Assembly (NCBI GenBank): GCA_951828515.1
Contig: OX639992.1
Span: forward strand, 1,540,439-1,604,438
Length of the DNA stretch: 64,000 nucleotides
Origin: an uncultured Poribacteria bacterium
GTDB lineage: Bacteria; Poribacteria; WGA-4E; WGA-3G
Direction: 5' to 3'
Below, piece by piece: positions 1 to 64,000 of the stretch (position 1 is the stretch's first letter; every line of letters begins with the position of its first letter). Position numbers and translations under genes: made by a program. The notes below the pieces were generated by a model. It was not told the origin of the DNA, ran no database searches, and was given only the letters and a program-made list of their open reading frames with translations.

Positions 1-704
1 CGTACCCACCACGTCGTCGGATAACGAGGGTTATCAGGGTGATCGACAATAGCGACTCCATAAGTTTTGTCGTCAGTAGGGTGTTGTGAAGTGAAGCTAC
101 ACCAACGGCTCTGCTTGCCGAAGATCTCCATCGGTTCGGTGCGTCCATCGGCATCCAACAGGTTTCCTGGTGTGATGATATTATCGAATCGGATCGCTAA
201 ACCGCTATAGAATCTGCCGTCTGCACCGGGCTCACCGCGCCGCAGATCCAAAACGACTTCACGGTCATTCGGATGCAACGTCAACGATACGGAAATCTGC
301 ATCGCATCCGCTGTCGGTGGATGAACGGTTATCTCCCGCTGCTCGGTTAGATGCGTCGTGCCTTGCCAGTCTATCCACGCGTTCTCAGTTACGAGACGCG
401 CACTGCTGGCATCCGCAGTGTGTGAAACGATCCGCTGATGGACGATTTTGCCAAAGCCAGTCGGATCGCTACCGGGTGCCGGCTGTTCCCAAAAATTGAC
501 TTCGTTGACCTTTTTCCACGCGACCCATAGACCTTGATGGTGGACGTGGTCACCAGGTTCGTTCATTGTGAGCGACGGGGCACCGGGTAGATTCAATGGA
601 TGGCAAAAGGGACGGTTGCCGTCTTCAGGGAAATGGTAGCCTAAGACCTGTTGTCCGTCCCAAGCAATAGTCAAACTGTGTTGTGTCTGTGAGAGTGAAA
701 ACAT
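1..704 (-). CDS. DUF6807 (PmoA-like) protein, C-terminus off the edge
   Basis: The minus-strand frame opens at an ATG at 702-704 and runs off the left edge, giving 234 codons. Early residues RPFCHPLNLPG, then DHVHHQGLW and WKKVNEVNFWEQ, match the conserved HP and DHxHHxGLWxAW block of the family once called methane oxygenase PmoA and now DUF6807. The fold resembles a beta-sandwich of the sugar-mutarotase kind and the family has no proven reaction. The 20 bases before the ATG are the repeat end CCGCAAGGTATAATTAAAAA, which supplies AAGG as a ribosome site and a TATAAT hexamer. The downstream gene neighbour is outside the window. The family call is fairly safe; the function is unknown. Confidence 0.75.
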   Translation of the reverse strand, partial: MFSLSQTQHSLTIAWDGQQVLGYHFPEDGNRPFCHPLNLPGAPSLTMNEPGDHVHHQGLWVAWKKVNEVNFWEQPAPGSDPTGFGKIVHQRIVSHTADASSARLVTENAWIDWQGTTHLTEQREITVHPPTADAMQISVSLTLHPNDREVVLDLRRGEPGADGRFYSGLAIRFDNIITPGNLLDADGRTEPMEIFGKQSRWCSFTSQHPTDDKTYGVAIVDHPDNPRYPTTWWV

Positions 705-812
705 TTTTTAATTATACCTTGCGGAGAAATCAAGTGGGTTAGAACCATCAAGCTCATCTCTGAAATCTGAAGAAACACCCAAGCAAAAACCCCTCCGCTA
801 CGCTTACGGGCT
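705..812. repeat. Modular intergenic repeat, copy 1
   Basis: The 20 bases at 705-724 are the reverse complement of CCGCAAGGTATAATTAAAAA and touch the start codon of the DUF6807 gene. The other end at 793-812 is CTCCGCTACGCTTACGGGCT, which recurs at 8724-8743 and, reversed, near 26353-26373. The middle of about 70 bases is not conserved. The stretch from 813 to 930 has no gene that I can see. Confidence 0.6.
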
Positions 813-930
813 CCGGTTACAAAAAATAACTTACGACAGCAGCTTGCAACAACGGCACAAGCGGACAGAAGAGAAAGAGCCTAATAAACAAACCCCTTGA
901 TCCTAGCACCTTGCGAATCATTAAAAATCC

Positions 931-1755
931 CTAATTGAGGTAAGGGTTCACGACTTCGCGTTCAATCGCCAAACCTTCCCATTCATCATCACCGGGTCCG
1001 TCGTAGATGAGGGTATGGGGTCCGGCAAACTCTGCCTCTTGGGCAAGATCAAGGCATTGCACGTAGTCTTCCTTGTCCATCTCTCGCGGTGCAGCAAAAT
1101 GTGCCTTGGTGTGACACGACTCTGCCCACGCAGCGATCGCGGCGAGATCTTCATACTTTGTATCACCACGCCAGTTGCCGAAGTCGAGACATAGCCCCAC
1201 CTTACCGTCCAGCCCACCTAAAATAGTATTGACGTTTTCAGGCGTAGAAAAGACGGAGAACCAGTTTTCGCTCATCAAGCGGATGCCCGCGGTGTCAGCC
1301 CGGTCGGTGAGTTGTGCGAGGACATCACGGCTCTGTGCTACGGTTTCTGCGGAGGGATCGGCTTTACCCCCAATGACGCGTGCGCATCTCGCATCGAGTT
1401 CACCAGCAATATCGATCCACTTTTCAATCCATGCGATGTCGCGTTCTGCATCAGACGAATGGGTAATGTCACCATCGTCAATCAACAGAGAGAAAAGTTC
1501 AACGTCCGCAGTTGCGAGTGCGGCACGGAGTTCAGCGAGGTAGGTTTTCTCGACAGAAGGCAGATGGAAATGACAAATCTCTAAAGTGTGAATGCCGAAT
1601 TCGGCGACATGTGCGGGTAACTCCAGAAGTGAAATAGGTCCCTTGTTATGGGTTTCAATTGGGATTTGCATGCCGTGTGCGGGTCCGGTGAATCCGGGTT
1701 TTCCGAGTTGTCGATGCAAGCTCCACGTTGAGACTGAGAGTCGAGGTGTTGACAT
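931..1755 (-). CDS. Sugar phosphate isomerase/epimerase-like TIM barrel
   Basis: A 274-residue protein of the xylose-isomerase-like TIM-barrel family (AP endonuclease 2 superfamily). Supporting segments are LSVSTWSLHR at the N terminus, HTLEICHFHLPS, IRLMSENWF, VGLCLDFGNW and HTKAHF, which place the usual metal-binding Glu, Asp and His at strand ends. The reading frame extends upstream to 1839, but GGAGGAGTAAAACT directly before the ATG at 1753-1755 fixes the start. Members isomerise or epimerise sugars or inositol derivatives; the substrate here cannot be told. It lies 80 bases downstream of the methyltransferase gene on the same strand, without an obvious link in function. Confidence 0.8.
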   Translation of the reverse strand: MSTPRLSVSTWSLHRQLGKPGFTGPAHGMQIPIETHNKGPISLLELPAHVAEFGIHTLEICHFHLPSVEKTYLAELRAALATADVELFSLLIDDGDITHSSDAERDIAWIEKWIDIAGELDARCARVIGGKADPSAETVAQSRDVLAQLTDRADTAGIRLMSENWFSVFSTPENVNTILGGLDGKVGLCLDFGNWRGDTKYEDLAAIAAWAESCHTKAHFAAPREMDKEDYVQCLDLAQEAEFAGPHTLIYDGPGDDEWEGLAIEREVVNPYLN

Positions 1756-1835
1756 AGTTTTACTCCTCCAAAATTCGCGATCAGGAGATCGCTGCGACAG
1801 GTGTATTTCACCTACCAAAAAATCTCTGAAATTTT

Positions 1836-2987
1836 TCAACTTCTTTTCAAAATAACAATTCGATTGCTGTTTGTGCCCTTCCTATTATTGGAGATCCCCC
1901 AGCAATTCGCCGTTTTCGTGAAATGCTGCGCGTTAATCATGAGTATTTCAGGCACAAGTCCCACATCAAGCGATGCTTTGACGATAGCGTTTTCTAAAAA
2001 GACTTTTCCATTACGAACCTCTCCAACTTCAAATGCTACCCGTCCCCCGTGTTTCAAAACCCGATAGAGTTCTGCCAAAACATCTGTCATCCGATCAACC
2101 CAATCCTCCAGCGATTTCAGTTGCCAAATTTTGCCCTGTTCGATCTCTATACCACAAAACCACATCCGCAACCAATTATCCTGCATATAGTCAATCGTAT
2201 CAAGGAAGGGCGGTGAAGTGACAACCAAGTCAACCGATTCGCCGGCAATTTGGGGGGTACTCTCGGCGGATTCCGTCAGAAGTATAGCGTTCCCCCTTTG
2301 AAAACAGTCTGGCAGGCTATGCCGTAACAATTGCTTAGACTTTCGGAGTATTAGTTCCTTCGTGTCCCGATATTCGGGGACCTGATTCCGTTTCTCATTA
2401 ATTTTCTGTTGTGCCACAACTGAGGTTGCTAAATTCGGCGGAAGGGTGAAAACCGAAAAAAAACCGACAGAATGTCCCGTCAAACGACTACAGGCGACCA
2501 TTTGCAACCACGCATCCACAGGGTCAAAGCGTTCCTGTTGGAAATACGTCCGCCAGCCGTAAATCTCTCGGAGCGTATCCTCGTGAAAAAATACGAGCAA
2601 TTCTGTGTCGATTTCCGCATCAGTGGAGAGATGAATTTCCTGTAATCGCGCTTCGATCTGCGCTAATGTCGGTGGATTCAGACGGGGTGCGGTGAGAATT
2701 TTCGCCAAGGGATTAATATCATTGCCGATGACACGATGTCCGTGCAGTTGTGCTTCTATCAGCGTTGTCCCGCGCCCCATAAACGGATCGTAAACGACAG
2801 CCTCCGTTTTGCAAAACTTCTTGATGAAATATTCGGGTAACTGCGGTTTGTAACACGCCCGATACGATACTTCATGTAAGGAATGCCCAGCGCGCTGTTT
2901 GGATGTCCAAAATTCGTCTACACGGGTAGGGAGGTGAACCGTATAATCGTTGGGTCTGTTGAAATCAACAGCTAATTGCATTGCCAT
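1836..2987 (-). CDS. Site-specific DNA methyltransferase (N4-cytosine/N6-adenine class)
   Basis: A 383-residue amino-methyltransferase. The AdoMet-binding motif DPFMGRGTT is at residues 67-75 and the catalytic TSPPF motif at 257-261, followed by LDTIDYMQDNW. The C-terminal WGISNNRKGTNSNRIVIL is typical of the N6/N4 family. Motif I precedes motif IV with about 180 residues between them. The start is the ATG at 2985-2987; a second ATG two codons later is equally possible. No restriction endonuclease, specificity subunit or mismatch-repair nuclease is adjacent, so this appears to be a solitary methyltransferase used for regulation, or the leftover of a restriction system. The recognition sequence is unknown. 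Confidence 0.85.
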   Translation of the reverse strand: MAMQLAVDFNRPNDYTVHLPTRVDEFWTSKQRAGHSLHEVSYRACYKPQLPEYFIKKFCKTEAVVYDPFMGRGTTLIEAQLHGHRVIGNDINPLAKILTAPRLNPPTLAQIEARLQEIHLSTDAEIDTELLVFFHEDTLREIYGWRTYFQQERFDPVDAWLQMVACSRLTGHSVGFFSVFTLPPNLATSVVAQQKINEKRNQVPEYRDTKELILRKSKQLLRHSLPDCFQRGNAILLTESAESTPQIAGESVDLVVTSPPFLDTIDYMQDNWLRMWFCGIEIEQGKIWQLKSLEDWVDRMTDVLAELYRVLKHGGRVAFEVGEVRNGKVFLENAIVKASLDVGLVPEILMINAQHFTKTANCWGISNNRKGTNSNRIVILKRS

Positions 2988-3269
2988 GACTTACTTTCTT
3001 ATGACAGCAGATTCACCAATTAGATTGTTTTACTGTAGTGATCGCCACTTGTCAATATTTTGTGGTTCACCGAAGCTTCAAATTTAATATTTACGGTAGT
3101 TGTCGGTTCAAGAAAGTCTAATCGAATCGTGTTGATCCTAACGGATTCTGGCTGTCGGTCTGCCTAACTTACTGTCAAAATAAGATGATAAATAGGAGCA
3201 GAAAACCGAGTGCGGAGTTTCCGGGATGAACCTGTTAATACGCGTCGGATGGTATCTCTTTCATTCCAC

Positions 3270-3704
3270 TTAGGCTGTCGCTTTCATTTCAAGTGGAATG
3301 TGAAGATTCGTAGATTGCTGGATCAGGGTCTGGTCTGGATAACCAGGACCGCTACACTTAGAAATTGAAAATTCTGAGAGACCACTATCAAGTATAGGAA
3401 CGATATATTCCTCTACTTTATTTCCGATAGATTGGTTCGTAGTTCCTAGGGGGACCGGACAAATAGAACCCTTCACTGAAGACTCCGAAACAGCGTTTTC
3501 AAATGCGGATACGATTGTATTACGTAATTCTTGTGGCCATTGATGAATAAGCTCGCGCCCTTGTTGATCCGCTTCTGAAATAGCATTTTCAAATACCGGC
3601 GTAGCTGTCTCACGCAACTCCCGAGGCCATTGATGCCCAGGCTGATCGGACTGTTGCTCTTCCCAATTTAGCAAATCTCTAAAAAAATCCCTGAGGTTTG
3701 CCAT
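3270..3704 (-). CDS. Hypothetical protein with an internal repeat
   Basis: A 144-residue protein that I do not recognise. It has a good ribosome site (AGAGGGAAATTTT before the ATG). Residues from about 24 to 80 hold two copies of a roughly 27-residue unit, beginning HQWPRELRETATPVFENAIS and HQWPQELRNTIVSAFENAVS, likely helical. The C-terminal third has two Cys-free strands and one KCSGPGYPDQT segment with no clear motif. No signal peptide or membrane segment is visible. It follows the small membrane genes at 3756-4084 on the same strand and may share their transcript. The 280 bases downstream to the methyltransferase hold no gene I can see. Confidence 0.5.
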   Translation of the reverse strand: MANLRDFFRDLLNWEEQQSDQPGHQWPRELRETATPVFENAISEADQQGRELIHQWPQELRNTIVSAFENAVSESSVKGSICPVPLGTTNQSIGNKVEEYIVPILDSGLSEFSISKCSGPGYPDQTLIQQSTNLHIPLEMKATA

Positions 3705-3755
3705 AAAATTTCCCTCTGAAATTGGTGTTTTCCAACCCCAGTCCTTATTTTTTTA

Positions 3756-3857
3756 TTAATTTTTATTGGCGTGCCTTATAGCAGTGCCCACAACTATACC
3801 AAGGGTGATAAAAAACGCTATGAACACACCAGCGATGACCCATTCCATCCATTCCAT
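3756..3857 (-). CDS. 33-residue single-pass membrane protein
   Basis: A short gene encoding 33 residues: MEWMEW, then a hydrophobic run VIAGVFIAFFITLGIVVG, then RHANKN. It has a strong ribosome site (GGAGGAATTGTG before the ATG). Its ATG overlaps the TGA of the upstream two-TM gene at base 3857 (TGATG), which implies translational coupling. The Trp/Glu-rich N terminus and the basic C terminus suggest an N-out, C-in orientation. It could be a small subunit or regulator of the 75-residue neighbour. Existence is well supported by the signals; the function is unknown. Confidence 0.6.
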   Translation of the reverse strand: MEWMEWVIAGVFIAFFITLGIVVGTAIRHANKN

Positions 3858-4084
3858 CACAATTCCTCCAATTCATCAATCTTTCGATAAGCAATTCTAT
3901 TAATCCAAACAATGGTAAACATAATTAGAAAGGCACCTAACGCTCCAAGTATAGAAAGGAGCAGTCTAACTTTCCCATAACTCTGAATCAGCCAAGCAAT
4001 CAAGGAGATATCCGTGGCAATTGAAATAGCAAATATTACCTTTAACCAACCAATTTCTTCCTTGATTTTATCAATATATGCCAT
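3857..4084 (-). CDS. Small two-TM membrane protein
   Basis: A 75-residue protein starting MAYIDKIKEEIGWLK. Two hydrophobic segments follow (KVIFAISIATDISLIAWLI and LLLSILGALGAFLIMFTIVW), then a charged tail IDELEEL. The open frame runs further up to 4153, but that would overlap the hydrolase gene by 56 bases; the ATG at 4082-4084 lies 13 bases past its stop and has GAGG upstream. It is coupled to the 33-residue gene by a stop/start overlap. I do not recognise a family. It could be a paired small membrane module belonging to the hydrolase/antitoxin cluster. Confidence 0.55.
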   Translation of the reverse strand: MAYIDKIKEEIGWLKVIFAISIATDISLIAWLIQSYGKVRLLLSILGALGAFLIMFTIVWINRIAYRKIDELEEL

Positions 4085-4097
4085 GTCTATTTGTGCC

Positions 4098-4925
4098 TCA
4101 GAGTTTTTGATTAATCCACGCCACGACTTTTTCGACCATGATAGGGGTGCCATCGTCAGAAAAGACGTGATCTACACCGGGAAGCTCAAGGAGTTCTGTC
4201 TCTTCGTTTGCGTACTGTAGGATGTCGTGGCTATCTTCAATAGGAACAATATCGTCCTCTGTGCCGTGAACCAAAAGCCACGGAACAGCAAATTTACTTG
4301 CGTTTCTTGCGACACTATCTATCGTTGCCATATCATCTACATAAGTTTGTGAGAGCGGGCAATCAGGCTCATCCCACATAAAGCCTTCATCGGGTGTGGC
4401 ATCACCGAACTCACGTTCTGCAAACGCTTTCGTGTGCACCATTCCCGCGAGCGAGACGAGTACTTGTATGCGTTCATCGGCAGTAGCACGCAGTACCCCA
4501 ACCGCACCGCCCATGCTATGTCCTACGTAGCAGACGTTGTATCCATCAAGTGCATCGATGATGTTTCCGAGGTCTGCCACCTCTTTTGTGATAGTCGAAT
4601 CCGCAAATGCCCCATCCGAATCACCGTTGCCGGAGAAGGAGAAGCGCAGCGCAGAAATGCCAGCGGCAGCGAGTCCTTCTGCCAAAGCGACGAGGGCAGG
4701 TCTGTCCTTGTTGCCGGTGACTCCGTGTCCGATCACCACAATTCTGTCGCCTTCGCCTTCGTGAAAGGAGTAATCGAGGCGTTCACCATGACCGTTTCTA
4801 ATTTCACCAAACATAAGTTTTTTAGGTTCCAAAAAATAACGATAATTCTTGCGAGCTTTTTCCTTGACATCCTGGGGCAACTGCCGAAAACACGCAAGAA
4901 AATCTTCTGTTAGATGTGAGTTCAC
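4098..4925 (-). CDS. Alpha/beta hydrolase with a toxin-like N-terminal remnant
   Basis: A 275-residue protein starting at GTG (4923-4925). From about residue 38 it is a typical serine alpha/beta hydrolase: VVIGHGVTG, the nucleophile elbow GHSMGG with Ser137, an acid at Asp224 or Asp225 in HGTEDD, and His253 in GVDHVFSDDG. An acyl-ester or peptide substrate is likely but not defined. Residues 1-35 (MNSHLTEDFLACFRQLPQDV, then KEKARKNYRYF) do not belong to this fold. They resemble the start of RelE/ParE-type toxins (helix, LP, K-A-RK-Y). The GTG overlaps the stop of the antitoxin-like gene by four bases, as a toxin gene would. A separate ATG at residue 38 lacks a good ribosome site. Confidence 0.8.
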   Translation of the reverse strand: MNSHLTEDFLACFRQLPQDVKEKARKNYRYFLEPKKLMFGEIRNGHGERLDYSFHEGEGDRIVVIGHGVTGNKDRPALVALAEGLAAAGISALRFSFSGNGDSDGAFADSTITKEVADLGNIIDALDGYNVCYVGHSMGGAVGVLRATADERIQVLVSLAGMVHTKAFAEREFGDATPDEGFMWDEPDCPLSQTYVDDMATIDSVARNASKFAVPWLLVHGTEDDIVPIEDSHDILQYANEETELLELPGVDHVFSDDGTPIMVEKVVAWINQKL

Positions 4926-5140
4926 AACTCGTCAATTCCCATATTTTTGATTCGTCCTGTCTTAATATCAGCACGGACTTTGCGCGCGAGTTGGGCAAGT
5001 TTATCTTGCGATTCAGCAAAAGCTTCCTGCCATTGCTGTTCATCCTCTAATTCTTCAAGAATCACAGCAGCAATGGCATCCTGTTCTTCAGGTCGAAGTT
5101 TATAAACTTCATCGAGCACTTTTTTAAGAAGCGGTGTCAT
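4922..5140 (-). CDS. Antitoxin-like protein of a type II toxin-antitoxin pair
   Basis: A 72-residue protein: MTPLLKKVLDEVYKLRPEEQ, then DAIAAVILEELEDEQQW, and a C-terminal KVRADIKTGRIKNMGIDEL. This pattern is familiar from small cyanobacterial and related antitoxins that sit directly upstream of RelE/ParE-like toxin genes with a four-base overlap. Here the overlap is present (GTGA), but the downstream gene is a hydrolase whose first 35 residues look like the lost toxin. No DNA-binding domain is obvious. The family call comes from memory of similar sequences and is moderately sure. Confidence 0.6.
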   Translation of the reverse strand: MTPLLKKVLDEVYKLRPEEQDAIAAVILEELEDEQQWQEAFAESQDKLAQLARKVRADIKTGRIKNMGIDEL

Positions 5141-5266
5141 CAGTGTTTTAGGCGTAAAAACCTTTGACTTTAGTCAAGCAGGCAACGCCTTTCTCCCTTT
5201 TTCGCAACTGACCCATATTTGGAGGTGCGAGGCACGAATGCCTCGCAAAACCTATAGTCAGACAAC

Positions 5267-7570
5267 TTACGTACCATGCCCATTGCTCTTCAATGCTTCA
5301 ACAACCTTCTCAGGCTTAATTGGCAATTCGGTAACCCGCACACCAATAGCATCTTTGACAGCGTTTGCCATCGTTGCCAATGTTGGCGTGATAGGGGGTT
5401 CACCAACACCTTTGGCACCATAGGGACCGTTGGGTGCAGGCACTTCAACAATGACAGATTCGACCGTTGGGAGATCCGCTGAGGTTGGGACGCGGTAATC
5501 GACAAAGCCCGGATTGATGTTACCGTTTTCGCCGTACTGCATCTCTTCCATCATTGCCCAGGCATACCCTTGCACTGTGCCACCTTCGATTTGTCCTTCA
5601 ACAGCCATCGGGTTGATGGCGTAGCCGACATCTTGCGAAGCGACAAGTTTGAGGACCCTTGTTCTGCCGGTGTCCGGATCTACTTCAACCTTCGCGATCT
5701 GCGCCGCGAGTGCCGGTGTGCTTGCTTGTCGGGCAAAGGAACCTTTTCCAACGATAGGTCCACCGGTTGTGGACAAACTATACGCCGCAAGTTCACCTAA
5801 CGAAATGGATTTCGGCGGGTCTGCGGAAACAACATGGACAGCCCCATCTTTGAGTTCAAGGTTATCCACATTCGTATTGAGTCGTTCTGAGGCAAGTTCA
5901 AGAATCCGTCGGTGAGCGTCTTCCGCCGCCAATTTTGCGGTGTTGCCCATTGTGAAGGTGACAACACTTCCACCTGAACCGGTAGAATACGGTGCGGAAT
6001 CTGTATCACCGCGCCGAATTGTAACGCTTTCATACGGTATCGTCAAGATTTCGGCGGTGATTTGTGAAATCATAGTATCCGTTCCAGTGATGTCCATAGA
6101 CCCGTGGAAGATACGGGCACTACCGTCTTCATGGACAGAAACATAAACACCACCGGGTCCACAGCCGTTCGTCCAATCACCAACAGCAACACCCCACCCT
6201 TGGTTCTCGCCAGCTTCCCGATCCCACCATCCAGCGGCATCTGCGACGGCTTCCAAAGTCTCTTTGTAGCCCACTTTGGGTTCGTTTGCCCCTGCGGGGA
6301 CAGGATCGCCTTCCTCGCGCATGTTCATCAGACGGAATTTAACGGGATCCATGCCGATGCGCTCAGCAATTTCGTCGAGTTGGGATTCACCTGCGAAAAT
6401 GGCTTGCGGGGCACCGGGTGCCCTATAGGCAGCGGTACCAGATTTGTTGGTGTGAACGCCGTAAGCGTCTACCTTGAGATTCGGAATTTTATAGACCCCA
6501 CGGACTCGAATCGTGCTACCGATCGATGCCCCAGAGACGGAACCGGAATCCCAAAAAGCGAGTGCTTCCCGCGCAAGGATCTGTCCGTCGTTTGTAGCAC
6601 CTGTCTTGATTTTAATAACACATCCGGGTGCCGGTCTACCATCAATGAATTCCTCTTCACGCGTCATCTGGACACGGACCGGACGCCCTGTTTTCTGCGA
6701 AAGCAACACGGCTGGAACGTGCGTAATGATGACACCAAAACGACCCCCAAAACCACCGCCCATCGTTGTGCCGATGACGTTAATTTGTGTCAACGGAATA
6801 CCGAGAGTCCCAGCAATACCGGAACGGATAGCGAACGGACCTTGCGTGGATGCCCAGACCGTGACTTTACCCGATGAATCCGCACTCGCAACAGAGACGT
6901 GTGGTTCCATGTAGGTTTGGTGGACACGCGGAATCACATACGTATCTTCAACGACGACATCAGATTCGGCGAAACCTTTCTCAACATCACCTGCTTCAGA
7001 GTGGCTTTCGGCAGAGATGTTATAGTAAACTTCATCAGGATATTCCTCTAATGCCGCCTCAAGTTTGCTGATTTCGTCGCTGTGGTCGTTCTCCTTATCA
7101 CGAGTGAGTTTCCGGATCTGTGCGCTGATTTCCCGTCGATTGGGACCGTCCTTTGCTGCGTCACTTTGCAAGCGCGGTGCCGACACCTTAATCGCTTCCA
7201 TCACATCTTGCACAACCGGTAACACTTCGTATTCAATCTTAATGAGTTCAGCGGCTTCCTCGGCGATATCCGGATCGGTTGCGGCAACAGCGGCAAGCGG
7301 TTCTCCCAAGTAAAGGACTTTATCAGTCGCGAAGACTCTTCTTCCACTTGGCACGTCGTCTTGCGTAATGATCGCTCTGACACCGGGAAGTTTTTCGGCT
7401 TCGCTGGTGTCAATACTGAGTATGTTGGCGTGAGCATGTTTACTGCGGACGATCTTGCCATAGAGCATACCGGCAGGGTGGACATCTGCACCGTATTGGG
7501 CGGCACCGGTCACTTTCTCGACGGCATCAACCCGTGCGACCGTTTGTCCGACAACAGTATATTCTGACAT
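5267..7570 (-). CDS. Molybdenum hydroxylase large subunit (xanthine dehydrogenase family)
   Basis: A 767-residue molybdopterin-binding subunit of the xanthine dehydrogenase/aldehyde oxidase family. Landmarks in order: the a/b hammerhead domain (GAAQYGADVHPAGMLYGKI), the cofactor loops GGGFGGRFG and AYRAPGAPQA, RGDTDSAPYSTGSGGS, and near the C terminus KGVGEPPITPT with the catalytic Glu. It would hydroxylate an aromatic heterocycle or aldehyde with water as oxygen donor. A charged insertion of about 45 residues around 160-205 (RKLTRDKENDHSDEISKLEA) is unusual. It is the last gene of a four-gene operon with the zinc-ribbon, 2Fe-2S and FAD genes. The substrate cannot be read from sequence. Confidence 0.92.
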   Translation of the reverse strand: MSEYTVVGQTVARVDAVEKVTGAAQYGADVHPAGMLYGKIVRSKHAHANILSIDTSEAEKLPGVRAIITQDDVPSGRRVFATDKVLYLGEPLAAVAATDPDIAEEAAELIKIEYEVLPVVQDVMEAIKVSAPRLQSDAAKDGPNRREISAQIRKLTRDKENDHSDEISKLEAALEEYPDEVYYNISAESHSEAGDVEKGFAESDVVVEDTYVIPRVHQTYMEPHVSVASADSSGKVTVWASTQGPFAIRSGIAGTLGIPLTQINVIGTTMGGGFGGRFGVIITHVPAVLLSQKTGRPVRVQMTREEEFIDGRPAPGCVIKIKTGATNDGQILAREALAFWDSGSVSGASIGSTIRVRGVYKIPNLKVDAYGVHTNKSGTAAYRAPGAPQAIFAGESQLDEIAERIGMDPVKFRLMNMREEGDPVPAGANEPKVGYKETLEAVADAAGWWDREAGENQGWGVAVGDWTNGCGPGGVYVSVHEDGSARIFHGSMDITGTDTMISQITAEILTIPYESVTIRRGDTDSAPYSTGSGGSVVTFTMGNTAKLAAEDAHRRILELASERLNTNVDNLELKDGAVHVVSADPPKSISLGELAAYSLSTTGGPIVGKGSFARQASTPALAAQIAKVEVDPDTGRTRVLKLVASQDVGYAINPMAVEGQIEGGTVQGYAWAMMEEMQYGENGNINPGFVDYRVPTSADLPTVESVIVEVPAPNGPYGAKGVGEPPITPTLATMANAVKDAIGVRVTELPIKPEKVVEALKSNGHGT

Positions 7571-7590
7571 CTAATTCTCCTTTCTTATTC

Positions 7591-7680
7591 AGGACTTACG
7601 CAAAATCACTAAATTTCATCTATTCGGATGCATTCGGTGCGGTTGGGAAACCGCACCTACCGGGGAAGTGCGTAAGTCCT
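7591..7680. repeat. 90-bp inverted-repeat element (second MITE-like family)
   Basis: The ends AGGACTTACGCA (7591-7602) and TGCGTAAGTCCT (7669-7680) are perfect 12-bp inverted repeats. The centre at 7636-7657 is a palindrome of the form GGTGCGG-x8-CCGCACC. The same palindrome occurs at 37368, 37903 and 38118, and the AGGACTTACGCA end occurs alone near 54310 and 60053. No coding capacity. It lies between the Mo subunit gene and the zinc-ribbon gene. Confidence 0.7.
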
Positions 7681-7776
7681 ATTATTGACTATCAATTATC
7701 GGCTGTCAACTTCCATCAGCAAAAAGGTTCCTGGTGAAGGTACGCCCTCTTGCTGACCGCTGACCGTTGATAACTC

Positions 7777-8007
7777 TTATGCACTTGCAACGAGCAGGTG
7801 GAGTTTACCGCGTCCAATGGCAGTATTGCATTTTTTACAGACTTTAACGGTATCTTCGCCGACTTCTCGTTCATAAAGCACTTTCACGCCGGTGCGTTCA
7901 CAAACCGGACAGGTGCCACGCCCATTATTATATTCGCCGTTGTGGACGTTCCCATTTGGATCTATGTAAAGGTGCCTTATACCTGATCCACGATGAGTCT
8001 TTGCCAT
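7777..8007 (-). CDS. Small zinc-ribbon protein in the Mo-hydroxylase operon
   Basis: A 76-residue basic protein starting MAKTHRGSGIRHLYIDPNGN. It has two CxxC pairs, Cys33/Cys36 (TCPVC) and Cys57/Cys60 (VCKKC), spaced as in a rubredoxin-like or zinc-ribbon fold that binds one metal ion. It lies between the genes for the Mo subunit and the 2Fe-2S subunit. A ribosome site TAGGAGAAAAC precedes the ATG. This position suggests a role in the hydroxylase complex or its assembly, but that is inference. I do not recognise a named family. A nucleic-acid-binding role is the alternative. Confidence 0.65.
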   Translation of the reverse strand: MAKTHRGSGIRHLYIDPNGNVHNGEYNNGRGTCPVCERTGVKVLYEREVGEDTVKVCKKCNTAIGRGKLHLLVASA

Positions 8008-8143
8008 GTTTTCTCCTAATATTGGCTATCAGCAATCTGCTTTCGGCTATCCGTGAAGAGGATTTCTGGTTCAGGAACATCCTCTTGACGCAAGCCGCGT
8101 GTGGGCTTGCGGGACAATGCCGATGACTGATGGCTAATGGCTA

Positions 8144-8623
8144 TTATGCAGTAGTGCGGACTTCTTCCGCCGCTTCCAGAACTGCTTCAAGAATTTTTGT
8201 GTATCCGGTACAGCGACAGATATTCCCGCCGAGCGCATGCCTGAACTCTTCTTCGGTTCTGTCCGGATTTTCGTCTAAGAGTACCTTCGATGCCATGATG
8301 AAACCGGGGGTACAAAAACCACACTGATAACCCCCCGTGTTAATAAATGCTTGTTGAACAGGATGGAGTTCCCCATCGCTGGCTAAACCTTCGATGGTCG
8401 TAATCTCTTTGCCAGAGGCGGTGACACCAAGCACCATACAAGACGTGACGGCTTTGCCATCAACAATAACGGTGCAGGCACCGCAGTCGCCTGTGCTACA
8501 TCCCTCTTTGGTACCCGTCAAACCGATCGTATCGCGAAGTATCGCGAGTAGCGTTTTGCGCGGTTCAACAAGTAAATCGTGTTCGTCCCCGTTGACCGTT
8601 AGACTGACAGGGTGTTTTGCCAT
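8144..8623 (-). CDS. 2Fe-2S subunit of molybdenum hydroxylase
   Basis: A 159-residue iron-sulfur subunit. Plant-type ferredoxin ligands are Cys42, Cys47, Cys50 and Cys62 (EGCSTGDCGAC...SC). The second, helical cluster has Cys101, Cys104, Cys136 and Cys138 (CGFC...CRC). These two clusters pass electrons from the Mo site to FAD. Length and order of motifs are normal for the CoxS-like family. The ribosome site AAGGAG lies shortly before the ATG. Partners are the FAD gene upstream and the Mo gene downstream. Confidence 0.95.
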   Translation of the reverse strand: MAKHPVSLTVNGDEHDLLVEPRKTLLAILRDTIGLTGTKEGCSTGDCGACTVIVDGKAVTSCMVLGVTASGKEITTIEGLASDGELHPVQQAFINTGGYQCGFCTPGFIMASKVLLDENPDRTEEEFRHALGGNICRCTGYTKILEAVLEAAEEVRTTA

Positions 8624-8637
8624 ATTTTTTCTCCTTA

Positions 8638-8876
8638 TTTTAATTTTACCTTGCGGATTTTAATTATTCCTTGCGGAGGAATAACGTGCGTTCCAACTCT
8701 AACGTGCGTCCCTCAAACCCGCCCTCCGCTACGCTTACGGGCTACGGGTTTGGAACTAACGAAAACCTCTGAACCGACTGTCGACTGCTAATTGCTATTT
8801 TACCTTGCGGAAGCACAACGGACGTTTCAACTTTGACGTGCGTTGCTCATATCCGCCTGCGCCGATGTTGCAGGCT
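8638..8876. repeat. Modular intergenic repeats, copies 2 and 3
   Basis: Two repeat ends in tandem (8638-8656 and 8658-8676, TTTTAATTATTCCTTGCGG type) begin a unit that closes with CTCCGCTACGCTTACGGGCT at 8724-8743. A second unit begins at 8797-8810 (ATTTTACCTTGCGG) and closes at 8853-8876 with CCGCCTGCGCCGATGTTGCA followed by GGCT. The same closing sequence occurs at 24234-24257 and 28010-28033. This fills the gap between the Fe-S and FAD subunit genes. Confidence 0.6.
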
Positions 8877-8915
8877 TCTGTTCCGATTGTAGGAGGGCGA
8901 TAACAACAATTGGAC

Positions 8916-9764
8916 TTATGCCCTCGCGACTGCTCCTTGTAAGGTTCGCCTCGTAAGTACATCGACCATTTCTCTGCGATGTTCTGCGGAACATCGTAAA
9001 TCGGATATCGGGCTAGAGGCTGCTGCAGCGGCTTCACCGGCTTGTTGCAGAAGTTCCGATGTCAGCTCGTTTCCTCTTAAAAGATTCTCCGCCTCCGTCG
9101 CACGAATCGGTGTAGGCGCAACGGCTGCGAGTCCGATTCGGGCATCTGTGATTGTCCCGTTGTCCAGATTGACAGCGGCAGCAACACCGATGAACGCCAG
9201 ATCCATCACTTCCCGGATTTTATGTTTGATATAGTGGGAACCGGACGCCGGACTCGGTAGACGAAAGCGTATGATAATCTCACCGGGTGTTAGGACGGTC
9301 TGACCCGGTCCTGTGAAAAGCTCGTCAATTGATACGCTCCGCTCGCCATCTGCACTTGCGATGTCAACCTGTGCGTCAGCGACAAGCAAACCGGCAACCG
9401 TATCTGCAGCGGGAGAAGCGTGTGCAATGTTTCCGCCGATAGTTGCGAGATTGCGAATCTGGATAGAGCCGATTTCTGCGGCACCTTCTGCCAGTGCAGT
9501 GTGGTGTTTCTGAACATCCGCTGATAACTCGACCTCCCGGACCTTCGTCATGGCACCGACGCTAATACTGCCATCAGCTTCCGTGGTAACACCCGCCAAT
9601 CCCGGAATTTTCTGCAAACTAATTACGGACTGCGGCGCTTCGGTGAGTGCCTTCATACCGATAACGAGGTCTGTCCCGCCTGCAAGGAGTTGCGTGTGCT
9701 CCTGTGCAAATAGCTGAGATGCTTCCGCGAGGGTGGTAGGTTCAAAAAACTCAAAACCTTTCAA
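8916..9764 (-). CDS. FAD-binding subunit of molybdenum hydroxylase
   Basis: A 282-residue FAD subunit of the CoxM type. LLAGGTDLVIGMK near residue 30 and IRNLATIGGNIAHASPAADT near residue 105 are the two FAD-binding loops. The C-terminal domain (TDARIGLAAVAPTPIRATEAE) is the usual CO-dehydrogenase flavoprotein C domain. It accepts electrons from the 2Fe-2S subunit. It is the first gene of the hydroxylase operon. About 135 bases upstream separate it from the oxidoreductase gene, with no clear promoter seen. Confidence 0.93.
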   Translation of the reverse strand: MKGFEFFEPTTLAEASQLFAQEHTQLLAGGTDLVIGMKALTEAPQSVISLQKIPGLAGVTTEADGSISVGAMTKVREVELSADVQKHHTALAEGAAEIGSIQIRNLATIGGNIAHASPAADTVAGLLVADAQVDIASADGERSVSIDELFTGPGQTVLTPGEIIIRFRLPSPASGSHYIKHKIREVMDLAFIGVAAAVNLDNGTITDARIGLAAVAPTPIRATEAENLLRGNELTSELLQQAGEAAAAASSPISDLRCSAEHRREMVDVLTRRTLQGAVARA

Positions 9765-9901
9765 ATTTAATCCTCCGTTTCATGTTCCTTCAAGTAAAGT
9801 AATATGTTCGACGTGTATATGCGTCCGCACACCCAACGACACCTTTTAAAGAATACCCGATTGAAGGGTACTTTGTCAACCTTAAATTCGCCGAATGCTC
9901 C

Positions 9902-11146
9902 CTATGGAATGTGCCAACCCGGTATCGGTTCCGCGCGGAGTCCTTCCAGTTCATAAAGTTCTTCTACGCTGACTTCACGACCCAACTTCGCAGACAAGAG
10001 TGCCCCGCTCATAATCTCCGTAACCTTCAGACCGACATCCCCATTACTGACAGGTTGGGCATCGCTGTTACAGGCATCAAGGAAATCACGGAACTTATCG
10101 GGGAAGGACGTATCCGGCAGCTCTAACGGTGTTTCGACAAGATTGCCTTGATAACGTCTGCGATTGCCCTGATCATCGGTATCCCATTCCCCTTTTTCAA
10201 GGAAAAGCTTATCGTTGCTAAAGGAACCTTCAGAGCCGAAAATGAAAATACCTTGTGGTTGCCCTGCCATATTGCTCGACCAGCCGTTTTCGTAAGTAAA
10301 GGACATGCCGTTGGTGAACCGGACGAGGACAGACACGTGTTCTTCAACGTCGTTAATCTCTTCACCTGTGTATTCAGGAAGCATCCCACGATAGGCGATA
10401 CCGCTAATTGTGGCGGGCTGCGGTGAACCGAGGAGATAGATGGAACGGTTGATGAGATAGACACCGGTGTCGTATATAGTGCCGCCACCGCTGTAAACGG
10501 AATGCAGGAACCACCTACCGTAACCGAACATATCCACATTCGGTCTGCCGCGGACCCGGTAACTGGTCAGTCTGCCATAATAGACATCACCGATTTTCCC
10601 AGAAGTGATATAGTCCCGAATGGCGTAACTTGTTGGATCAAGGCAGGTGCCGCCGCTCTGGTATGCGAGTTTAACACCAGCAGCATCACAAGCATCCCGC
10701 ATATTTCTCGCCTCTGTTGCCGTGCGCGCCATCGGTTTTTCGCAGAAGACGTGCTTTCCAGCTTGCGCCGCTGCGACTGTGGCGGGTTCATGGACAAATG
10801 GCGGTAGGGCAAGGCTAACAGCGTCTAAATCACATTCCCTTATCATTTCGTTGTAGTCGCTATAGATTTTGACTCCGTTGTCAGCATATTCTGCCCAGAG
10901 TGCGGCATCTGCGTTCAACTGCTCTCGTGCTTCCGCTGTATCTGCCTTTTCGGCTTCCGCTGTTGCGGCTTGCGCGCGCGACGCTGCCCCGGAGAGGACT
11001 TCCGCATGTCGCCGTTTTACATTCGCGTCCACTGTATCGCAAACAGCAACGATTTCGGCGTGCTGCGGATGTGCAAGATACCCGTTGACATGCGAACCGG
11101 CTACCATACCGCATCCAATAATCCCGATTTTAATCCGTTTTGACAT
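9902..11146 (-). CDS. Gfo/Idh/MocA family oxidoreductase
   Basis: A 414-residue NAD(P)-dependent dehydrogenase. The Rossmann motif IGIIGCGMVAGSHVNGY is at the N terminus and the catalytic EKP motif lies in HVFCEKPMARTATEARN. The frame extends to 11341, but CAAGGAGTGTCATA before the ATG at 11144-11146 sets the start. Between the first strand and the EKP motif there is an Ala/Glu-rich insertion of about 45 residues (AASRAQAATAEAEKADTAEA), likely a helical hairpin and longer than usual. Such enzymes oxidise sugars, inositols or related polyols. It lies 113 bases downstream of the aldolase gene, so the two may work on one sugar-acid pathway. Confidence 0.88.
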   Translation of the reverse strand: MSKRIKIGIIGCGMVAGSHVNGYLAHPQHAEIVAVCDTVDANVKRRHAEVLSGAASRAQAATAEAEKADTAEAREQLNADAALWAEYADNGVKIYSDYNEMIRECDLDAVSLALPPFVHEPATVAAAQAGKHVFCEKPMARTATEARNMRDACDAAGVKLAYQSGGTCLDPTSYAIRDYITSGKIGDVYYGRLTSYRVRGRPNVDMFGYGRWFLHSVYSGGGTIYDTGVYLINRSIYLLGSPQPATISGIAYRGMLPEYTGEEINDVEEHVSVLVRFTNGMSFTYENGWSSNMAGQPQGIFIFGSEGSFSNDKLFLEKGEWDTDDQGNRRRYQGNLVETPLELPDTSFPDKFRDFLDACNSDAQPVSNGDVGLKVTEIMSGALLSAKLGREVSVEELYELEGLRAEPIPGWHIP

Positions 11147-11259
11147 TATGACACTCCTTGATAGCATTCCCCTGACAGCAAATCTTTGTTTGTGTACCTC
11201 AGTATTCGAAACCTGCCACTTTCCAACGTAAGGGATTAACAACGATCGGAAAATTGTGT

Positions 11260-11925
11260 CTACAGTGAACCCGATGGCGAACTCCCAGCCCCTACTTTGA
11301 CATGCGTATCCGCCAACTGCGTTTGCACGTGCGCAATGCACTCTTGAAGGTTCTGAAACGGGGAACTCGGATATGACTCTATACTAAAATTCAGGTCGTT
11401 TTCACCGAAGGTCACCATATCCACGCCGGGTTTTGCGAACTTGCCGACGTTAATGACGGCATCAACAGATTCGATCTGTAAGATGAGAATGCCGGTGTTG
11501 TTCCACCACTCGGCGTATTCAAGGCGGTCCAAGCCCTGTTTTATGCCGTAAGCACTGCTGGGACCCCAACTCCGTTTTCCCATCTGAGGATAGTAGAAGA
11601 AATCAATTGCTTCGTCCACCGTTTCGACGTTCTCGACTTGCGGCACGACAATCGCGAGGGGACCGAGATCTAACAGATTGCCGATGAGATACGCGTTGCG
11701 GGTATGTTTGATACGGAGCTGCACGCCTACATCGAATTCACTCGCCATGGCACAATATTCAACAAGCTTGTCTTCATTTGCGGCTCCGTGCTGATGGTCG
11801 GTACTGATCAAATCATAGTTGCCTTGACCGAGAACCGCTTCCATCTCGTCTCGGGTGCAACCGAACGAGGCACCGGATGCAATGTTAATCGCCTCTTTAT
11901 TATGGATGCGTTGTTTTAAAGACAC
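11260..11925 (-). CDS. HpcH/HpaI aldolase family protein
   Basis: A 221-residue class II aldolase-type TIM barrel. ISTDHQHG, VVPQVENVETVDEAI, YYPQMGKRSWGP and ILQIES are recognisable equivalents of the family motifs, the Glu and an Asp in DMVTFGENDLN being expected metal ligands. The frame can be opened at a TTG at 11949, but AAGGAG falls inside that extension and lies nine bases from a GTG at 11923-11925, which I take as the start. Family members cleave 4-hydroxy-2-oxoacids to pyruvate and an aldehyde. The protein is some 25 residues shorter than usual at the C terminus. Confidence 0.8.
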   Translation of the reverse strand: MSLKQRIHNKEAINIASGASFGCTRDEMEAVLGQGNYDLISTDHQHGAANEDKLVEYCAMASEFDVGVQLRIKHTRNAYLIGNLLDLGPLAIVVPQVENVETVDEAIDFFYYPQMGKRSWGPSSAYGIKQGLDRLEYAEWWNNTGILILQIESVDAVINVGKFAKPGVDMVTFGENDLNFSIESYPSSPFQNLQECIAHVQTQLADTHVKVGAGSSPSGSL

Positions 11926-12098
11926 TGGGATGATCTCCTTAGAACTCAACTAAATTGTGATGTCTATTATAGGGGTTTTGAGATTTTTGTCAAGCGTTTT
12001 TGAAATCGCAAACTACTCTAACTTTCCTCAAAGAGACATGAAATTTAGAGAAGATCGAGAATTCAACGGCTTTGTGAAACGCAAAATCAACCGAAACC

Positions 12099-12127
12099 TT
12101 GAAAATTTTGCCGAATTCTGCTAATCT
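12099..12127 (+). promoter_or_regulatory. Possible promoter of the PD40 gene
   Basis: TTGAAA at 12099-12104 and TAATCT at 12122-12127 are 17 bases apart, upstream of the start at 12159. The -10 match is weak. This is the divergent region between the aldolase and PD40 genes. Confidence 0.35.
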
Positions 12128-12158
12128 ATATTCTTAACAACAGGAGGAATCTGTCAAC

Positions 12159-13175
12159 ATGAGACGCACGCGAACTTATGTAGTGTTAGGCATGGTACTA
12201 TTGCTAAGTAGTCTTCAATTCGTTAGCAGCGGATGGGCGGCTGAGAGCGATGTCATTTCTTTTACTTCCAGAAAAAGCGGAAATTTCACCCTCCATTTCA
12301 CGAATACCCGAGGAGAGATACTCCGCCACATCACATTCAAAACGCCAAGTATGTATGGCCATACATGGTCGCCTGACGGAGGCTCTTTTAGTTATACATC
12401 CAACACGGACGGGAACAACGAGATTTATGTAATGGACATTAGGAAAAAGACCCAGCGTCAATTGACGCACCATCCCAGCAGCGACTCGGGGCCTGCGTGG
12501 TCTCCGAATCGAAAATGGATAACCTTTGTTTCTGACCGACGAGGAAAAGATGACATTTATAGAATGGATGCGAATGGAGAGAATGTGATGCAACTGACCA
12601 ATCAAGGAGAGTGCCACGGACCCACTTGGTCTCCAGATAGTCAATCAATTGCCTTTACTTCGTCTTCGGAGGAAAATTATTTTATATATGTGATGGGTGC
12701 TGACGGCAGAAGATTAAGGCGACTCGTAGGGAATATGCCTGTCCCTGGATGCACATGGTCGCCTGATGGCAAACAGATTGCTTTTATCTCCCGTGACGCT
12801 GAAGGCGGAATGGACATTTTCAGTATTGATGTAAATGGGAAAAATCTGCGTCAACTCACGTGGTCGGATCAATCAGCATTCATCTCGGAGCCTGTATGGT
12901 CACCGAGCGGAAAATGGATCGCTTATGTTTTGACAGAAGTGATGATACCGTTAAAACCGATTCTCTTACCTAAGGATTTTGCAGATCCTGTCATATACAT
13001 CGTAAATACAGTAGATGGTGCCGGTGGGAAACCGATTAAGGCGACAAAAGAATTGACAAGAGGATTTATGTTTGGTACTTCTCTGGCCTGGGTGCCGGAA
13101 GGGTTTTTCTCTGTATCACCGAGTGCAGAGAAGCGGGCAACGCTTTGGGGGAAACTCAAGCAGACTGAAAAATAA
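12159..13175 (+). CDS. Secreted TolB-like PD40 beta-propeller protein
   Basis: A 338-residue protein with a Sec signal peptide (MRRTRTYVVLGMVLLLSS..., cleavage likely after GWAA near residue 28). It then has about five WD40-like PD40 repeats, each with the pattern WSPDG(K/S)xIAFxS followed by IYVMD and RQLT. Similar repeats form the propeller of TolB. It probably sits in the periplasm or is exported and binds a partner protein or glycan. A strong ribosome site (AGGAGGAATCTGTCAAC) precedes the ATG. The next gene starts 18 bases after its stop, so it seems to head an operon with the PhyH and SDR genes, although their joint role is unclear. Confidence 0.85.
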   Translation: MRRTRTYVVLGMVLLLSSLQFVSSGWAAESDVISFTSRKSGNFTLHFTNTRGEILRHITFKTPSMYGHTWSPDGGSFSYTSNTDGNNEIYVMDIRKKTQRQLTHHPSSDSGPAWSPNRKWITFVSDRRGKDDIYRMDANGENVMQLTNQGECHGPTWSPDSQSIAFTSSSEENYFIYVMGADGRRLRRLVGNMPVPGCTWSPDGKQIAFISRDAEGGMDIFSIDVNGKNLRQLTWSDQSAFISEPVWSPSGKWIAYVLTEVMIPLKPILLPKDFADPVIYIVNTVDGAGGKPIKATKELTRGFMFGTSLAWVPEGFFSVSPSAEKRATLWGKLKQTEK

Positions 13176-13193
13176 GAATTGCGGAGAAAGTTA

Positions 13194-14036
13194 ATGCATA
13201 CAATCCAATCCACTTTGACGGAAGCGGAGAAGTGGTATTTCGATTTACACGGATTTCTCGTTTTACGGAACGTTATCCCAAAAGACGAAATTGGAGAGAT
13301 GTTAGCGGTGCTTCAACACTGGTTGACAATAGACGAAGCCAATATCCCGCCACCGCTGGACCGCGGACGACAGGAGCCTTGCAAAACACACATCGGACAT
13401 ATCCAGTATGGGCATCGTCTTTTTGAAAACCTTGCGATGAATCCTGACCTTATGCGAGTTGTGGCGGGGTTGACGATGAATGCCCCGCGTCTGTTTCACT
13501 GCCATTTCACGATGATGATGAAGCACGATGCCCCGCAACACTTTCACCGTGACGACAGCGGGTTCAAATTCCCACCGGGCTTTCGCAACCCGCACAACGA
13601 TTACCAAGCCGCCGCTGGACACATCTATTGCAGCCACATTGCGACGTGGGTCGCACTTGTAGATGTCCCACCCGGAACCGGCTTTTGTCTCGTCCCCGGC
13701 AGCCATAAATCTCTGTTTCAGACCCCGGAAAACCTGCCCGTGAAGCACGATCCACCCACTTCAATTACACTCCCGATGGAGGCAGGTGACGTAGCGATCT
13801 TCTCGACGAATCTGCTTCACGATGCAAGCCCATGGACAGAGGATTACCCGCGGATGAACATCTTCCAACGTTACCAACTGAGTGCTTATTTCAATGAGAC
13901 TGGAAAAGGTGGATACCCACTTGACGAATATCGCGATAAGATATCGGACGCACAATACGAATTAGAATCGTTATCAAAAGAGGTGAAAACGGCAGTGAAA
14001 CCCGTTTTACCCAATGGAGGTAAAGAATGCGTTTAA
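13194..14036 (+). CDS. Phytanoyl-CoA dioxygenase (PhyH) family protein 1
   Basis: A 280-residue Fe(II)/2-oxoglutarate dioxygenase-like protein. The iron-binding HxD motif is His118-Arg-Asp120 in QHFHRDDSGF; the distal His is in NLLHDASPW and the 2-oxoglutarate Arg in YPRMNIFQRY. PGSHKS is the usual PhyH signature. A frame opens at a TTG at 13179, but GCGGAGAAAGTTA before the ATG at 13194 is the better start. Its end overlaps the SDR gene by ten bases, so hydroxylation and dehydrogenation of one small substrate may be coupled. The substrate is unknown. Confidence 0.88.
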   Translation: MHTIQSTLTEAEKWYFDLHGFLVLRNVIPKDEIGEMLAVLQHWLTIDEANIPPPLDRGRQEPCKTHIGHIQYGHRLFENLAMNPDLMRVVAGLTMNAPRLFHCHFTMMMKHDAPQHFHRDDSGFKFPPGFRNPHNDYQAAAGHIYCSHIATWVALVDVPPGTGFCLVPGSHKSLFQTPENLPVKHDPPTSITLPMEAGDVAIFSTNLLHDASPWTEDYPRMNIFQRYQLSAYFNETGKGGYPLDEYRDKISDAQYELESLSKEVKTAVKPVLPNGGKECV

Positions 14037-14788
14037 AAGGACAAGTTTGTATTATTACGGGTGGTGGAAGCGGTATCGGCCGCGGTGCCGCCCTCGCAAT
14101 GGCACAAGAGGGTGCGACGGTTGTCATTAACGGCAGAACAGCATCGAAATTAGAATCTGTCAGTGCTGAAATTTCGGACGCGGGCGGGACAGCAGCGAGT
14201 TACGCACTCGATGTCGCTGATTATGATGCTGTTGCACAGATGACTGCCGATGTGCTTGATAAATTCGGACAGATTGATGTGCTTGTGAACAATGCCGGAC
14301 ACAGTTCACAGCATCGGCGACTCCTCAACACGCCCCCTGAGGAGATGCGTTCGGTGATCGACTCTAATCTAATCGGCACATTTTTCTGTACGAAAGCGGT
14401 TGTGCCGGCGATGCTGGAAGCGAAATCGGGGACGATTATTAATATCTCGTCGCTCGCGGCGGTCACCCCGGGTCCGTTTAGCGGTTTCGCTTACGGCGCG
14501 GCGAAGGCAGCGGTTATCAATTTCACTGAATTCCTCAACGCCGATTTACGGAACACAGGTATCCGAGCGAGCGTCGTTGTTCCGGGTGAGGTGGCAACAC
14601 CGATTTTGGACAAACGTCCGATTCCGCCGGACGCTGCCGCACGCGCCATGATGGTAGATGTCGACGAGACCTCAGCGGCGATTCTACTAATCGCGACGCT
14701 ACCGCAGCGGAGCAACATCCCGGAATTAGTCATTCGTCCGACGATGCACCGTAATATGACAGGTGAAACCGTTGAACTGGACGATTAA
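14027..14788 (+). CDS. SDR family NAD(P)-dependent oxidoreductase
   Basis: A 253-residue classical short-chain dehydrogenase: the cofactor motif TGGGSGIGRG (about residues 12-21), NNAGHSS, ISSLAA with the catalytic Ser, and YGAAK with the catalytic Tyr and Lys. It probably oxidises or reduces a hydroxyl/keto group made by the PhyH enzyme whose gene overlaps it. TGGAGGTAAAGA before the ATG is a strong ribosome site inside the PhyH coding sequence. Length and motifs are normal. Confidence 0.93.
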   Translation: MRLKGQVCIITGGGSGIGRGAALAMAQEGATVVINGRTASKLESVSAEISDAGGTAASYALDVADYDAVAQMTADVLDKFGQIDVLVNNAGHSSQHRRLLNTPPEEMRSVIDSNLIGTFFCTKAVVPAMLEAKSGTIINISSLAAVTPGPFSGFAYGAAKAAVINFTEFLNADLRNTGIRASVVVPGEVATPILDKRPIPPDAAARAMMVDVDETSAAILLIATLPQRSNIPELVIRPTMHRNMTGETVELDD

Positions 14789-14810
14789 AGCCTTTCGTAT
14801 ACCGACCCAG

Positions 14811-15839
14811 TTAGCGGTAGATAGAGGTTTCAGGGTGGTAGCGCGCCCACGCGAACCAATAGATATTGACAGCGGGCAATCGCTCTAAACGCGCTCCGTT
14901 ATCCTTACCCGAAATCGCCTCACCCGTAATGAGATTCCAGCGTGTTCCAGTATTGTCTTCTGCAAAGTGTCTATCTTTCGGGCTAAAGGTTCGGACTTCT
15001 CCAGCCACGTCCCGCATAAAGACTGCCGTTGCGAATGACGCTTTATCGTGAAAGATGAGCAGCGGTACCTCGCCGAGTATATCGTTGACGATAGCGGTTT
15101 CTGCAAAATGCGTCAGTGGATATGCGCGAAACTGGGTGTTACCATCCTCAGTCTGTACCTGAACGCCGATGACGAGGGATTTATTGGGTAACCTATCATC
15201 GGTGTATTCCATCCCACTCACGCCTGCGCGCTGGCTGGCGTGATAATCTGCGTAGACATCTTGACTTCGGTTCTCGCGCATTCCGCCTCCAGTAGGCACG
15301 GACAGCACTCGTGTTCTCGGATAGTTCCGCTGCCATGTTTTCCATGCAATCTGTGGCATGGAGGCGAGTGGTTTCAATTGCCTACCGGTGAGGGGACCCT
15401 GTATCGCTTCCCCAGTGATATGCGACCAGAGGGAACGGGTTTGATGGTCATACATCAACAGGGCATCTCTCCACAATTTACCGCTAACACCAAACGTATA
15501 GGTCTTCCCGTCAAGTTCCCGGCTATACACGATAGCCGTTTTGCAGAGCGGTCACCACGTCGTGGCGATTTTCAGTCCGCCGACAACGTCGTTGACGATC
15601 TCATGTCCGTTCAGCAGATAGAGTGAATAGGCGTGGCTTTCGTCGTTGAAGGTCACGCCGATGACGGGGGTATCTACGTCTAATTTTGCCGCACCGGCAG
15701 AAACGAATTGCGGATCGATGATAGCAGGGATTGCATCAAAAGGTAATAGCGTTCGGATTGCGTCGTCTGTATAATCCGCGGCGGTTACGCAGAGGGTAAC
15801 GAAAAGTAGTAGTATGGAAATGGGGGTATAGTTTTTCAT
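14811..15839 (-). CDS. DUF3179 protein, candidate selenoprotein with UGA at residue 96
   Basis: Reading 14811-15839 through a single in-frame UGA (15552-15554) gives a 342-residue DUF3179 protein. It has a signal peptide (MKNYTPISILLLFVTLCVTA) and the family segments LLNGHEIVNDVVGG, DGKTYTFGVSGKLWRDALL and MYDHQTRSLWS. The UGA falls between TTW and PLCKTAIVY, exactly where relatives have the first Cys of a conserved CPLC motif, so the product would carry U-P-L-C with Cys99. A hairpin at 15520-15538 lies 20 bases past the UGA. No other stop or frameshift interrupts the frame, so decay is less likely than recoding. Without selenocysteine it would be a 95-residue fragment. Confidence 0.78.
15520..15538 (-). 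promoter_or_regulatory. Bacterial SECIS-like hairpin
   Basis: On the minus strand CGGCTATCGTGTATAGCCG forms a perfect seven-base-pair stem with a five-base loop CGTGT. Twenty bases separate the UGA from the loop, and the loop has G in its second position. Known bacterial SECIS elements have the loop about 16-37 bases after UGA and a G among the first two loop bases, bound by SelB. Confidence 0.7.
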
Positions 15840-15961
15840 GATTAAAGTCCTAATAAAAGTTTGTATTTTTAACTTAGTGCTTAAATATGTCAGTTGAAGA
15901 ATTATAACACAAATCAGAACAGCACGCCAATCTCATACCCTTGGACACGACCACTTAAAAG

Positions 15962-15990
15962 TTGGCACAAAATCGGAGACGTGCTATAAT
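15962..15990 (+). promoter_or_regulatory. Sigma-70 promoter of the M42 peptidase gene
   Basis: TTGGCA at 15962-15967 and TATAAT at 15985-15990 are 17 bases apart, 39 bases before the start codon at 16030. Both hexamers match the consensus well. Confidence 0.75.
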
Positions 15991-16029
15991 GCTCACAAAT
16001 CATAACACAATCACCAAAGGAACACATAG

Positions 16030-17100
16030 ATGAACGAAACATCAATTGAACTCCTCAAATCATTGACACAAGCCGATGGAATTCCGGGTTATGAAACAGA
16101 AGTACGCGAGATTTTTCGTGATGCTGTTTCCGATGTCGGTCCAATCGGGACAGACAGATTAGGGAGCATCTTCTGCGAGCGTGCTGGAAATGCTGAACAG
16201 CCAAGAATCTTACTCGATTCACATTTAGACGAGATCGGTTTTGTTGTGCAAAGTGTGACAGATAACGGATTCGTCAAGTTTCTACCGCTCGGCGGCTGGT
16301 GGGCACATACACTTTTAGCACAACGGGTCACAATTACAACGAAGTTAGGTAAAGTGCCGGGAGTGGTCGGCTCTACACCCCCTCATTTGCTCTCAGGATC
16401 GCGCGATAAAGTCTTAGACATGAAAGACCTGTTTATCGATATAGGTGCGGAGAGCGAAGAACAGGCAGCTGAGGCGTTTGGCGTATTACCGGGATGCCCA
16501 ATTGCACCTTATGGACCCTTTATGCCGTTGAAAAATGATAAATTGTTCTCTGCCAAAGCGTTCGATAATCGTGTCGGTGTCGCAATTGTAATTGAGGCAC
16601 TTCTACGGCTCGATGAACATCCGAATACCGTTATTGGGGCAGGCAGCGTTCAAGAGGAGGTAGGACTGCGAGGAGCAAGGACGATGGCAGCAAGTGTGGA
16701 ACCCGATCTCGCAATCGTGCTTGAGGGACCCCCTGCTGATGATACCCCAGGATTAAGCGTCGGCGCGACACAAGGGAAACTCGGTGGCGGTGTACAAATT
16801 CGGATAATCGATTCTTCAATGATTGTCAATCCAAAGTTGGCAGATTTTGCAATTGAGACAGCGAAGCGACATGAAATACCGTATCAACTTGGGGTGCGTC
16901 AGTCCGGTGGAACGGATGGTGGCGCGATTCATCAATCCGGCAGAGGTGTCCCCTCTGTTGTACTCGGTGTGCCGTCGCGTTATATCCACAGCCATGTCTC
17001 AATAATTAACATTGATGACTATACCGCAGCATTAGATTTGACGATGCATCTTGTGCGCGAAATTGATGCATCTGCGCTGGAAGGATTTTTGTTCGGTTAG
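16030..17100 (+). CDS. M42 family metallopeptidase
   Basis: A 356-residue di-zinc aminopeptidase of family M42 (also annotated as endoglucanase FrvX). Metal and catalytic residues are visible: His in LLDSHLDEIGF, Asp in KAFDNRVG, the Glu pair in QEEVGLRGA, Asp/Glu in VLEGPP and His in RYIHSHVSI. The PDZ-like insertion follows GKVPGVVGS. These enzymes are large cytosolic oligomers that trim peptides from the N terminus. AAAGGAACACATAG precedes the ATG, and a strong promoter lies at 15962-15990. The next gene follows after 65 bases. Confidence 0.92.
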   Translation: MNETSIELLKSLTQADGIPGYETEVREIFRDAVSDVGPIGTDRLGSIFCERAGNAEQPRILLDSHLDEIGFVVQSVTDNGFVKFLPLGGWWAHTLLAQRVTITTKLGKVPGVVGSTPPHLLSGSRDKVLDMKDLFIDIGAESEEQAAEAFGVLPGCPIAPYGPFMPLKNDKLFSAKAFDNRVGVAIVIEALLRLDEHPNTVIGAGSVQEEVGLRGARTMAASVEPDLAIVLEGPPADDTPGLSVGATQGKLGGGVQIRIIDSSMIVNPKLADFAIETAKRHEIPYQLGVRQSGGTDGGAIHQSGRGVPSVVLGVPSRYIHSHVSIINIDDYTAALDLTMHLVREIDASALEGFLFG

Positions 17101-17165
17101 GCACGCGGTTCGTTCTGCTATAAGTTCGTTTCAGAGTCACGCACTTCACTACTGGAGGATAAGTA

Positions 17166-18005
17166 ATGGAAACCACCTTACCGAAAACCTCGTTTTGTAA
17201 TCATCAAATCAGTAAGTTGGTGATTGGGGATAATCCGATTTACGGTTACTCTCATTTCAACCAACTCCTTTCACAGCATCAACAAGAATATCACACACCA
17301 GAGCGTGTCGTAGCAACGCTCAAACGGGCAGAAGAGGCTGGACTTAATGCGTGGCAGAATAGCTTAACGGAACGTTCGCTTTCTGACCTACAGCGGTACC
17401 GAGAAGAAGGCGGCACCATGAACTGGTTCTGCCTCAGTCCGGGTGGACTTTGGTATGAGGAACCGGACGCTGTCTTTGAAGCGGCAAAACACAACCCGTT
17501 CGGTATGGCACCCCACGGTGGTGGTGTTGGTCACAGGTGTTTACGCGAAAACAGGCTCGATCACCTGCAGGACATCCTCAAACGGGTTCGTGATACCGGT
17601 GCTCTCGTTGGCTTGTCTGTCCATGATCCGAAACTCCTACATATCGCTGAAGACGAGGATTGGGATATAGACTATTATATGACGGGACTTTATAACCTTC
17701 ACGGGGGTGCCGACAAGTTCAGAGAGAAATTCGGCTACGCGGCTCTCGGCGAAGTCTACGCGCGGGAGGATCGCGATGAAATGTGTAAAGCGATACAGCG
17801 TACAGAGAAGCCGTGCCTCATTTTCAAAGTACTCGCAGCAGGCAGGACCGTTGGAAGCTCAGATCAGATTCGCGAAGAGGTGAAATTCGCGATAGAAAAC
17901 ACTAAACCGATCGACCCACTTTTGCTCGGTATGTATCAACAATTCGGCGATCAGATCGGTCAGAACGCACAGTTGGTTACGGAACTCTGCACGGAATTGA
18001 AGTAG
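17166..18005 (+). CDS. Predicted TIM-barrel protein of unknown function
   Basis: A 279-residue soluble protein with ribosome site GGAGGATAAGTA. KLVIGDNPIYGYSHF at the N terminus, repeated strand-loop segments (LNAWQNS, NWFCLSPGG, PFGMAPHGGGVGHR, ALVGLSVHDPKL, PCLIFKVLAAGR, DPLLLGMYQ) and the overall length fit a TIM barrel. It is perhaps distantly related to aldo/keto reductases such as the one encoded next. I do not recognise a named family or catalytic motif. Four His lie in the barrel region (HGGGVGHR, SVHD, LHGG) and could bind a metal. Confidence 0.6.
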   Translation: METTLPKTSFCNHQISKLVIGDNPIYGYSHFNQLLSQHQQEYHTPERVVATLKRAEEAGLNAWQNSLTERSLSDLQRYREEGGTMNWFCLSPGGLWYEEPDAVFEAAKHNPFGMAPHGGGVGHRCLRENRLDHLQDILKRVRDTGALVGLSVHDPKLLHIAEDEDWDIDYYMTGLYNLHGGADKFREKFGYAALGEVYAREDRDEMCKAIQRTEKPCLIFKVLAAGRTVGSSDQIREEVKFAIENTKPIDPLLLGMYQQFGDQIGQNAQLVTELCTELK

Positions 18006-18062
18006 ATTATAACATTGCCATCAGCGGAATAGCAATCAGCAGTCGGCAAAGAAGCAGTCAGT

Positions 18063-18091
18063 AAGAGGGTTTTGTTAAACGAAACCCTCTT
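18063..18091 (+). terminator. Intergenic hairpin, possible terminator
   Basis: AAGAGGGTTT at 18063-18072 pairs perfectly with AAACCCTCTT at 18082-18091, 58 bases after the stop of the TIM-barrel gene. The T run is short. It sits inside the degenerate CTGATTGCTGATTGCTGACC-type repeat that fills 18010-18180, a sequence also seen near 7690-7770, 22725-22760 and 46935-47085. Confidence 0.5.
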
Positions 18092-18197
18092 TACCGATAG
18101 TTCCCGATAGCCATTGTGGATACCCAATTGGGCAGGTACAAGACCTGCCCCTACTGATTGCTGATTGCTGACCGCCACATATCATGGAGGCAGAAAA

Positions 18198-19181
18198 ATG
18201 GAGATGCGGACGTGTGGAAAATCTGGAATTGAAATCTCATCAATGGGCATTGGATGCTGGTCTTATGGCGGAGGCGACTACTGGGGACAGCAGGCACAAT
18301 CGGATGTTACGGCTGTTGCGAATGCGGCATTGGATGCTGGCATCAATTTTTTCGATACAGCAGAGGGATATAATAACGGACGCAGCGAAGAGGCACTCGC
18401 TGTCGCACTGAAGGATAGACGACATGAGGCTGTTATTGGCACGAAGATCAGCAGACCAGACCCGGCTACGATGCGGGAACACTGCGAAGCGAGTCTTCAA
18501 CGATTGCAAACAGATTATGTTGACATCTATATGATTCATTGGCCCGACGATGACATTGCTATTGAAGAAAGCATGGCTGAATTAACGCGCCTACAGGAAG
18601 ATGGACTTATCCGTGCTATCGGCGTAAGCAACTTCGGGGTGGAACAACTCACAGCGGCTCTCAACACAGGCGCGACTATTGCCGTGAATCAGCTCTGCTA
18701 TAATCTCCTGTCCCGGGCAATAGAACCGGAATTGCTTCCGCTGTGCCGTCAGCATAACGTCGGTATTTTGGGGTATATGCCACTGCTGCAGGGAATTTTG
18801 ACGGGACAGTATAAAAGTGCGGAGGAGATACCACCGGTGCATTCTCGATTCCGCCATTTTCGAGAGGACCGAGCAGAGGCTTCGCACGGCGAAGCAGGTG
18901 CCGAGGAAGAAATGTTTGAGACGCTGGAGGCTATTCGAGAAATAGCGGAAGCTGAACAGATTCCGATGAGCCGATTGGCTATCGCTTGGGCGATGGCAAG
19001 ACCCGGCATCACGTGCATGCTCGTTGGCACCCGAAATGTAAATGAATTGTCGGCAAATCTGCACGTTGTCGAGTACAAACCGTCTGCTGACGTGATTGAG
19101 AATCTTGACGCAGTCACGGCACCGCTTTTAGAAAAAATGGGGGCAAACCCGGACTACTTCACGGGGGCACGTATTCATTAG
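18198..19181 (+). CDS. Aldo/keto reductase
   Basis: A 327-residue NADPH-dependent aldo/keto reductase. The catalytic tetrad is visible as Asp and Tyr in FFDTAEGYNNGRSE, Lys in VIGTKIS and His in YMIHWPD. GVSNFG and MLVGTRN are further family signatures, the second binding NADPH. The frame opens earlier at 18165, but GGAGG at 18185-18190 points to the ATG at 18198. It reduces or oxidises a small carbonyl or sugar substrate, not identifiable here. The following PhyH gene starts 57 bases later. Confidence 0.92.
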   Translation: MEMRTCGKSGIEISSMGIGCWSYGGGDYWGQQAQSDVTAVANAALDAGINFFDTAEGYNNGRSEEALAVALKDRRHEAVIGTKISRPDPATMREHCEASLQRLQTDYVDIYMIHWPDDDIAIEESMAELTRLQEDGLIRAIGVSNFGVEQLTAALNTGATIAVNQLCYNLLSRAIEPELLPLCRQHNVGILGYMPLLQGILTGQYKSAEEIPPVHSRFRHFREDRAEASHGEAGAEEEMFETLEAIREIAEAEQIPMSRLAIAWAMARPGITCMLVGTRNVNELSANLHVVEYKPSADVIENLDAVTAPLLEKMGANPDYFTGARIH

Positions 19182-19238
19182 TTTCACATCGGCACAGCGA
19201 TATTCCGTTTGTAAATATAGTCAGAGAGGTAGGAATTT

Positions 19239-20126
19239 ATGATGGAACAGTTAGGTAAATTTAACAAAGACTTAGGCAGTCCGTTGGCAACAGCACCCGC
19301 CGACCTTACGCAAACAAACGCTGATGGCAAACCGGTTGTTCCTTTAACACAGGAACAGAAATATCTGTTTGACAAAAACGGATGGATCTTGGTACCGGGC
19401 GTGTTAACGGAACCCGAAATCGAAGAGATGCGCGATTTCTGTTACCGCTTAAAGCACGATCCTGAAACGATTCCCCAACACCATCGCTCAACTTACGGTG
19501 GTCCTTTGGAGAAATTGACGGATCATCCGGTCATCGTGGCGTTCGGAAACGAATTTCTCGCGTCGTCCTATCTCACATCGGACACCTGCTACGGGTTCCG
19601 CATGGAGATGAGTTTTTTGGCATTGCGCGCTACAACGGATGAACCGCCTTTCACATTCCATGCCCACAACGGCAACGGTATGTTACGCATGCCCGGAGAC
19701 TGTCATCAGTATTCATGTCTTCCGGGTCAGGCTTATAGCGGTTTGACGCGCGTCGTCTGGGAACTCAATCCCGTGGAGAAAGGCGACGGTGGTACGATGT
19801 TCATTACAGGGAGCCACAAAGCGGCTTATACCGCACCAGAGGGTGCCCATACACAAGACTGGAAGTTCTGGGACACCTATTCCTGTCCAGCTGGATCTGT
19901 GATTATCTTTACAGAGGCACTTACGCATAGCGGGCAGCCGTGGCAAAACCCTGACATCGACCGAGTCGCGGTTTTCAACGCTTACAACTCGGTAGACAAA
20001 CGGTGGAGTCTTTCAAAGCCACCGCAGGCGTTGCTCGATGAAATGCCACCTAAACGCCAGACGCTTTTTCGGGATGCCTACGTGAAAGGTAACGTAACCG
20101 GCACGAAGTTTGACATGGCATTATGA
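19239..20126 (+). CDS. Phytanoyl-CoA dioxygenase-like protein 2 (altered metal motif)
   Basis: A 295-residue PhyH-family protein. The family shape is clear from QKYLFDKNGWILVPGVLTEPEI, TMFITGSHKAAY and ALTHSGQPW. The first iron-binding motif, normally HxD, reads FTFHAHNGNGM, so the Asp is replaced (HxH or HxHN). The distal His is in LTHSG. It may bind metal differently or be inactive as a 2-oxoglutarate oxygenase. GAGAGGTAGGAATTT precedes ATGATG. Its 3' side has a terminator at 20189-20211. Confidence 0.8.
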   Translation: MMEQLGKFNKDLGSPLATAPADLTQTNADGKPVVPLTQEQKYLFDKNGWILVPGVLTEPEIEEMRDFCYRLKHDPETIPQHHRSTYGGPLEKLTDHPVIVAFGNEFLASSYLTSDTCYGFRMEMSFLALRATTDEPPFTFHAHNGNGMLRMPGDCHQYSCLPGQAYSGLTRVVWELNPVEKGDGGTMFITGSHKAAYTAPEGAHTQDWKFWDTYSCPAGSVIIFTEALTHSGQPWQNPDIDRVAVFNAYNSVDKRWSLSKPPQALLDEMPPKRQTLFRDAYVKGNVTGTKFDMAL

Positions 20127-20147
20127 ATAGCCGTCAGCGATTAGGAC

Positions 20148-20167
20148 GGATTTTTTACAAAAAATCC
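20148..20167 (+). terminator. Short hairpin after the second PhyH gene
   Basis: GGATTTTTTACAAAAAATCC forms an AT-rich inverted repeat 22 bases after the stop codon, followed by TTT. It may be the first of two stacked terminators or part of the intergenic repeat family. Confidence 0.4.
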
Positions 20168-20188
20168 TTTCAGCGGTCGCTTGTAGGA

Positions 20189-20211
20189 GCGAGCTCGGCT
20201 CGCGATTTTTT
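20189..20211 (+). terminator. Rho-independent terminator-like hairpin
   Basis: GCGAGC (20189-20194), loop TCG, GCTCGC (20198-20203), then GA and six T. The block around it (TGTAGGAGCGAGCTCGGCTC) has the look of a recurring intergenic repeat in this genome. Confidence 0.55.
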
Positions 20212-20297
20212 CAGTTAAAATAGCGCGTAGCTTGGAACGTAGTGGAAAGCGGGTCTACGGAAAGAAACGCGAAAACCACCAACCTACCTAACCGAAC

Positions 20298-20316
20298 CGC
20301 AAGGTATAATTAAAAA
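20298..20316. repeat. Repeat end abutting the start of PhyH gene 3
   Basis: CCGCAAGGTATAATTAAAAA ends on the base before the ATG at 20317. It provides AAGG and TATAAT. This is the plus-orientation copy of the module also seen before the DUF6807, atpD and atpA genes. Confidence 0.65.
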
Positions 20317-21141
20317 ATGACACCAAAACAACGCTATCTATTCGATGTAACCGGATACCTTCACTTGGAAAATGTTATCACCGGCGATGCGTTAGCAGAG
20401 GCTTCTGAGGCAGTTGATAGATATATCACGACCTCTCCTGATGAATTACCTCCAGGCTTCGAGATACAAGGACTCCATCAGCACGGATTCGCCTTTGACA
20501 AATCGCTTGAGTGCCTAACAACGCACGCCGCGCTATGGCCAATCATCAAGGAATTGACGGACAATCAGCCACGATTCGGCAGGGGTTCGTTAAAACATGA
20601 TAAACACGATTTGTGGGAAGCCGGAGAGCGGGCAAAAGTGAATCCGGGCGGACTGCACTGTGCTCGTGATGATTACGGGTGGTATAGCACGCGTTACGAG
20701 GCTGGCGACGGGCGTATCTACTGCGATAACTTCGTCTGTTTTCCCTATTTTACGGATGTCTATCCGGGGGATGGTGGCCTCATTGTAATCCCAGGTTCGC
20801 ATAAGAGTGAGTTTGATCGACCAACAGAACTGCTGACACTTAACGAAGAAGATGGCATTGACCCAATTGATGATCCCGTATTCGTCAATATTACACCGAA
20901 AGCAGGCGACATCGTAATTATTTCGGAGTTGCTCACGCATGGTGTGTTGCGCTGGAAACCGAAAGATCGAGATCGCCGGTTTCTCGTTTTACGGTATTTC
21001 CCACAGTACACCGGTAAGCATAATTTTCCAGAGCCTATTCTGGACAGATTATCCCCAGAGACGTTGGAATTGGTTGAATCCGCCGGATATGGACAGATCA
21101 AGGAGATCGCGAAGCAGGATGAGGTTACGCTGACGGTTTAA
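20317..21141 (+). CDS. Phytanoyl-CoA dioxygenase (PhyH) family protein 3
   Basis: A 274-residue Fe(II)/2-oxoglutarate dioxygenase-like protein. RYLFDVTGYLHLENVITGDAL is the typical N terminus. The metal motif lies in GGLHCARDDYGWY (His-x3-Asp spacing, longer than the standard HxD), with LIVIPGSHKSEF and the distal His in ELLTHGVLRW. The Arg in DRRFLVLRYFPQY is the likely 2-oxoglutarate ligand. The ATG directly follows the repeat end at 20298-20316, which seems to supply the translation signal. Substrate unknown. Confidence 0.83.
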   Translation: MTPKQRYLFDVTGYLHLENVITGDALAEASEAVDRYITTSPDELPPGFEIQGLHQHGFAFDKSLECLTTHAALWPIIKELTDNQPRFGRGSLKHDKHDLWEAGERAKVNPGGLHCARDDYGWYSTRYEAGDGRIYCDNFVCFPYFTDVYPGDGGLIVIPGSHKSEFDRPTELLTLNEEDGIDPIDDPVFVNITPKAGDIVIISELLTHGVLRWKPKDRDRRFLVLRYFPQYTGKHNFPEPILDRLSPETLELVESAGYGQIKEIAKQDEVTLTV

Positions 21142-21248
21142 GGGTAATCAGGTACGCTTACAAAGTACCAAATCAACACCTAACAGCACATAGTATTCGG
21201 TCAGATTGATAAAAAAGGCGCGCCTACCAGAGAATTGGGAGGGTGTGG

Positions 21249-21432
21249 CTACAAATTACTTGCGACTTTGATCCGGTTCTGTGCTCGTGCGAGTGCTGCT
21301 TCTGCTCGTGGGCGATTCAGGTCGGGTGCATTTGCTGTGAGTTGCTCTTGGGCACGGTCGAGTGCCTTTTCAGCACGCGCTACATCGATTTCTGATTCCT
21401 ACTCCGCTGTCTCAATTAAGCTGACACCTCCG
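21249..21432 (-). pseudogene. Decayed second copy of the atpC 3' end
   Basis: About 180 bases match the last third of atpC (22302-22480) at high identity: the reading ends ...NRIKVASNL followed by TAG. A TAG replaces the Trp codon of the real gene (WASEID), and there is no start. Downstream homology stops in the coding sequence of the small gene at 21416. The fragment is separated from true atpC by the nucleotidyltransferase cassette, as if the cassette entered with, or caused, a duplication of the target gene end. Confidence 0.8.
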
Positions 21433-21643
21433 TTGAGGGCACTCCTGCTTGTATCGGCTCATCTGCATGTCTGGTTAGATATTCAAGAACTTCATCTTGC
21501 ATTTTCAGAATCTCTGTCCGATATCCAGTTGATATAAGCGAAAATTCTTCAGGTGTTGCCTTAACTCGCAGTTGTAAGAGCAAGTTTTGAAAATACGCTA
21601 TGCGTTGCTGACTTGCTTTGAGTTCTTTATCATTGAGAATCAT
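21416..21643 (-). CDS. Small helical protein paired with a nucleotidyltransferase
   Basis: A 75-residue protein: MILNDKELKASQQRIAYFQN, then LLLQLRVKATPEEF, and a C-terminal half rich in Glu and Leu (TEILKMQDEVLEYLTRH). It is probably a two- or three-helix bundle. Its ATG overlaps the stop of the nucleotidyltransferase gene by four bases. Similar short helical proteins accompany MNT-type nucleotidyltransferases in toxin-antitoxin-like pairs. The last codons run into the decayed atpC copy. The role is inferred from position. Confidence 0.55.
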   Translation of the reverse strand: MILNDKELKASQQRIAYFQNLLLQLRVKATPEEFSLISTGYRTEILKMQDEVLEYLTRHADEPIQAGVPSTEVSA

Positions 21644-22080
21644 TTTCCTACCTCTATGATACCGCGTCTCGTTCCATCCCGTTTGACTTGCCAGCTTTCA
21701 ACAAACTCATCAAGCGTCTCCAGCAGCAGCAAGGACGGACGGATCCAAAAAATACTGGCTCCGAATTCATTTTCTGCTTTTTGATGGTTCAAAAGCCGCT
21801 TCACGTCCTCGCTGCAAACCGTTAGGTCAAAATCGTCACCAAAGATAATTACAACATCCACATCGTTAGGTTCAGGTTTCGCTGTAATATAACTTCCAAA
21901 AATAATCAATTGCTGAAGATATCCTGTATCTTTAGCAAGCTGATAGATTTGTCGCAAACGCGCAGTCACAAATTCTCGCCGTAAAGTTCCACTGCCAAAT
22001 TGAGCAATTACTTCACTAATCGTAGCTTGATGTACTCCTACAGGTAATTCACCCGCATGATTCAGATTAGGGAGTGCCAT
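21640..22080 (-). CDS. MNT-type nucleotidyltransferase (DUF6932-like)
   Basis: A 146-residue protein with a minimal nucleotidyltransferase core: LIIFGSYITAKPEPNDVDVVIIF contains the GS and DxD metal-binding motifs. The N-terminal PNLNHAGELPVGVHQATISE is a recognised lead-in of the DUF6932 group. Such proteins can act as antitoxins or toxins by adding nucleotides to partners or tRNA. It overlaps the 75-residue gene downstream. The pair sits between atpC and a broken copy of its 3' end, which implies recent acquisition. Activity and role as antitoxin or toxin are not settled. Confidence 0.7.
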   Translation of the reverse strand: MALPNLNHAGELPVGVHQATISEVIAQFGSGTLRREFVTARLRQIYQLAKDTGYLQQLIIFGSYITAKPEPNDVDVVIIFGDDFDLTVCSEDVKRLLNHQKAENEFGASIFWIRPSLLLLETLDEFVESWQVKRDGTRRGIIEVGK

Positions 22081-22301
22081 TTAACTTGGCCTTCTTATGG
22101 CTAATTATACTGAAAATTCTGACCTATCTCAAGTATTTTTGCGTAAAAATGGAGGGATTTTCAATTTTTCTTGAATTAACACCATTATTTTAGTGTTGAT
22201 GCTAATTTCTTCCAAAAGTAAAAAGGATTTCTATGGAAAATGTTACCCCTATAAGAGTAACTGGAACTTTCAATGGGGAAATGGATGCAGCGGAGCCATG
22301 C

Positions 22302-22709
22302 TTACAAATTACTTGCGACTTTGATCCGGTTCTGTGCTCGCGCGAGTGCCGCTTCCGCTCGCGGACGGTTCAGGTCGGGTGCATTCGCTGTGAGTTGTGT
22401 TTGCGCGCGTTCAAGCGCCTGTTCAGCACGCGCTACATCGATTTCCGATGCCCATTCCGCTGTTTCAACTAAGACGGTGACACCTGTCCGGAGCACCTCA
22501 AAAACACCGCCGCTGGTTGCCATTAACTGCGGGGTCTCCGATTCACGGATACGGATCTCACCGACCTCTAAGGCAGTCAATAACGGAATGTGTCCGGCGA
22601 GAATCTGAAAGTTGCCTTCAACTCCCGGCGCGCTCACGCTCGTCACATCCCCTTCATAAATCGACTGTTCCGGTGTCCGAATTTCAAGATGAAAACTTCT
22701 ACTAAGCAT
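22302..22709 (-). CDS. atpC: F1 ATP synthase epsilon subunit
   Basis: A 135-residue epsilon subunit: FHLEIRTPEQSIYEGDVTSV, GVEGNFQILAGHIPLLTALEVGEIRI is the N-terminal beta sandwich. The C-terminal helical hairpin is ARAEQALERAQTQLTANAPD. It regulates and couples F1. The frame extends to 22757; the ATG at 22707-22709 fits the family length. It lies 51 bases after atpD and ends the operon. A damaged copy of its 3' end lies at 21249-21432. Confidence 0.95.
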   Translation of the reverse strand: MLSRSFHLEIRTPEQSIYEGDVTSVSAPGVEGNFQILAGHIPLLTALEVGEIRIRESETPQLMATSGGVFEVLRTGVTVLVETAEWASEIDVARAEQALERAQTQLTANAPDLNRPRAEAALARAQNRIKVASNL

Positions 22710-22760
22710 AAGATGAAGTCTCTTTCCGAAAGCCGACTGCTGATAGCCGACTGCCAATTA

Positions 22761-24257
<1,497 letters not shown>

Positions 24258-24277
24258 GCCTAATTTGAATCATCTTT

Positions 24278-24413
24278 TATAGTAAAACCCATAATTAAGT
24301 TTACACTCTGTAATGCGGCGAGGTTAGGGGGAAACGCCCTATCAAAAACACCTCGCCAGCAATGTGGGTTTTGTGTTTTCAAGAGCGTGCAAGTATTTTC
24401 GGGCTTTACTATA
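24278..24413. mobile_element. 117-bp MITE family, expanded copy
   Basis: TIRs TATAGTAAAACCC and GGGCTTTACTATA flank a core with GGCGAGGTTAGG...CCTCGCC. This copy has about 20 extra bases in the loop of the central palindrome (GGGGGAAACGCCCTATCAAA). It lies between the DUF1992 gene and atpD, within the ATP synthase locus. The remaining bases to 24540 contain no gene. Confidence 0.8.
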
Positions 24414-24540
24414 AGACGAACTTAATTCAGAGTCGTTGACTTTTCGTCACATCCAAATTTTCTGGCATTTCCGTTTCGCACGGGCATTTCCAAGTCGTAG
24501 CTTCCCATATCAGAAATAAACTGCACACTTCTATGAACAA

Positions 24541-25014
24541 TCAGAGACTCGGACACGCCTTTTGAAAGCAGTCAAGTGCCTGCGCCCGATTGATTAACGC
24601 GTATTGCCGATTTCGAGTTGGCATAAGGAGATTCACGCGTTGAATTTTCTGATTCAAGTTATCGAGTTTTTCACTATACTGCGCAATAACGCGAGCACGT
24701 TCCTGTTCAAAAGTCCGACTGATGGCTTCACGCCGATGCGGGTATTGCTGAAGTATAGCCACTAATCGCTCTCGGCGGGCTTTCAGGTTTATGAGGACTC
24801 TTTCAAGTTGCGCTTTTTCCTTTTTAATCTCTTTCCCTAATTCAACCCATTGTGGCGTGAATCCGTTCTCTTTCAGAAGTCGGTTCGCCATCCGTGCCTG
24901 GGGAGTGAGATAAGGATTTGTGTCTAATTTGAGCGGTTTACCTTTGCCGGGCAAATTTGCGAATTCGCCACGTTCCATCGCTTCTTCGATCTGTTTGTTG
25001 ACATTGATCGGCAT
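24541..25014 (-). CDS. DUF1992 (DnaJ-C28-like) protein
   Basis: A 157-residue DUF1992 protein: NVNKQIEEAMERGEFANLPG, KGKPLKLDTNPYLTPQARMA and a C-terminal long helix with conserved Arg and Leu. The homologous domain occurs in human DNAJC28; function unknown. GAGGAGGTTACAG before the ATG at 25012-25014 sets the start over a longer frame. The gene interrupts the usual atpG-atpD order and is separated from atpG by a tandem-repeat array. It seems to have been inserted in the atp locus but kept in the same direction. Confidence 0.85.
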   Translation of the reverse strand: MPINVNKQIEEAMERGEFANLPGKGKPLKLDTNPYLTPQARMANRLLKENGFTPQWVELGKEIKKEKAQLERVLINLKARRERLVAILQQYPHRREAISRTFEQERARVIAQYSEKLDNLNQKIQRVNLLMPTRNRQYALINRAQALDCFQKACPSL

Positions 25015-25028
25015 CTGTAACCTCCTCA

Positions 25029-25376
25029 CGGCAGAACGGAGTCTGCCTGCTACTTTGCTACGGCAGAACGGAGTCTGCCTGCTACTTTGCTACGGCAGAA
25101 CGGAGTCTGCCTGCTACTTTGCTACGGCAGAACGGAGTCTATCTGCTACTTTGCTACGGCAGAACGGAGTCTATCTGCTACTTTGCTACGGCAGAACGGA
25201 GTCTATCTGCTACTTTGCTACGGCAGAACGGAGTCTATCTGCTACTTTGCTACGGCAGAACGGAGTCTGCCTGCTACTTTGCTACGGCAGAACGGAGTCT
25301 GCCTGCTACTTTGCTACGGCAGAACGGAGTCTGCCTGCTACTTTGCTACGGCAGAACGGAGTCTGCCTGCTACTTT
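25029..25376. repeat. Eleven-copy 32-bp tandem array
   Basis: A 32-bp unit beginning CGGCAGAACGGAGTCTGCCT and ending GCTACTTTGCTA repeats head to tail eleven times from 25029. Units 1-3 and 8-11 read TCTGCC and units 4-7 read TCTATC at the same site, giving a 3-4-4 pattern. GGCAGA-ACGGAG-TCTGCC forms a hairpin in seven units and a weaker one in the other four. The array starts 14 bases upstream of the DUF1992 start and ends at the stop codon of atpG. There are no spacers, so it is not CRISPR. Confidence 0.95.
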
Positions 25377-26254
25377 TAACCTTCGAGCGCAGCAGCCCCG
25401 CTTACAATCTCGGAAATTTCTGTCGTAATCTGTGTTTGACGCGCCCTATTGCGTTGGAGAATCAGCTCATCAATAAGTTCTTGTGCCTTCTGCGTGGCAT
25501 TTTCCATCGCTGCCATTCGGGCGGCTTGCTCCGCTGCATTGGAATCCAGCAGTATTTTCCACATTTGCATGTTCAGGTGTTTGCCGAGTAGCATTTCAAA
25601 GAGTTCCGCTTGCCCCGGCTCATAGATATAATCCAGGAAAAGTTCATCACCCTCCGGTATTTCAGGCTCTAATGGGAGCAGCTGCTCAACAAGCACCGTC
25701 TGAAGGATAGCAGACCTAAAGTTGTTGTAGATAACCTCGACTTTATCGATTTTTTTCTCTGTATACAGATGTTCAAATTCGTGAACAACATCAACAGCCG
25801 TTTGGAACTCAAGCTGACGGAAAATATTGATGTATGCATCCGTGATGTCGTAACCGCGCCGGGTAAAATGCTCTTGCGATCGCCTGCCGATACAGATAAG
25901 CGTTACATCAGCACCATTGTCCTGATAATGTTGGATACGTTGCGTAGTTGTCCGAATAACGTTACTGTTGAAACTACCACATAATCCCCGGTCCGCGGAG
26001 ACAGAGATGATGCAGGCATGTTGTATCTCGCGCGTTTCAAGCAGTGGGTGCGTCAGTGCCTCATTTTCAATATCCATCTGCGAGATGAGGTGTCCTAAGA
26101 TTGTATTGAGTTTATCGGCGTAAGGACGCGTCGCATTAATGTTTTCTTGGGCGCGGCGGAGCCGCGCAGCAGCGACGACACGCATTGCATCGGTGACTTG
26201 TTCAATGTTTTGAATACTGGCGATACGCCGTCGAATTTCTCGTAAAGTTGCCAT
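25376..26254 (-). CDS. atpG: F1 ATP synthase gamma subunit
   Basis: A 292-residue gamma subunit, the central rotor shaft. The N-terminal helix RRRIASIQNIEQVTDAMRVV and the C-terminal helix ENATQKAQELIDELILQRNR (then ARQTQITTEISEIVSGAAAL) are the conserved coiled coil; SADRGLCGSFNSNV is the family signature. The stop codon is adjacent to the 32-bp array. Upstream to atpA lie 178 bases filled with repeats. Confidence 0.97.
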   Translation of the reverse strand: MATLREIRRRIASIQNIEQVTDAMRVVAAARLRRAQENINATRPYADKLNTILGHLISQMDIENEALTHPLLETREIQHACIISVSADRGLCGSFNSNVIRTTTQRIQHYQDNGADVTLICIGRRSQEHFTRRGYDITDAYINIFRQLEFQTAVDVVHEFEHLYTEKKIDKVEVIYNNFRSAILQTVLVEQLLPLEPEIPEGDELFLDYIYEPGQAELFEMLLGKHLNMQMWKILLDSNAAEQAARMAAMENATQKAQELIDELILQRNRARQTQITTEISEIVSGAAALEG

Positions 26255-26289
26255 TTTTTTTATTTATAGGGTCTTGGAGTTTCCTCCTA

Positions 26290-26438
26290 CATTTGTTAGG
26301 TTTTACTACGTTCAACCCAACCTACAATATTTCAAAGCATTAAACCGAACAGCAGCCCATAAGCGTAGCGGAGAGCGGTACGCATATAATCGCCATTTTA
26401 TCCAACCTACCTGACCCAACCGCAAGGTAAAATTAAAA
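26290..26438. repeat. Repeat-filled gap between atpA and atpG
   Basis: From left to right: a TAGGTT...CAACCCAACCTA-type segment (26297-26328), AGCCCATAAGCGTAGCGGAG near 26353-26373 (reverse of the 793-812 end), and the module end CCGCAAGGTAAAATTAAAA at 26420-26438. The last overlaps the atpA stop codon (26433-26435), so the repeat sits on the gene end here instead of on a start. Confidence 0.55.
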
Positions 26439-27947
26439 GTTTTCCTTGAACGCTTTTACTGCAGTGTGCAAGGTCTCAAGGAGTTCGTCGCCCAACAAAC
26501 CAGTTTCTGCAATTTCTGTAAGAAGTTCCGTATGGTTCCGATCAAGGTATTGCAAAAATTCGGATTCAAACGCTGCCACTTCCGTTTCTTCGATATCGTC
26601 GAAATAACCGTTAGTGCCACAAAAGATAGAGGCGACTTCGCGTTCGACAGGCATCGGTTGATATTGGGGTTGCTTCAGCAATTCAACGAGTCGTGTGCCG
26701 CGTAGCAGCAAGGATTGCGTTGAGGCATCCAAATCCGAACCAAATTGCGCAAAGGCAGCAACTTCTCGGAAACTCGCGAGATCCAATTTAAGGGTACCGG
26801 CAACCTCTTCTGATTTCATGGCTCTCACTTGCGCATCTCCACCGACTCGCGAAACAGATAGTCCGACATCAATCGCGGGTCTCACGCCTTGGTTAAACAG
26901 GTCGGTTGTGAGGTATATCTGTCCATCAGTAATAGAGATAACGTTCGTGGGAATATAGGTCGTCAAATCACCTTCAAAGATTTCAATAATCGGTAGGGCA
27001 GTGAGAGAACCTCCGCCCAATTCATCGCTCAATTTTGCAGAGCGTTCTAACAAACGTGAGTGTAGATAGAAGACATCACCCGGATAGGCTTCTCTACCGG
27101 GAGGCCTTCGTGAAAGCAGGGACATTTGACGATATGCCCACGCGTGTTTCGTCAGGTCGTCGTATATGATAAGAGCATGTTTGCCGTTATCCCTGAAGTA
27201 TTCAGCCATTGCAGTACCCGAATAAGGTGCGAGGTACTGAAGGGGTGACGGAGCACTTGCGGCTGCTGAAACGATGGTGGTATATTCCATGGCATTATGC
27301 TCACGAAGCGTCGCTGCAACTTGTGCCAAAGTGGAACCCTTTTGACCGATAGCGACATAGACGCAGTAGACATCTGTATCCTTTTGGCTCAAGATAGTAT
27401 CCAAGGCAATAGCGGTTTTTCCAGTTCGACGGTCACCAATAATCAGTTCACGTTGTCCTCTCCCGATCGGGGTCAAACTGTCAATCGCTTTTAAGCCGGT
27501 GTAAAGGGGTTCGCTCACCGGTTGCCGTTGAACAATGCCGAGCCCTTTCTGTTCGACTGGAAGTCGATGTTCCGTTTCAATGTCCCCCAAGCCATCAATC
27601 GGTTGACCGAGTGCATCAACAATCCGTCCGAGAAGTGCTTCGCCTACAGGGACTTCGGGGAGTCGTCCTGTGCGTTTGGCGGTATCACCTTCGTGTATGA
27701 GTTGGTCTTCTCCGAACAGGACACACCCGACGTTGTCTTCTTCGAGGTTGAAAGCGATGCCGTAGATGTTGTTAGGGAATTCGATCATTTCACTTGCCAT
27801 AGCGTTGGCAAGCCCATGCACCCGCGCGATGCCATCGCCTACCTCCAGCACGGTGCCGGAGTCATAGACATCCACGTCCTGTTCAAACTGTTGCAGTTGT
27901 TGTTTAAGGATATTTGATATTTCGTCCGGTCGGACTTCTCTTGCCAT
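26433..27947 (-). CDS. atpA: F1 ATP synthase alpha subunit
   Basis: A 504-residue alpha subunit. The Walker A motif [15 protein letters not shown] is near residue 170, and [20 protein letters not shown] and the [10 protein letters not shown] signature follow. It forms the non-catalytic sites of the F1 hexamer. Its ATG is directly preceded by the repeat end CCGCAAGGAATAATTAAAAA. The stop TAA lies in another repeat copy. Full length with normal motifs. Confidence 0.98.
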
Positions 27948-28033
27948 TTTTTAATTATTCCTTGCGGTTCGGTCAGGTGAATTAGAGGTTCGATCTCCTC
28001 TCCGTATATCCGCCTGCGCCGATGTTGCAGGCT
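27948..28033. repeat. Modular intergenic repeat, copy upstream of atpA
   Basis: One end (27948-27967) is TTTTTAATTATTCCTTGCGG, adjacent to the atpA ATG. The other end at 28010-28033 is CCGCCTGCGCCGATGTTGCA plus GGCT. The 86-bp unit has the same length as the copy before atpD, with unrelated middle sequence. From 28034 to 28157 no gene is seen. Confidence 0.65.
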
Positions 28034-28157
28034 ACAATTGTGGTTCATGTTCCCAAGATACCCAAACCCAGCCGAGACTTAATCAGAACCCACCGCGTAA
28101 CATTGTCCTGCCAGCCTCTATAGGCTTGCCCAAGGAGCAGTGCTCAGGGCCCATAGT

Positions 28158-28700
28158 TTAAGATCCTCTCGCAAGCTGTTGCTTCAGGCGTTGGAGCTGC
28201 GTTGTAACGCTTGCATCAAAAACGGTGTCTTCTAACTGCACGATGAATCCACCTTGGATTTGCGGATCAGTTATGGTTTCCAACTGCACCTGTTTTCCCG
28301 AATATGTGCTTAACTGCTGCGCGAGTCGTTCCTCTTGCTCTGCTGTTATCGGTACAGCCGTTGTCACTTTTGCGACAAGCCTACCGGCAGCTTCGTCAAC
28401 GATTGCTGAAAAGACATCCATTATCGCGACGAGATAGCGTTCACGTTGCTTCAACGCGAGCAGTTTGAAAAAATTAACAGTTAGAGGCTGCATCGCATCG
28501 ATGAAAAGTTGCTGAAACGTCTCGCTTTTAAATTGTGGAGACAGAATAGGGCTGTGAATTAACTGCGTGAATTCCTCAGACTGTTCAACCAACTCTTGCA
28601 GCCTATCTACATCCGCGATAATAGGTGCCAAGGCGTTCTGTTCCACCGCTGCATCGTATAGCGCGCGGGCATAAGGTTTTGCGACCCGAATGTCTCTCAT
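28158..28700 (-). CDS. atpH: F1 ATP synthase delta subunit
   Basis: A 180-residue delta subunit linking F1 to the b stalk. KPYARALYDAAVEQN at the N terminus and the C-terminal DPQIQGGFIVQLEDTVFDAS motif are typical. It starts 15 bases after atpF. Length is normal. Confidence 0.95.
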   Translation of the reverse strand: MRDIRVAKPYARALYDAAVEQNALAPIIADVDRLQELVEQSEEFTQLIHSPILSPQFKSETFQQLFIDAMQPLTVNFFKLLALKQRERYLVAIMDVFSAIVDEAAGRLVAKVTTAVPITAEQEERLAQQLSTYSGKQVQLETITDPQIQGGFIVQLEDTVFDASVTTQLQRLKQQLARGS

Positions 28701-28715
28701 ACTTCGTCTTCACCT

Positions 28716-29444
28716 TTATTCCGTTGGCAACCGACTAATAGATGCATCAATAATATGCTGATGTCTCTCTGCGTTGAGTTCTTCACTTATAATTTTGCTG
28801 GCGGCATCAATTGCGAGTTCAGCGACAACGCCTCGCAGTTCCGAGATCGCTTCGTCTTTTTCACGCTGAATCTCCGATCTGGCTCTTGCGACTTCGTTGT
28901 CTGCTTCCTGCCGTGCTTGAACGAGAATCTGCTGACGTTCAGCATTCCCCTGTTCAATCGCTGCTTGGATTTTGGCTTGTGCTTCGGTCTCAATATCGGC
29001 TAAGCGTTGGCGCGTCTCTGCGGTGAGCCGGTCCAATTCTTCTCGATCAGCCCTCAATTGTTCCGACTGCGTGGTAATTTCAGTGCGACGTTCCTCTAAA
29101 AGACCACCAACTTTGCCGAAAGCAAACTTCCAAAGGACCAGGAGCACAACAAGGAAACCGATAACTTGAATGATAATCGTCTTCGGATCGATGCCGAGCT
29201 GCGCCAAAAGCCCACCTTCACCAGCAGGTACTTCAGCGGCGAACGCGCTGTTGAGGTACGTACTCATTAAAATGAAGCAGCATCCATATAGGATCATGTA
29301 GCGCGCCGTTTGCAAGCGTCCCTTTCGGATAGACAGCAGAAAATCTGTACAAATTCCGAGAGCCAATCTCGACTTACCCAGGAACCTGCCTGAAACGAAG
29401 TGGAAGGCAATCCAGGAGCCCGCAGTTAGAAAAATGTTTCGCAT
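28716..29444 (-). CDS. atpF: F0 ATP synthase b subunit
   Basis: The open frame is 242 codons. The b subunit proper begins around EVPAGEGGLLAQLGIDPKTI, with one membrane segment (IIIQVIGFLVVLLVLWKFAF) and a long amphipathic coiled coil to the end. The first 49 residues have no counterpart in the family. An internal ATG at 29297 would give a signal-like MILYGCCFILMSTYLNSAFA start, and a TTG at 29315 with AAAGGG nearby is a further option. The 29444 start has only AGGGTAAG upstream. Bases around 29310-29400 look like intergenic repeat, so the true start may be the shorter one. Confidence 0.85.
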   Translation of the reverse strand: MRNIFLTAGSWIAFHFVSGRFLGKSRLALGICTDFLLSIRKGRLQTARYMILYGCCFILMSTYLNSAFAAEVPAGEGGLLAQLGIDPKTIIIQVIGFLVVLLVLWKFAFGKVGGLLEERRTEITTQSEQLRADREELDRLTAETRQRLADIETEAQAKIQAAIEQGNAERQQILVQARQEADNEVARARSEIQREKDEAISELRGVVAELAIDAASKIISEELNAERHQHIIDASISRLPTE

Positions 29445-29570
29445 AAGTTTACTTACCCTGTTGTTGAAACTGAAGACGTAACGTCTCGATATTCATTTGC
29501 TATTTTCACCAACCCATCATCTCTGTCTGGGCTTGCAAGCCTCGCCGTCCGTCTTCAGTCAAGGGATATA

Positions 29571-29876
29571 TTAATTTCCGCTTCTGACATCTGTCGCAAC
29601 TCGTTTCGCGTCTGCATCAATCATCTCTTTCAGCATTTCGCCTTCTGGGAGTTTTGCCAACAAGATAAAGAACATTAGAAGCGAATAGATAACGAGCGAC
29701 TCGATGAGTGCCAAACCGATAATCATTGCCGTTTGGATACGCGGTGCGGCATCGGGTTGACGTGCGATACCTTCAAGAGCGGTACTTGTAGCATTTCCTT
29801 GTGCCCTTGAGGCGAAGATGACAGCGATTGGCAAGCCTAACGTTGCCCCAAACGCCAACACTGCTAAATAAATCAT
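29571..29876 (-). CDS. atpE: F0 ATP synthase c subunit, with Na+-type residues
   Basis: A 101-residue c subunit with two membrane helices and the polar loop ARQPDA. The ion-binding Glu is Glu59 in LALIESLVIYS. Aligned through the ARQP loop to the Na+ c ring of Ilyobacter tartaricus, the ligands Gln32, Glu65, Ser66 and Tyr70 correspond to Gln26, Glu59, Ser60 and Tyr64 here; Thr67 corresponds to Leu. A C-terminal tail of about 28 charged residues is longer than usual. The ring turns as ions cross the membrane. Confidence 0.95.
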   Translation of the reverse strand: MIYLAVLAFGATLGLPIAVIFASRAQGNATSTALEGIARQPDAAPRIQTAMIIGLALIESLVIYSLLMFFILLAKLPEGEMLKEMIDADAKRVATDVRSGN

Positions 29877-29927
29877 GAAATGTCCTCCTTGGACGGATAA
29901 GGGACAGTTTACACGTGTCCCAGAGAA

Positions 29928-30791
29928 TTAATGATGCGCTTCATGCGCTTCTTCGTCGTGTTCTATGAACAGCACAATATAGATAGATGTTAAGATCGTG
30001 AAAACGAACGCTTGCAGAAAACCACCGAACAATCCAAAGAACAGCATCGGCACTTGAACCGGAATGATTGGAACGGCACCAGCGATCAACACGATGAGTC
30101 CTAACTTCGTGAGCTCGACAATCACTGATTCTTCACCGAAGATATTACCGAAAAGACGAACGGCGAGGGAACCTGCGCGAGATAATTGCGCAACGACCTC
30201 AAGTGGAAACATCAAAAAACCCAATAACGGCGGGTCACCAATGAGATGCTTGAGATAACCACCTATCCCGTTCTCTTTGATAGCAATAATTTGAACCCCT
30301 AACACAGCAGTTATGCCGAGCGCGAGTGTTGTATTCAAATCTGCTGTTGGCGCTTGAAACCCCGGAATGAGTCCGAGATAATTCAGGGAGAGAATGAAGA
30401 TGAAGAAGGATCCAACGAATGGGACATACTTTTTACCGTGATCGCCTAAAATACCACCGAAGAAATCCATGATACCACCGACAAACAGCTCTAAAAGCGT
30501 TTGTCCTTTTCCTTCGGGGAGCCGTTTCAACTTCCGAGTTACGAAAATGAAAAATAGCACCAAGACGAGAACCGCAAAATATGTATTTGGAATCAGGTCG
30601 GGTTGATGCCACCGACTCGGTTCTGGAATGATGTCATTTGGTAACATCTTTGAAATCGGATAGAGCCAAGTACGGTGACCGTGGTCGTCGGAATGGGTTT
30701 CGGTCGAGGATGAGTCCTCTGCTGCGAAACTCCCGGCTCCTATTGCCAAGCTGAGTCCGACAACCAAGCAGATAAACGATAGTTTTCTCAT
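29928..30791 (-). CDS. atpB: F0 ATP synthase a subunit
   Basis: A 287-residue a subunit. It has a signal-peptide-like N terminus (MRKLSFICLVVGLSLAIGAG) and a His/Asp-rich stretch, then five membrane helices. SRAGSLAVRLFGNIFGEE holds the essential Arg that faces the c ring, and SLNYLGLIPGF is a family signature. It forms the ion half-channels. The C terminus is His/Glu-rich (EHDEEAHEAHH). It lies 51 bases upstream of atpE. Confidence 0.96.
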   Translation of the reverse strand: MRKLSFICLVVGLSLAIGAGSFAAEDSSSTETHSDDHGHRTWLYPISKMLPNDIIPEPSRWHQPDLIPNTYFAVLVLVLFFIFVTRKLKRLPEGKGQTLLELFVGGIMDFFGGILGDHGKKYVPFVGSFFIFILSLNYLGLIPGFQAPTADLNTTLALGITAVLGVQIIAIKENGIGGYLKHLIGDPPLLGFLMFPLEVVAQLSRAGSLAVRLFGNIFGEESVIVELTKLGLIVLIAGAVPIIPVQVPMLFFGLFGGFLQAFVFTILTSIYIVLFIEHDEEAHEAHH

Positions 30792-30878
30792 GTTTTGTTG
30801 TTATTAGTGTTTTTTTAGAAGGTCAATATCTCGGTGTTTTGGGACCTTTCAGTTCAAAACCAATGTGTAAACCCCACC

Positions 30879-31286
30879 TCACGATTGATCGGAACCCTTA
30901 TTAGAAAGGACAGATATCATCAACCCGATCGCTTTGATCATAATAGCACCTTGTACTAAGACAATCCCGCCAGCGAACGCATAAACATTCATCCATTCCG
31001 CTTTAAACAGGAAATAAAGTAATCCGCCGAGCAACGTGTACTTACCGATTGCGATGAAGCCGAGTAAGTACTTGGTGCGCTTCGTCTTCCCAGGGCGAAC
31101 AAGGCGTCGAACTACGAATTCAAGAGACCAGAATAGACTCAACCCAATAGCACTTCCGATCAGGAAACTTGGGATGGCGGAACGTTCAAATGCCAATAAC
31201 ACTACCCCAATGAGGATGGTGAGGCAGATTGTCAAGACATAGACATGGCGGATAAATCGGTCGCCAATTTCCAAAACGGGACTCAT
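30879..31286 (-). CDS. ATP synthase subunit I-like membrane protein
   Basis: A 135-residue protein with four predicted membrane helices (around 18-33, 36-53, 70-90 and 97-120) located immediately upstream of atpB. This is the place of atpI, whose product helps to assemble the c ring or to take up Mg2+. ERSAIPSFLIGSAIGLSLFW and a KRTKYLLGF loop are typical of the ATP synthase I family. Identity is low, so the call leans on position and topology. Confidence 0.75.
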   Translation of the reverse strand: MSPVLEIGDRFIRHVYVLTICLTILIGVVLLAFERSAIPSFLIGSAIGLSLFWSLEFVVRRLVRPGKTKRTKYLLGFIAIGKYTLLGGLLYFLFKAEWMNVYAFAGGIVLVQGAIMIKAIGLMISVLSNKGSDQS

Positions 31287-31361
31287 CCAAGCGACTCCTT
31301 ATGTCAAAATAACAGCGAATCATGATCGCCGAAATTCCCGGATATCAATTGCTTTCGGATT

Positions 31362-31661
31362 TTATCCGTCTTCAGTGTCCTGCGTTTCTTGTGAAGCGGC
31401 ACGACGCTGTTTTTCTAATCGTTCGAGTTGACGGTTCCAGCGTGCTATCGAACGAAACATTTCCATGAATCCGGCGGCAACCCCGATTCCGAAACCGATG
31501 TAGGATCCAACTGCTGCGTTGCCTAATTTTCCACCGAGCCACTTGCCTCCGAAATAGCCGATACAGATCGCGAACGCAAGTGTTATCCCGATTGAAGCGA
31601 GGTCAAACATCCCTATGTTTTCATTTTTCAGATGTTTCAACCGTTCCTTAAATATCAACAT
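31362..31661 (-). CDS. AtpZ/AtpI-type small membrane protein
   Basis: A 99-residue protein with two membrane helices: IGITLAFAICIGYFGGKWLG and VGSYIGFGIGVAAGFMEMF, separated by a short GKLGNA loop, and a basic, helical C terminus. This is the usual shape of the F0F1 ATPase subunit AtpZ that pairs with AtpI at the operon front. GAAGGTGCAGCG precedes the ATG. It is the first gene behind the promoter at 31762-31790. Confidence 0.75.
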   Translation of the reverse strand: MLIFKERLKHLKNENIGMFDLASIGITLAFAICIGYFGGKWLGGKLGNAAVGSYIGFGIGVAAGFMEMFRSIARWNRQLERLEKQRRAASQETQDTEDG

Positions 31662-31761
31662 CGCTGCACCTTCATTTTTAACAGCAAGTTTTGGCTTGCA
31701 AGCTGCGCCAAAAACGGAACACGTTTATCAGATGGTCGCCTCTTATCAAACAACGTTATAT

Positions 31762-31790
31762 ATTATAACACGCGGATATAGGGAATGCAA
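31762..31790 (-). promoter_or_regulatory. Promoter of the ATP synthase operon
   Basis: On the minus strand TTGCAT (31785-31790) and TATAAT (31762-31767) are 17 bases apart, about 100 bases before the first gene of the ATP synthase locus. Near-consensus sigma-70 promoter. Confidence 0.75.
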
Positions 31791-31877
31791 AAAAAAATAG
31801 AGTCGCCCCTGAATTGAGGGTCTGTAGGGTAGAAGTAGAGAGAATTAGGGGAATGATGGTTATCACATGCGCCAGCG

Positions 31878-33143
31878 TTAATTCTCGGTGTGGAGTGCGT
31901 CAACAGGTGAAAGCTGCGCCGCCCGCATCGCAGGATAGACACCGAACCCCACGCCCATGACAACCGAGAAAATAACAGAAGTCAATATCCACGGAAGGGA
32001 GAGGACGACGGGCCACGTCTCCACAATTGGCACAATTCGCACCGCAAGCCATGCCATCGCTTGTGCTGCACCCCAACCGCCCGCGATACCGAGTACCCCC
32101 CCGCAGAGACACAGACAAATTGATTCCGTCAAAAATTGACAAAAAATGTGAATTCCTTTCGCACCCACCGATCTCCGTAAACCTATTTCCCGTGTCTTTT
32201 CACCCACAGAAACGAGACAGATATTCATGATGCCGACACCACTGATGAACAGCGAGAAACCCGCAAGACTGCCCAAGGTGATTTTTATCACTTTTTGAAT
32301 GTGGAAAAGTCGGTGAGCCGTCAGTTTCGCTATCCAGACGCCAATAAACTCATCTTTCCCTCGGTGTCTTTTACGCAGGGCATTTTTAACAGAATCAATA
32401 ATACTGTTCATCTCTGCACCTTTTTTAAAAAAGACGAGCAGATAGTCAACGTAACGAAAGCCTTTCACTCGCTGTTGATAGGTTGTCAATGGCACAGAAA
32501 TAGCATCATCTAAAGAGTACGTGTCGCTGAGGCTCATGCCTTTTGTTGCCATCACCCCGATAACCCGTAACCTGATCTGCGATTGCCCCCAGTGATACCG
32601 AAGCTTCACCTCTTGTCCGATAGGCGATGCCTTTCCAAAAAGCTCACTGGCGGTGTTAGCACCCAGGACACAGACCTGTTTGGCATTTTTGATATCGCTG
32701 TTGGAGAGGAATCTGCCGGCGTGAACTGCCCACCCCATGCCGAGAGCGTAATCTACTGTAATACCCTCTAAACGCGCTTTTGCTTGATTCCCGTTTCGGT
32801 TGCTAACAAAGGTGTTGAAGTCTTCTACTTTAGGTAAGACATACAGCACATCGGGGCATTCTGCCTCAACTGCAGAAGCGTCCTCAAGGGTATATCGCTC
32901 TGTAGTGCGCCGGATGAGCCGCGGTCCCTTCCAAATAGAAGTCCGTGTATAGAATGCGATTTGGTTGGCACCCCCCATCATTTCCAGGTTTTGAGCGATG
33001 ATGCGTTTTGCACCATCACCGATAGCGATCATGCACAGCACACCCGCAATCCCGATGAAGATGCCGAGAATGGACAATCCGGCACGGAGTCTATTTTGCG
33101 CGAGGGGCTTTACGCCGGCGATGATAGCATCACGAAGTTTCAT
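31878..33143 (-). CDS. MacB/FtsX-type ABC transporter permease
   Basis: A 421-residue permease. The N-terminal helix (RLRAGLSILGIFIGIAGVLCMIAIGDGAKR) is followed by a periplasmic MacB core domain of about 220 residues, and then by three helices (ITLGSLAGFSLFISGVGIMN, GWGAAQAMAWLAVRI region, SVVMGVGFGVYPAMRAAQLS). SVGEKTREIGLRRSVGAKG is the coupling segment. AGGAAAATCTAAA precedes the ATG at 33141-33143. No ATPase gene is adjacent. It is a distant paralogue of the two permeases at 52862 and 62268. It lies 165 bases downstream of a sigma-TPR gene. Confidence 0.9.
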   Translation of the reverse strand: MKLRDAIIAGVKPLAQNRLRAGLSILGIFIGIAGVLCMIAIGDGAKRIIAQNLEMMGGANQIAFYTRTSIWKGPRLIRRTTERYTLEDASAVEAECPDVLYVLPKVEDFNTFVSNRNGNQAKARLEGITVDYALGMGWAVHAGRFLSNSDIKNAKQVCVLGANTASELFGKASPIGQEVKLRYHWGQSQIRLRVIGVMATKGMSLSDTYSLDDAISVPLTTYQQRVKGFRYVDYLLVFFKKGAEMNSIIDSVKNALRKRHRGKDEFIGVWIAKLTAHRLFHIQKVIKITLGSLAGFSLFISGVGIMNICLVSVGEKTREIGLRRSVGAKGIHIFCQFLTESICLCLCGGVLGIAGGWGAAQAMAWLAVRIVPIVETWPVVLSLPWILTSVIFSVVMGVGFGVYPAMRAAQLSPVDALHTEN

Positions 33144-33308
33144 TTTAGATTTTCCTATAAGCAATATTAAGTTTTGAGGAAGGATGGAAGAAGAGGAAGG
33201 GTGGAAGAAACACGGAGTTCGCTATCTTCCAGCCTTCCAACCCAAGTGCGGATTCAAAACTTCAATGTTAATACTTAAAATTGCTGAGTCCCCTAAATAA
33301 ATGCTGTT

Positions 33309-35006
33309 CTACTGTTGTCCCAGCACTTTCAGAAACTCTGGATCCTCCTTTACGTCCGAAAATTCGGGGGTTTTGAGGAAAGTCGGGTAGTAGGTATCTT
33401 GATTATAGGGAGTTACCACGTAGGAGTCCTGAGCGACTTTTAAATGATGTAAAGTCTTCTCTCGATCCTGCTCAGAAGCCCAGATACTCACAGCAAGTTG
33501 GAAGTGCCCGTAATGGTTGTTATCTTCCAAATCAATGGTGATCTGTAGGAACCGTTTCGCCTCGTCATACTTCTTCAACCACAACAGACAGCAACCGAAA
33601 TCATGCGTAAACCACATAAGGTGGTCAAGATTTACAGGTTGACCCGCATCCCGTTTCTTCAACTCTCCTTCCAGATACGCATTCACTTCCGTAAAGACTT
33701 GATCAAAACGATCCCAATCTTCCTGTTTACCGTACACGAGAAGCCGATTTTCTTTCGCAGTCAACCAGAATTGAAAATAATGCTCTGAACCGGGTTCGTT
33801 GTTAGCACGTTCCAATTTTTCTATTTCAAGGAGTGCTTCATTGAACCTGCCGTTGCCTCGTAAGACATCTGCTCCGGTTTGCAGAAAATCGCAACGACTG
33901 TAGTAACTCACTTCAGGGTTTTCCAAGCGTTCAGTGGCTTCCTTATAAAGTTGAATCCAGTCATCAATACGATCTTCCGCCGCCCAACATGCAGCAGTAC
34001 TCAGATTGGCAATAACCTTCAACACATACTTTCCTGACTGCTTGCATGCCCAACGGTAAAGTCGGGTCTGTTCTTCGATAACTTCTTGATTTCTTTCAAG
34101 AAAAGCGAGACTATCGACTAACTCATCATGCGCCCAGAAACGCTCTGTATCATCTGGTGCGTCATCCATATACTTACGGAGTAGAGATAGCCGTTTTTCC
34201 ATGCCGAGTTTGCCCATGTATAGGTATATATCATCGACAGCAAGATGTACCACTTCGGGTGTGATTTCATCCTTAAGTGCATCTTCAATCTCGTTGCAGG
34301 CTTCTGTAAGAATATCGTCTCTTGAGGTAGGGTCAGATTTCACTTGTTCCATGAATGCATCGAACGTGCTGCGAAGTTGTTCTAATTGATTCATAATATT
34401 CTCCTTCAGATTATCTGATAATTGTAGATGACCAAAGAATTCTTGATTCAAGAGTTCTTGATCTGCTTGCAGACGCTTTCGCGCGCGTTGGAGTCGGCTC
34501 GTAATTGTATTCACGGACACTCCCATGAATGTGCCGATCTCTTTCGTTGACATTTCGTCAAGATAGAAGAGCGTTACAACTGCGCGTTCATTCTCCGGCA
34601 GTTTTTCCAAAAGTCTTTTCACAAGTTCATGGTGATGCTCGGTTCTCTCTGTCATTCGTTGTTCAGACACATGATATGCATAAGAAGACTTATCAATTTC
34701 TGCTGCAGGTGTGTCCTCCAGCGATTGCATCACAGACTTTTGGCTTCGCATCCAATCGATGCAAAGCCGATTGGCGATGACATGGAGCCACCCAGAAAAT
34801 TGATTGGGATTCTTGAGTGTCGGAAGTTTTTTGTATGCCCTCAGGAAGGTGTCCTGCATAATCTCTTCCGCATAGTGAAAATCTTGGATCTTTCGCCATG
34901 CCAACGCATGAACGCTCTTTTGGTACTTTTCGACCAAGATGCTAAACGCCGCGTCGTCGCCCGACAAAATCTTGCGAATGAGTTGAACATCGTTTTCTCT
35001 TTCCAC
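33309..35006 (-). CDS. ECF sigma factor fused to a TPR-like domain, copy A
   Basis: A 565-residue protein starting at GTG (35004-35006) behind AGGAGGGAGTTTC. Residues about 10-90 are sigma region 2 (FHYAEEIMQDTFLRAYKKLP, QFSGWLHVIANRLCIDWMR) and about 125-180 are region 4 (MSTKEIGTFMGVSVNTITSR). From residue 205 (MNQLEQLRSTFDAFMEQVKS) a separate helical domain of 361 residues begins, with TPR-like repeats (FNEALLEIEKLERAN, YDEAKRFLQITIDLEDNNHY, REKTLHHLKVAQDSYV). The second domain could sense a signal or act as a built-in anti-sigma. An ABC-2 permease lies upstream and a MacB-like permease downstream. Confidence 0.85.
   Translation of the reverse strand: MERENDVQLIRKILSGDDAAFSILVEKYQKSVHALAWRKIQDFHYAEEIMQDTFLRAYKKLPTLKNPNQFSGWLHVIANRLCIDWMRSQKSVMQSLEDTPAAEIDKSSYAYHVSEQRMTERTEHHHELVKRLLEKLPENERAVVTLFYLDEMSTKEIGTFMGVSVNTITSRLQRARKRLQADQELLNQEFFGHLQLSDNLKENIMNQLEQLRSTFDAFMEQVKSDPTSRDDILTEACNEIEDALKDEITPEVVHLAVDDIYLYMGKLGMEKRLSLLRKYMDDAPDDTERFWAHDELVDSLAFLERNQEVIEEQTRLYRWACKQSGKYVLKVIANLSTAACWAAEDRIDDWIQLYKEATERLENPEVSYYSRCDFLQTGADVLRGNGRFNEALLEIEKLERANNEPGSEHYFQFWLTAKENRLLVYGKQEDWDRFDQVFTEVNAYLEGELKKRDAGQPVNLDHLMWFTHDFGCCLLWLKKYDEAKRFLQITIDLEDNNHYGHFQLAVSIWASEQDREKTLHHLKVAQDSYVVTPYNQDTYYPTFLKTPEFSDVKEDPEFLKVLGQQ
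34392..34406 (-). promoter_or_regulatory. Internal ribosome site and start in sigma-TPR A
   Basis: AAGGAG (34401-34406 on the minus strand), six bases, then an in-frame ATG (34392-34394) at the exact border between the sigma and TPR parts. A free 361-residue C-terminal protein could be translated from here. Confidence 0.6.
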
Positions 35007-35336
35007 GAAACTCCCTCCTAATGAACAAACTGAGTTGTGTTTGCCTTTGCCAAACGACTTAATCAAATGCTGAGTTTTGTAAAATTAAGCAATACGGTCA
35101 GATTCAGACGCTTTATTATTAAGGACGAAAGTTTAATCAAAAAACGTGCATCCTGTTGAAAAAATGTTGAAATAATTGTAAATTTTATTATCAGTTGGGG
35201 GCGATCGATGGATGGAACAGAGAAAAGGACAGCACAAATACTTTTCTGGCGAGCATTTCTGTCGTGCAGTGTCCGAAGAAAAGAACACAAGGGAACGCTT
35301 GGCTCTTTGCAATATGGGGAACTTGAAAACTACACG

Positions 35337-37103
35337 TTAAATCTCAACGCGTACAAAGGCAAGAAAGGCGCCGGAGAAAAAAACAACAAAAAATAACGTT
35401 AGCAACAGCAAATCTATTACAGCCGTGTTGAAATCACGGCGAAAGTTGCGTGTGTCTTCAAATTTAGGAACTGCTTCTGGATTGACGGGTTTCTGCGATA
35501 CCCCCTCGCGAACACCAATGATATGAAGACTCTCCGGATCCGCTCTATCGGTATCAACAATGAATTCGCGGAATTGTCGAGCATAGGATTGAACATTCTC
35601 TAAGAATTGCAGGTGTCGCTCAAAACCGGTTCCGGCGAATGAGTCAAGGAGATGCTCCACAATTGTGACAGGTGAAAGACGGGTGATGGTGCGCGCCCGG
35701 TTCACTTGAGAAATCCGCCGTTTTAAGTGTTCTTCGTGCGAGCGTTCCCGCTGTTCTGCGTCTTTGGTAACATATTCACCTGACAATTGTAATTGTTTTC
35801 TTCGATCCTGACGGGCCTCATGCCAACGAGTGTCGAATTCTTCCCTACGTTCCCAAAATCCGAGATCAGTCCTGAGCGATGAAGATGAAGAATGCCCGGC
35901 GATCGAAGCGAGTGTACTGGGCATAAAAACAACAAGCGTGACCCAAGCCAACAGAAGTATCACAAGGCTTACTGCGCTCCGTTGCACACGCGCCGACACC
36001 AATAAACCTAATGCAAGAAAAACACAGGTGTAACGGAAATGATTCTGGGCGTGAGGTATCTTTTGTTCCTCTTTTTCATCAAACTCCTCAAACGCCAAGA
36101 TACCTTCAAAGGAGTACTTTAGCGTCCGGGGGTCACCCCATAAGTAAGCGTAAGGGTCGGATCCACTGCCTCTTAATCCAAGATTCCAATCTATGCCTGG
36201 GAAAGCGTCGGTAGCGAGGAAATGCCGCCGTTCTCTCTCGAATTCTCCCTCCCATATCTGTTCAATTTGACTAAAAGCGGAGGCAGCACGCGCTTGCGGC
36301 ACTTCAGAGTGGGGGATCACGGCAAGTATCACGTTTGGATAGACTAACACCAGAACCCCCCAGACAAACATAGAGAGCATCAACGCCGTACTCGTCCGAC
36401 GCGTCGCTGCCGAAATCAGCAGTCCGATGAGGTAAAACACCGACAGATACGCAACGGATGCGAAAATAATCCCACCGATTCGTAAAAAATCATCGGTGTT
36501 CAGAGAAATGGAGGGGGTTGTCGTCAGTAAGATGACTGCAAGAAGCAGGCTCATTAGCAATGGCACGAGTAGGCAGAGCATCGCACTGATGTATTTGGCA
36601 AGTAGGATATACCCGCGACGGACGTGCGATGTCAAGACCAGACGTAATGTGCCACGCTCGGACTCTCCCACGAGGGTATCGTAGGCGAAAATCAACGCTA
36701 ATAAGCTCAGGATAACTTCAAAGATAAAAACAATATCCATGGAAGTGAACATATCCATAAACGGGTTCGCCCCATGCCATCCAGCATCCCATAGCGATGG
36801 AACATAGGTATGCGATACATGTACCTGGTTTCCCACCCGTTTATCGTATCCAGCATTAAAAATGCTCAACGGGTTGAGGGGACGGTCGATGCGCACTTCA
36901 CCTGCCGAATAGGTTTTTTTCGCCTGTAGTTGCCGCTGATGCTTTTTGACAGCGTCGTTGTAGTCCATCAATCGCTGCTCATAATCCTTAAGAAGCACAG
37001 CAGTATTGGCAACAACAAGCAACAACGTAATGAAAACAGCTACGGCGAAGCGAAACGTCATCAGGTTGTCGAGAAGTTCTCGGCGGATGAGCGTTGTTAA
37101 CAT
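35337..37103 (-). CDS. ABC-2 type permease with long periplasmic domain (DUF3526-like) 1
   Basis: A 588-residue membrane protein. The N terminus RRELLDNLMTFRFAVAVFITLLLVVANT is shared with the two other permeases in this window. A periplasmic segment of about 90 residues follows, then a six-helix core with ERGTLRLVLTSHVRRGYILLAKYI, the usual ABC-2 coupling region. A second large soluble insert is at about 250-500, and one helix ends the protein. Similar permeases work with an ABC ATPase in export or in gliding-type machineries. No ATPase gene is near. AGAAGGAAGACTTC precedes the ATG. Confidence 0.85.
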   Translation of the reverse strand: MLTTLIRRELLDNLMTFRFAVAVFITLLLVVANTAVLLKDYEQRLMDYNDAVKKHQRQLQAKKTYSAGEVRIDRPLNPLSIFNAGYDKRVGNQVHVSHTYVPSLWDAGWHGANPFMDMFTSMDIVFIFEVILSLLALIFAYDTLVGESERGTLRLVLTSHVRRGYILLAKYISAMLCLLVPLLMSLLLAVILLTTTPSISLNTDDFLRIGGIIFASVAYLSVFYLIGLLISAATRRTSTALMLSMFVWGVLVLVYPNVILAVIPHSEVPQARAASAFSQIEQIWEGEFERERRHFLATDAFPGIDWNLGLRGSGSDPYAYLWGDPRTLKYSFEGILAFEEFDEKEEQKIPHAQNHFRYTCVFLALGLLVSARVQRSAVSLVILLLAWVTLVVFMPSTLASIAGHSSSSSLRTDLGFWERREEFDTRWHEARQDRRKQLQLSGEYVTKDAEQRERSHEEHLKRRISQVNRARTITRLSPVTIVEHLLDSFAGTGFERHLQFLENVQSYARQFREFIVDTDRADPESLHIIGVREGVSQKPVNPEAVPKFEDTRNFRRDFNTAVIDLLLLTLFFVVFFSGAFLAFVRVEI

Positions 37104-37218
37104 GAAGTCTTCCTTCTGTTGGAACCAAACCTACGAAGTGGAATTTTAGATGTCCACATATTTTTAAATTTTAACCCAAGTTGCTACTTCTCATTTACAT
37201 AGCACCCCTAATGAGGAT

Positions 37219-37335
37219 TATAGTAAAACCCATAATTAAGTTTACACTCTGTAATGCGGCGAGGTTAGGAAACCTCGCCAGCAATGTGGGTTTTGTGTTT
37301 TCAAGAGCGTGCAAGTATTTTCGGGCTTTAGTATA
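37219..37335. mobile_element. 117-bp MITE
   Basis: TIR TATAGTAAAACCC at the left and GGGCTTTAGTATA at the right, one base off the perfect end. The core is identical to the 38181 and 45273 copies (CTCTGTAATGCGGCGAGGTT...). Confidence 0.9.
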
Positions 37336-38180
37336 AGAATTTAATCGGGTAATTTTCACCAGTACCCGGTGCGGTTGGGAAACCGCACCATAGGTGTCAA
37401 TTTAGCGGTTTCGGGTCCCGTAGGTTGGGTAGAGCGGAACGCAAAAAGAAGACGTAGGGGTGCCAAATACGCCTCAAATACGACATGCCGGCATACCCAC
37501 TCAATACCCCAGCGAAACCCAACGTCATACCCGCAGAGGTCCCGGCACTTGACGCCGAAAGCGTTGGGTTTCTCTCGGTTTCTGATCAATGGGGCGTGTA
37601 TGGAGCGACCTTCGCTTTCTATGATATTTACGGGTTTGGTGGCATCCGTTCTACCCAACCTACGAGACTCAAGAGGCGAGGTTAGAAACCTCGTCAGCGG
37701 CGGGGTGGGTTTTGAAGCCATAGGGGCCAATTTTAGAAAAAGATGACTTGTTTATGGAGACATGTAGGTGTTCATCGTCTGAATCAGGATTTACAGGATT
37801 CAAGGATTTACAAGATGATGGAGTCTTCTTGATTCGTTTTCTATAGACATAGCACCCCTAATGAAGATTAAGAATTTAATCGGGTAATTTTCACCAGTAC
37901 TCGGTGCGGTTGGGAAACCGCACCTACCGGGCCTGGGGGAACATAGAATTACCCAAATATTTTATTAAACTTCATACGGGGTGCGGTTGCTGGCATACGC
38001 CGCTTTCTATTCTCACTGCGAAGCAATAGCACCCCTACGGGGTTTGGTGGCATCCGTTCTACCCAGCCTACGAGACGACGACCAAGGGCTGTAAAATATC
38101 CCTAAATTGACACCTATGGTGCGGTTGGGAAACCGCACCTACCGGGCCTGGGGGAACATGGAATTACCCAAATATTTTAT

Positions 38181-38297
38181 TATAGTAAAACCCATAATTA
38201 AGTTTACACTCTGTAATGCGGCGAGGTTAGGAAACCTCGCCAGCAATGTGGGTTTTGTGTTTTCAAGAGCGGGCAAGTATTTTCGGGCTTTACTATA
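38181..38297. mobile_element. 117-bp MITE
   Basis: Perfect TIR (TATAGTAAAACCC / GGGCTTTACTATA) and the standard core. Nearly identical to the copy 960 bp to the left, inserted in the TTTTATTA stretch of a repeat. Confidence 0.9.
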
Positions 38298-38602
38298 AAC
38301 TTCATACGGGGTGCTGCTCCTTGAATGTCCGATTTTCTATAGACATAGCACCCCTAATGAGGATTAACAAATAAATTGGGTAATCTTGGACTACAGAACG
38401 TGCGATGAATCGCACTACTACGAACCCTCCTGCTTGTCGTTGTCCTATTGATAAACCGTTCAGAAATTACCCGATTAAATACTTAAACTTCATACGGGGT
38501 GTGAAGAAACCCTTTTCCTTGAAAAATCCATGTTTAAACGCCTAAGACCTATGAAGTAGCAACTTGGGTAATTTTACTACAACCACCTGAATTAGTGTTG
38601 CT

Positions 38603-40321
38603 CTACTTCTGTCCCAGAACCTTCAGAAATTCTGAATCCTCCTTTACATCCGCAAATTCAGGGGTTTTAAGGAAAGACGAGTAGTAGCCATCCAGATAAT
38701 TGTAGGAAGTAACCACATACTCGTCCTGAGCGACCTTCAAATGGTGTAAAGTTTTTTCTCGATCTCTCTCAGATGCCCAGATGCTCACAGCAAGCATGAA
38801 GTGATTATAATCGTTGTAATTTCCCAAATCGATGGCGAGTTGTAGCAAACGTTTCCCCTCGTTATACTTCTTCGCCCATACCAGACAACAACCGACATTG
38901 TGAGCAGCACAGACAAGCTCGTAGATATTTACGGGATAACGAGTATTCCGTTTTTCTACTTCCCCTTCGATAAACGTCCTTGCATCCGTCCAGACTTGAT
39001 CGAAACGATCCCAATCTTCCTGTTTGCTATACACCCGAAGTCGATTCTCTCTTACAGCCAACCAGAACCTAAAATAACTCCGCCACCCGGGTTCGCCATT
39101 GGCACGTTCCAACTTCTCTATTTCAAGAAGTGCCGCATCTAACCTATCGTCTTTTAGTAAGATATCCGCTCCGAATTGTAGAAAATCGCAACGACTGTAC
39201 TGACTCACTTCAGGGTCCTCTAAACGTTCAGAGACCTCATTATAAAGTTGAAACCAGTCATCAATACGACCTTCTGCCGCCCAACATCCAGCAGTGTTTG
39301 GATTGGAAATAATCCGCAACACATATTTTTCTGACTGCTTGCCTGCCCAACGGTAAAGGCGCGTCTGTTCCTCAATCGCTTCTCGATTTCTCCGAAGCCG
39401 GGCGAGGCTATTCACTAACGACTTATGCGACCAGTAACGTTCTGTATCATCTGGCGCGTTATCCATATACTTACGGAGCAGAGGCACCCGTTTTTCCATG
39501 CCGAGACTGCCCATATACGGGTATATATCATCAACCACAAGATGCACCAACTCGGGTGTAATTTCACCCTTAAGCGCATCTTCAATCTTGTTGGATGCCT
39601 CCTTAAGAATATCCGCTCTTGATGCCGGATCAGATTTTACTTGTTCTATGAATGCATCGAACGTGCTGCGCAGTCGCTCCAATTGATTCATAATATTCTC
39701 CTTCAGATTATCTGATAATTGTGAATGACCAAAGAATTCTTGAGTCAAGAGTTCCTGATCTGTTTGTAAACGTTTTCGTGCTCGGTGGAGCCGACTCGCA
39801 ATTGTGTTCACCGGCACCCCTAAGTATTTGCCGATCTCTTTTGTTGACATTTCGTCAAGATAGTAGAGTGTTACGACCCTTCGTTCATTTTCTGGCAGTT
39901 TTTCCAAAAGCCTTTGGACAAGCACATGGTGATACTCGGTTCTCTCTGTCACCCGCTGTTCCAACACGTGCTGTGTGTAAGAGGATTCCTCAACTTCTTC
40001 CACAGGCGTGTTCTCAAGCGATTGCATGGCAGGCTTTCGCTGCTGTATCAACTTTTGCTTTCGCATCCAATCAATGCAAAGCCGATTTGCGATGACATAG
40101 AGCCACCCAGCAAATTGATCGGGATTTTTGAGGGTCGAGAGTTTTTTATATGCCTGAAGGAAGGCATCTTGGGTAATATCCTCAGCATCGTGATAATCGC
40201 CGATCTTCCGCCATATAAGGTCATGAACGCTCTTTTGGTACTTTTCGACCAAAATGCCGAACGCCGCGTCGTCTCCCGATAAAACTTTGCGAATCAGTTG
40301 AACATCGTCTTCTCTTTCCAC
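38603..40321 (-). CDS. ECF sigma factor fused to a TPR-like domain, copy B
   Basis: A 572-residue paralogue of the protein at 33309-35006, starting at GTG (40319-40321) behind GAGGAAATTTC. Sigma region 2 (DYHDAEDITQDAFLQAYKKL, FAGWLYVIANRLCIDWMRK) and region 4 (MSTKEIGKYLGVPVNTIASR) are intact. The C-terminal domain starts with MNQLERLRSTFDAFIEQVKS at residue 211 and has the same helical repeats. The upstream 150 bases also match those of copy A (GCCTT-GCCAAA, AATCAAATGC, AATTAAGCAATA), which points to a shared promoter type. The upstream gene encodes a STAS protein. Confidence 0.85.
   Translation of the reverse strand: MEREDDVQLIRKVLSGDDAAFGILVEKYQKSVHDLIWRKIGDYHDAEDITQDAFLQAYKKLSTLKNPDQFAGWLYVIANRLCIDWMRKQKLIQQRKPAMQSLENTPVEEVEESSYTQHVLEQRVTERTEYHHVLVQRLLEKLPENERRVVTLYYLDEMSTKEIGKYLGVPVNTIASRLHRARKRLQTDQELLTQEFFGHSQLSDNLKENIMNQLERLRSTFDAFIEQVKSDPASRADILKEASNKIEDALKGEITPELVHLVVDDIYPYMGSLGMEKRVPLLRKYMDNAPDDTERYWSHKSLVNSLARLRRNREAIEEQTRLYRWAGKQSEKYVLRIISNPNTAGCWAAEGRIDDWFQLYNEVSERLEDPEVSQYSRCDFLQFGADILLKDDRLDAALLEIEKLERANGEPGWRSYFRFWLAVRENRLRVYSKQEDWDRFDQVWTDARTFIEGEVEKRNTRYPVNIYELVCAAHNVGCCLVWAKKYNEGKRLLQLAIDLGNYNDYNHFMLAVSIWASERDREKTLHHLKVAQDEYVVTSYNYLDGYYSSFLKTPEFADVKEDSEFLKVLGQK
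39689..39703 (-). promoter_or_regulatory. Internal ribosome site and start in sigma-TPR B
   Basis: AAGGAG (39698-39703), six bases and an in-frame ATG (39689-39691) at the border of the sigma and TPR parts, the same arrangement as copy A. Confidence 0.6.
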
Positions 40322-40530
40322 GAAATTTCCTCCTCATGAACAGATTGGAGCCTGTATGCCTTCGCCAAAGAGTTTAATCAAATGCCAAATTTTATGCAAT
40401 TAAGCAATATGGTACAGTTTACCCTTCTATATATTAAAGACGAAATTTTGGGTAGAAAACTTGCATCCTGGAAAAAAAATGAAAAACTGGATTTTTTAGT
40501 AGGTGTTTTGGGAGTGGCAGGCAACAAAAA

Positions 40531-40557
40531 AGGGAACCGGTAAAAAACCAGTTCCCT
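40531..40557 (-). terminator. Rho-independent terminator after the STAS gene
   Basis: On the minus strand AGGGAACTGGT and ACCGGTTCCCT form an eleven-pair stem with one wobble pair and a TTTTT loop, followed by a run of T. It lies 27 bases past the STAS stop codon and separates it from sigma-TPR B. Confidence 0.85.
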
Positions 40558-40583
40558 GTGGACATTCTATTGGACTTCGGAAA

Positions 40584-40925
40584 CTAAGCTGACAATCCAG
40601 CAACAGCCGCGTCCTCACTGTCGAAATGTTCAAACAGACTCACCACACGACTCAGAACGATGAGATTTCTGATATGTTTCCCGACATTGATGACACCTAC
40701 GCGTCCTTGTTTTCGTGACGCAGCAGCGTATGCCTCCATCAAGGTGCCAAGACCTGAACTATCGATCCGATTGACTTGCTCGAAATTGATGAGGATACGT
40801 GGGGTATCAGAAGCCTCTATTTGTGGCAAGATAACTTTCCGTAAGTCTGATGCGGAACGTCCGCCCACCTTTCCAGTGGGTTCCAAAATCGAGATACCAT
40901 TTTGCTGGCGAATTTGCGTTGTCAT
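40584..40925 (-). CDS. STAS domain anti-sigma factor antagonist
   Basis: A 113-residue single STAS domain. ILINFEQVNRIDSSGLGTLM holds the conserved Asp-Ser-Ser; the first or second Ser is the expected phosphorylation site. In the SpoIIAA/RsbV family the unphosphorylated form binds an anti-sigma kinase and so releases a sigma factor. No HATPase kinase or PP2C phosphatase gene is adjacent. It has its own terminator (40531-40557), so it is transcribed separately from the sigma gene next to it. AAGGAGAAAAAA precedes the ATG. Confidence 0.9.
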   Translation of the reverse strand: MTTQIRQQNGISILEPTGKVGGRSASDLRKVILPQIEASDTPRILINFEQVNRIDSSGLGTLMEAYAAASRKQGRVGVINVGKHIRNLIVLSRVVSLFEHFDSEDAAVAGLSA

Positions 40926-41050
40926 TTTTTTCTCCTTTTTTTATTTTTTATTTCTGAAATTTGTCACTGTTAATTGTTTTTCAATACGATTCAAACGTTC
41001 ACTTTAAGGATGCGTTGACTTAACCCGAATTCTATTAAAACACTGTCTTT

Positions 41051-41245
41051 TTAACGCAAATCCAAGTCTGCGTCCGTTTTGAGGCGTTTATGGGGTATTT
41101 CAAAAGACGCTTCCCAAGGTCCCGCCTCTGTATGAGGATCGCGCGGTTCAGCAGGCACGACAGTCTCATCAGAGCCGAAAGCGAGGTAACCGATACCGAA
41201 GAGTAACAAACAGACGAGGAGTAGATTAATCATTAGGAAACGCAT
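41051..41245 (-). CDS. Small membrane-anchored protein
   Basis: A 64-residue protein: MRFLMINLLLVCLLLFGIGY is a membrane anchor or signal peptide, then a short polar tail rich in Pro and acidic residues (SDETVVPAEPRDPHTEAGPW). The frame opens further up to 41350, but AAGGAGAAAAAA before the ATG at 41243-41245 sets the start. No family recognised. It lies 125 bases upstream of the STAS gene on the same strand. Confidence 0.55.
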   Translation of the reverse strand: MRFLMINLLLVCLLLFGIGYLAFGSDETVVPAEPRDPHTEAGPWEASFEIPHKRLKTDADLDLR

Positions 41246-41666
41246 TTTTTTCTCCTTATTATTAAAGTAGGACTTGCATTTGAATTCGGAAGTGGCAATT
41301 TTGCTAAAATTTTTCATCCGTTGATTTAAGTGACGCACCTTAAATGTCAAAAGGTTGCATTAAATGTCAAAAGGTTGCATTATTTTGAAAAAGGGTATTG
41401 AAACCAAATGAACGCAATTTGAAAGAATCGAGAGATAGAAGATGTATTCTCCGAACCCCTCAACTTTTGCATTTCGCCTCCCTTTGCCTATATAGAGTTC
41501 GCTCAGGAAAAAAAGATAGTAAAGAATTTGTCAGTTGTCGTTACTACAAACGAGTTCCAAAACAGTTGCATTTTTTTATTTAAAATTTTCAGAATATACG
41601 AACGTACAGATAGTTCGTTTACAAAACGTGCTTCTGAAAGATTATGCTGTGGAAATACGAGGAGGT
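41246..41666. other. Intergenic region with no gene seen
   Basis: A 420-base AT-rich stretch between the small membrane gene and the DUF5916 gene. A 16-base sequence AAATGTCAAAAGGTTGCATT occurs twice in direct tandem at about 41342-41380. I see no gene, RNA or clear terminator. Confidence 0.5.
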
Positions 41667-43739
41667 CTAAAATGCGCGGATCACTTTAGCAACGAAACGC
41701 CGTTTGAATTCTGAGGCATTAGGATCGCCGAGGATAATGAAAAAGTCGGTGCCGGCATAGCCCGAGCGGCGTAATGCGAAGTAGATATTAATGCCTTCTA
41801 CTTGCCAGATTAATCGGCTACCCAGGCTTAAGGCGGGACTGAAGTCGTAAGTGAGCGTTAAAATCTGTTGATAACGTCTCTCAAAATGCCACTGGATTTG
41901 GGACATCAATCCGACAGTGAAGCCGTAAGCGCGGAGGTTTAGATTTCCGCTGACGCGATGAATCGTCTCACCTGCCTGTTGACCCCAATTGTAGGTAATA
42001 CCCACATTGTTGAACCTATCAGAAGCACGCGCACGGAATCCAACACTGAAAACACTGTCGCTGAATTCTTCAAATTGTCCGCCCCTCCAGCCAGCGGCAA
42101 GTGCATAGTCACTATGCATTAGGACAAGTGAAGATACATAAAAGTCACGCCGGAAGACCTCACCTTCGTAAGTATTAGAAATCTGGCTTTCGATAGAAGC
42201 GGATACTCTACGAAAAAGTCCTTCACGCCATTCGTTACGGATAAAACTACCCAAACCTATACCGCGGTAACCGGTGAACGGACGGTACCCGAGTCTATTG
42301 ACGAAATCCGGATCTACAAAAAACGCGGACAGGTAGGGTTGGAAGCGCGATCCGTTGTAGCCGAGACTGATGAACCCATTCCTCCCATCCGATTCGTCTG
42401 CCCAAGTTTGGGTGAGGTTAGAACCCACTGAAAATTTACCGTGGCGTACATCTCCAGAAAAATAACCAACATTATTAGTCCCAGTGTCACGGTGATGATG
42501 CGAAAGGAACGCCGCGCTGATACTGGATGTTGCCGTTAGGGATTGCGAGGCTTGAAGAATAGCGTTCTGGTTGTTCCGATGATAGGTACCGAGGGTGCCT
42601 ACTGATGTGTTTTTCCCGATTTTCCCAAAGAGTTTAAGCCCGCCGTCCATATCCATTATCCGCCGCGAATGGAACAAGCGACCGAGGCGATAGACATTGC
42701 CGCCTTCCGAAAAGAACGGACGGCGATCGGGTACGTAGCGTTCACCGTAGGAGAAGTCAATGCCTTCCACAGCCTGTTCGATATTGTCAAAATCAGGGTT
42801 TGCTGTGCCGATGAGTCGCAGTTGTGGTGTAACCTCATAACGGATATCCGTGCCTGCCCGGGCAGTATATTCTCTTCGCGACCGGGAGGTCGCTCCTACA
42901 GAAGTTTCCGTTTCACTGATGCCACCAATCAGATAGGGTAAGACCTTGAGTTCACGTTTTCGAGGCGGTGGTAGCACATCGATCCAGTGTCCATCGTTTT
43001 CCCGAAATTCTTGAACACCAAGATTACACCACCAAGAACGTTCGCCGGTGCGTTGTTGGAATCTGTCAATGTTAATACCCATCCGAATAGGTTCGGTCGT
43101 GTCGGGATAATCGAGCATTTGCCACGGGATTTCCGTCTCCACAACCCATCCGTCTTCTACAATCCGCGCAGCGGTTTTCCATAACCCAATCCACTCACTT
43201 TTCTCGGCGCGTCCCGTAGCGAGATGCGCGTATTTCGTCCCGAGTGGGTTTACGATGAAGAAATTCCTGTCCGAAAACTGGTGCGTGTGGAACGGGTCAA
43301 GACTGAAGGACACCCAGTCCTCTCCGCGGATTCGCGTCTGGTCTTTGGTCTGTCGCGCCACAATTTTATCGGTCATATCATCGTAGAGATGAAGTCCGAC
43401 ATAAATGGCCGTGTCCGTGTAAACGACCCGACCAACCGATTGGTTCTTCGCCGGTCTTTCGGTGCGTTCGTCGGTAAAGCCAATGGCTTGCGGTGCGTTT
43501 TGCCAACAGGCATCGTCAAGGATAGCGTCAATAGTGGGTGGCTGATCTGTTTTGACAGCGGGGAGCTCTTTCTGGACGGTCTGTGTGTTTTCAACTGCCG
43601 AAGTCTGTAAGTTTGTGATTAAGGTAAACGATAGCGTGATGAGCAATACTATTGCGTAATTTTTCTGTTTTACCTGTTTGTTTGTGATACACTCGTGCCC
43701 TGCACGAACCTTTGCCGTTGCAAACTTCGGCATTTTCAT
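41667..43739 (-). CDS. DUF5916 protein with CBM9-like domain, copy 1
   Basis: A 690-residue envelope protein. A membrane segment or signal near residues 25-50 (KNYAIVLLITLSFTLITNLQ) is followed by a CBM9-like domain (PPTIDAILDDACWQNAPQAI, DWVSFSLDPFHT, VETEIPWQML), then a long beta-strand-rich DUF5916 domain expected to form an outer-membrane barrel, ending VAKVIRAF. The family is linked to carbohydrate binding or uptake; the reaction is unknown. The ATG at 43737-43739 follows GGAGGAAGCTAATTG. A close paralogue lies at 57764-59758. Confidence 0.85.
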   Translation of the reverse strand: MKMPKFATAKVRAGHECITNKQVKQKNYAIVLLITLSFTLITNLQTSAVENTQTVQKELPAVKTDQPPTIDAILDDACWQNAPQAIGFTDERTERPAKNQSVGRVVYTDTAIYVGLHLYDDMTDKIVARQTKDQTRIRGEDWVSFSLDPFHTHQFSDRNFFIVNPLGTKYAHLATGRAEKSEWIGLWKTAARIVEDGWVVETEIPWQMLDYPDTTEPIRMGINIDRFQQRTGERSWWCNLGVQEFRENDGHWIDVLPPPRKRELKVLPYLIGGISETETSVGATSRSRREYTARAGTDIRYEVTPQLRLIGTANPDFDNIEQAVEGIDFSYGERYVPDRRPFFSEGGNVYRLGRLFHSRRIMDMDGGLKLFGKIGKNTSVGTLGTYHRNNQNAILQASQSLTATSSISAAFLSHHHRDTGTNNVGYFSGDVRHGKFSVGSNLTQTWADESDGRNGFISLGYNGSRFQPYLSAFFVDPDFVNRLGYRPFTGYRGIGLGSFIRNEWREGLFRRVSASIESQISNTYEGEVFRRDFYVSSLVLMHSDYALAAGWRGGQFEEFSDSVFSVGFRARASDRFNNVGITYNWGQQAGETIHRVSGNLNLRAYGFTVGLMSQIQWHFERRYQQILTLTYDFSPALSLGSRLIWQVEGINIYFALRRSGYAGTDFFIILGDPNASEFKRRFVAKVIRAF

Positions 43740-43814
43740 CAATTAGCTTCCTCCGATTCAAAATATCTTTAGAAATTGGCTTCAAAATTTGATGAGGATT
43801 AAGAATCAAACTCT

Positions 43815-43931
43815 TATAGTAAAGTCCACAATTAAGTTTACGCTCTCTAATGTGGCGAGGTTAGGAAACCTCGCCAGCGAGTGGGGTTTTGTGTTTTCTA
43901 AAGTGTCCAAGTATTTCCGGGCTTTACTATA
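43815..43931. mobile_element. 117-bp MITE, variant core
   Basis: TIR TATAGTAAAGTCC / GGGCTTTACTATA. The core is the second subtype, CTCTCTAATGTGGCGAGG...GTTTTCTAAAGTGTCC, shared with the 50495 and 62129 copies. Located upstream of the DUF5916 gene; the 94 bases to the sigma-FtsZ gene hold nothing. Confidence 0.88.
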
Positions 43932-44025
43932 ATCCTCATCAAAGTGTCCTTAAAGGTTAAACCTCGACGCTAATTATATATTCAAACCAACATCCAACTT
44001 GCAGCACAGATCTGCACCATCAGCG

Positions 44026-45246
44026 TTAATTTCGCAGGATATTGGAGTGAAATTCCGAGATGCTTTCTTCAACACTTCGGAGCAGCATCTCATCGCTGAG
44101 ATGGAACGCCTCGCGTATTGTGATAGGCAATTTCTGTTTCGCCTCTATGGAATCAAGCAATCCTTGATTTTGCACGACAACGACAGCGTCAATACTCTCT
44201 CGAAGTTCCTGTAGCCCACGTTCTGCTTGTTCGGCGCGGCGTTGACCTTCAAAATTGAATGGACACGTCACAACACCCACAACCGAAGCGCCCTGTTCTT
44301 GAGCGAGAGAAGCAATTAGAGGTGCCGCACCTGTCCCTGTTCCACCGCCCATTCCAGCAATGACAAAAATAAGATCTGCATCCGCAACGATGGTGTAGAG
44401 CGTTTCTCTATCTCCCTCAGCGGCTCTTCTACCGACTTCTGAATTCGCGCCAGAAAATCCTGGCGTGGTGTTAGCACCGATCTGTACGGGTGTTGCTTCA
44501 CGGTGTTTGTCGAGTGCTTGTTGGTCTATATTCACGGCATAAAATTCGACCTCTGTTAAACCGGCTTCAATCATCCATCTGACGGCATTGCCGCCTGCTC
44601 CACCGACACCAATAACTTTGATTTTCGGTTGGATGTGTTTGGATTCTTCCTGTTTGGATAACATAGTTCCCCTTCTTTCAGGCTCGACACCGAACGCCTG
44701 ACGCAGGAGTTCACGTGTCTGTCTTAATTTGGTCTTGATTGTGCCTATCGCTAATCCGAGTTCAGCGTGGATATCCTTAATGTTCCACAATTCCAGATAG
44801 TACAGTACCGCAACGCGGCGCACGCTATCTGGAAGATGATGCACTGCTTCTCTGATGTCCTCACAGAGTTCTGCTTCACGAAAACGTGCGACGGCACTCC
44901 GATCAATGTGATCGATTAGATCCGCATAACTGGAAGGAATTTCATTCCCGGAACGCCTGGCAGAAGCGTAGTACCTTTTGCAAGCGTTATAAGCAATGCG
45001 ATGTAGCCATCCACCGAAACTCTCAACACTTCGCAGCCCGCTGATATTCTCCCAGACGGCTCTCCAGACATCCATGCGGATTTCCTCAGCGTCGCGGCGT
45101 TGCCTCGAATTTGCGGTAATCACTTTCCAAATGCGTGGACTATAACGCGACATCAATTCCTCAAATGCCAATTCATCACTGGCTTGTGTAAGCCCAATGA
45201 GCTCTTTATCTGTCAGATTGGTGTGCGTTGATAGATCGTATCGCAT
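44026..45246 (-). CDS. ECF sigma factor fused to the FtsZ GTPase domain
   Basis: A 406-residue protein. Residues about 20-95 are sigma region 2 (ASDELAFEELMSRYSPRIW, FGGWLHRIAYNACKRYYASA), and about 130-185 region 4 (VRRVAVLYYLELWNIKDIHA, AIGTIKTKLRQTRELL). From residue 195 the sequence is the N-terminal half of FtsZ: KIKVIGVGGAGGNAV (T1, 216-220), FYAVNIDQQAL, the tubulin signature GGGTGTG at 300-306, VTCPFNFEGQRRAEQAERGL and VVVQNQGLLDSIE. It ends within helix H7 before the T7 loop, so the catalytic Asp for GTP hydrolysis by the next subunit is missing. GTP binding is likely; polymer turnover is not. No standalone ftsZ is seen nearby. Confidence 0.88.
   Translation of the reverse strand: MRYDLSTHTNLTDKELIGLTQASDELAFEELMSRYSPRIWKVITANSRQRRDAEEIRMDVWRAVWENISGLRSVESFGGWLHRIAYNACKRYYASARRSGNEIPSSYADLIDHIDRSAVARFREAELCEDIREAVHHLPDSVRRVAVLYYLELWNIKDIHAELGLAIGTIKTKLRQTRELLRQAFGVEPERRGTMLSKQEESKHIQPKIKVIGVGGAGGNAVRWMIEAGLTEVEFYAVNIDQQALDKHREATPVQIGANTTPGFSGANSEVGRRAAEGDRETLYTIVADADLIFVIAGMGGGTGTGAAPLIASLAQEQGASVVGVVTCPFNFEGQRRAEQAERGLQELRESIDAVVVVQNQGLLDSIEAKQKLPITIREAFHLSDEMLLRSVEESISEFHSNILRN
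44662..44674 (-). promoter_or_regulatory. Internal ribosome site and start in sigma-FtsZ
   Basis: AAGGGG (44669-44674), four bases and an in-frame ATG (44662-44664, residue 195, MLSKQEESK) between the sigma and FtsZ parts. A free FtsZ-like GTPase domain could be translated. Confidence 0.5.
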
Positions 45247-45272
45247 AAACAGTTCCCAATTAGATTTTAACT

Positions 45273-45389
45273 TATAGTAAAACCCATAATTAAGTTTACA
45301 CTCTGTAATGCGGCGAGGTTAGGAAACCTCGCCAGCAATGTGGGTTTTGTGTTTTCAAGAGCGTGCAAGTATTTTCGGGCTTTACTATA
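45273..45389. mobile_element. 117-bp MITE
   Basis: Perfect TIRs and the first-subtype core (CTCTGTAATGCGGCGAGG). It lies 26 bases upstream of the sigma-FtsZ start, so it replaces any native promoter there. Confidence 0.9.
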
Positions 45390-45465
45390 AAGAGTAGGCT
45401 TCTTCGGGAGGCGGTTTAAAAAAAGCAAAAACCACCTGATTTTTCACCGCGCCTCTCACGGTAGT

Positions 45466-46917
45466 TTATACCTCCGAACGTAGGAAAACGAGGAATGCCC
45501 CTGAAAGAAACACACCGAGCAATAAAACGAGTAACAACATATCCACTACTGCGGGGCTGAGCGTGTCCTGAAAGGTTATCTTATCCTCAAATATCGGGAT
45601 AGCCTCCGGTAAGACAGGCTTTTTCGACATGCCTTTCGGGACCCCGATGACGTGAAGACTCTCCGGATCGCTCCGATCCATTTCAACGATGAAGTTTCGG
45701 AACAGTCGGATATGAAGGCGGCAGTGTTCTAAGAATTGCAAGTGGCGATTGAAGCCTGTGCCTGCCATGGATTCAAGCGCGTATTGGACAATCGCCGCAG
45801 GCGAACACCGATTTATCCATCTTGCGTGCAGGACTTGAGCACTTTGTACCGAGAGATGCTGGCGACTCAGCCGCTCACGAATCTCCATGTCTTTACTAAC
45901 GAACTCCCGCTGTATCTCCAATTCCGAAGGGTCCACCCCTGCAACTTCCCGCTGCGGGGTTTCTGCTGATTGACGGCGTTCCCTTAAAGTTTCCCATTTA
46001 TTCACGAAATCACTCCTAATTTGGTCGAAGGCAGTGTCTTTTGCCGTCTGAAATTGATGGTGTGTTTGAACCGGAGACATCCATTTCGTCGAGAGTGTAC
46101 CGAGAGTTGATGGCATAAACACCACGACTGTCACCCAGATAAGCAACAGGATAACGAGACTTAATCGGCTTTCTCGGGTCATTGCGGAGACGGTCAGCCC
46201 AATTGCAACGAAGAGCCCTGCGTAGCAAGAAGCGATGAGGACAATGAACACCAATCTGCCCCAGTCTGCTCCGCCGAGTTGCGTCCAACTCTCGGTAGAA
46301 ATGATGGCAAGATTGAATAACACTGCACAATAGAAGGCGATGAGGACTGTGATGAGGGAGCCAAGAAATTTACCCACCAACAGAGCGGGGCGCGAAATCG
46401 AATTCGCGAGACACAGCCGCAGCGTCCCGCGTTCTCGTTCCCCTGAGAGCGCGTCAAAGGTAAACAGGAGCGGAATGAAGGAGAGCAGATAGGTAACAAT
46501 AAAGACCCAATCAACTACCATGGAGGTGGGACGAAGATTACCGATCGCCTCCATATTTAGACGTGGAACGCCCATCGACCAAATATAGGCAAGCCCGTAG
46601 AGCCGCCAGAAACCACCACTCACGCTTTCGTCTGGTAGCAATGCGTCTCCGCCATCGGCAATGAAAGCGAGAGATGAGGGACGTTTGTAAAGTTTACCAG
46701 GTCCCTTTTGCAGCAGCGTATACAACTGCGTTCTGGACTTCAACTCGGTCTGAGACGCGTTAACCTTCTCGGAATACTTCCGAACCCGTTCCGGATGGGT
46801 CCGAAGATGAACAACAGCATTGGTTACCATTAATGCGACGAGAATGAACGTGGTTAAGCCAAAGCGGAGACTCGTGAGATGGTCTAAAAGTTCACGTGTA
46901 ACAATATGCCAAATCAT
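45466..46917 (-). CDS. ABC-2 type permease (DUF3526-like) 2
   Basis: A 483-residue membrane protein. VTRELLDHLTSLRFGLTTFILVAL at the N terminus parallels the other two permeases. Helices follow around ERGTLRLCLANSISRPALLV (the coupling segment), a soluble insert (QREVAGVDPSELEIQREFVS), and a last membrane helix. The frame can open at a TTG at 46944, but the ATG at 46915-46917 is preferred although its ribosome site is poor. Neighbours are permease 3 upstream and the sigma-FtsZ gene downstream. Confidence 0.82.
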   Translation of the reverse strand: MIWHIVTRELLDHLTSLRFGLTTFILVALMVTNAVVHLRTHPERVRKYSEKVNASQTELKSRTQLYTLLQKGPGKLYKRPSSLAFIADGGDALLPDESVSGGFWRLYGLAYIWSMGVPRLNMEAIGNLRPTSMVVDWVFIVTYLLSFIPLLFTFDALSGERERGTLRLCLANSISRPALLVGKFLGSLITVLIAFYCAVLFNLAIISTESWTQLGGADWGRLVFIVLIASCYAGLFVAIGLTVSAMTRESRLSLVILLLIWVTVVVFMPSTLGTLSTKWMSPVQTHHQFQTAKDTAFDQIRSDFVNKWETLRERRQSAETPQREVAGVDPSELEIQREFVSKDMEIRERLSRQHLSVQSAQVLHARWINRCSPAAIVQYALESMAGTGFNRHLQFLEHCRLHIRLFRNFIVEMDRSDPESLHVIGVPKGMSKKPVLPEAIPIFEDKITFQDTLSPAVVDMLLLVLLLGVFLSGAFLVFLRSEV

Positions 46918-47089
46918 TTTTTTTGGGCTTTCAGTTGTTAGCAATCAGCAATCAGCCAAGAGCGGTTGTGCCATATTAGTAAGGGCAGTCGGTAATCAGC
47001 AGTCCGTGGTAGTAAGCACATGATCAACCACCACATCTGTTTCTTAACTGATCGCTGAAAGCGCAGCGCCCTGACTGCTGACCGCCATT
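46918..47089. repeat. Degenerate GCAATCAGC-type repeats
   Basis: The gap between permeases 2 and 3 consists of several imperfect copies of the GCAATCAGCAATCAGCC / CTGACTGCTGACCGCC sequence, a repeat seen in other intergenic regions (7690-7770, 18010-18180, 22725-22760). No gene. Confidence 0.5.
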
Positions 47090-48655
47090 CTATACTTCAA
47101 CTTTAATAAAAATCAAAACCGTCGCCATGAATAGGATGATATTAAGGCATAACAGCAAAAACAGTTCAGGCAGGGCGCGCTTCGCGTTGATGCCAATTTC
47201 CGCTCGCTCAAAGTCAAAGCGAGGTAAAATCGACCAATCTACATCCCCTTGATTCGGCGCAAACCACTGCAGGCTCGCGAAGGCCTCTCTCTCATGAAAG
47301 GTATTAATGAGGGTGCGCCGGTACGCCTGCGCGGCTCGGATATAATCCACCATGCTGTCTAAATCGGTGCCTGCCCATGCGGCGGTAGCAAACGTGTAGA
47401 GGCTCGCAGGACTGAACTTCATGAGACGTTCATCCACTTGTGCTTGCCGGAGCGATGTCCGCGCCACCAGTTGCTGGCCGACGAAACCGACCTTTTCGGC
47501 ACTCCGGATTTGCAGCGGCGCGGCGAAGGCATAATAACGGCGGAAGTGTAATGCCAAAGGGTCAGCTGCGTCTTTCAATTCAAGGTTAACCCGAGGGAAG
47601 TCCCCGAGGAAGAAATATCCGGCTCCACTAAAGAGCGTTGAAAGCCCTTCAGAACCTGAAAATATCGGAGGTTCTCCCTTAAGCGTACTATTGGCTAAGA
47701 ACCGATCCCGTTCTCGATCTGCTTCTTCCCGAATCTGTGCTATCTGCCGGTCAGCGGATCTTTTTTCTGCCCGCATGTCGCCCATTGAATTCAGGGCAAA
47801 CCGACTCCAGTTTGGATAGACGAGCACCAAGATCACCCATAGAAACATGCAGAGCATCAGGGATGTGGCGGCACGACGGGTGATTGTGGAAACGAGCAAA
47901 CCGATCAGATAGAAAACCGATAGGTAGACAATTGTCGTCAAAACAATGCCACCAATTCGTAGAAAATCATCTGTACTGAATTGCAGGGAACGCGCAAAGG
48001 AACACTGAATTAGTGCAAGCAGCAAACTCATCAACACGGGGAGTAGCAGGCACACCATCGCCGCAATATACTTGGCAAGCAGGACACTTCCGCGTCCGAC
48101 AGGGTGTGAGAGCACCAAACGCAAGGTACCGGTTTCCCAATCTCCCGCAATCGCATCATAAGCGAAAAGCAGGGACAGGAGACTCAACACAACTTGAAAG
48201 ATAAAGACAAGATCTATCTGTGAAAAGAGATACAGATACGGGTTATTTATACCGAGGGGTGCCCCGGGACTTGAGAGAGACGGGACGCTCCCAAACGCCC
48301 ACTGTTCTTCTTCCGGTCTGACATCAACGATGGGGTTTGAGAGGGCTGGCACACTGTCAAACGCTATGTCAATCTCACTACCAAAACGCGTCTCTAAGCC
48401 CGCACTAAAGAGACTCAAGGGATTGGGCGGACGCTGAACTTTTAACCGCAAGATCGAATAGGTGGCGGTCGACGCGACTTTCTCACGATTCACGGCTTCT
48501 TTCTGACTATAGTCGGCGAGACGCTCTTCATGCACACCGATCAAAACAAACGTATTGGCAACAACAAGTAAGAGTGTAATGACGACCGCGGCAAAAAAAC
48601 GCGCACTCATCAGATGAATCAAAAGTTCTTGGCGTATCAACGTCCGTAACATCAT
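47090..48655 (-). CDS. ABC-2 type permease (DUF3526-like) 3, coupled to sigma-clamp
   Basis: A 521-residue membrane protein beginning MMLRTLIRQELLIHLMSARF and FAAVVITLLLVVANTFVLIG. Two periplasmic stretches and a six-helix ABC-2 core follow, with WETGTLRLVLSHPVGRGSVL as coupling segment. The ATG lies one base past the TGA of the sigma-clamp gene, with GGAG inside the clamp C terminus as ribosome site, so the two genes are translationally coupled. The frame upstream (to 48772) lies within the clamp gene and is not used. No ATPase gene is present. Confidence 0.85.
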   Translation of the reverse strand: MMLRTLIRQELLIHLMSARFFAAVVITLLLVVANTFVLIGVHEERLADYSQKEAVNREKVASTATYSILRLKVQRPPNPLSLFSAGLETRFGSEIDIAFDSVPALSNPIVDVRPEEEQWAFGSVPSLSSPGAPLGINNPYLYLFSQIDLVFIFQVVLSLLSLLFAYDAIAGDWETGTLRLVLSHPVGRGSVLLAKYIAAMVCLLLPVLMSLLLALIQCSFARSLQFSTDDFLRIGGIVLTTIVYLSVFYLIGLLVSTITRRAATSLMLCMFLWVILVLVYPNWSRFALNSMGDMRAEKRSADRQIAQIREEADRERDRFLANSTLKGEPPIFSGSEGLSTLFSGAGYFFLGDFPRVNLELKDAADPLALHFRRYYAFAAPLQIRSAEKVGFVGQQLVARTSLRQAQVDERLMKFSPASLYTFATAAWAGTDLDSMVDYIRAAQAYRRTLINTFHEREAFASLQWFAPNQGDVDWSILPRFDFERAEIGINAKRALPELFLLLCLNIILFMATVLIFIKVEV

Positions 48656-48656
48656 T

Positions 48657-50369
48657 TCACGACTCCAAGCGCATTGGCATGATGAAACAGATATGTCCAT
48701 CCTCACCAATCGGTTTAACAATGACAGGATCCAGTGCACTCGAAAACTCCAGTGCCAGAGATTCCGCTTCAATATGTGAGAGTGTCTCTATCAGCAGTTG
48801 AGCATTTATACCGATACGGATACTTCCAGTACTGGATTCCACTGCTAAGGTCTCATGCGTCTCATCCGGTTCAGGGGCTTCCGGTGAGACCCGAATCTGT
48901 TGTTCATCTATCTCTAAACAGACCTTAAAGGTCTTCGGATCTGATACCAATGAAACCTTACGCATCGCATGCAAAATAGGCTCTTTCCGCACAACTGTCC
49001 GTACCTCAGGAGACGCTGAAATGAGTCCCTCATATTTTGGATATTCAGCGTCTACCAATTGAGTCGTCAAGGTTGCGCGCGCATCCGCAAAGAAAATCTG
49101 GTTCGCAACGCGTGAAATCCTCACCTCTGAGGAATCGGCGAAGGTTCGTCCAATTTCTTTGACGGCTTTGAGCGGGACGATAAATCCATCGCTATCCTCA
49201 GATAACTTAAGGGGTTCACAATGTGTGAGTGCAAGTTGGACTGCATTGGTTGCAACGACTTCAGTTCTGTCCTCAAAAAGGTTAAAATAGAGTCCGTTTA
49301 GGAATCGACGCTTTTTCTCTGTGGACGCAGCAAATTCAGTTTTATAGAGGACAGACCGCAGAGTTTCTCCATCAATTGTGAATGCTTCCGGATCAACGGA
49401 GGGAAATTGTGGGAACTCTTTATCGGGGAACCCAACGATTTTGCGAACGCTACCTCCAGAAGTGATTTCAACCTGATTGTCTGTTATCGTTGCCAAGCCT
49501 ATCGGGTTTTCAGCGGGCCATGCTTTAGCGATAGCCTCCAATTCTTTGGCGGAAACAACGATTGTTCCCTCCTCCTTGATAGTCCCTTCAACCTTTATTC
49601 TGACACCGATTTCCATATCCGTCGCCATACACTCGATCGTGCTCCCCTCGGCGTGGATGAGAACATTTGAGAGAATCGGTGAGGTATCCCGCTCACTCGC
49701 GACACTCTGCAGTACCTGTAGGGAGTACAAAAACCCCTCTCTTTCTAAAGTTAATTTCATTCCAAAACCTCCGTCCAGATGTTCTTCTTCAATTGGAATA
49801 TCTAACGTCTCTTGAACCATGAATCCATACTTCTTTAACTGTTGCCGTGCCCGACGGAGACGACTTTTAATCGTATTTTCTGACACACCTAAAAAGTTAC
49901 TTATTTCTGCGTAAGTCATGCCTTCAAGGTAATGAAGCGTGATGACTGTCCGATTGCCTTCCTTCAACCTCGCAAGTAACTTTTCCACCAAGTCACGTCT
50001 CGCTTCGTCTAAAGTTTTCGCGCGTTCCATCGCGACATACCGAGAATACGCCTCTGTCTCTACTTCAGAGATGTCCGTGTCTTCCAGCGGTTCGGTGTGT
50101 CGCTGGTTTTTTCGGAGCCAAGCGATACAGAGACGATTCGCAATGACATAAAGCCAACTTGGAAATCGCGCTGGATCCTCCAAAGTTTCCAATTTCTGAT
50201 AGACCTGTAGGAAGGTTTCCTGCGTAATATCTTCGGCGATATGAAAATCCCCAATTTTCCGCCACGCAAGCGTGTGTACCTGTTTTTGGTACTTTCTAAC
50301 CAAATGCTCAAAGGCGATTGCGTCACCCGTAAGGATGCGTTGAATCAATACAATATCATCGTTTCTCAC
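48657..50369 (-). CDS. ECF sigma factor fused to a full DNA polymerase III beta clamp
   Basis: A 570-residue protein starting at GTG behind GGAGATGTTTG (a TTG one codon earlier is possible). Residues about 10-95 are sigma region 2 (FHIAEDITQETFLQVYQKLE, FPSWLYVIANRLCIAWLRK), and about 135-185 region 4 (MTYAEISNFLGVSENTIKSR). From residue 204 (MKLTLEREGFLYSLQVLQSV) to the end it is a complete three-domain DnaN: SPILSNVLIHAEGSTIECMA, TIVVSAKELEAIAKAWP, DKEFPQFP, and the C-terminal IMPMRL that ends typical DnaN proteins. The clamp encircles DNA and binds polymerases. A covalent link to a sigma factor is unusual; it could tether initiation to DNA-loaded clamps. The permease gene follows after one base. 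Confidence 0.9.
   Translation of the reverse strand: MRNDDIVLIQRILTGDAIAFEHLVRKYQKQVHTLAWRKIGDFHIAEDITQETFLQVYQKLETLEDPARFPSWLYVIANRLCIAWLRKNQRHTEPLEDTDISEVETEAYSRYVAMERAKTLDEARRDLVEKLLARLKEGNRTVITLHYLEGMTYAEISNFLGVSENTIKSRLRRARQQLKKYGFMVQETLDIPIEEEHLDGGFGMKLTLEREGFLYSLQVLQSVASERDTSPILSNVLIHAEGSTIECMATDMEIGVRIKVEGTIKEEGTIVVSAKELEAIAKAWPAENPIGLATITDNQVEITSGGSVRKIVGFPDKEFPQFPSVDPEAFTIDGETLRSVLYKTEFAASTEKKRRFLNGLYFNLFEDRTEVVATNAVQLALTHCEPLKLSEDSDGFIVPLKAVKEIGRTFADSSEVRISRVANQIFFADARATLTTQLVDAEYPKYEGLISASPEVRTVVRKEPILHAMRKVSLVSDPKTFKVCLEIDEQQIRVSPEAPEPDETHETLAVESSTGSIRIGINAQLLIETLSHIEAESLALEFSSALDPVIVKPIGEDGHICFIMPMRLES
49758..49772 (-). promoter_or_regulatory. Internal ribosome site and start in sigma-clamp
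   Basis: GGAGGT (49767-49772), six bases and an in-frame ATG (49758-49760). The ATG is the natural first codon of DnaN (MKLTLEREG). A free 367-residue clamp could be made from this site. Confidence 0.65.
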
Positions 50370-50414
50370 CAAACATCTCCAAAAAAGTCATTTTATTAAG
50401 GGAACTTATACAAC

Positions 50415-50443
50415 ATTATACCAGAGGCGTTTTCCACTTGAAA
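50415..50443 (-). promoter_or_regulatory. Promoter of the sigma-clamp gene
   Basis: On the minus strand TTTCAA (50438-50443) and a perfect TATAAT (50415-50420) are 17 bases apart, about 45 bases upstream of the start. The -35 match is weak. Confidence 0.5.
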
Positions 50444-50494
50444 TATCTATTTCTTATATCGAACTCACGTTCCTGTATCGAACTCACGTTAATT

Positions 50495-50610
50495 TATAGT
50501 AAATCCCAGAATTAAGTTTACACGCTCTAATGTGGCGAGGTTCGGAAACCTCGCCAGCGAACGGGTTTTGTGTTTTCTAAAGTGTCCAAGTATTTTCAGG
50601 CTTTACTATA
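50495..50610. mobile_element. MITE, second-subtype core
   Basis: TIR TATAGTAAATCCC / AGGCTTTACTATA (one or two changes from the consensus) and core CTCTAATGTGGCGAGG. 116 bp. It lies between the ABC exporter gene and the sigma-clamp promoter. Confidence 0.85.
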
Positions 50611-50662
50611 AAAGAGATACTGATGAAGAAAGGCCATCTTTTCCGTCCCAGCGATAAACAAG

Positions 50663-52438
50663 TCATTGCTGTTTTGAGCCGTTGGATGCCGCAAATTGTA
50701 AATGATACAACCGAGCATAAAGGCCACCGTGAGCCAGTAACTCCTGATGGGTGCCTATCTCCACAATTTTGCCGTTTTCCATGGCAAGAATCACATCAGC
50801 ATTTAGCACCGTAGACAATCGGTGTGCGATCACAAAGGAAGTTCTTCCCTTCATCAACCGCTCTAAGGCTTCCGTAACGACCCGCTCCGTCTCAGAGTCG
50901 AGTGCGGAAGTGGCTTCATCTAAAAGGAGAAGTTTCGGATTCCGAATTAGCACACGAGCGATCGCAATCCGTTGTCTTTCACCACCGGAGAGCCGGATAC
51001 CCCGTTCGCCTATCTCCGTGGCGTAGCCATCTGTGAGTTGTGTGATAAACCCATGGGCGTTTGCGGCTGTAGCGGCGGCAATAATATCCTCTGTTCTTAT
51101 ACTCTCTGGGTGTCGTGCCCCCATTCGGATATTTTCTTCAATTGAACCCGAAAAGAGATACGGATCTTGAAACACCGTGCCGATCTGGGAACGCAGGGCA
51201 CTCAGACTGAGCGTTGTGACATCGTGTTCATCAACACAAATCCGTCCTTGGGTAGCAGTGTAGAGACGCGGAACGAGGTTGAGAATTGTGCTTTTCCCTG
51301 CACCGCTTGGACCCACGAGCGCAGCGATTTGACCCGGCAACACTTCAAAACTGACGTTCTGCAAGACTTCCGAGGTTTCGTTATAACCGAAGTGGACAGC
51401 ATCAAACCGGACCTTCCCCCGCAAATCAACATCCTCAATACCATCCGTCGGTTCAGTTCGGTTTTCGTCAAGAAAAGTAAAAACCCGTTTTGCCCCCTCG
51501 CCGGTTCTGAGGAGTGTTTGGTATCCATTTTGGGCTTGATACAAGGGAACGGTGAGTAGATTCAAATAACGATTTGCCATCCATAAAAACCCGAGGCTGA
51601 TGTGTCCGTCAAGCACCATTTTTCCACCGATGAGAAAGAAAAGCGGATTGCCCACCCAAGAAGCAAGGGCACCCAGCCCTGTCAACCCTCCGATTAACTT
51701 TTGATGGACTTCTGCCCGAATGAGGGTTTCTATGGAACGTCGGATGAGCCCCATATCTCGCATCTCATGGCCGAGAGATTTAATCTCCCGGGACCCCGCA
51801 ATGCCTTCTTGGAGCCGTGACGAAATACTTTCTCTTTCCTGTAAGACCTGCTTTGAAGCGTTTTGGACAGACCTTCGGAAGAGAACTGGGAGACCGACTA
51901 CGGCGAGGGTAAACGGAATACTAAACAGCCCCAACCATGGACTCACCCAGAACACAACAGTCAGGGTAATGGCAAATTCAATTCCTGCAAGGATAATCCA
52001 CCCGCTCGTCAAAATCCCCTCAGCGGCAGAGGCTGTATCGGAATCGATGTAAGCCATGATCTGTCCCGTTGTGTGGTCATCGTAAAAACGGCACGGTAAG
52101 AATCGCAGATGTTGGTAGACCTGCAGTTGCATATCACGACGGGTTTGACCTGTGACCTTTGCCAAAAAATACGCGAATCCAATCGATGTGAGATAGGTGA
52201 TGACCGCAATAGCCATCCATGACCCAACAAGAATTGGCAGAAAATCGGCATCTCTCTCACCAATGACCCGATCAAAAAACTGCCCTTCCATCCATGGGAA
52301 GACCAGAAAGGTAGCACGCATGCCGCCTTGGAAGAGCAAACACAAAAAGGCTAATCCCCAATACGGTTTGAGATAGCCTAATAAACGGACAGCGATTCTG
52401 CCACTTCCCAAATTTCCCTTCTTTTTCGACGCATCCAA
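50663..52438 (-). CDS. ABC exporter (fused permease and ATPase), MsbA/LmrA-like
   Basis: A 591-residue half-transporter. Six membrane helices occupy residues 1-320; the ATPase follows with Walker A GPSGAGKST, the signature LSGGERQRIAIAR and Walker B LLLDEATSALD, then the H-loop IAHRLST. Such dimers export lipids, peptides or drugs. The start is a TTG (52436-52438) behind GAGGAAACAAAACG; no ATG is close. It cannot be the ATPase for the ABC-2 permeases, since it carries its own membrane domain. Confidence 0.93.
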   Translation of the reverse strand: MDASKKKGNLGSGRIAVRLLGYLKPYWGLAFLCLLFQGGMRATFLVFPWMEGQFFDRVIGERDADFLPILVGSWMAIAVITYLTSIGFAYFLAKVTGQTRRDMQLQVYQHLRFLPCRFYDDHTTGQIMAYIDSDTASAAEGILTSGWIILAGIEFAITLTVVFWVSPWLGLFSIPFTLAVVGLPVLFRRSVQNASKQVLQERESISSRLQEGIAGSREIKSLGHEMRDMGLIRRSIETLIRAEVHQKLIGGLTGLGALASWVGNPLFFLIGGKMVLDGHISLGFLWMANRYLNLLTVPLYQAQNGYQTLLRTGEGAKRVFTFLDENRTEPTDGIEDVDLRGKVRFDAVHFGYNETSEVLQNVSFEVLPGQIAALVGPSGAGKSTILNLVPRLYTATQGRICVDEHDVTTLSLSALRSQIGTVFQDPYLFSGSIEENIRMGARHPESIRTEDIIAAATAANAHGFITQLTDGYATEIGERGIRLSGGERQRIAIARVLIRNPKLLLLDEATSALDSETERVVTEALERLMKGRTSFVIAHRLSTVLNADVILAMENGKIVEIGTHQELLAHGGLYARLYHLQFAASNGSKQQ

Positions 52439-52605
52439 CGTTTTGTTTCCTCTAAAGTTAACCGTTACTGTTATGGAACCCTTCTAAACCCTGTGTCAAA
52501 CTCACGTTCACTATAGTGACGCGAACTAAGAAAAAAAAGGGTGCATAATTCTGCAAAAGAGGCGGGAAAGTCCGTAAAAAAGGAAAAATTACGTTTTTTA
52601 GGGTT

Positions 52606-52724
52606 TATAGTAAAGCCCACAATTAAGTTAAGTTCACACTCTCTAACGTAGCGAGGTTAGGAAACCTCGCCAGCGAGGTGGGGTTTCGTGCTTCCTAAAA
52701 TGTCCAAGCATTTTCGGGCTTTAT
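52606..52724. mobile_element. MITE, first of an overlapping tandem pair
   Basis: Left TIR TATAGTAAAGCCC; the right end stops at GGGCTTTATAG, where the next copy begins, so the two share the junction. The core is a chimera with GAGGTGGGGTTTCGTGCTTCC in its right half. Insertion of one copy at the end of another, or recombination, would give this. Confidence 0.85.
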
Positions 52725-52839
52725 AGTAAAACCCATAATTAAGTTTACACTCTGTAATGCGGCGAGGTTAGGAAACCTCGCCAGCGAGGTGGGGTTTCGT
52801 GCTTCCTAAAATGTCCAAGCATTTTCGGGCTTTACTATA
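52722..52839. mobile_element. MITE, second of an overlapping tandem pair
   Basis: Left half like the first subtype (CTCTGTAATGCGGCGAGG), right half identical to its neighbour (GTTTCGTGCTTCCTAAAATG). It lies 22 bases from the MacB permease stop, the same spacing as the copy at 62129-62245. Confidence 0.88.
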
Positions 52840-52861
52840 AATATTTTTGTTGTTCCAAATT

Positions 52862-54166
52862 CTAATTTTTGCGAAGGGCTTCAATCGGGGTAAGCGACGA
52901 TGCTTTTATGGCGGGATACAAGCCAAAAGAGATGCCGATTATCGCTGAGACGGATACCGAAATCAGTATCCACTGCAAGGAGACAACGGCGGGCCATTCG
53001 GGAACGATTTTGACGATTTTGACGGCGAGCATCGCCATCCCTTCACCCGCGAGAATGCCTAACCCAACGCCGATTGCACCGCCTACACCACACATGATCA
53101 CTGCCTCTACTAAAAACTGCAATAGAATATCCAACCGTTTCGCACCGAGTGCCTTCCGAAGTCCAATTTCACGAGTGCGTTCGGTGACAGCGACTAACAT
53201 CATGTTCATAATCCCGATCCCGCCGACGAACAACGAGAAACCGGCGATGCTACCTAAGGTGATTTTTATGATTTTGCTGATTTTATCTAACTGCGCCATA
53301 CCTTTATGCATCTCAAAGATGTAGATGAAGTCGTCTTGATTTCTATGCCGTTTTCGGAGAATAGATTTTACCTCTTCAACCGCCTTAGGAACATCCTTGA
53401 CGTTATGTGCATGGACCGTGATATTCTGAATCTCATCGGTGCCAATGAAGCGTTTTTGGCTGGTTGATATAGGGATAAAGGCAAGGCTGTCAAAACTGAC
53501 ACCGAACCGGAGATTTGTCCCTCTCGGCACAAATGTCCCAACAACCCTGAAGCGCTCCGTGTATCGCCTTCCGTCTTTTTTTACGCCAAACCGGTTGTGA
53601 TAGTCGCTGTCACGTGCGATTTTAATTTCTTGTCCCAATGGGGATTTATTACCGAACAAGGCGGTTGCGACCTCGTCTCCAAGCACACAAACTTTCGATG
53701 CGTTTTTAACATCTTCCTCTGTAATAAAGCGTCCCTCTTTAACGTTCCAGTCCATTGCGGTGTCATAGGTGGCATCTACACCGTTCCAACCTGCACGGGT
53801 TTCCGTGCCACCTGAAGCTTGGATGAGCACGCCGCCCCAGTTCCAGATTTGCGGTGTGGCTGCACTAACGGATGGACATTCTGCCTCAATTGCTAACACA
53901 TCACCATATTTCAGGTATTCATTGTGTCGAATACGGACCAGCCGGTTGTTTACGCGCTTATGCCGAGACCGGAGCACAAAGAACTGATTTGCCCCACCTA
54001 ACTTCTGTACATCTTGCCGGACAATCTCCTTGGCACCATCACCAATCGCTATCATCGCTAATACCGAAGCGATGCCGATGATAATGCCGAGCATCGTTAG
54101 CAATGAACGCATTTTGTTGCTACGCATCGCAGAAATTGCGACGGATACTGCTTCGACTATACGCAT
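52862..54166 (-). CDS. MacB-like ABC permease, block copy A
   Basis: A 434-residue permease: N-terminal helix (SLLTMLGIIIGIASVLAMIAI), MacB-type periplasmic domain, and three C-terminal helices with VTERTREIGLRKALGAKRLD as the coupling segment. GGAGGATGAA before the ATG at 54164-54166 gives the start, not the TTG four codons earlier. About 16 residues differ from the copy at 62268-63572. It exports or extracts an unknown substrate with an ATPase encoded elsewhere. Confidence 0.92.
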   Translation of the reverse strand: MRIVEAVSVAISAMRSNKMRSLLTMLGIIIGIASVLAMIAIGDGAKEIVRQDVQKLGGANQFFVLRSRHKRVNNRLVRIRHNEYLKYGDVLAIEAECPSVSAATPQIWNWGGVLIQASGGTETRAGWNGVDATYDTAMDWNVKEGRFITEEDVKNASKVCVLGDEVATALFGNKSPLGQEIKIARDSDYHNRFGVKKDGRRYTERFRVVGTFVPRGTNLRFGVSFDSLAFIPISTSQKRFIGTDEIQNITVHAHNVKDVPKAVEEVKSILRKRHRNQDDFIYIFEMHKGMAQLDKISKIIKITLGSIAGFSLFVGGIGIMNMMLVAVTERTREIGLRKALGAKRLDILLQFLVEAVIMCGVGGAIGVGLGILAGEGMAMLAVKIVKIVPEWPAVVSLQWILISVSVSAIIGISFGLYPAIKASSLTPIEALRKN

Positions 54167-54178
54167 TTCATCCTCCAA

Positions 54179-54638
54179 ATCACAGTGAAATCTGTGTTTA
54201 CCGATTCCCGATTAGATTTTTTAGTTGTTGTATATTCGTAAAAAAGTGTTCTTTCTTCTCAAGTATTATGGATACACTTTAAGCGCGAAAGGATTGTCTT
54301 AATTTTATAGGACTTACGCACTTCACAGATAGATGAGGTTTGTAACCGCGTCGATTCCAGAGAGGGAATGTCTATGTTGTCCAAAGACAGGTGTCTCGGC
54401 TTAATTTGCGCAAGTTCTGTTGTTAATGACGCGGTTTAGGGACCAAAAGGGTGCATTACTTTTATCAGGTTTTACGCCGAACGCATGTTTTTAGTTTAGG
54501 GAGGGTCGCGCTTTCGCGGAGAGGGTCTTTGCGAATGACATCCTCTATGAAACGAGAAGCCTACTATCGCTTGTGTGAGGTTGCATGGACTATCCAGCAA
54601 CACCCCACACAAGGAAGGAAGTTAGATAGATCATTCGC
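54179..54638. other. Gap between MacB permease and DUF5694 genes, with an insertion
   Basis: Compared with the second block, this gap has about 345 extra bases between ATTCGTAAAAAA (54237) and TGGACTATCCAGCA (54589); in block B these two join directly. The extra segment contains the repeat end TAGGACTTACGCA and nothing that looks like a gene. Confidence 0.6.
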
Positions 54639-55478
54639 TCAATCAGTTTCTTCGGATGTAGGTTTCTCTGCAGCGTCCGCATTCAGGTATTTAAGTGGGC
54701 TTTCAACGATATAATCCCCTGAATCCTCAAGAAACTGCTGAACAAGAAAAACATGTCCACCACCAATAATTAGTAGAATCCGGTCATCGGCAGATTCGAT
54801 GATCCGCGTCAAGTTAACGAAGATTTTGAGATTTCGATCATACCAGAAGTGTGAAAGCCAATTGGCACCTGGATATTGGGCACCCAACCCGATACGTGCA
54901 CTTCGTAAGTATGCCTGATGATCCGCGCGTCTACCTTCAAGTTTGTTCCCGCGTATGTACATGTCAATGATTGATTCGTACTTCATAGGCACAATCCAGA
55001 CTTTGCCATCTTCCTCTTCGTGGAATTCCACGTCAGAATCAGCATAAAAGTCCTCTACGCTTGATAGCAAGTGTTCTTGATTGTGCTCCGTTGCGAACTT
55101 GTCAGCATCTGTCAAATCCGAGTCAAAACCTTCCGGAAAAAACGGGTCTTGTTCCGGCCAATAATCAACACCGTACAACTTCGGATGCCCCATCTGCTTA
55201 GCTAAACGAAACCCAATCTGATCGCCTTCGCCGCGCTTGAGTTCGTAGGTGCCTTCCAGATAACTTTGGTAGTTCGAGTTGATCTTAGGGACAAACCTTT
55301 CATCTGCCTCAAGGGCTATCTTGGTAGGTTGAAACGCTTTGAGTTGCGCCACCAGTTGTTTGATTTCGCGTTGACGCTTAGGTGCGAGGACATCATCCAT
55401 TCTGAAATTGTATGCGTCCGCCCCAGGATTCGCTAAATGTCCACTACCAAGAATCATGATCGTCGGTTTTTGTGTCAT
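54639..55478 (-). CDS. DUF5694 (TraB/ChaN-like) protein
   Basis: A 279-residue soluble protein. IMILGSGHLANPG, PTKIALEADERFV, HPKLYGVDYWPEQDPFF and LLIIGGGHVFLVQQFLEDSG are the strand-loop motifs of the DUF5694 family, related to the TraB/ChaN (EreA-like) fold with a pair of conserved His/Glu. Function is not known. AAAGGAGATGTTAAGCAG precedes the ATG. It is encoded upstream of the MacB permease and a second copy stands in the same place at 63705, so the two genes travel together. Confidence 0.8.
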   Translation of the reverse strand: MTQKPTIMILGSGHLANPGADAYNFRMDDVLAPKRQREIKQLVAQLKAFQPTKIALEADERFVPKINSNYQSYLEGTYELKRGEGDQIGFRLAKQMGHPKLYGVDYWPEQDPFFPEGFDSDLTDADKFATEHNQEHLLSSVEDFYADSDVEFHEEEDGKVWIVPMKYESIIDMYIRGNKLEGRRADHQAYLRSARIGLGAQYPGANWLSHFWYDRNLKIFVNLTRIIESADDRILLIIGGGHVFLVQQFLEDSGDYIVESPLKYLNADAAEKPTSEETD

Positions 55479-55806
55479 CTGCTTAACATCTCCTTTGAAT
55501 CAATCTGTTTGACTATCGTTTGAGGCTGTGCCTACTATGAATAGCACAGCGGCGAGGAACGTCATCAAATGGAATTTGCATTTCACTAAAACTTTCATAA
55601 AACTTTCTCGGAAGTATCTGAATAGATGTTGGGTCTTCCTTTTGCAGTAAATGCTTTTTGGGTTCTAGCAAACTTATTGAGTAAAAATAAAAATGTGATA
55701 CACCCTTTGATATCAGGATAATACATAGGAAGTTTCTTGAATGTTTGACTTCCATTAAAGGATACCCTGAAGTGCATACGCTTATTTAGACCACAATTTC
55801 GCAAAG

Positions 55807-56655
55807 TTAAGATAAGGTTTGCTGTTGAAATTCCATAGGTGTCAAATAGCCTAACGCCGAATGAGGGCGTTTCTGATGATACACCTGTGTGATAAAATGT
55901 CCGATGCGATCTCTCGCCTCGGTGATACTTTGATAGTCGTTGATGTCAACTTCTTCCTCTTTGAGGGTGCGTATGAGTCTCTCAGCATATCCGTTCTCCC
56001 AAGGGCAGCCTCGGTGTGCGACGGAAATCTCAACGCCATGTTCTTCGAGCGTAGTCACATAGACTTTTGAAAGATACTGCACGCCTTGATCGGAATGATG
56101 AATCTCAGGGACGCTGTGGCGTAACGCTTCTTTGAGCGGTTTGAGCGTCAGAGATTGCGTCAAGTGCTGACTGATATGCCACGCTCGGATCAGTCGGGTG
56201 AAAACATCCATGAGCAGGCAGAGATAGATGAAACGTCCCTTGAGACGAACATAGGTAATATCAGCCACCCAGACCTGATCCTGTCGAGAGACCTGAAGGT
56301 TGTCAAGAAGGTTGTCCCAAGGCTTGTCTCCCTGAAGCGATCTTGTGGTTTGACACGCACGCTTGATAGAGACCAAGAGATTGTTGGCTTTCATCAACCG
56401 GGCGACGCGTCGGGTCCCAACGGTGTATCCCTGACGCTGTAGCAACTGCGTGATACGCCTATACCCGTATCTCGGATACTGTCCCGCAAGTTTCTCTATT
56501 TCCGATCGTAGCACTGCTTCGGACGGATCCTCTTGGGGGTGATAATAGAAACTGCTACGGTTGACACCGAGGATGCCACAAATATCTCGCACGGAATGCT
56601 CCTGCTGCAATGCCGAAATGAGGCTTCGCTTTTCGGATAAGGTCATTTCAACCAA
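55807..56655 (-). CDS. IS3-family transposase OrfB (integrase core)
   Basis: A 282-residue DDE integrase-core protein. A HTH_21 region (QEHSVRDICGILGVNRSSFY) precedes the catalytic residues: Asp in VWVADITYV, Asp in HHSDQGVQY, Glu in WENGYAERLIRTLKEEE. It has no good start of its own; it overlaps OrfA by 13 bases and is likely made as an OrfAB fusion by -1 frameshifting at the A-run near 56671. Confidence 0.93.
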   Translation of the reverse strand: MVEMTLSEKRSLISALQQEHSVRDICGILGVNRSSFYYHPQEDPSEAVLRSEIEKLAGQYPRYGYRRITQLLQRQGYTVGTRRVARLMKANNLLVSIKRACQTTRSLQGDKPWDNLLDNLQVSRQDQVWVADITYVRLKGRFIYLCLLMDVFTRLIRAWHISQHLTQSLTLKPLKEALRHSVPEIHHSDQGVQYLSKVYVTTLEEHGVEISVAHRGCPWENGYAERLIRTLKEEEVDINDYQSITEARDRIGHFITQVYHQKRPHSALGYLTPMEFQQQTLS

Positions 56656-56927
56656 TCCAAGGCTTTTTTTTGGATGTCTAAGGCCACCGTCAACCGTCCA
56701 ACAAGCTGCTCAAGGTGAGCGATACGCTTCTCGGCATCACTCGACTGCTTATCAGTAGAGTCAAACAGCGTGGACGCATTTTCAAGCAACTGCCGCTTCC
56801 ACTGTGAGAGTTGATTTTCGTTGAGATTATGACGCCGACACACTTCTGCTTGGGAAGTCGCCCCACTGAGGACTTCGAGAACAACTTCAGCTTTAAACTC
56901 AGGCGTGAACTTTCTTCGTTTCGCCAT
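56643..56927 (-). CDS. IS3-family transposase OrfA
   Basis: A 94-residue HTH protein: RRKFTPEFKAEVVLEVLSGA, TSQAEVCRRHNLNENQLSQW, then a leucine-zipper-like helix. It binds the element ends. The last codons contain CAAAAAAAAG (56668-56677 region), a typical slippery site for a -1 shift into OrfB. Confidence 0.93.
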   Translation of the reverse strand: MAKRRKFTPEFKAEVVLEVLSGATSQAEVCRRHNLNENQLSQWKRQLLENASTLFDSTDKQSSDAEKRIAHLEQLVGRLTVALDIQKKALDWLK

Positions 56928-57062
56928 TGGATACTCCTTTCAATGAGATTGTTAGTGTAGCACAATCTTCCTTTAGGGAGTGGTCTAAAAAACCGTAGGC
57001 AGTACACCCGTTATTCTAACGCATGGCAACTTTATTTATGAACCACCCTCATTCAAGTTCCT

Positions 57063-57677
57063 TCACAACCATTCAAGTTGTTCATTTCGTAAGTAAGGGA
57101 GTAGCATACCTCGCAGCTTCTGGTGCGCATTGTATAAGTGTCTTTTAATAGTGCCCTCTGTACGGTTCAAGCGTAGGGCAATCTCTTTAATCGAGAGTTC
57201 CTTTCGGTAGCGTAAATCAAAAACACGTTGTTGATGAGACGGAAGGCGATTGACTGCTTTGCGAATGATGTCCCCAAGTTCCTCATTTTCGAGGATTTGA
57301 CACGACGAGGGATACATATCCGTTATTTGGAGTCTATCTTCTGTATTAACGGATAATTCTTCAAGCGATAAAACCATTCTGTGTTGTTTTTGCTTACGCA
57401 GAAAGTCGACGGTACAATTCTTAGCAATCCGGTAAATCCAACTATAAAACGTGCACTCACCTTTAAAATTAGACAATGCTTTAAATGCTTTCAGGAACAC
57501 ATCTTGGCAGAGGTCTTCTGCTGTTTCCCGATCATGAACTCGTAGATAAATGAGATTATAGATTTTTTGTTGATATTTGAGGACAAGTGGATTGAAAGCC
57601 TCGATATCGCCGTTCTGAAACTGTCTAACGAGTTCGCTATCATTGCTACAATCCAGTTCAACTTTACTATTTGTCAT
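57063..57677 (-). CDS. ECF-type RNA polymerase sigma factor (unfused)
   Basis: A 204-residue sigma factor. Region 2 is DRETAEDLCQDVFLKAFKAL with FYSWIYRIAKNCTVDFLRK; region 4 is LSIKEIALRLNRTEGTIKRH. The stop follows soon after region 4, so this one has no C-terminal fusion. TTTGGAGAAACTATT before the ATG at 57675-57677 gives the start. It lies 86 bases downstream of a DUF5916 gene and may be transcribed with it. No anti-sigma gene is adjacent. Confidence 0.92.
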   Translation of the reverse strand: MTNSKVELDCSNDSELVRQFQNGDIEAFNPLVLKYQQKIYNLIYLRVHDRETAEDLCQDVFLKAFKALSNFKGECTFYSWIYRIAKNCTVDFLRKQKQHRMVLSLEELSVNTEDRLQITDMYPSSCQILENEELGDIIRKAVNRLPSHQQRVFDLRYRKELSIKEIALRLNRTEGTIKRHLYNAHQKLRGMLLPYLRNEQLEWL

Positions 57678-57763
57678 AATAGTTTCTCCAAATATGACAC
57701 CTGTTTTGCTGTCACGCAAGGATGAGTCCGGGAGTCCATCAAAACACTTTTTGCCTAATATCG

Positions 57764-59758
57764 TTAAAATGCCCGTAGCACCTTGGCTACCAAACGCCGT
57801 TTAAATGCGATAGCATTCGGATCACCAAGGATAATGAAAAAGTCCGTCCCGGCATAGCCAGAGCGGCGCAGCGCGAAGTAGATATTGATACCCTCCACTC
57901 GCCATATTAACCGACTGCCGAGGCTTAAAGCAGGGCTGAAGTCGTACGTCAGGGTTAGAATCTGTTGATAGCGTCTTTCAAAATGCCATTGGATTTGGGA
58001 GGACAACCCAGCAGTGAAGCCGTAAGCGCGGAGATTCAAATCGCCGCTAATGCGATAGATATTCTCACCTGCCTGTTCACCCCAGGTGTAACTAAAACCG
58101 ACGTTGTTGAATCGGTCGGAGGCACGGGATCCAAAGCCAACTCTAAAAACACTGTCGGTAAATTCTTTAAACTGTCCGCCGTACCAACTCACAGAAAGCG
58201 AGTAGTCGCTATGGGTCAGGAGGCTTGAATAGATCGAAAGGTTACGTCGGAAAACCTTGCTGGCGTAAGTGTTAGAAGCCTCAGACTGGATAGAGAGGTA
58301 AGCACTACGGGCAACTCCCTCGCGCCATTCGTTCCGGAGCTGTCCACCTAAGCTTACGCCGCGGTAGCCTGTGAAGGGTTGGTAGCCCAATTTATTGACG
58401 AAATCTGGATCGACAAAAAACGCAGAGAAGTAGGGTTGAATGAGACCACCCTCGTAACGTAAACTGATGTTTCCGTTGCTTCCATTCAATCCGTCTGCCC
58501 AACTTTGAGTATGTCCGTTCGCTCGACTCTGGGCAAGATTAGATTGTGCTGAAAACTTACCGTAACGTATATCTCCTGAAAGATAACCTACATTGTTTGT
58601 TTCGGTATCGCGGCGATTGTGGGATAGGAAAGCTGCACTGATATTGGATGTAGCAGTTAGGGCTTGGGAAACTCGGAAGATACCGTTCTGATCGTTCGGG
58701 TGATAGGTGCCTAAGGTGCCGATGGAAGTATTTTTGCCAATTTTCCCGAAGAGTTTGAGACCGCCAGTCATATCTATTATCCGCCGGGAATGGAAAAAGT
58801 TGCCGGATTGGTAGATGTTTCCACCTTCGGAAAAGAAAGGCCGGCGATCTGGAACGTACCGTTCCCCGTAGGAGAAATCTATGCCTTCTACAGCTTGTTC
58901 AATGTTCTCAAAGTCAGGGTTGGCTGCACCGATGAGCCGCAGTTGCGGCGTAATCTCATAGCGGAAATCTGCTCCCGCTCGGACAGGCGGCTCCCTTTCT
59001 TCTATTTTCGTTTCGCGGATGCCGCCAATCAGATAGGGTAATAACTTTAATTCTCGTTTTCGTGGAGGCGGTAAGACATCAATCCAATGTCCATCGTTCT
59101 CCCGAAACTCATTAACGCCCAAGTTGCACCACCAGGATTTTTCCCCTGTGCGCTGTTGCCACCTGTCAACGTTGATGCCCATCCGAATTGGTTCGCGTGT
59201 ATCGGGGTAATCCAGCATCTGCCACGGGATTTCCAGCTCTACAATCCAACCGTCTTTTACAACCTGTGCTGCAGCTTTCCAGAGTCCAATCCATTCGCTC
59301 TTTTCCGCACGTCCAGTGGCGAGACGCGCAAATTTGGTGCCAAGTGGATTCACTATGAAGAAATTTCTGTCAGAAAACTGGTGTGTGTGAAATGGATCAA
59401 GGCTGAACGAGACCGAATCCTCTCCACGGATTCGTGTCTGGTCTTTGGTTTGGCGCGCCACAATTTTATCGGGCATATCATCGTAGAGGTGAATCCCAAC
59501 ATAGATGGCTTCATCCGTGTAGACCAGCCTGACTACTGATTGATTCTTCGCAGGTTTTTCGGTGCGTTCATCAGTGAAATTGATAGCTTGCGGAGCGTCC
59601 TGCCAGCAAACATCGTCAAGGCCCCCGTCGATAGTGGGAAGCTGATCGGTTTTGACTGCGGGAAGTTCTTTTTTGATTGTGGTGTCGCTTGAAATCACCA
59701 CAGGTTGAAAACCTACAGTCAATATAAAAACGATAGTGATTAACAGAGTTGCTTTCAT
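57764..59758 (-). CDS. DUF5916 protein with CBM9-like domain, copy 2
   Basis: A 664-residue paralogue of the protein at 41667-43739, with a cleaner signal peptide (MKATLLITIVFILTVGFQPV). The CBM9-like domain (PTIDGGLDDVCWQDAPQAIN) and the beta-rich barrel part are closely similar, as is the C-terminal VAKVLRAF. GGAGGTGAGCAT precedes the ATG. Outer-membrane location with glycan binding is likely, function otherwise unknown. It is followed by an unfused ECF sigma gene. Confidence 0.85.
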   Translation of the reverse strand: MKATLLITIVFILTVGFQPVVISSDTTIKKELPAVKTDQLPTIDGGLDDVCWQDAPQAINFTDERTEKPAKNQSVVRLVYTDEAIYVGIHLYDDMPDKIVARQTKDQTRIRGEDSVSFSLDPFHTHQFSDRNFFIVNPLGTKFARLATGRAEKSEWIGLWKAAAQVVKDGWIVELEIPWQMLDYPDTREPIRMGINVDRWQQRTGEKSWWCNLGVNEFRENDGHWIDVLPPPRKRELKLLPYLIGGIRETKIEEREPPVRAGADFRYEITPQLRLIGAANPDFENIEQAVEGIDFSYGERYVPDRRPFFSEGGNIYQSGNFFHSRRIIDMTGGLKLFGKIGKNTSIGTLGTYHPNDQNGIFRVSQALTATSNISAAFLSHNRRDTETNNVGYLSGDIRYGKFSAQSNLAQSRANGHTQSWADGLNGSNGNISLRYEGGLIQPYFSAFFVDPDFVNKLGYQPFTGYRGVSLGGQLRNEWREGVARSAYLSIQSEASNTYASKVFRRNLSIYSSLLTHSDYSLSVSWYGGQFKEFTDSVFRVGFGSRASDRFNNVGFSYTWGEQAGENIYRISGDLNLRAYGFTAGLSSQIQWHFERRYQQILTLTYDFSPALSLGSRLIWRVEGINIYFALRRSGYAGTDFFIILGDPNAIAFKRRLVAKVLRAF

Positions 59759-60493
59759 ATGCTCACCTCCAAATTTTCTCCTGTTCCAACTCTACTCGCT
59801 TCGGAGTTATTGTTACTACAAACGAAGTCACCAAAAGTTGCATATTTTTTGCTTATTTCTGCTAATATGTTGGGGATTCTTCAATTTTCCGGAGAAGATT
59901 GAAAAAAAGAGGCGCGACCCTATTGGTTCTCTGGCCAGTAAAGGCGTTGTGAGCATCAAGCAAGTTTAAGCATTTCCAACGGTGGGTTTTTAGATATAGC
60001 GATTCATATATCCTTCGGAAAGACAAGGAAATTTCCTGAAGTTTTAATAATAGGACTTACACAATCCAAGAAACTGTAACATAATACCAAGTTATGATAA
60101 TTTTCAATTACCAACCTAAAGGTAAGCACTTCCCCACTAGAAGATCAACTTGGGGAACGGAACACCAGTTCGCTTTTGAACTTATGCTGATACCACTCAT
60201 CTATTACGATTAAGGGATGCTCAACAGGTCTTCAAACGTGAGTTGTTCAGTTTTTCCTTGTGTAAAAGTCGTTTGGTGAATATCATATAAACGAAAGGAG
60301 ACGTTTCCTTTCTTTAAAGACAACTAAGGTGTAGAATCTCCTCTTTCAATATCCCACAAAAAGTTATCTTTAACTAGCACAGGTCTTAAGTCCATGGAAT
60401 TCTTCTTTACAGAAAGTTGGTACCTTCCCATACCCTAAGGAAAATGCCATGGAATTTCAACTAGCAACTTGAGTTATTTAAAAAAGGAGTGTT
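59759..60493. other. 735-base region with no gene seen
   Basis: AT-rich DNA with many stops in all frames. An AGGACTTACACAATCC sequence at about 60053 resembles the end of the 90-bp repeat family. I recognise nothing else; decayed gene remnants are possible. Confidence 0.5.
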
Positions 60494-60727
60494 ATGAAAG
60501 TTATTCTTCCGCTTGCAGGACGTGGACGGCGGTTAATGCCTCACACAAATCGAGTGCCAAAACCGCTCCTCCTATATGAAGGGAAACCTATTCTTGCACA
60601 TCTGCTTAAACCACTGCACAAACTTCCGGTTTCTGAGTTTATTTTTGTAGTCGGCTATCAAGGAAATCAGATTCGAGCCTACATGGATGCAAATTATAAT
60701 AAATTGCCAGTCTCTTTTATTGACTAA
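60494..60727 (+). pseudogene. Sugar nucleotidyltransferase gene truncated by an IS
   Basis: The first 77 residues of a glucose-1-phosphate-type nucleotidyltransferase: MKVILPLAGRGRRLMPHTNR is the nucleotide-binding GxGxR loop, KPLLLYEGKPIL and EFIFVVGYQGNQI follow. The frame hits a TAA within the end of the IS element at 60724. The rest of the gene is not on the other side of the IS, so a rearrangement followed or accompanied insertion. AAAGGAGTGTT precedes the ATG. Likely inactive. Confidence 0.8.
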
Positions 60728-62122
60728 AGTTTGGACAATATTATGATTTTCAAGCGGCCTTGTCAAAAGGCAGCGTGGTATCTTGTTGAACATGGGTGGT
60801 AATATTGTGTGAGTTTGTATTTTCAGTGGAACTCGTAGAAAATCGGTGGTCTGTGATTTGTGCTTTCAGATAAGCGACGCGAAGGCCTTGTGTGAGTTTC
60901 CGGGGGTGATACCAATGAATGCCGAGTTTCTCACAAACCTCCTGAGGACTTATCGGTTTCTGTGTTGGGTGTGGCATTTCGAAGATGAGTTTCGTCAGAC
61001 TTGCTGCGATGAAACTCAGTTGCACGAAGCGATTGATGCTTTTTCGAGATTTCACGCGATACGCGCTGAATCCAAACTCCTGTTTGAGGTCTCGAAAAGC
61101 GGTTTCAATGTGCCATCGGTGCTGATAGTATTCAACGATCTGGGGTATTTCCAGGGTCAAGTCGGTTGTAAAGACGCGGAAATACCGATACGGTTTTGAA
61201 GGTTTCGGGCGGGTGCGTATAACGACGAGTCGGACATCGACAGGACACATCTTTGTCCGCACGAGGTGTGAAGTGATCTGATAGTCTCTGTTTCCGATTG
61301 ACATCGCTTTATACCGGAGTCGCCGGATATTCAAGCGGTCTCCATATTTCTTGGGACGTCCGGGTTTGGGGTGTTTCGGGGGGTTGGGTAAACGATAGAA
61401 CACCGCATTTGACTTGGCGCGACACAAGAGGTGATGTCCGAATCCGAGTAACATTTCAAAGACCTTTCGACGAGCGAAGGCGCGATCAAAGAGAATCAGT
61501 CCGTGAGGGATCTTTGAACAGATACGTTTGAGAATAGCATCGCCTTTATCGCCAACCGTCTGCGGGACGATAAGTTTCACCCAAACGGGAAAAAGCAGCC
61601 ATTGGGTAGGGGTGGCACATAAGAGTCCGAGGGCACCAAACTCATGTCCATAGTGGAACTTTGATTGATTGACGCGATGCTTTTGATAACTGAAGTTGCG
61701 AAAAAAGTGAAGTCCCCATTGCGAGGTACCCGTTTTCAAGGCTTGGGTCTGATCATAAACGTAGACCCACTGTGGAAATATCGCTTGAAGATATTTCATG
61801 AGATGTCCAGCCACCGCATCGGGGTCCCATTTCCCTCGGGAAAGGAACTTGGGGAAAGACCAATATCGCGTCTGTGAGGCACTCGATTGGTAAAGCTGTG
61901 TCAAGGTGCCCTCGCGGGTGTGGGTAATAAACCCATAGATGAATGCTTGGAAAAGCGCAAAGTTTTGGGAGTTGAACATAAATCGAAAATCCGATAGAAT
62001 ACTTTCTAAGTGGAGAAGCAGGTTCATTTTTTTCTTCCTTTCAAAACACGGATATGTTTATGAAAGGATACCTGCTTTTCTGCTTTCCCACACCTTAATT
62101 CTTAAAATTGTCCAAACTTTAG
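60724..62122 (-). mobile_element. IS4-superfamily insertion sequence
   Basis: Perfect 16-bp terminal repeats CTAAAGTTTGGACAAT (60724-60739) and ATTGTCCAAACTTTAG (62107-62122). One transposase gene. No clear target duplication; the flanks (TTGA and GAGG) differ, in line with a rearranged insertion. A MITE starts six bases past the right end. Confidence 0.85.
60750..62027 (-). CDS. IS4-superfamily transposase
   Basis: A 425-residue DDE transposase. Catalytic Asp residues are in VYVYDQTQAL and LILFDRAFARR, and the Glu lies in YYQHRWHIETAFRDLKQEFG, which matches the Y-(2)-R-(3)-E-(6)-K signature of the IS4 group. AAAGGAAGAAAAAA before the ATG is a good ribosome site. Full length and probably active. 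Confidence 0.92.
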   Translation of the reverse strand: MNLLLHLESILSDFRFMFNSQNFALFQAFIYGFITHTREGTLTQLYQSSASQTRYWSFPKFLSRGKWDPDAVAGHLMKYLQAIFPQWVYVYDQTQALKTGTSQWGLHFFRNFSYQKHRVNQSKFHYGHEFGALGLLCATPTQWLLFPVWVKLIVPQTVGDKGDAILKRICSKIPHGLILFDRAFARRKVFEMLLGFGHHLLCRAKSNAVFYRLPNPPKHPKPGRPKKYGDRLNIRRLRYKAMSIGNRDYQITSHLVRTKMCPVDVRLVVIRTRPKPSKPYRYFRVFTTDLTLEIPQIVEYYQHRWHIETAFRDLKQEFGFSAYRVKSRKSINRFVQLSFIAASLTKLIFEMPHPTQKPISPQEVCEKLGIHWYHPRKLTQGLRVAYLKAQITDHRFSTSSTENTNSHNITTHVQQDTTLPFDKAA

Positions 62123-62128
62123 GAGGTT

Positions 62129-62245
62129 TATAGTAAAGCCCACAATTAAGTTTACACTTTCTAATGTGGCGAGGTTAGGAAACCTCGCCAGCGAGTGGGG
62201 TTTTGTGTTTTCTAAAGTGTCTAAGTATTTTCAGGCTTTACTATA
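62129..62245. mobile_element. 117-bp MITE, second-subtype core
   Basis: TIR TATAGTAAAGCCC / AGGCTTTACTATA, core CTTTCTAATGTGGCGAGG. It lies 22 bases from the stop of the MacB permease copy B and six bases from the IS4-type element. Confidence 0.9.
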
Positions 62246-62267
62246 AATATTTTTATCGTCCCAAATT

Positions 62268-63572
62268 CTAACCTTTGCGAAGGGCTTCAATCGGGGTAAG
62301 CGACGATGCCTTTAGCGCAGGATACAGCCCAAACGAGATGCCGATTATCGCTGAGACGGATACCGAAATCAGGATCCACTGCAAGGAAATAACGGCGGGC
62401 CATTCGGGAACGATTTTGACGATTTTGACGGCGAGCATCGCCATGCCTTCACCCGCGAGAATGCCCAACCCAACGCCGATTGCGCCACCGACAGCACACA
62501 TGATTACCGACTCTACTAAAAACTGCAATAGAATATCTAACCGTTTTGCACCGAGTGCCTTCCGCAGTCCAATTTCACGGGTGCGTTCGGTGACAGCGAC
62601 TAACATCATGTTCATAATCCCGATCCCGCCGACGAACAACGAGAAACCGGCGATGCTACCTAAGGTGATTTTTATGATTCTGCTGATTTTATCTAACTGC
62701 GCCATACCTTTATGCATCTCAAAGATGTAGATGAAGTCATCTTGATTTCTATGCCGTTTTCGGAGAATAGATTTTACCTCTTCAACCGCCTTAGGAACAT
62801 CCTTGACGCTATGTGCATGGACCGTGATATTCTGAATCTCATCAGTGCCAATGAAGCGTTTTTGGCTGGTTGATACAGGGATAAAGGCAAGACTGTCAAA
62901 ACTGACACCGAACCGGAGATTTGTCCCTCTCGGCACAAATGTTCCAACAACCCTGAAGCGCTCCGTGTATCGCCTTCCGTCTTTTTTTACGCCAAACCGG
63001 TTGTGATAGTCGCTGTCTCGTGCGATTTTAATTTCTTGTCCCAATGGGGATTTATTACCGAACAAGGCGGTTGCGACCTCGTCTCCAAGCACACAAACTT
63101 TCGATGCGTTTCTAACGTCTTCATCTGTAATAAAGCGTCCCTCTTTAACGTCCCAGTCCATTACGGTTGTATAGGTGGCATCTACACCGTTCCAACCTGC
63201 ACGGGTCTCCGTGCCGCCTGAAGCTTGGATGAGCACGCCGCCCCAGTTCCAGATTTGCGGTGTGGCTGCACTAACGGATGGACATTCCGCCTCAATTGCT
63301 AACACATCACTATATTTCAGGTATTCATTGTGTCGAATACGGACCAGCCGGTTGTTTACGCGCTTGTGCCGCGACCGGAGCACAAAGAACTGATTTGCCC
63401 CACCTAACTTCTGTACATCTTGCCGGACAATCTCCTTGGCACCACCACCAATCGCTATCATCGCTAATACCGAAGCGATGCCGATGATAATGCCGAGCAT
63501 CGTCAGCAATGAACGCATTTTGTTGCTACGCATCGCAGAAATTGCGACGGATACTGCTTCGACTATACGCAT
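62268..63572 (-). CDS. MacB-like ABC permease, block copy B
   Basis: A 434-residue permease about 96 percent identical by eye to the one at 52862-54166. Changes are scattered (for example GDGAK to GGGAK in the first helix, TYDTAMDWN to TYTTVMDWD, VEAVIMCGVG to VESVIMCAVG). Both copies are intact, with the same ribosome site and start. The mix of silent and conservative changes suggests that both are under selection. Confidence 0.92.
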   Translation of the reverse strand: MRIVEAVSVAISAMRSNKMRSLLTMLGIIIGIASVLAMIAIGGGAKEIVRQDVQKLGGANQFFVLRSRHKRVNNRLVRIRHNEYLKYSDVLAIEAECPSVSAATPQIWNWGGVLIQASGGTETRAGWNGVDATYTTVMDWDVKEGRFITDEDVRNASKVCVLGDEVATALFGNKSPLGQEIKIARDSDYHNRFGVKKDGRRYTERFRVVGTFVPRGTNLRFGVSFDSLAFIPVSTSQKRFIGTDEIQNITVHAHSVKDVPKAVEEVKSILRKRHRNQDDFIYIFEMHKGMAQLDKISRIIKITLGSIAGFSLFVGGIGIMNMMLVAVTERTREIGLRKALGAKRLDILLQFLVESVIMCAVGGAIGVGLGILAGEGMAMLAVKIVKIVPEWPAVISLQWILISVSVSAIIGISFGLYPALKASSLTPIEALRKG

Positions 63573-63704
63573 TTCATCCTCCAAATCACAGTGAAATCTG
63601 TGTTTACCGATTCTCGATTAGATTTTTTAGGTGTTGTATATTCGTAAAAAATGGACTATCCAGCAGCACTCCACACAAGGAAGGCAGTTAGATAGATTCC
63701 ACCA

Positions 63705-64000
63705 TCAATTGGTTTTCTCGGTTGTGAGTTTTTCTGTATTGCCTGCATTCAGGTATCTCAACGGGCTTTCGATGATGTAATCCCCCGATTCCTCAAGAAA
63801 CTGCTGCACCAGATAGACATGCCCAGCACCAATAATCAGCAGGATCCGGTCATCGGTAGATTCGGTGATACGCGTCAAGTTGACATAAATTTTCATATTC
63901 CGATCATACCAATAGTGGGAAAGCCAATTGGCACCCGGGTATTGGTCGCCGAGCCCGACACGTGCGATCCACCGTATATATTGTTGATGGTCCATGCGTA
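63705..64000 (-). CDS. DUF5694 protein, copy B, N-terminus off the edge
   Basis: The C-terminal 98 codons of a second DUF5694 protein. Segments IARVGLGDQYPGANWLSHYW, NLTRITESTDDRILLIIGAG and HVYLVQQFLEESGDYIIESP align with copy A at 54639-55478. The frame stays open to the window edge and an in-frame ATG at 63993-63995 is internal. The 345-base insertion seen in copy A is absent between this gene and its permease. Confidence 0.85.
   Translation of the reverse strand, partial: RMDHQQYIRWIARVGLGDQYPGANWLSHYWYDRNMKIYVNLTRITESTDDRILLIIGAGHVYLVQQFLEESGDYIIESPLRYLNAGNTEKLTTEKTN

Follow-up and report, generated by a model that had tools for sequence, protein, structure and literature searches.

The gene at positions 44026..45246 of the 64,000-nucleotide stretch analysed here (the window) encodes an ECF sigma factor joined to the GTP-binding half of FtsZ, and this fusion is real and conserved over dozens of species of sponge-associated Poribacteria. 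Its architecture belongs to a known class, the ECF sigma factors with a C-terminal module, and is apparently undescribed: a first-pass annotation of the sequence knew of no precedent, which stands, because no description of a sigma-FtsZ fusion was found in the open-access literature searched. We tentatively read the protein as an autoregulated ECF sigma factor whose C-terminal interaction or sensor module derives from the organism's own FtsZ, and give this reading a little less than an even chance.

An ECF sigma factor that ends in half of FtsZ

The reading frame lies on the minus strand (the first-pass annotation had named no strand), starts with ATG, has 0 internal stops and encodes 406 aa, divided as follows.

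44026..45246, minus strand: sigma-FtsZ(NTD) fusion gene, 406 aa (ORF, Pfam, alignment, AlphaFold2)
44677..45246, minus strand: ECF sigma-factor half, residues 1-190, sigma2 and sigma4 (Pfam, PDB sequences, AlphaFold2)
44029..44628, minus strand: FtsZ GTP-binding N-terminal domain to the end of H7, residues 207-406 (Pfam, alignment, structure search)

The first-pass annotation had placed an ECF sigma factor at residues 1-190, and the domain searches agree with it. Sigma70_r2 lies at residues 31-98 above its Pfam cutoff (E 3e-8), Sigma70_r4_2 at residues 129-180 reaches 24.9 bits, just below its cutoff of 25.7, the NCBIfam model TIGR02937 scores the fusion protein at 64 bits against a cutoff of 42.9, and the sigma half matches the PDB sequences of SigE and SigW; the protein thus has both the sigma2 and the sigma4 domain of the ECF family. 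The second half had been described as FtsZ through the GGGTGTG signature to helix H7, and this was confirmed as well: the Pfam FtsZ/tubulin GTPase domain is found at 208-367 (E 5e-41, 141 bits versus a cutoff of 33), the signature is present, and residues 206-406 of the model superpose on FtsZ N-terminal domains of the PDB with Z about 31, with an rmsd of 1.4-1.8 Å for the best B. subtilis FtsZ chains. The AlphaFold2 model, built from a 29-sequence alignment (mean pLDDT 75), has two ordered domains, an all-helical sigma factor and a Rossmann domain of FtsZ-like fold with H7 at 377-405, joined by a disordered linker at 187-205; the arrangement of the two domains relative to each other is not firm at its pTM of 0.50.

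Over the N-terminal domain the FtsZ half and the genome's own FtsZ share 65% identity, and alignment of the two places the truncation right before the T7 loop. The fusion protein ends in SISEFHSNILRN*, where the genome's own FtsZ runs on as SISDIVTESGEINVDFAD and enters the T7 loop GEINVDFAD. The T7 loop with its catalytic Asp is absent, as had been noticed from the sequence, and the frame stops before it in 30/30 aligned orthologues; the C-terminal domain (PF12327) and the tail are missing too, and PF12327 is present in a longer paralogue. Against the FtsZ equivalog model TIGR00065 the fusion scores 214 bits (cutoff 295).

Distribution and origin

A search with the fusion protein in 85 genomes of the phylum (Candidatus Poribacteria) found the truncated sigma-FtsZ at 46 loci in 44/85 genomes (36/38 of the same genus and 8/18 of a sister genus) and a longer fusion in about 44 genomes, 29 of which have frames of >1,300 aa that include DnaE, as counted from the search table. 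Within this search neither form was present in two genomes that represent a third genus of the family, nor in the other families (26 genomes). Full-length matches came solely from Poribacteria MAGs in a pattern-based scan of 84,980 species genomes, which was not exhaustive outside the phylum. One genome (G003) carries two tandem truncated copies (locus L146, 7015-8305 and 11117-12452).

An assembly or deletion artefact is ruled out: besides the window copy, 29 orthologues taken from other assemblies, several on contigs of chromosome scale, could be aligned along their full length and have the same end, which makes the truncation point identical in 30/30 orthologues aligned residue by residue. 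Relatives carry this same truncated fusion rather than separate sigma and full ftsZ genes, and they also carry the longer paralogue with a full FtsZ fused; the pattern that the first-pass annotation had named as a refutation is not seen.

The genome is 5.85 Mb on one contig and contains three FtsZ-domain genes. An ordinary ftsZ (L005:9484-10752) follows ftsA within a division/murein cluster, which rules out the fusion as the genome's sole FtsZ, and the other two are the truncated sigma-FtsZ and a sigma-FtsZ-DnaE gene; ordinary dnaE and dnaN are also present.

L004 5967-10067 (G000:C1 about 2919966-2924066): sigma factor, complete FtsZ and DnaE cut after the finger domain, one frame, 1366 residues

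In a tree of FtsZ domains the truncated fused forms are monophyletic (100%), as are the long fused forms (99%); the two groups are sisters (97%), and together they adjoin the canonical FtsZ of the same family (99%). Some of the rows come from two collections and may be the same genome. The sister grouping suggests that the clade's own ftsZ was duplicated once, probably with one later truncation.

Constraint on both halves and the nucleotide pocket

As judged from substitution rates in about 295 pairs of sigma-FtsZ orthologues, both halves are under purifying selection, with a median dN/dS of 0.15 for the sigma factor, 0.39 for the linker and 0.18 for the FtsZ half. The fused FtsZ half evolves faster than the canonical FtsZ N-terminal domain of the genus, which has a dN/dS of 0.04. 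Gene-fusion debris, meaning a non-functional product of a recent chance fusion or deletion, would fit the abundance of such fusions in the clade and the repeated loss of DnaE from the longer one, but the same truncation in all aligned orthologues, their monophyly with 100% support, a dN/dS far below 1 and the conservation of the promoter and of the ribosome-binding site at the junction (see below) leave it next to no chance, and as stated it is refuted by the conservation data.

The GTP-contacting residues, whose loss the first-pass annotation had named as a refutation of the finding, are mostly kept. With residues assigned by motif in B. subtilis-type numbering, N25, the GGTG of the signature, E139, N166 and D187 are kept in 45/45 aligned half-FtsZ sequences, F183 in 43/45 and R143 in 38/45; the signature's T109 is replaced by Ala in 32/45, and the T3-loop residues are variable. 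Columns invariant in canonical FtsZ are retained at 0.86 in the nucleotide-face loops of half-FtsZ versus 0.74 elsewhere, and at 0.79 versus 0.75 in the long form. Read from these alignments, the nucleotide face of half-FtsZ is not fully FtsZ-like; the retention of pocket residues nevertheless makes GTP binding likely, and hydrolysis in the usual way would be impossible because T7 is missing. The Ala at position 109, the variable T3 loop and the faster evolution of the FtsZ half all count against the docking or sensor reading set out below.

These residues bear on whether the FtsZ half could act as an autonomous GTP switch that binds GTP or GDP and alters sigma activity within the molecule, with no part for canonical FtsZ. 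The largely conserved contacts to base and phosphate would suit such a switch, as would H7, which changes conformation in FtsZ and is intact in the AlphaFold2 model. We regard it as improbable, since a switch whose T7 hydrolysis residue is gone would be unable to reset itself, the high cellular GTP concentration and tight binding by FtsZ would make a poor sensor, and the linker is long and flexible.

A promoter in common

45386..45424, minus strand: ECF-type promoter TTTTTTTAAACC-N18-CTCTTTATA, intergenic, before the sigma-FtsZ gene (29/29 loci)

The sigma-FtsZ gene is preceded by a bipartite promoter of ECF type with fixed spacing, TTTTTTAAACC-N18-CTCTTT, in 29/29 loci with enough upstream sequence, and in the window about 140 bases that include an inverted repeat lie between it and the ATG. 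The same promoter stands, as an exact match, before the long fusion at 31/35 loci; it stands before sigma-WD40 and related genes at 14/21, and it also precedes a sigma-DnaN gene with a swapped module at locus L170. The core pattern has 4 matches in the 5.85 Mb genome (control count 2). Two of the four precede sigma-FtsZ and sigma-FtsZ-DnaE, and a third, a relic, lies next to an ABC permease at a site with a TnpB-like insertion; the match at C1:1871099 was set aside as probable chance, its nearest downstream gene being about 650 bases off. The predicted targets in the own genome are solely the fusion genes themselves. We infer that the sigma factor recognises TTTTTTAAACC-N18-CTCTTT and would activate its own gene and that of sigma-FtsZ-DnaE; auto- and cross-activation by the sigma subfamily is the simplest reading of the same promoter before sigma-FtsZ and its paralogues.

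The relic copy (L183, about 6976-7005; G000:C1:3746475-3746504) follows an ABC-2 permease that shares 43% identity with the window's, and the TnpB-like gene stands where the fusion gene would be; from this context the orphan promoter marks a relic locus. The inverted repeat between promoter and start codon, GGCGAGGTTTCCTAACCTCGCC (window 45250-45385), is missing in most relatives, a similar sequence occurs upstream in L071, and it is possibly a small mobile repeat.

A predicted second translation start at the junction

44668..44676, minus strand: Shine-Dalgarno-like AGAAGGGGA inside the ORF, matching the 3' end of the genome's 16S, CACCTCCTTT
44662..44664, minus strand: internal ATG (Met195), predicted second translation start (30/30 orthologues)

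The ATG of Met195 is kept without exception in 30/30 orthologues, and just 5' of it each carries a strong Shine-Dalgarno sequence. The energy of its duplex with the 16S tail is -6.2 kcal/mol or better in every one of the 30; of the other in-frame ATGs, 8% reach -4 kcal/mol or better. The residues encoded at this site vary (RGRTM, EGVRIM, NIRGNM, IGGTM). A junction Shine-Dalgarno at -4 or better is also found in 20/20 long fusions and in 8/8 sigma-DnaN genes, and the long-fusion junction AAG AGG GGA ACA ACT ATG uses AGG, which makes up 6% of Arg codons. By eye, sigma-WD40 genes (L095-L113) have a Shine-Dalgarno and an in-frame ATG at the sigma/WD40 junction. Because the ATG and the Shine-Dalgarno are kept while the codons change, free half-FtsZ is probably also made from the internal start; and because the reading frame is never broken at the junction in the aligned fusions, the fusion appears to be kept along with the internal start. 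The junction start hints at a simple way in which such fusions may arise and persist while supplying the free domain.

A free half-FtsZ raises the reading, also contained in the first-pass annotation, that FtsZ filaments are the target. The sigma factor would then be mainly a positive-feedback switch, and half-FtsZ, fused and free, would be a division-inhibitor payload that caps or poisons FtsZ filaments once the loop fires and halts division in the way of MciZ or SulA. Lacking T7 and the C-terminal domain, half-FtsZ would be unable to propagate polymerisation, the internal start is conserved, self-activation is predicted, and apart from the gene itself the sole intact gene behind a good promoter match is sigma-FtsZ-DnaE, all of which suit a payload. 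We still think it unlikely, as the fused form is kept in every orthologue although fusion would be needless for a pure payload, the full FtsZ of the sister paralogue mostly keeps its T7 loop intact, and paralogues carry at the same place WD40 modules, which are not division inhibitors.

Exchangeable modules and the neighbourhood

In the sigma tree one subfamily comprises the truncated fusions, the long fusions, the sigma-WD40 proteins and one sigma-DnaN (L170), and the best reading is an ECF sigma family with exchangeable C-terminal modules: FtsZ, FtsZ-DnaE, DnaN and WD40, the last being of a protein-interaction kind. The sigma factor of the L170 gene (1980-3743) nests within the long sigma-FtsZ group, and the protein keeps a remnant of the FtsZ start, VAHGKEISEPSRDKIK (versus MAHQKEVSKPARDKTK), ahead of DnaN, which means that a clamp took the place of an FtsZ module. 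The DnaE part of sigma-FtsZ-DnaE has the PHP domain, the polymerase core and the fingers and is missing its C-terminal part; several relatives have lost DnaE shortly after the junction, where remnants such as SEFIH* or SEFVHLHNHSEYSLLV* are left. Some longer fusions have lost the FtsZ T7 Asp or the DnaE DxD motif, which favours a binding role over catalysis for the longer forms.

The window holds further sigma fusions and the conserved neighbours of the gene.

48657..50372, minus strand: ECF sigma factor of another subfamily with a complete DnaN sliding clamp (Pfam, junction analysis)
38603..40321, minus strand: ECF sigma factor with a 380-aa helical C-terminal module (comparison with sigma-DnaN)
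45466..46944, minus strand: ABC-2 permease, conserved upstream neighbour (Pfam, locus comparison)
47090..48772, minus strand: ABC-2 permease, conserved upstream neighbour (Pfam, locus comparison)

The window's sigma-DnaN has all three clamp domains (Pfam) and an internal start at the junction (GGAG-8-ATG), with orthologues in most genomes of the genus; its sigma subfamily is that of the sigma factors with a helical C-terminal module. The sigma part of the 38603..40321 protein is about 51-52% identical to that of sigma-DnaN, and its 380-aa helical module looks TPR-like and has no Pfam match. The ECF sigma factors at 33309-35066 and 38603-40321 (both minus strand) are 73% identical, each with a 380-residue helical module that Pfam does not match and a sigma part about 51% identical to that of sigma-DnaN. 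These neighbouring 572- and 585-aa proteins are not hidden sigma-clamp fusions, their C-terminal parts matching each other and not DnaN. In many relatives the same-strand neighbours are, in varying order, the ABC-2 permeases, sigma-DnaN, a DUF5916/CBM9 protein and the helical-module sigma factor. Two further FtsZ-like proteins were seen: L144 1428-2861 (minus strand), from a genus (g5) of another family, is a full-length FtsZ with a 180-residue N-terminal extension that by eye resembles a ribbon-helix-helix DNA-binding domain (no Pfam match) and is perhaps an independent DNA-binding-FtsZ fusion, and a 735-residue minus-strand frame in L145 (2500-4707 on the reverse complement) has a distant FtsZ/tubulin-like domain followed by an HD-GYP-looking domain.

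In a further reading the FtsZ, DnaN and DnaE modules would be decoys, copies of host proteins under attack by phage or competitor proteins, and binding by an attacker would release or activate the sigma factor and start a response. The three modules come from essential machines of the kind that phages target, and in another system an immune protein has been shown to respond to FtsZ combined with a phage protein (PMC13423816); module swapping, the loss of catalytic residues in several copies and evolution faster than in the parent protein point the same way. A decoy seems to us improbable, given that the FtsZ fusions had no defence match in PADLOC and that their surroundings showed no recognised defence genes, that WD40 modules do not fit, and that the predicted regulon in the own genome is the fusion genes alone. 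A broader statement, that self-activating sigma factors with FtsZ, FtsZ-DnaE and DnaN modules couple transcription directly to the state of, or attack on, the divisome and replisome while releasing the free module from an internal start, is possible, and we hold it with more doubt than confidence.

Proposed mechanism and comparison with known systems

The first interpretation was right on the domains, the truncation point and the absence of precedent, and it had overlooked the set of exchangeable modules, the conserved internal start codon and the self-type promoter; the GTP-sensing sigma factor and the FtsZ cap that it offered stay hypotheses. ECF factors with C-terminal modules (ECF41, ECF42/TPR, ECF56/SnoaL, ECF57/WD40) are regulated through these modules (PMC8999054), and for this reason we read the FtsZ half as a docking or sensor module of an autoregulated sigma factor. 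Half-FtsZ keeps the nucleotide face and has lost the T7 face, so it could be solely the nucleotide-side partner of a full FtsZ, and the T7 face of canonical FtsZ would be its natural partner. The proposed docking site is the T7 face where canonical FtsZ leaves it exposed, at one filament end or on monomers, and docking would either hold the sigma factor off RNA polymerase or bring it there, and transcription would thereby follow the assembly state of FtsZ or the division state. Half-FtsZ made separately from the internal start would be a competitor for these T7-face sites and would set a threshold. That the predicted targets are the fusion genes alone counts against such a switch.

Ties of gene expression to division or replication in bacteria are mostly known via indirect regulators, and a sigma factor joined to half-FtsZ, with sisters joined to FtsZ-DnaE and to a clamp, would be a direct physical link. 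What sets the architecture apart is that the cell's own machinery for division and replication serves as the modules, combined with internal starts and a common promoter. The fused half-FtsZ would also be a natural single-faced FtsZ, of use for probing the capping of filament ends.

MciZ and SulA are division inhibitors that bind the end of FtsZ (PDB 4u39, 1ofu). Half-FtsZ could in principle cover the T7 face of FtsZ in a like manner, but those proteins are unrelated to it, and here a piece of FtsZ itself is joined to the sigma factor. The fusion resembles FtsZ (TIGR00065, PF00091 plus PF12327) in its fold, GTP-pocket residues and identity to the genome's own N-terminal domain, and differs in lacking the T7 loop, C-terminal domain and C-terminal tail. 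In phage T4, the sigma factor gp55 works with the sliding clamp gp45 (PMC2988020, PMC7892883), a pairing of a sigma-type specificity factor with a replication clamp that parallels sigma-DnaN; unlike in sigma-DnaN, gp55 and gp45 are separate proteins, and FtsZ has no part in the T4 pair. The cas8/cas11 gene has an internal in-frame start (PMC11899642), and similarly one sigma-FtsZ frame is predicted to yield a long protein and its C-terminal part, with the differences that the frame here is a sigma-module fusion and that the second product is predicted from sequence. There is also a likeness to ECF41, ECF42, ECF56 and ECF57, reviewed in an article that mentions neither FtsZ nor Poribacteria (PMC8999054): sigma-FtsZ has the same architecture of sigma2 and sigma4, a putative C-terminal control module, no obvious adjacent anti-sigma gene and a self-type promoter, and its sigma subfamily and promoter are those of the sigma-WD40 paralogues. 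Unlike in those groups, half of FtsZ (in sister genes FtsZ-DnaE or DnaN) serves as the module, and the junction carries a conserved internal start.
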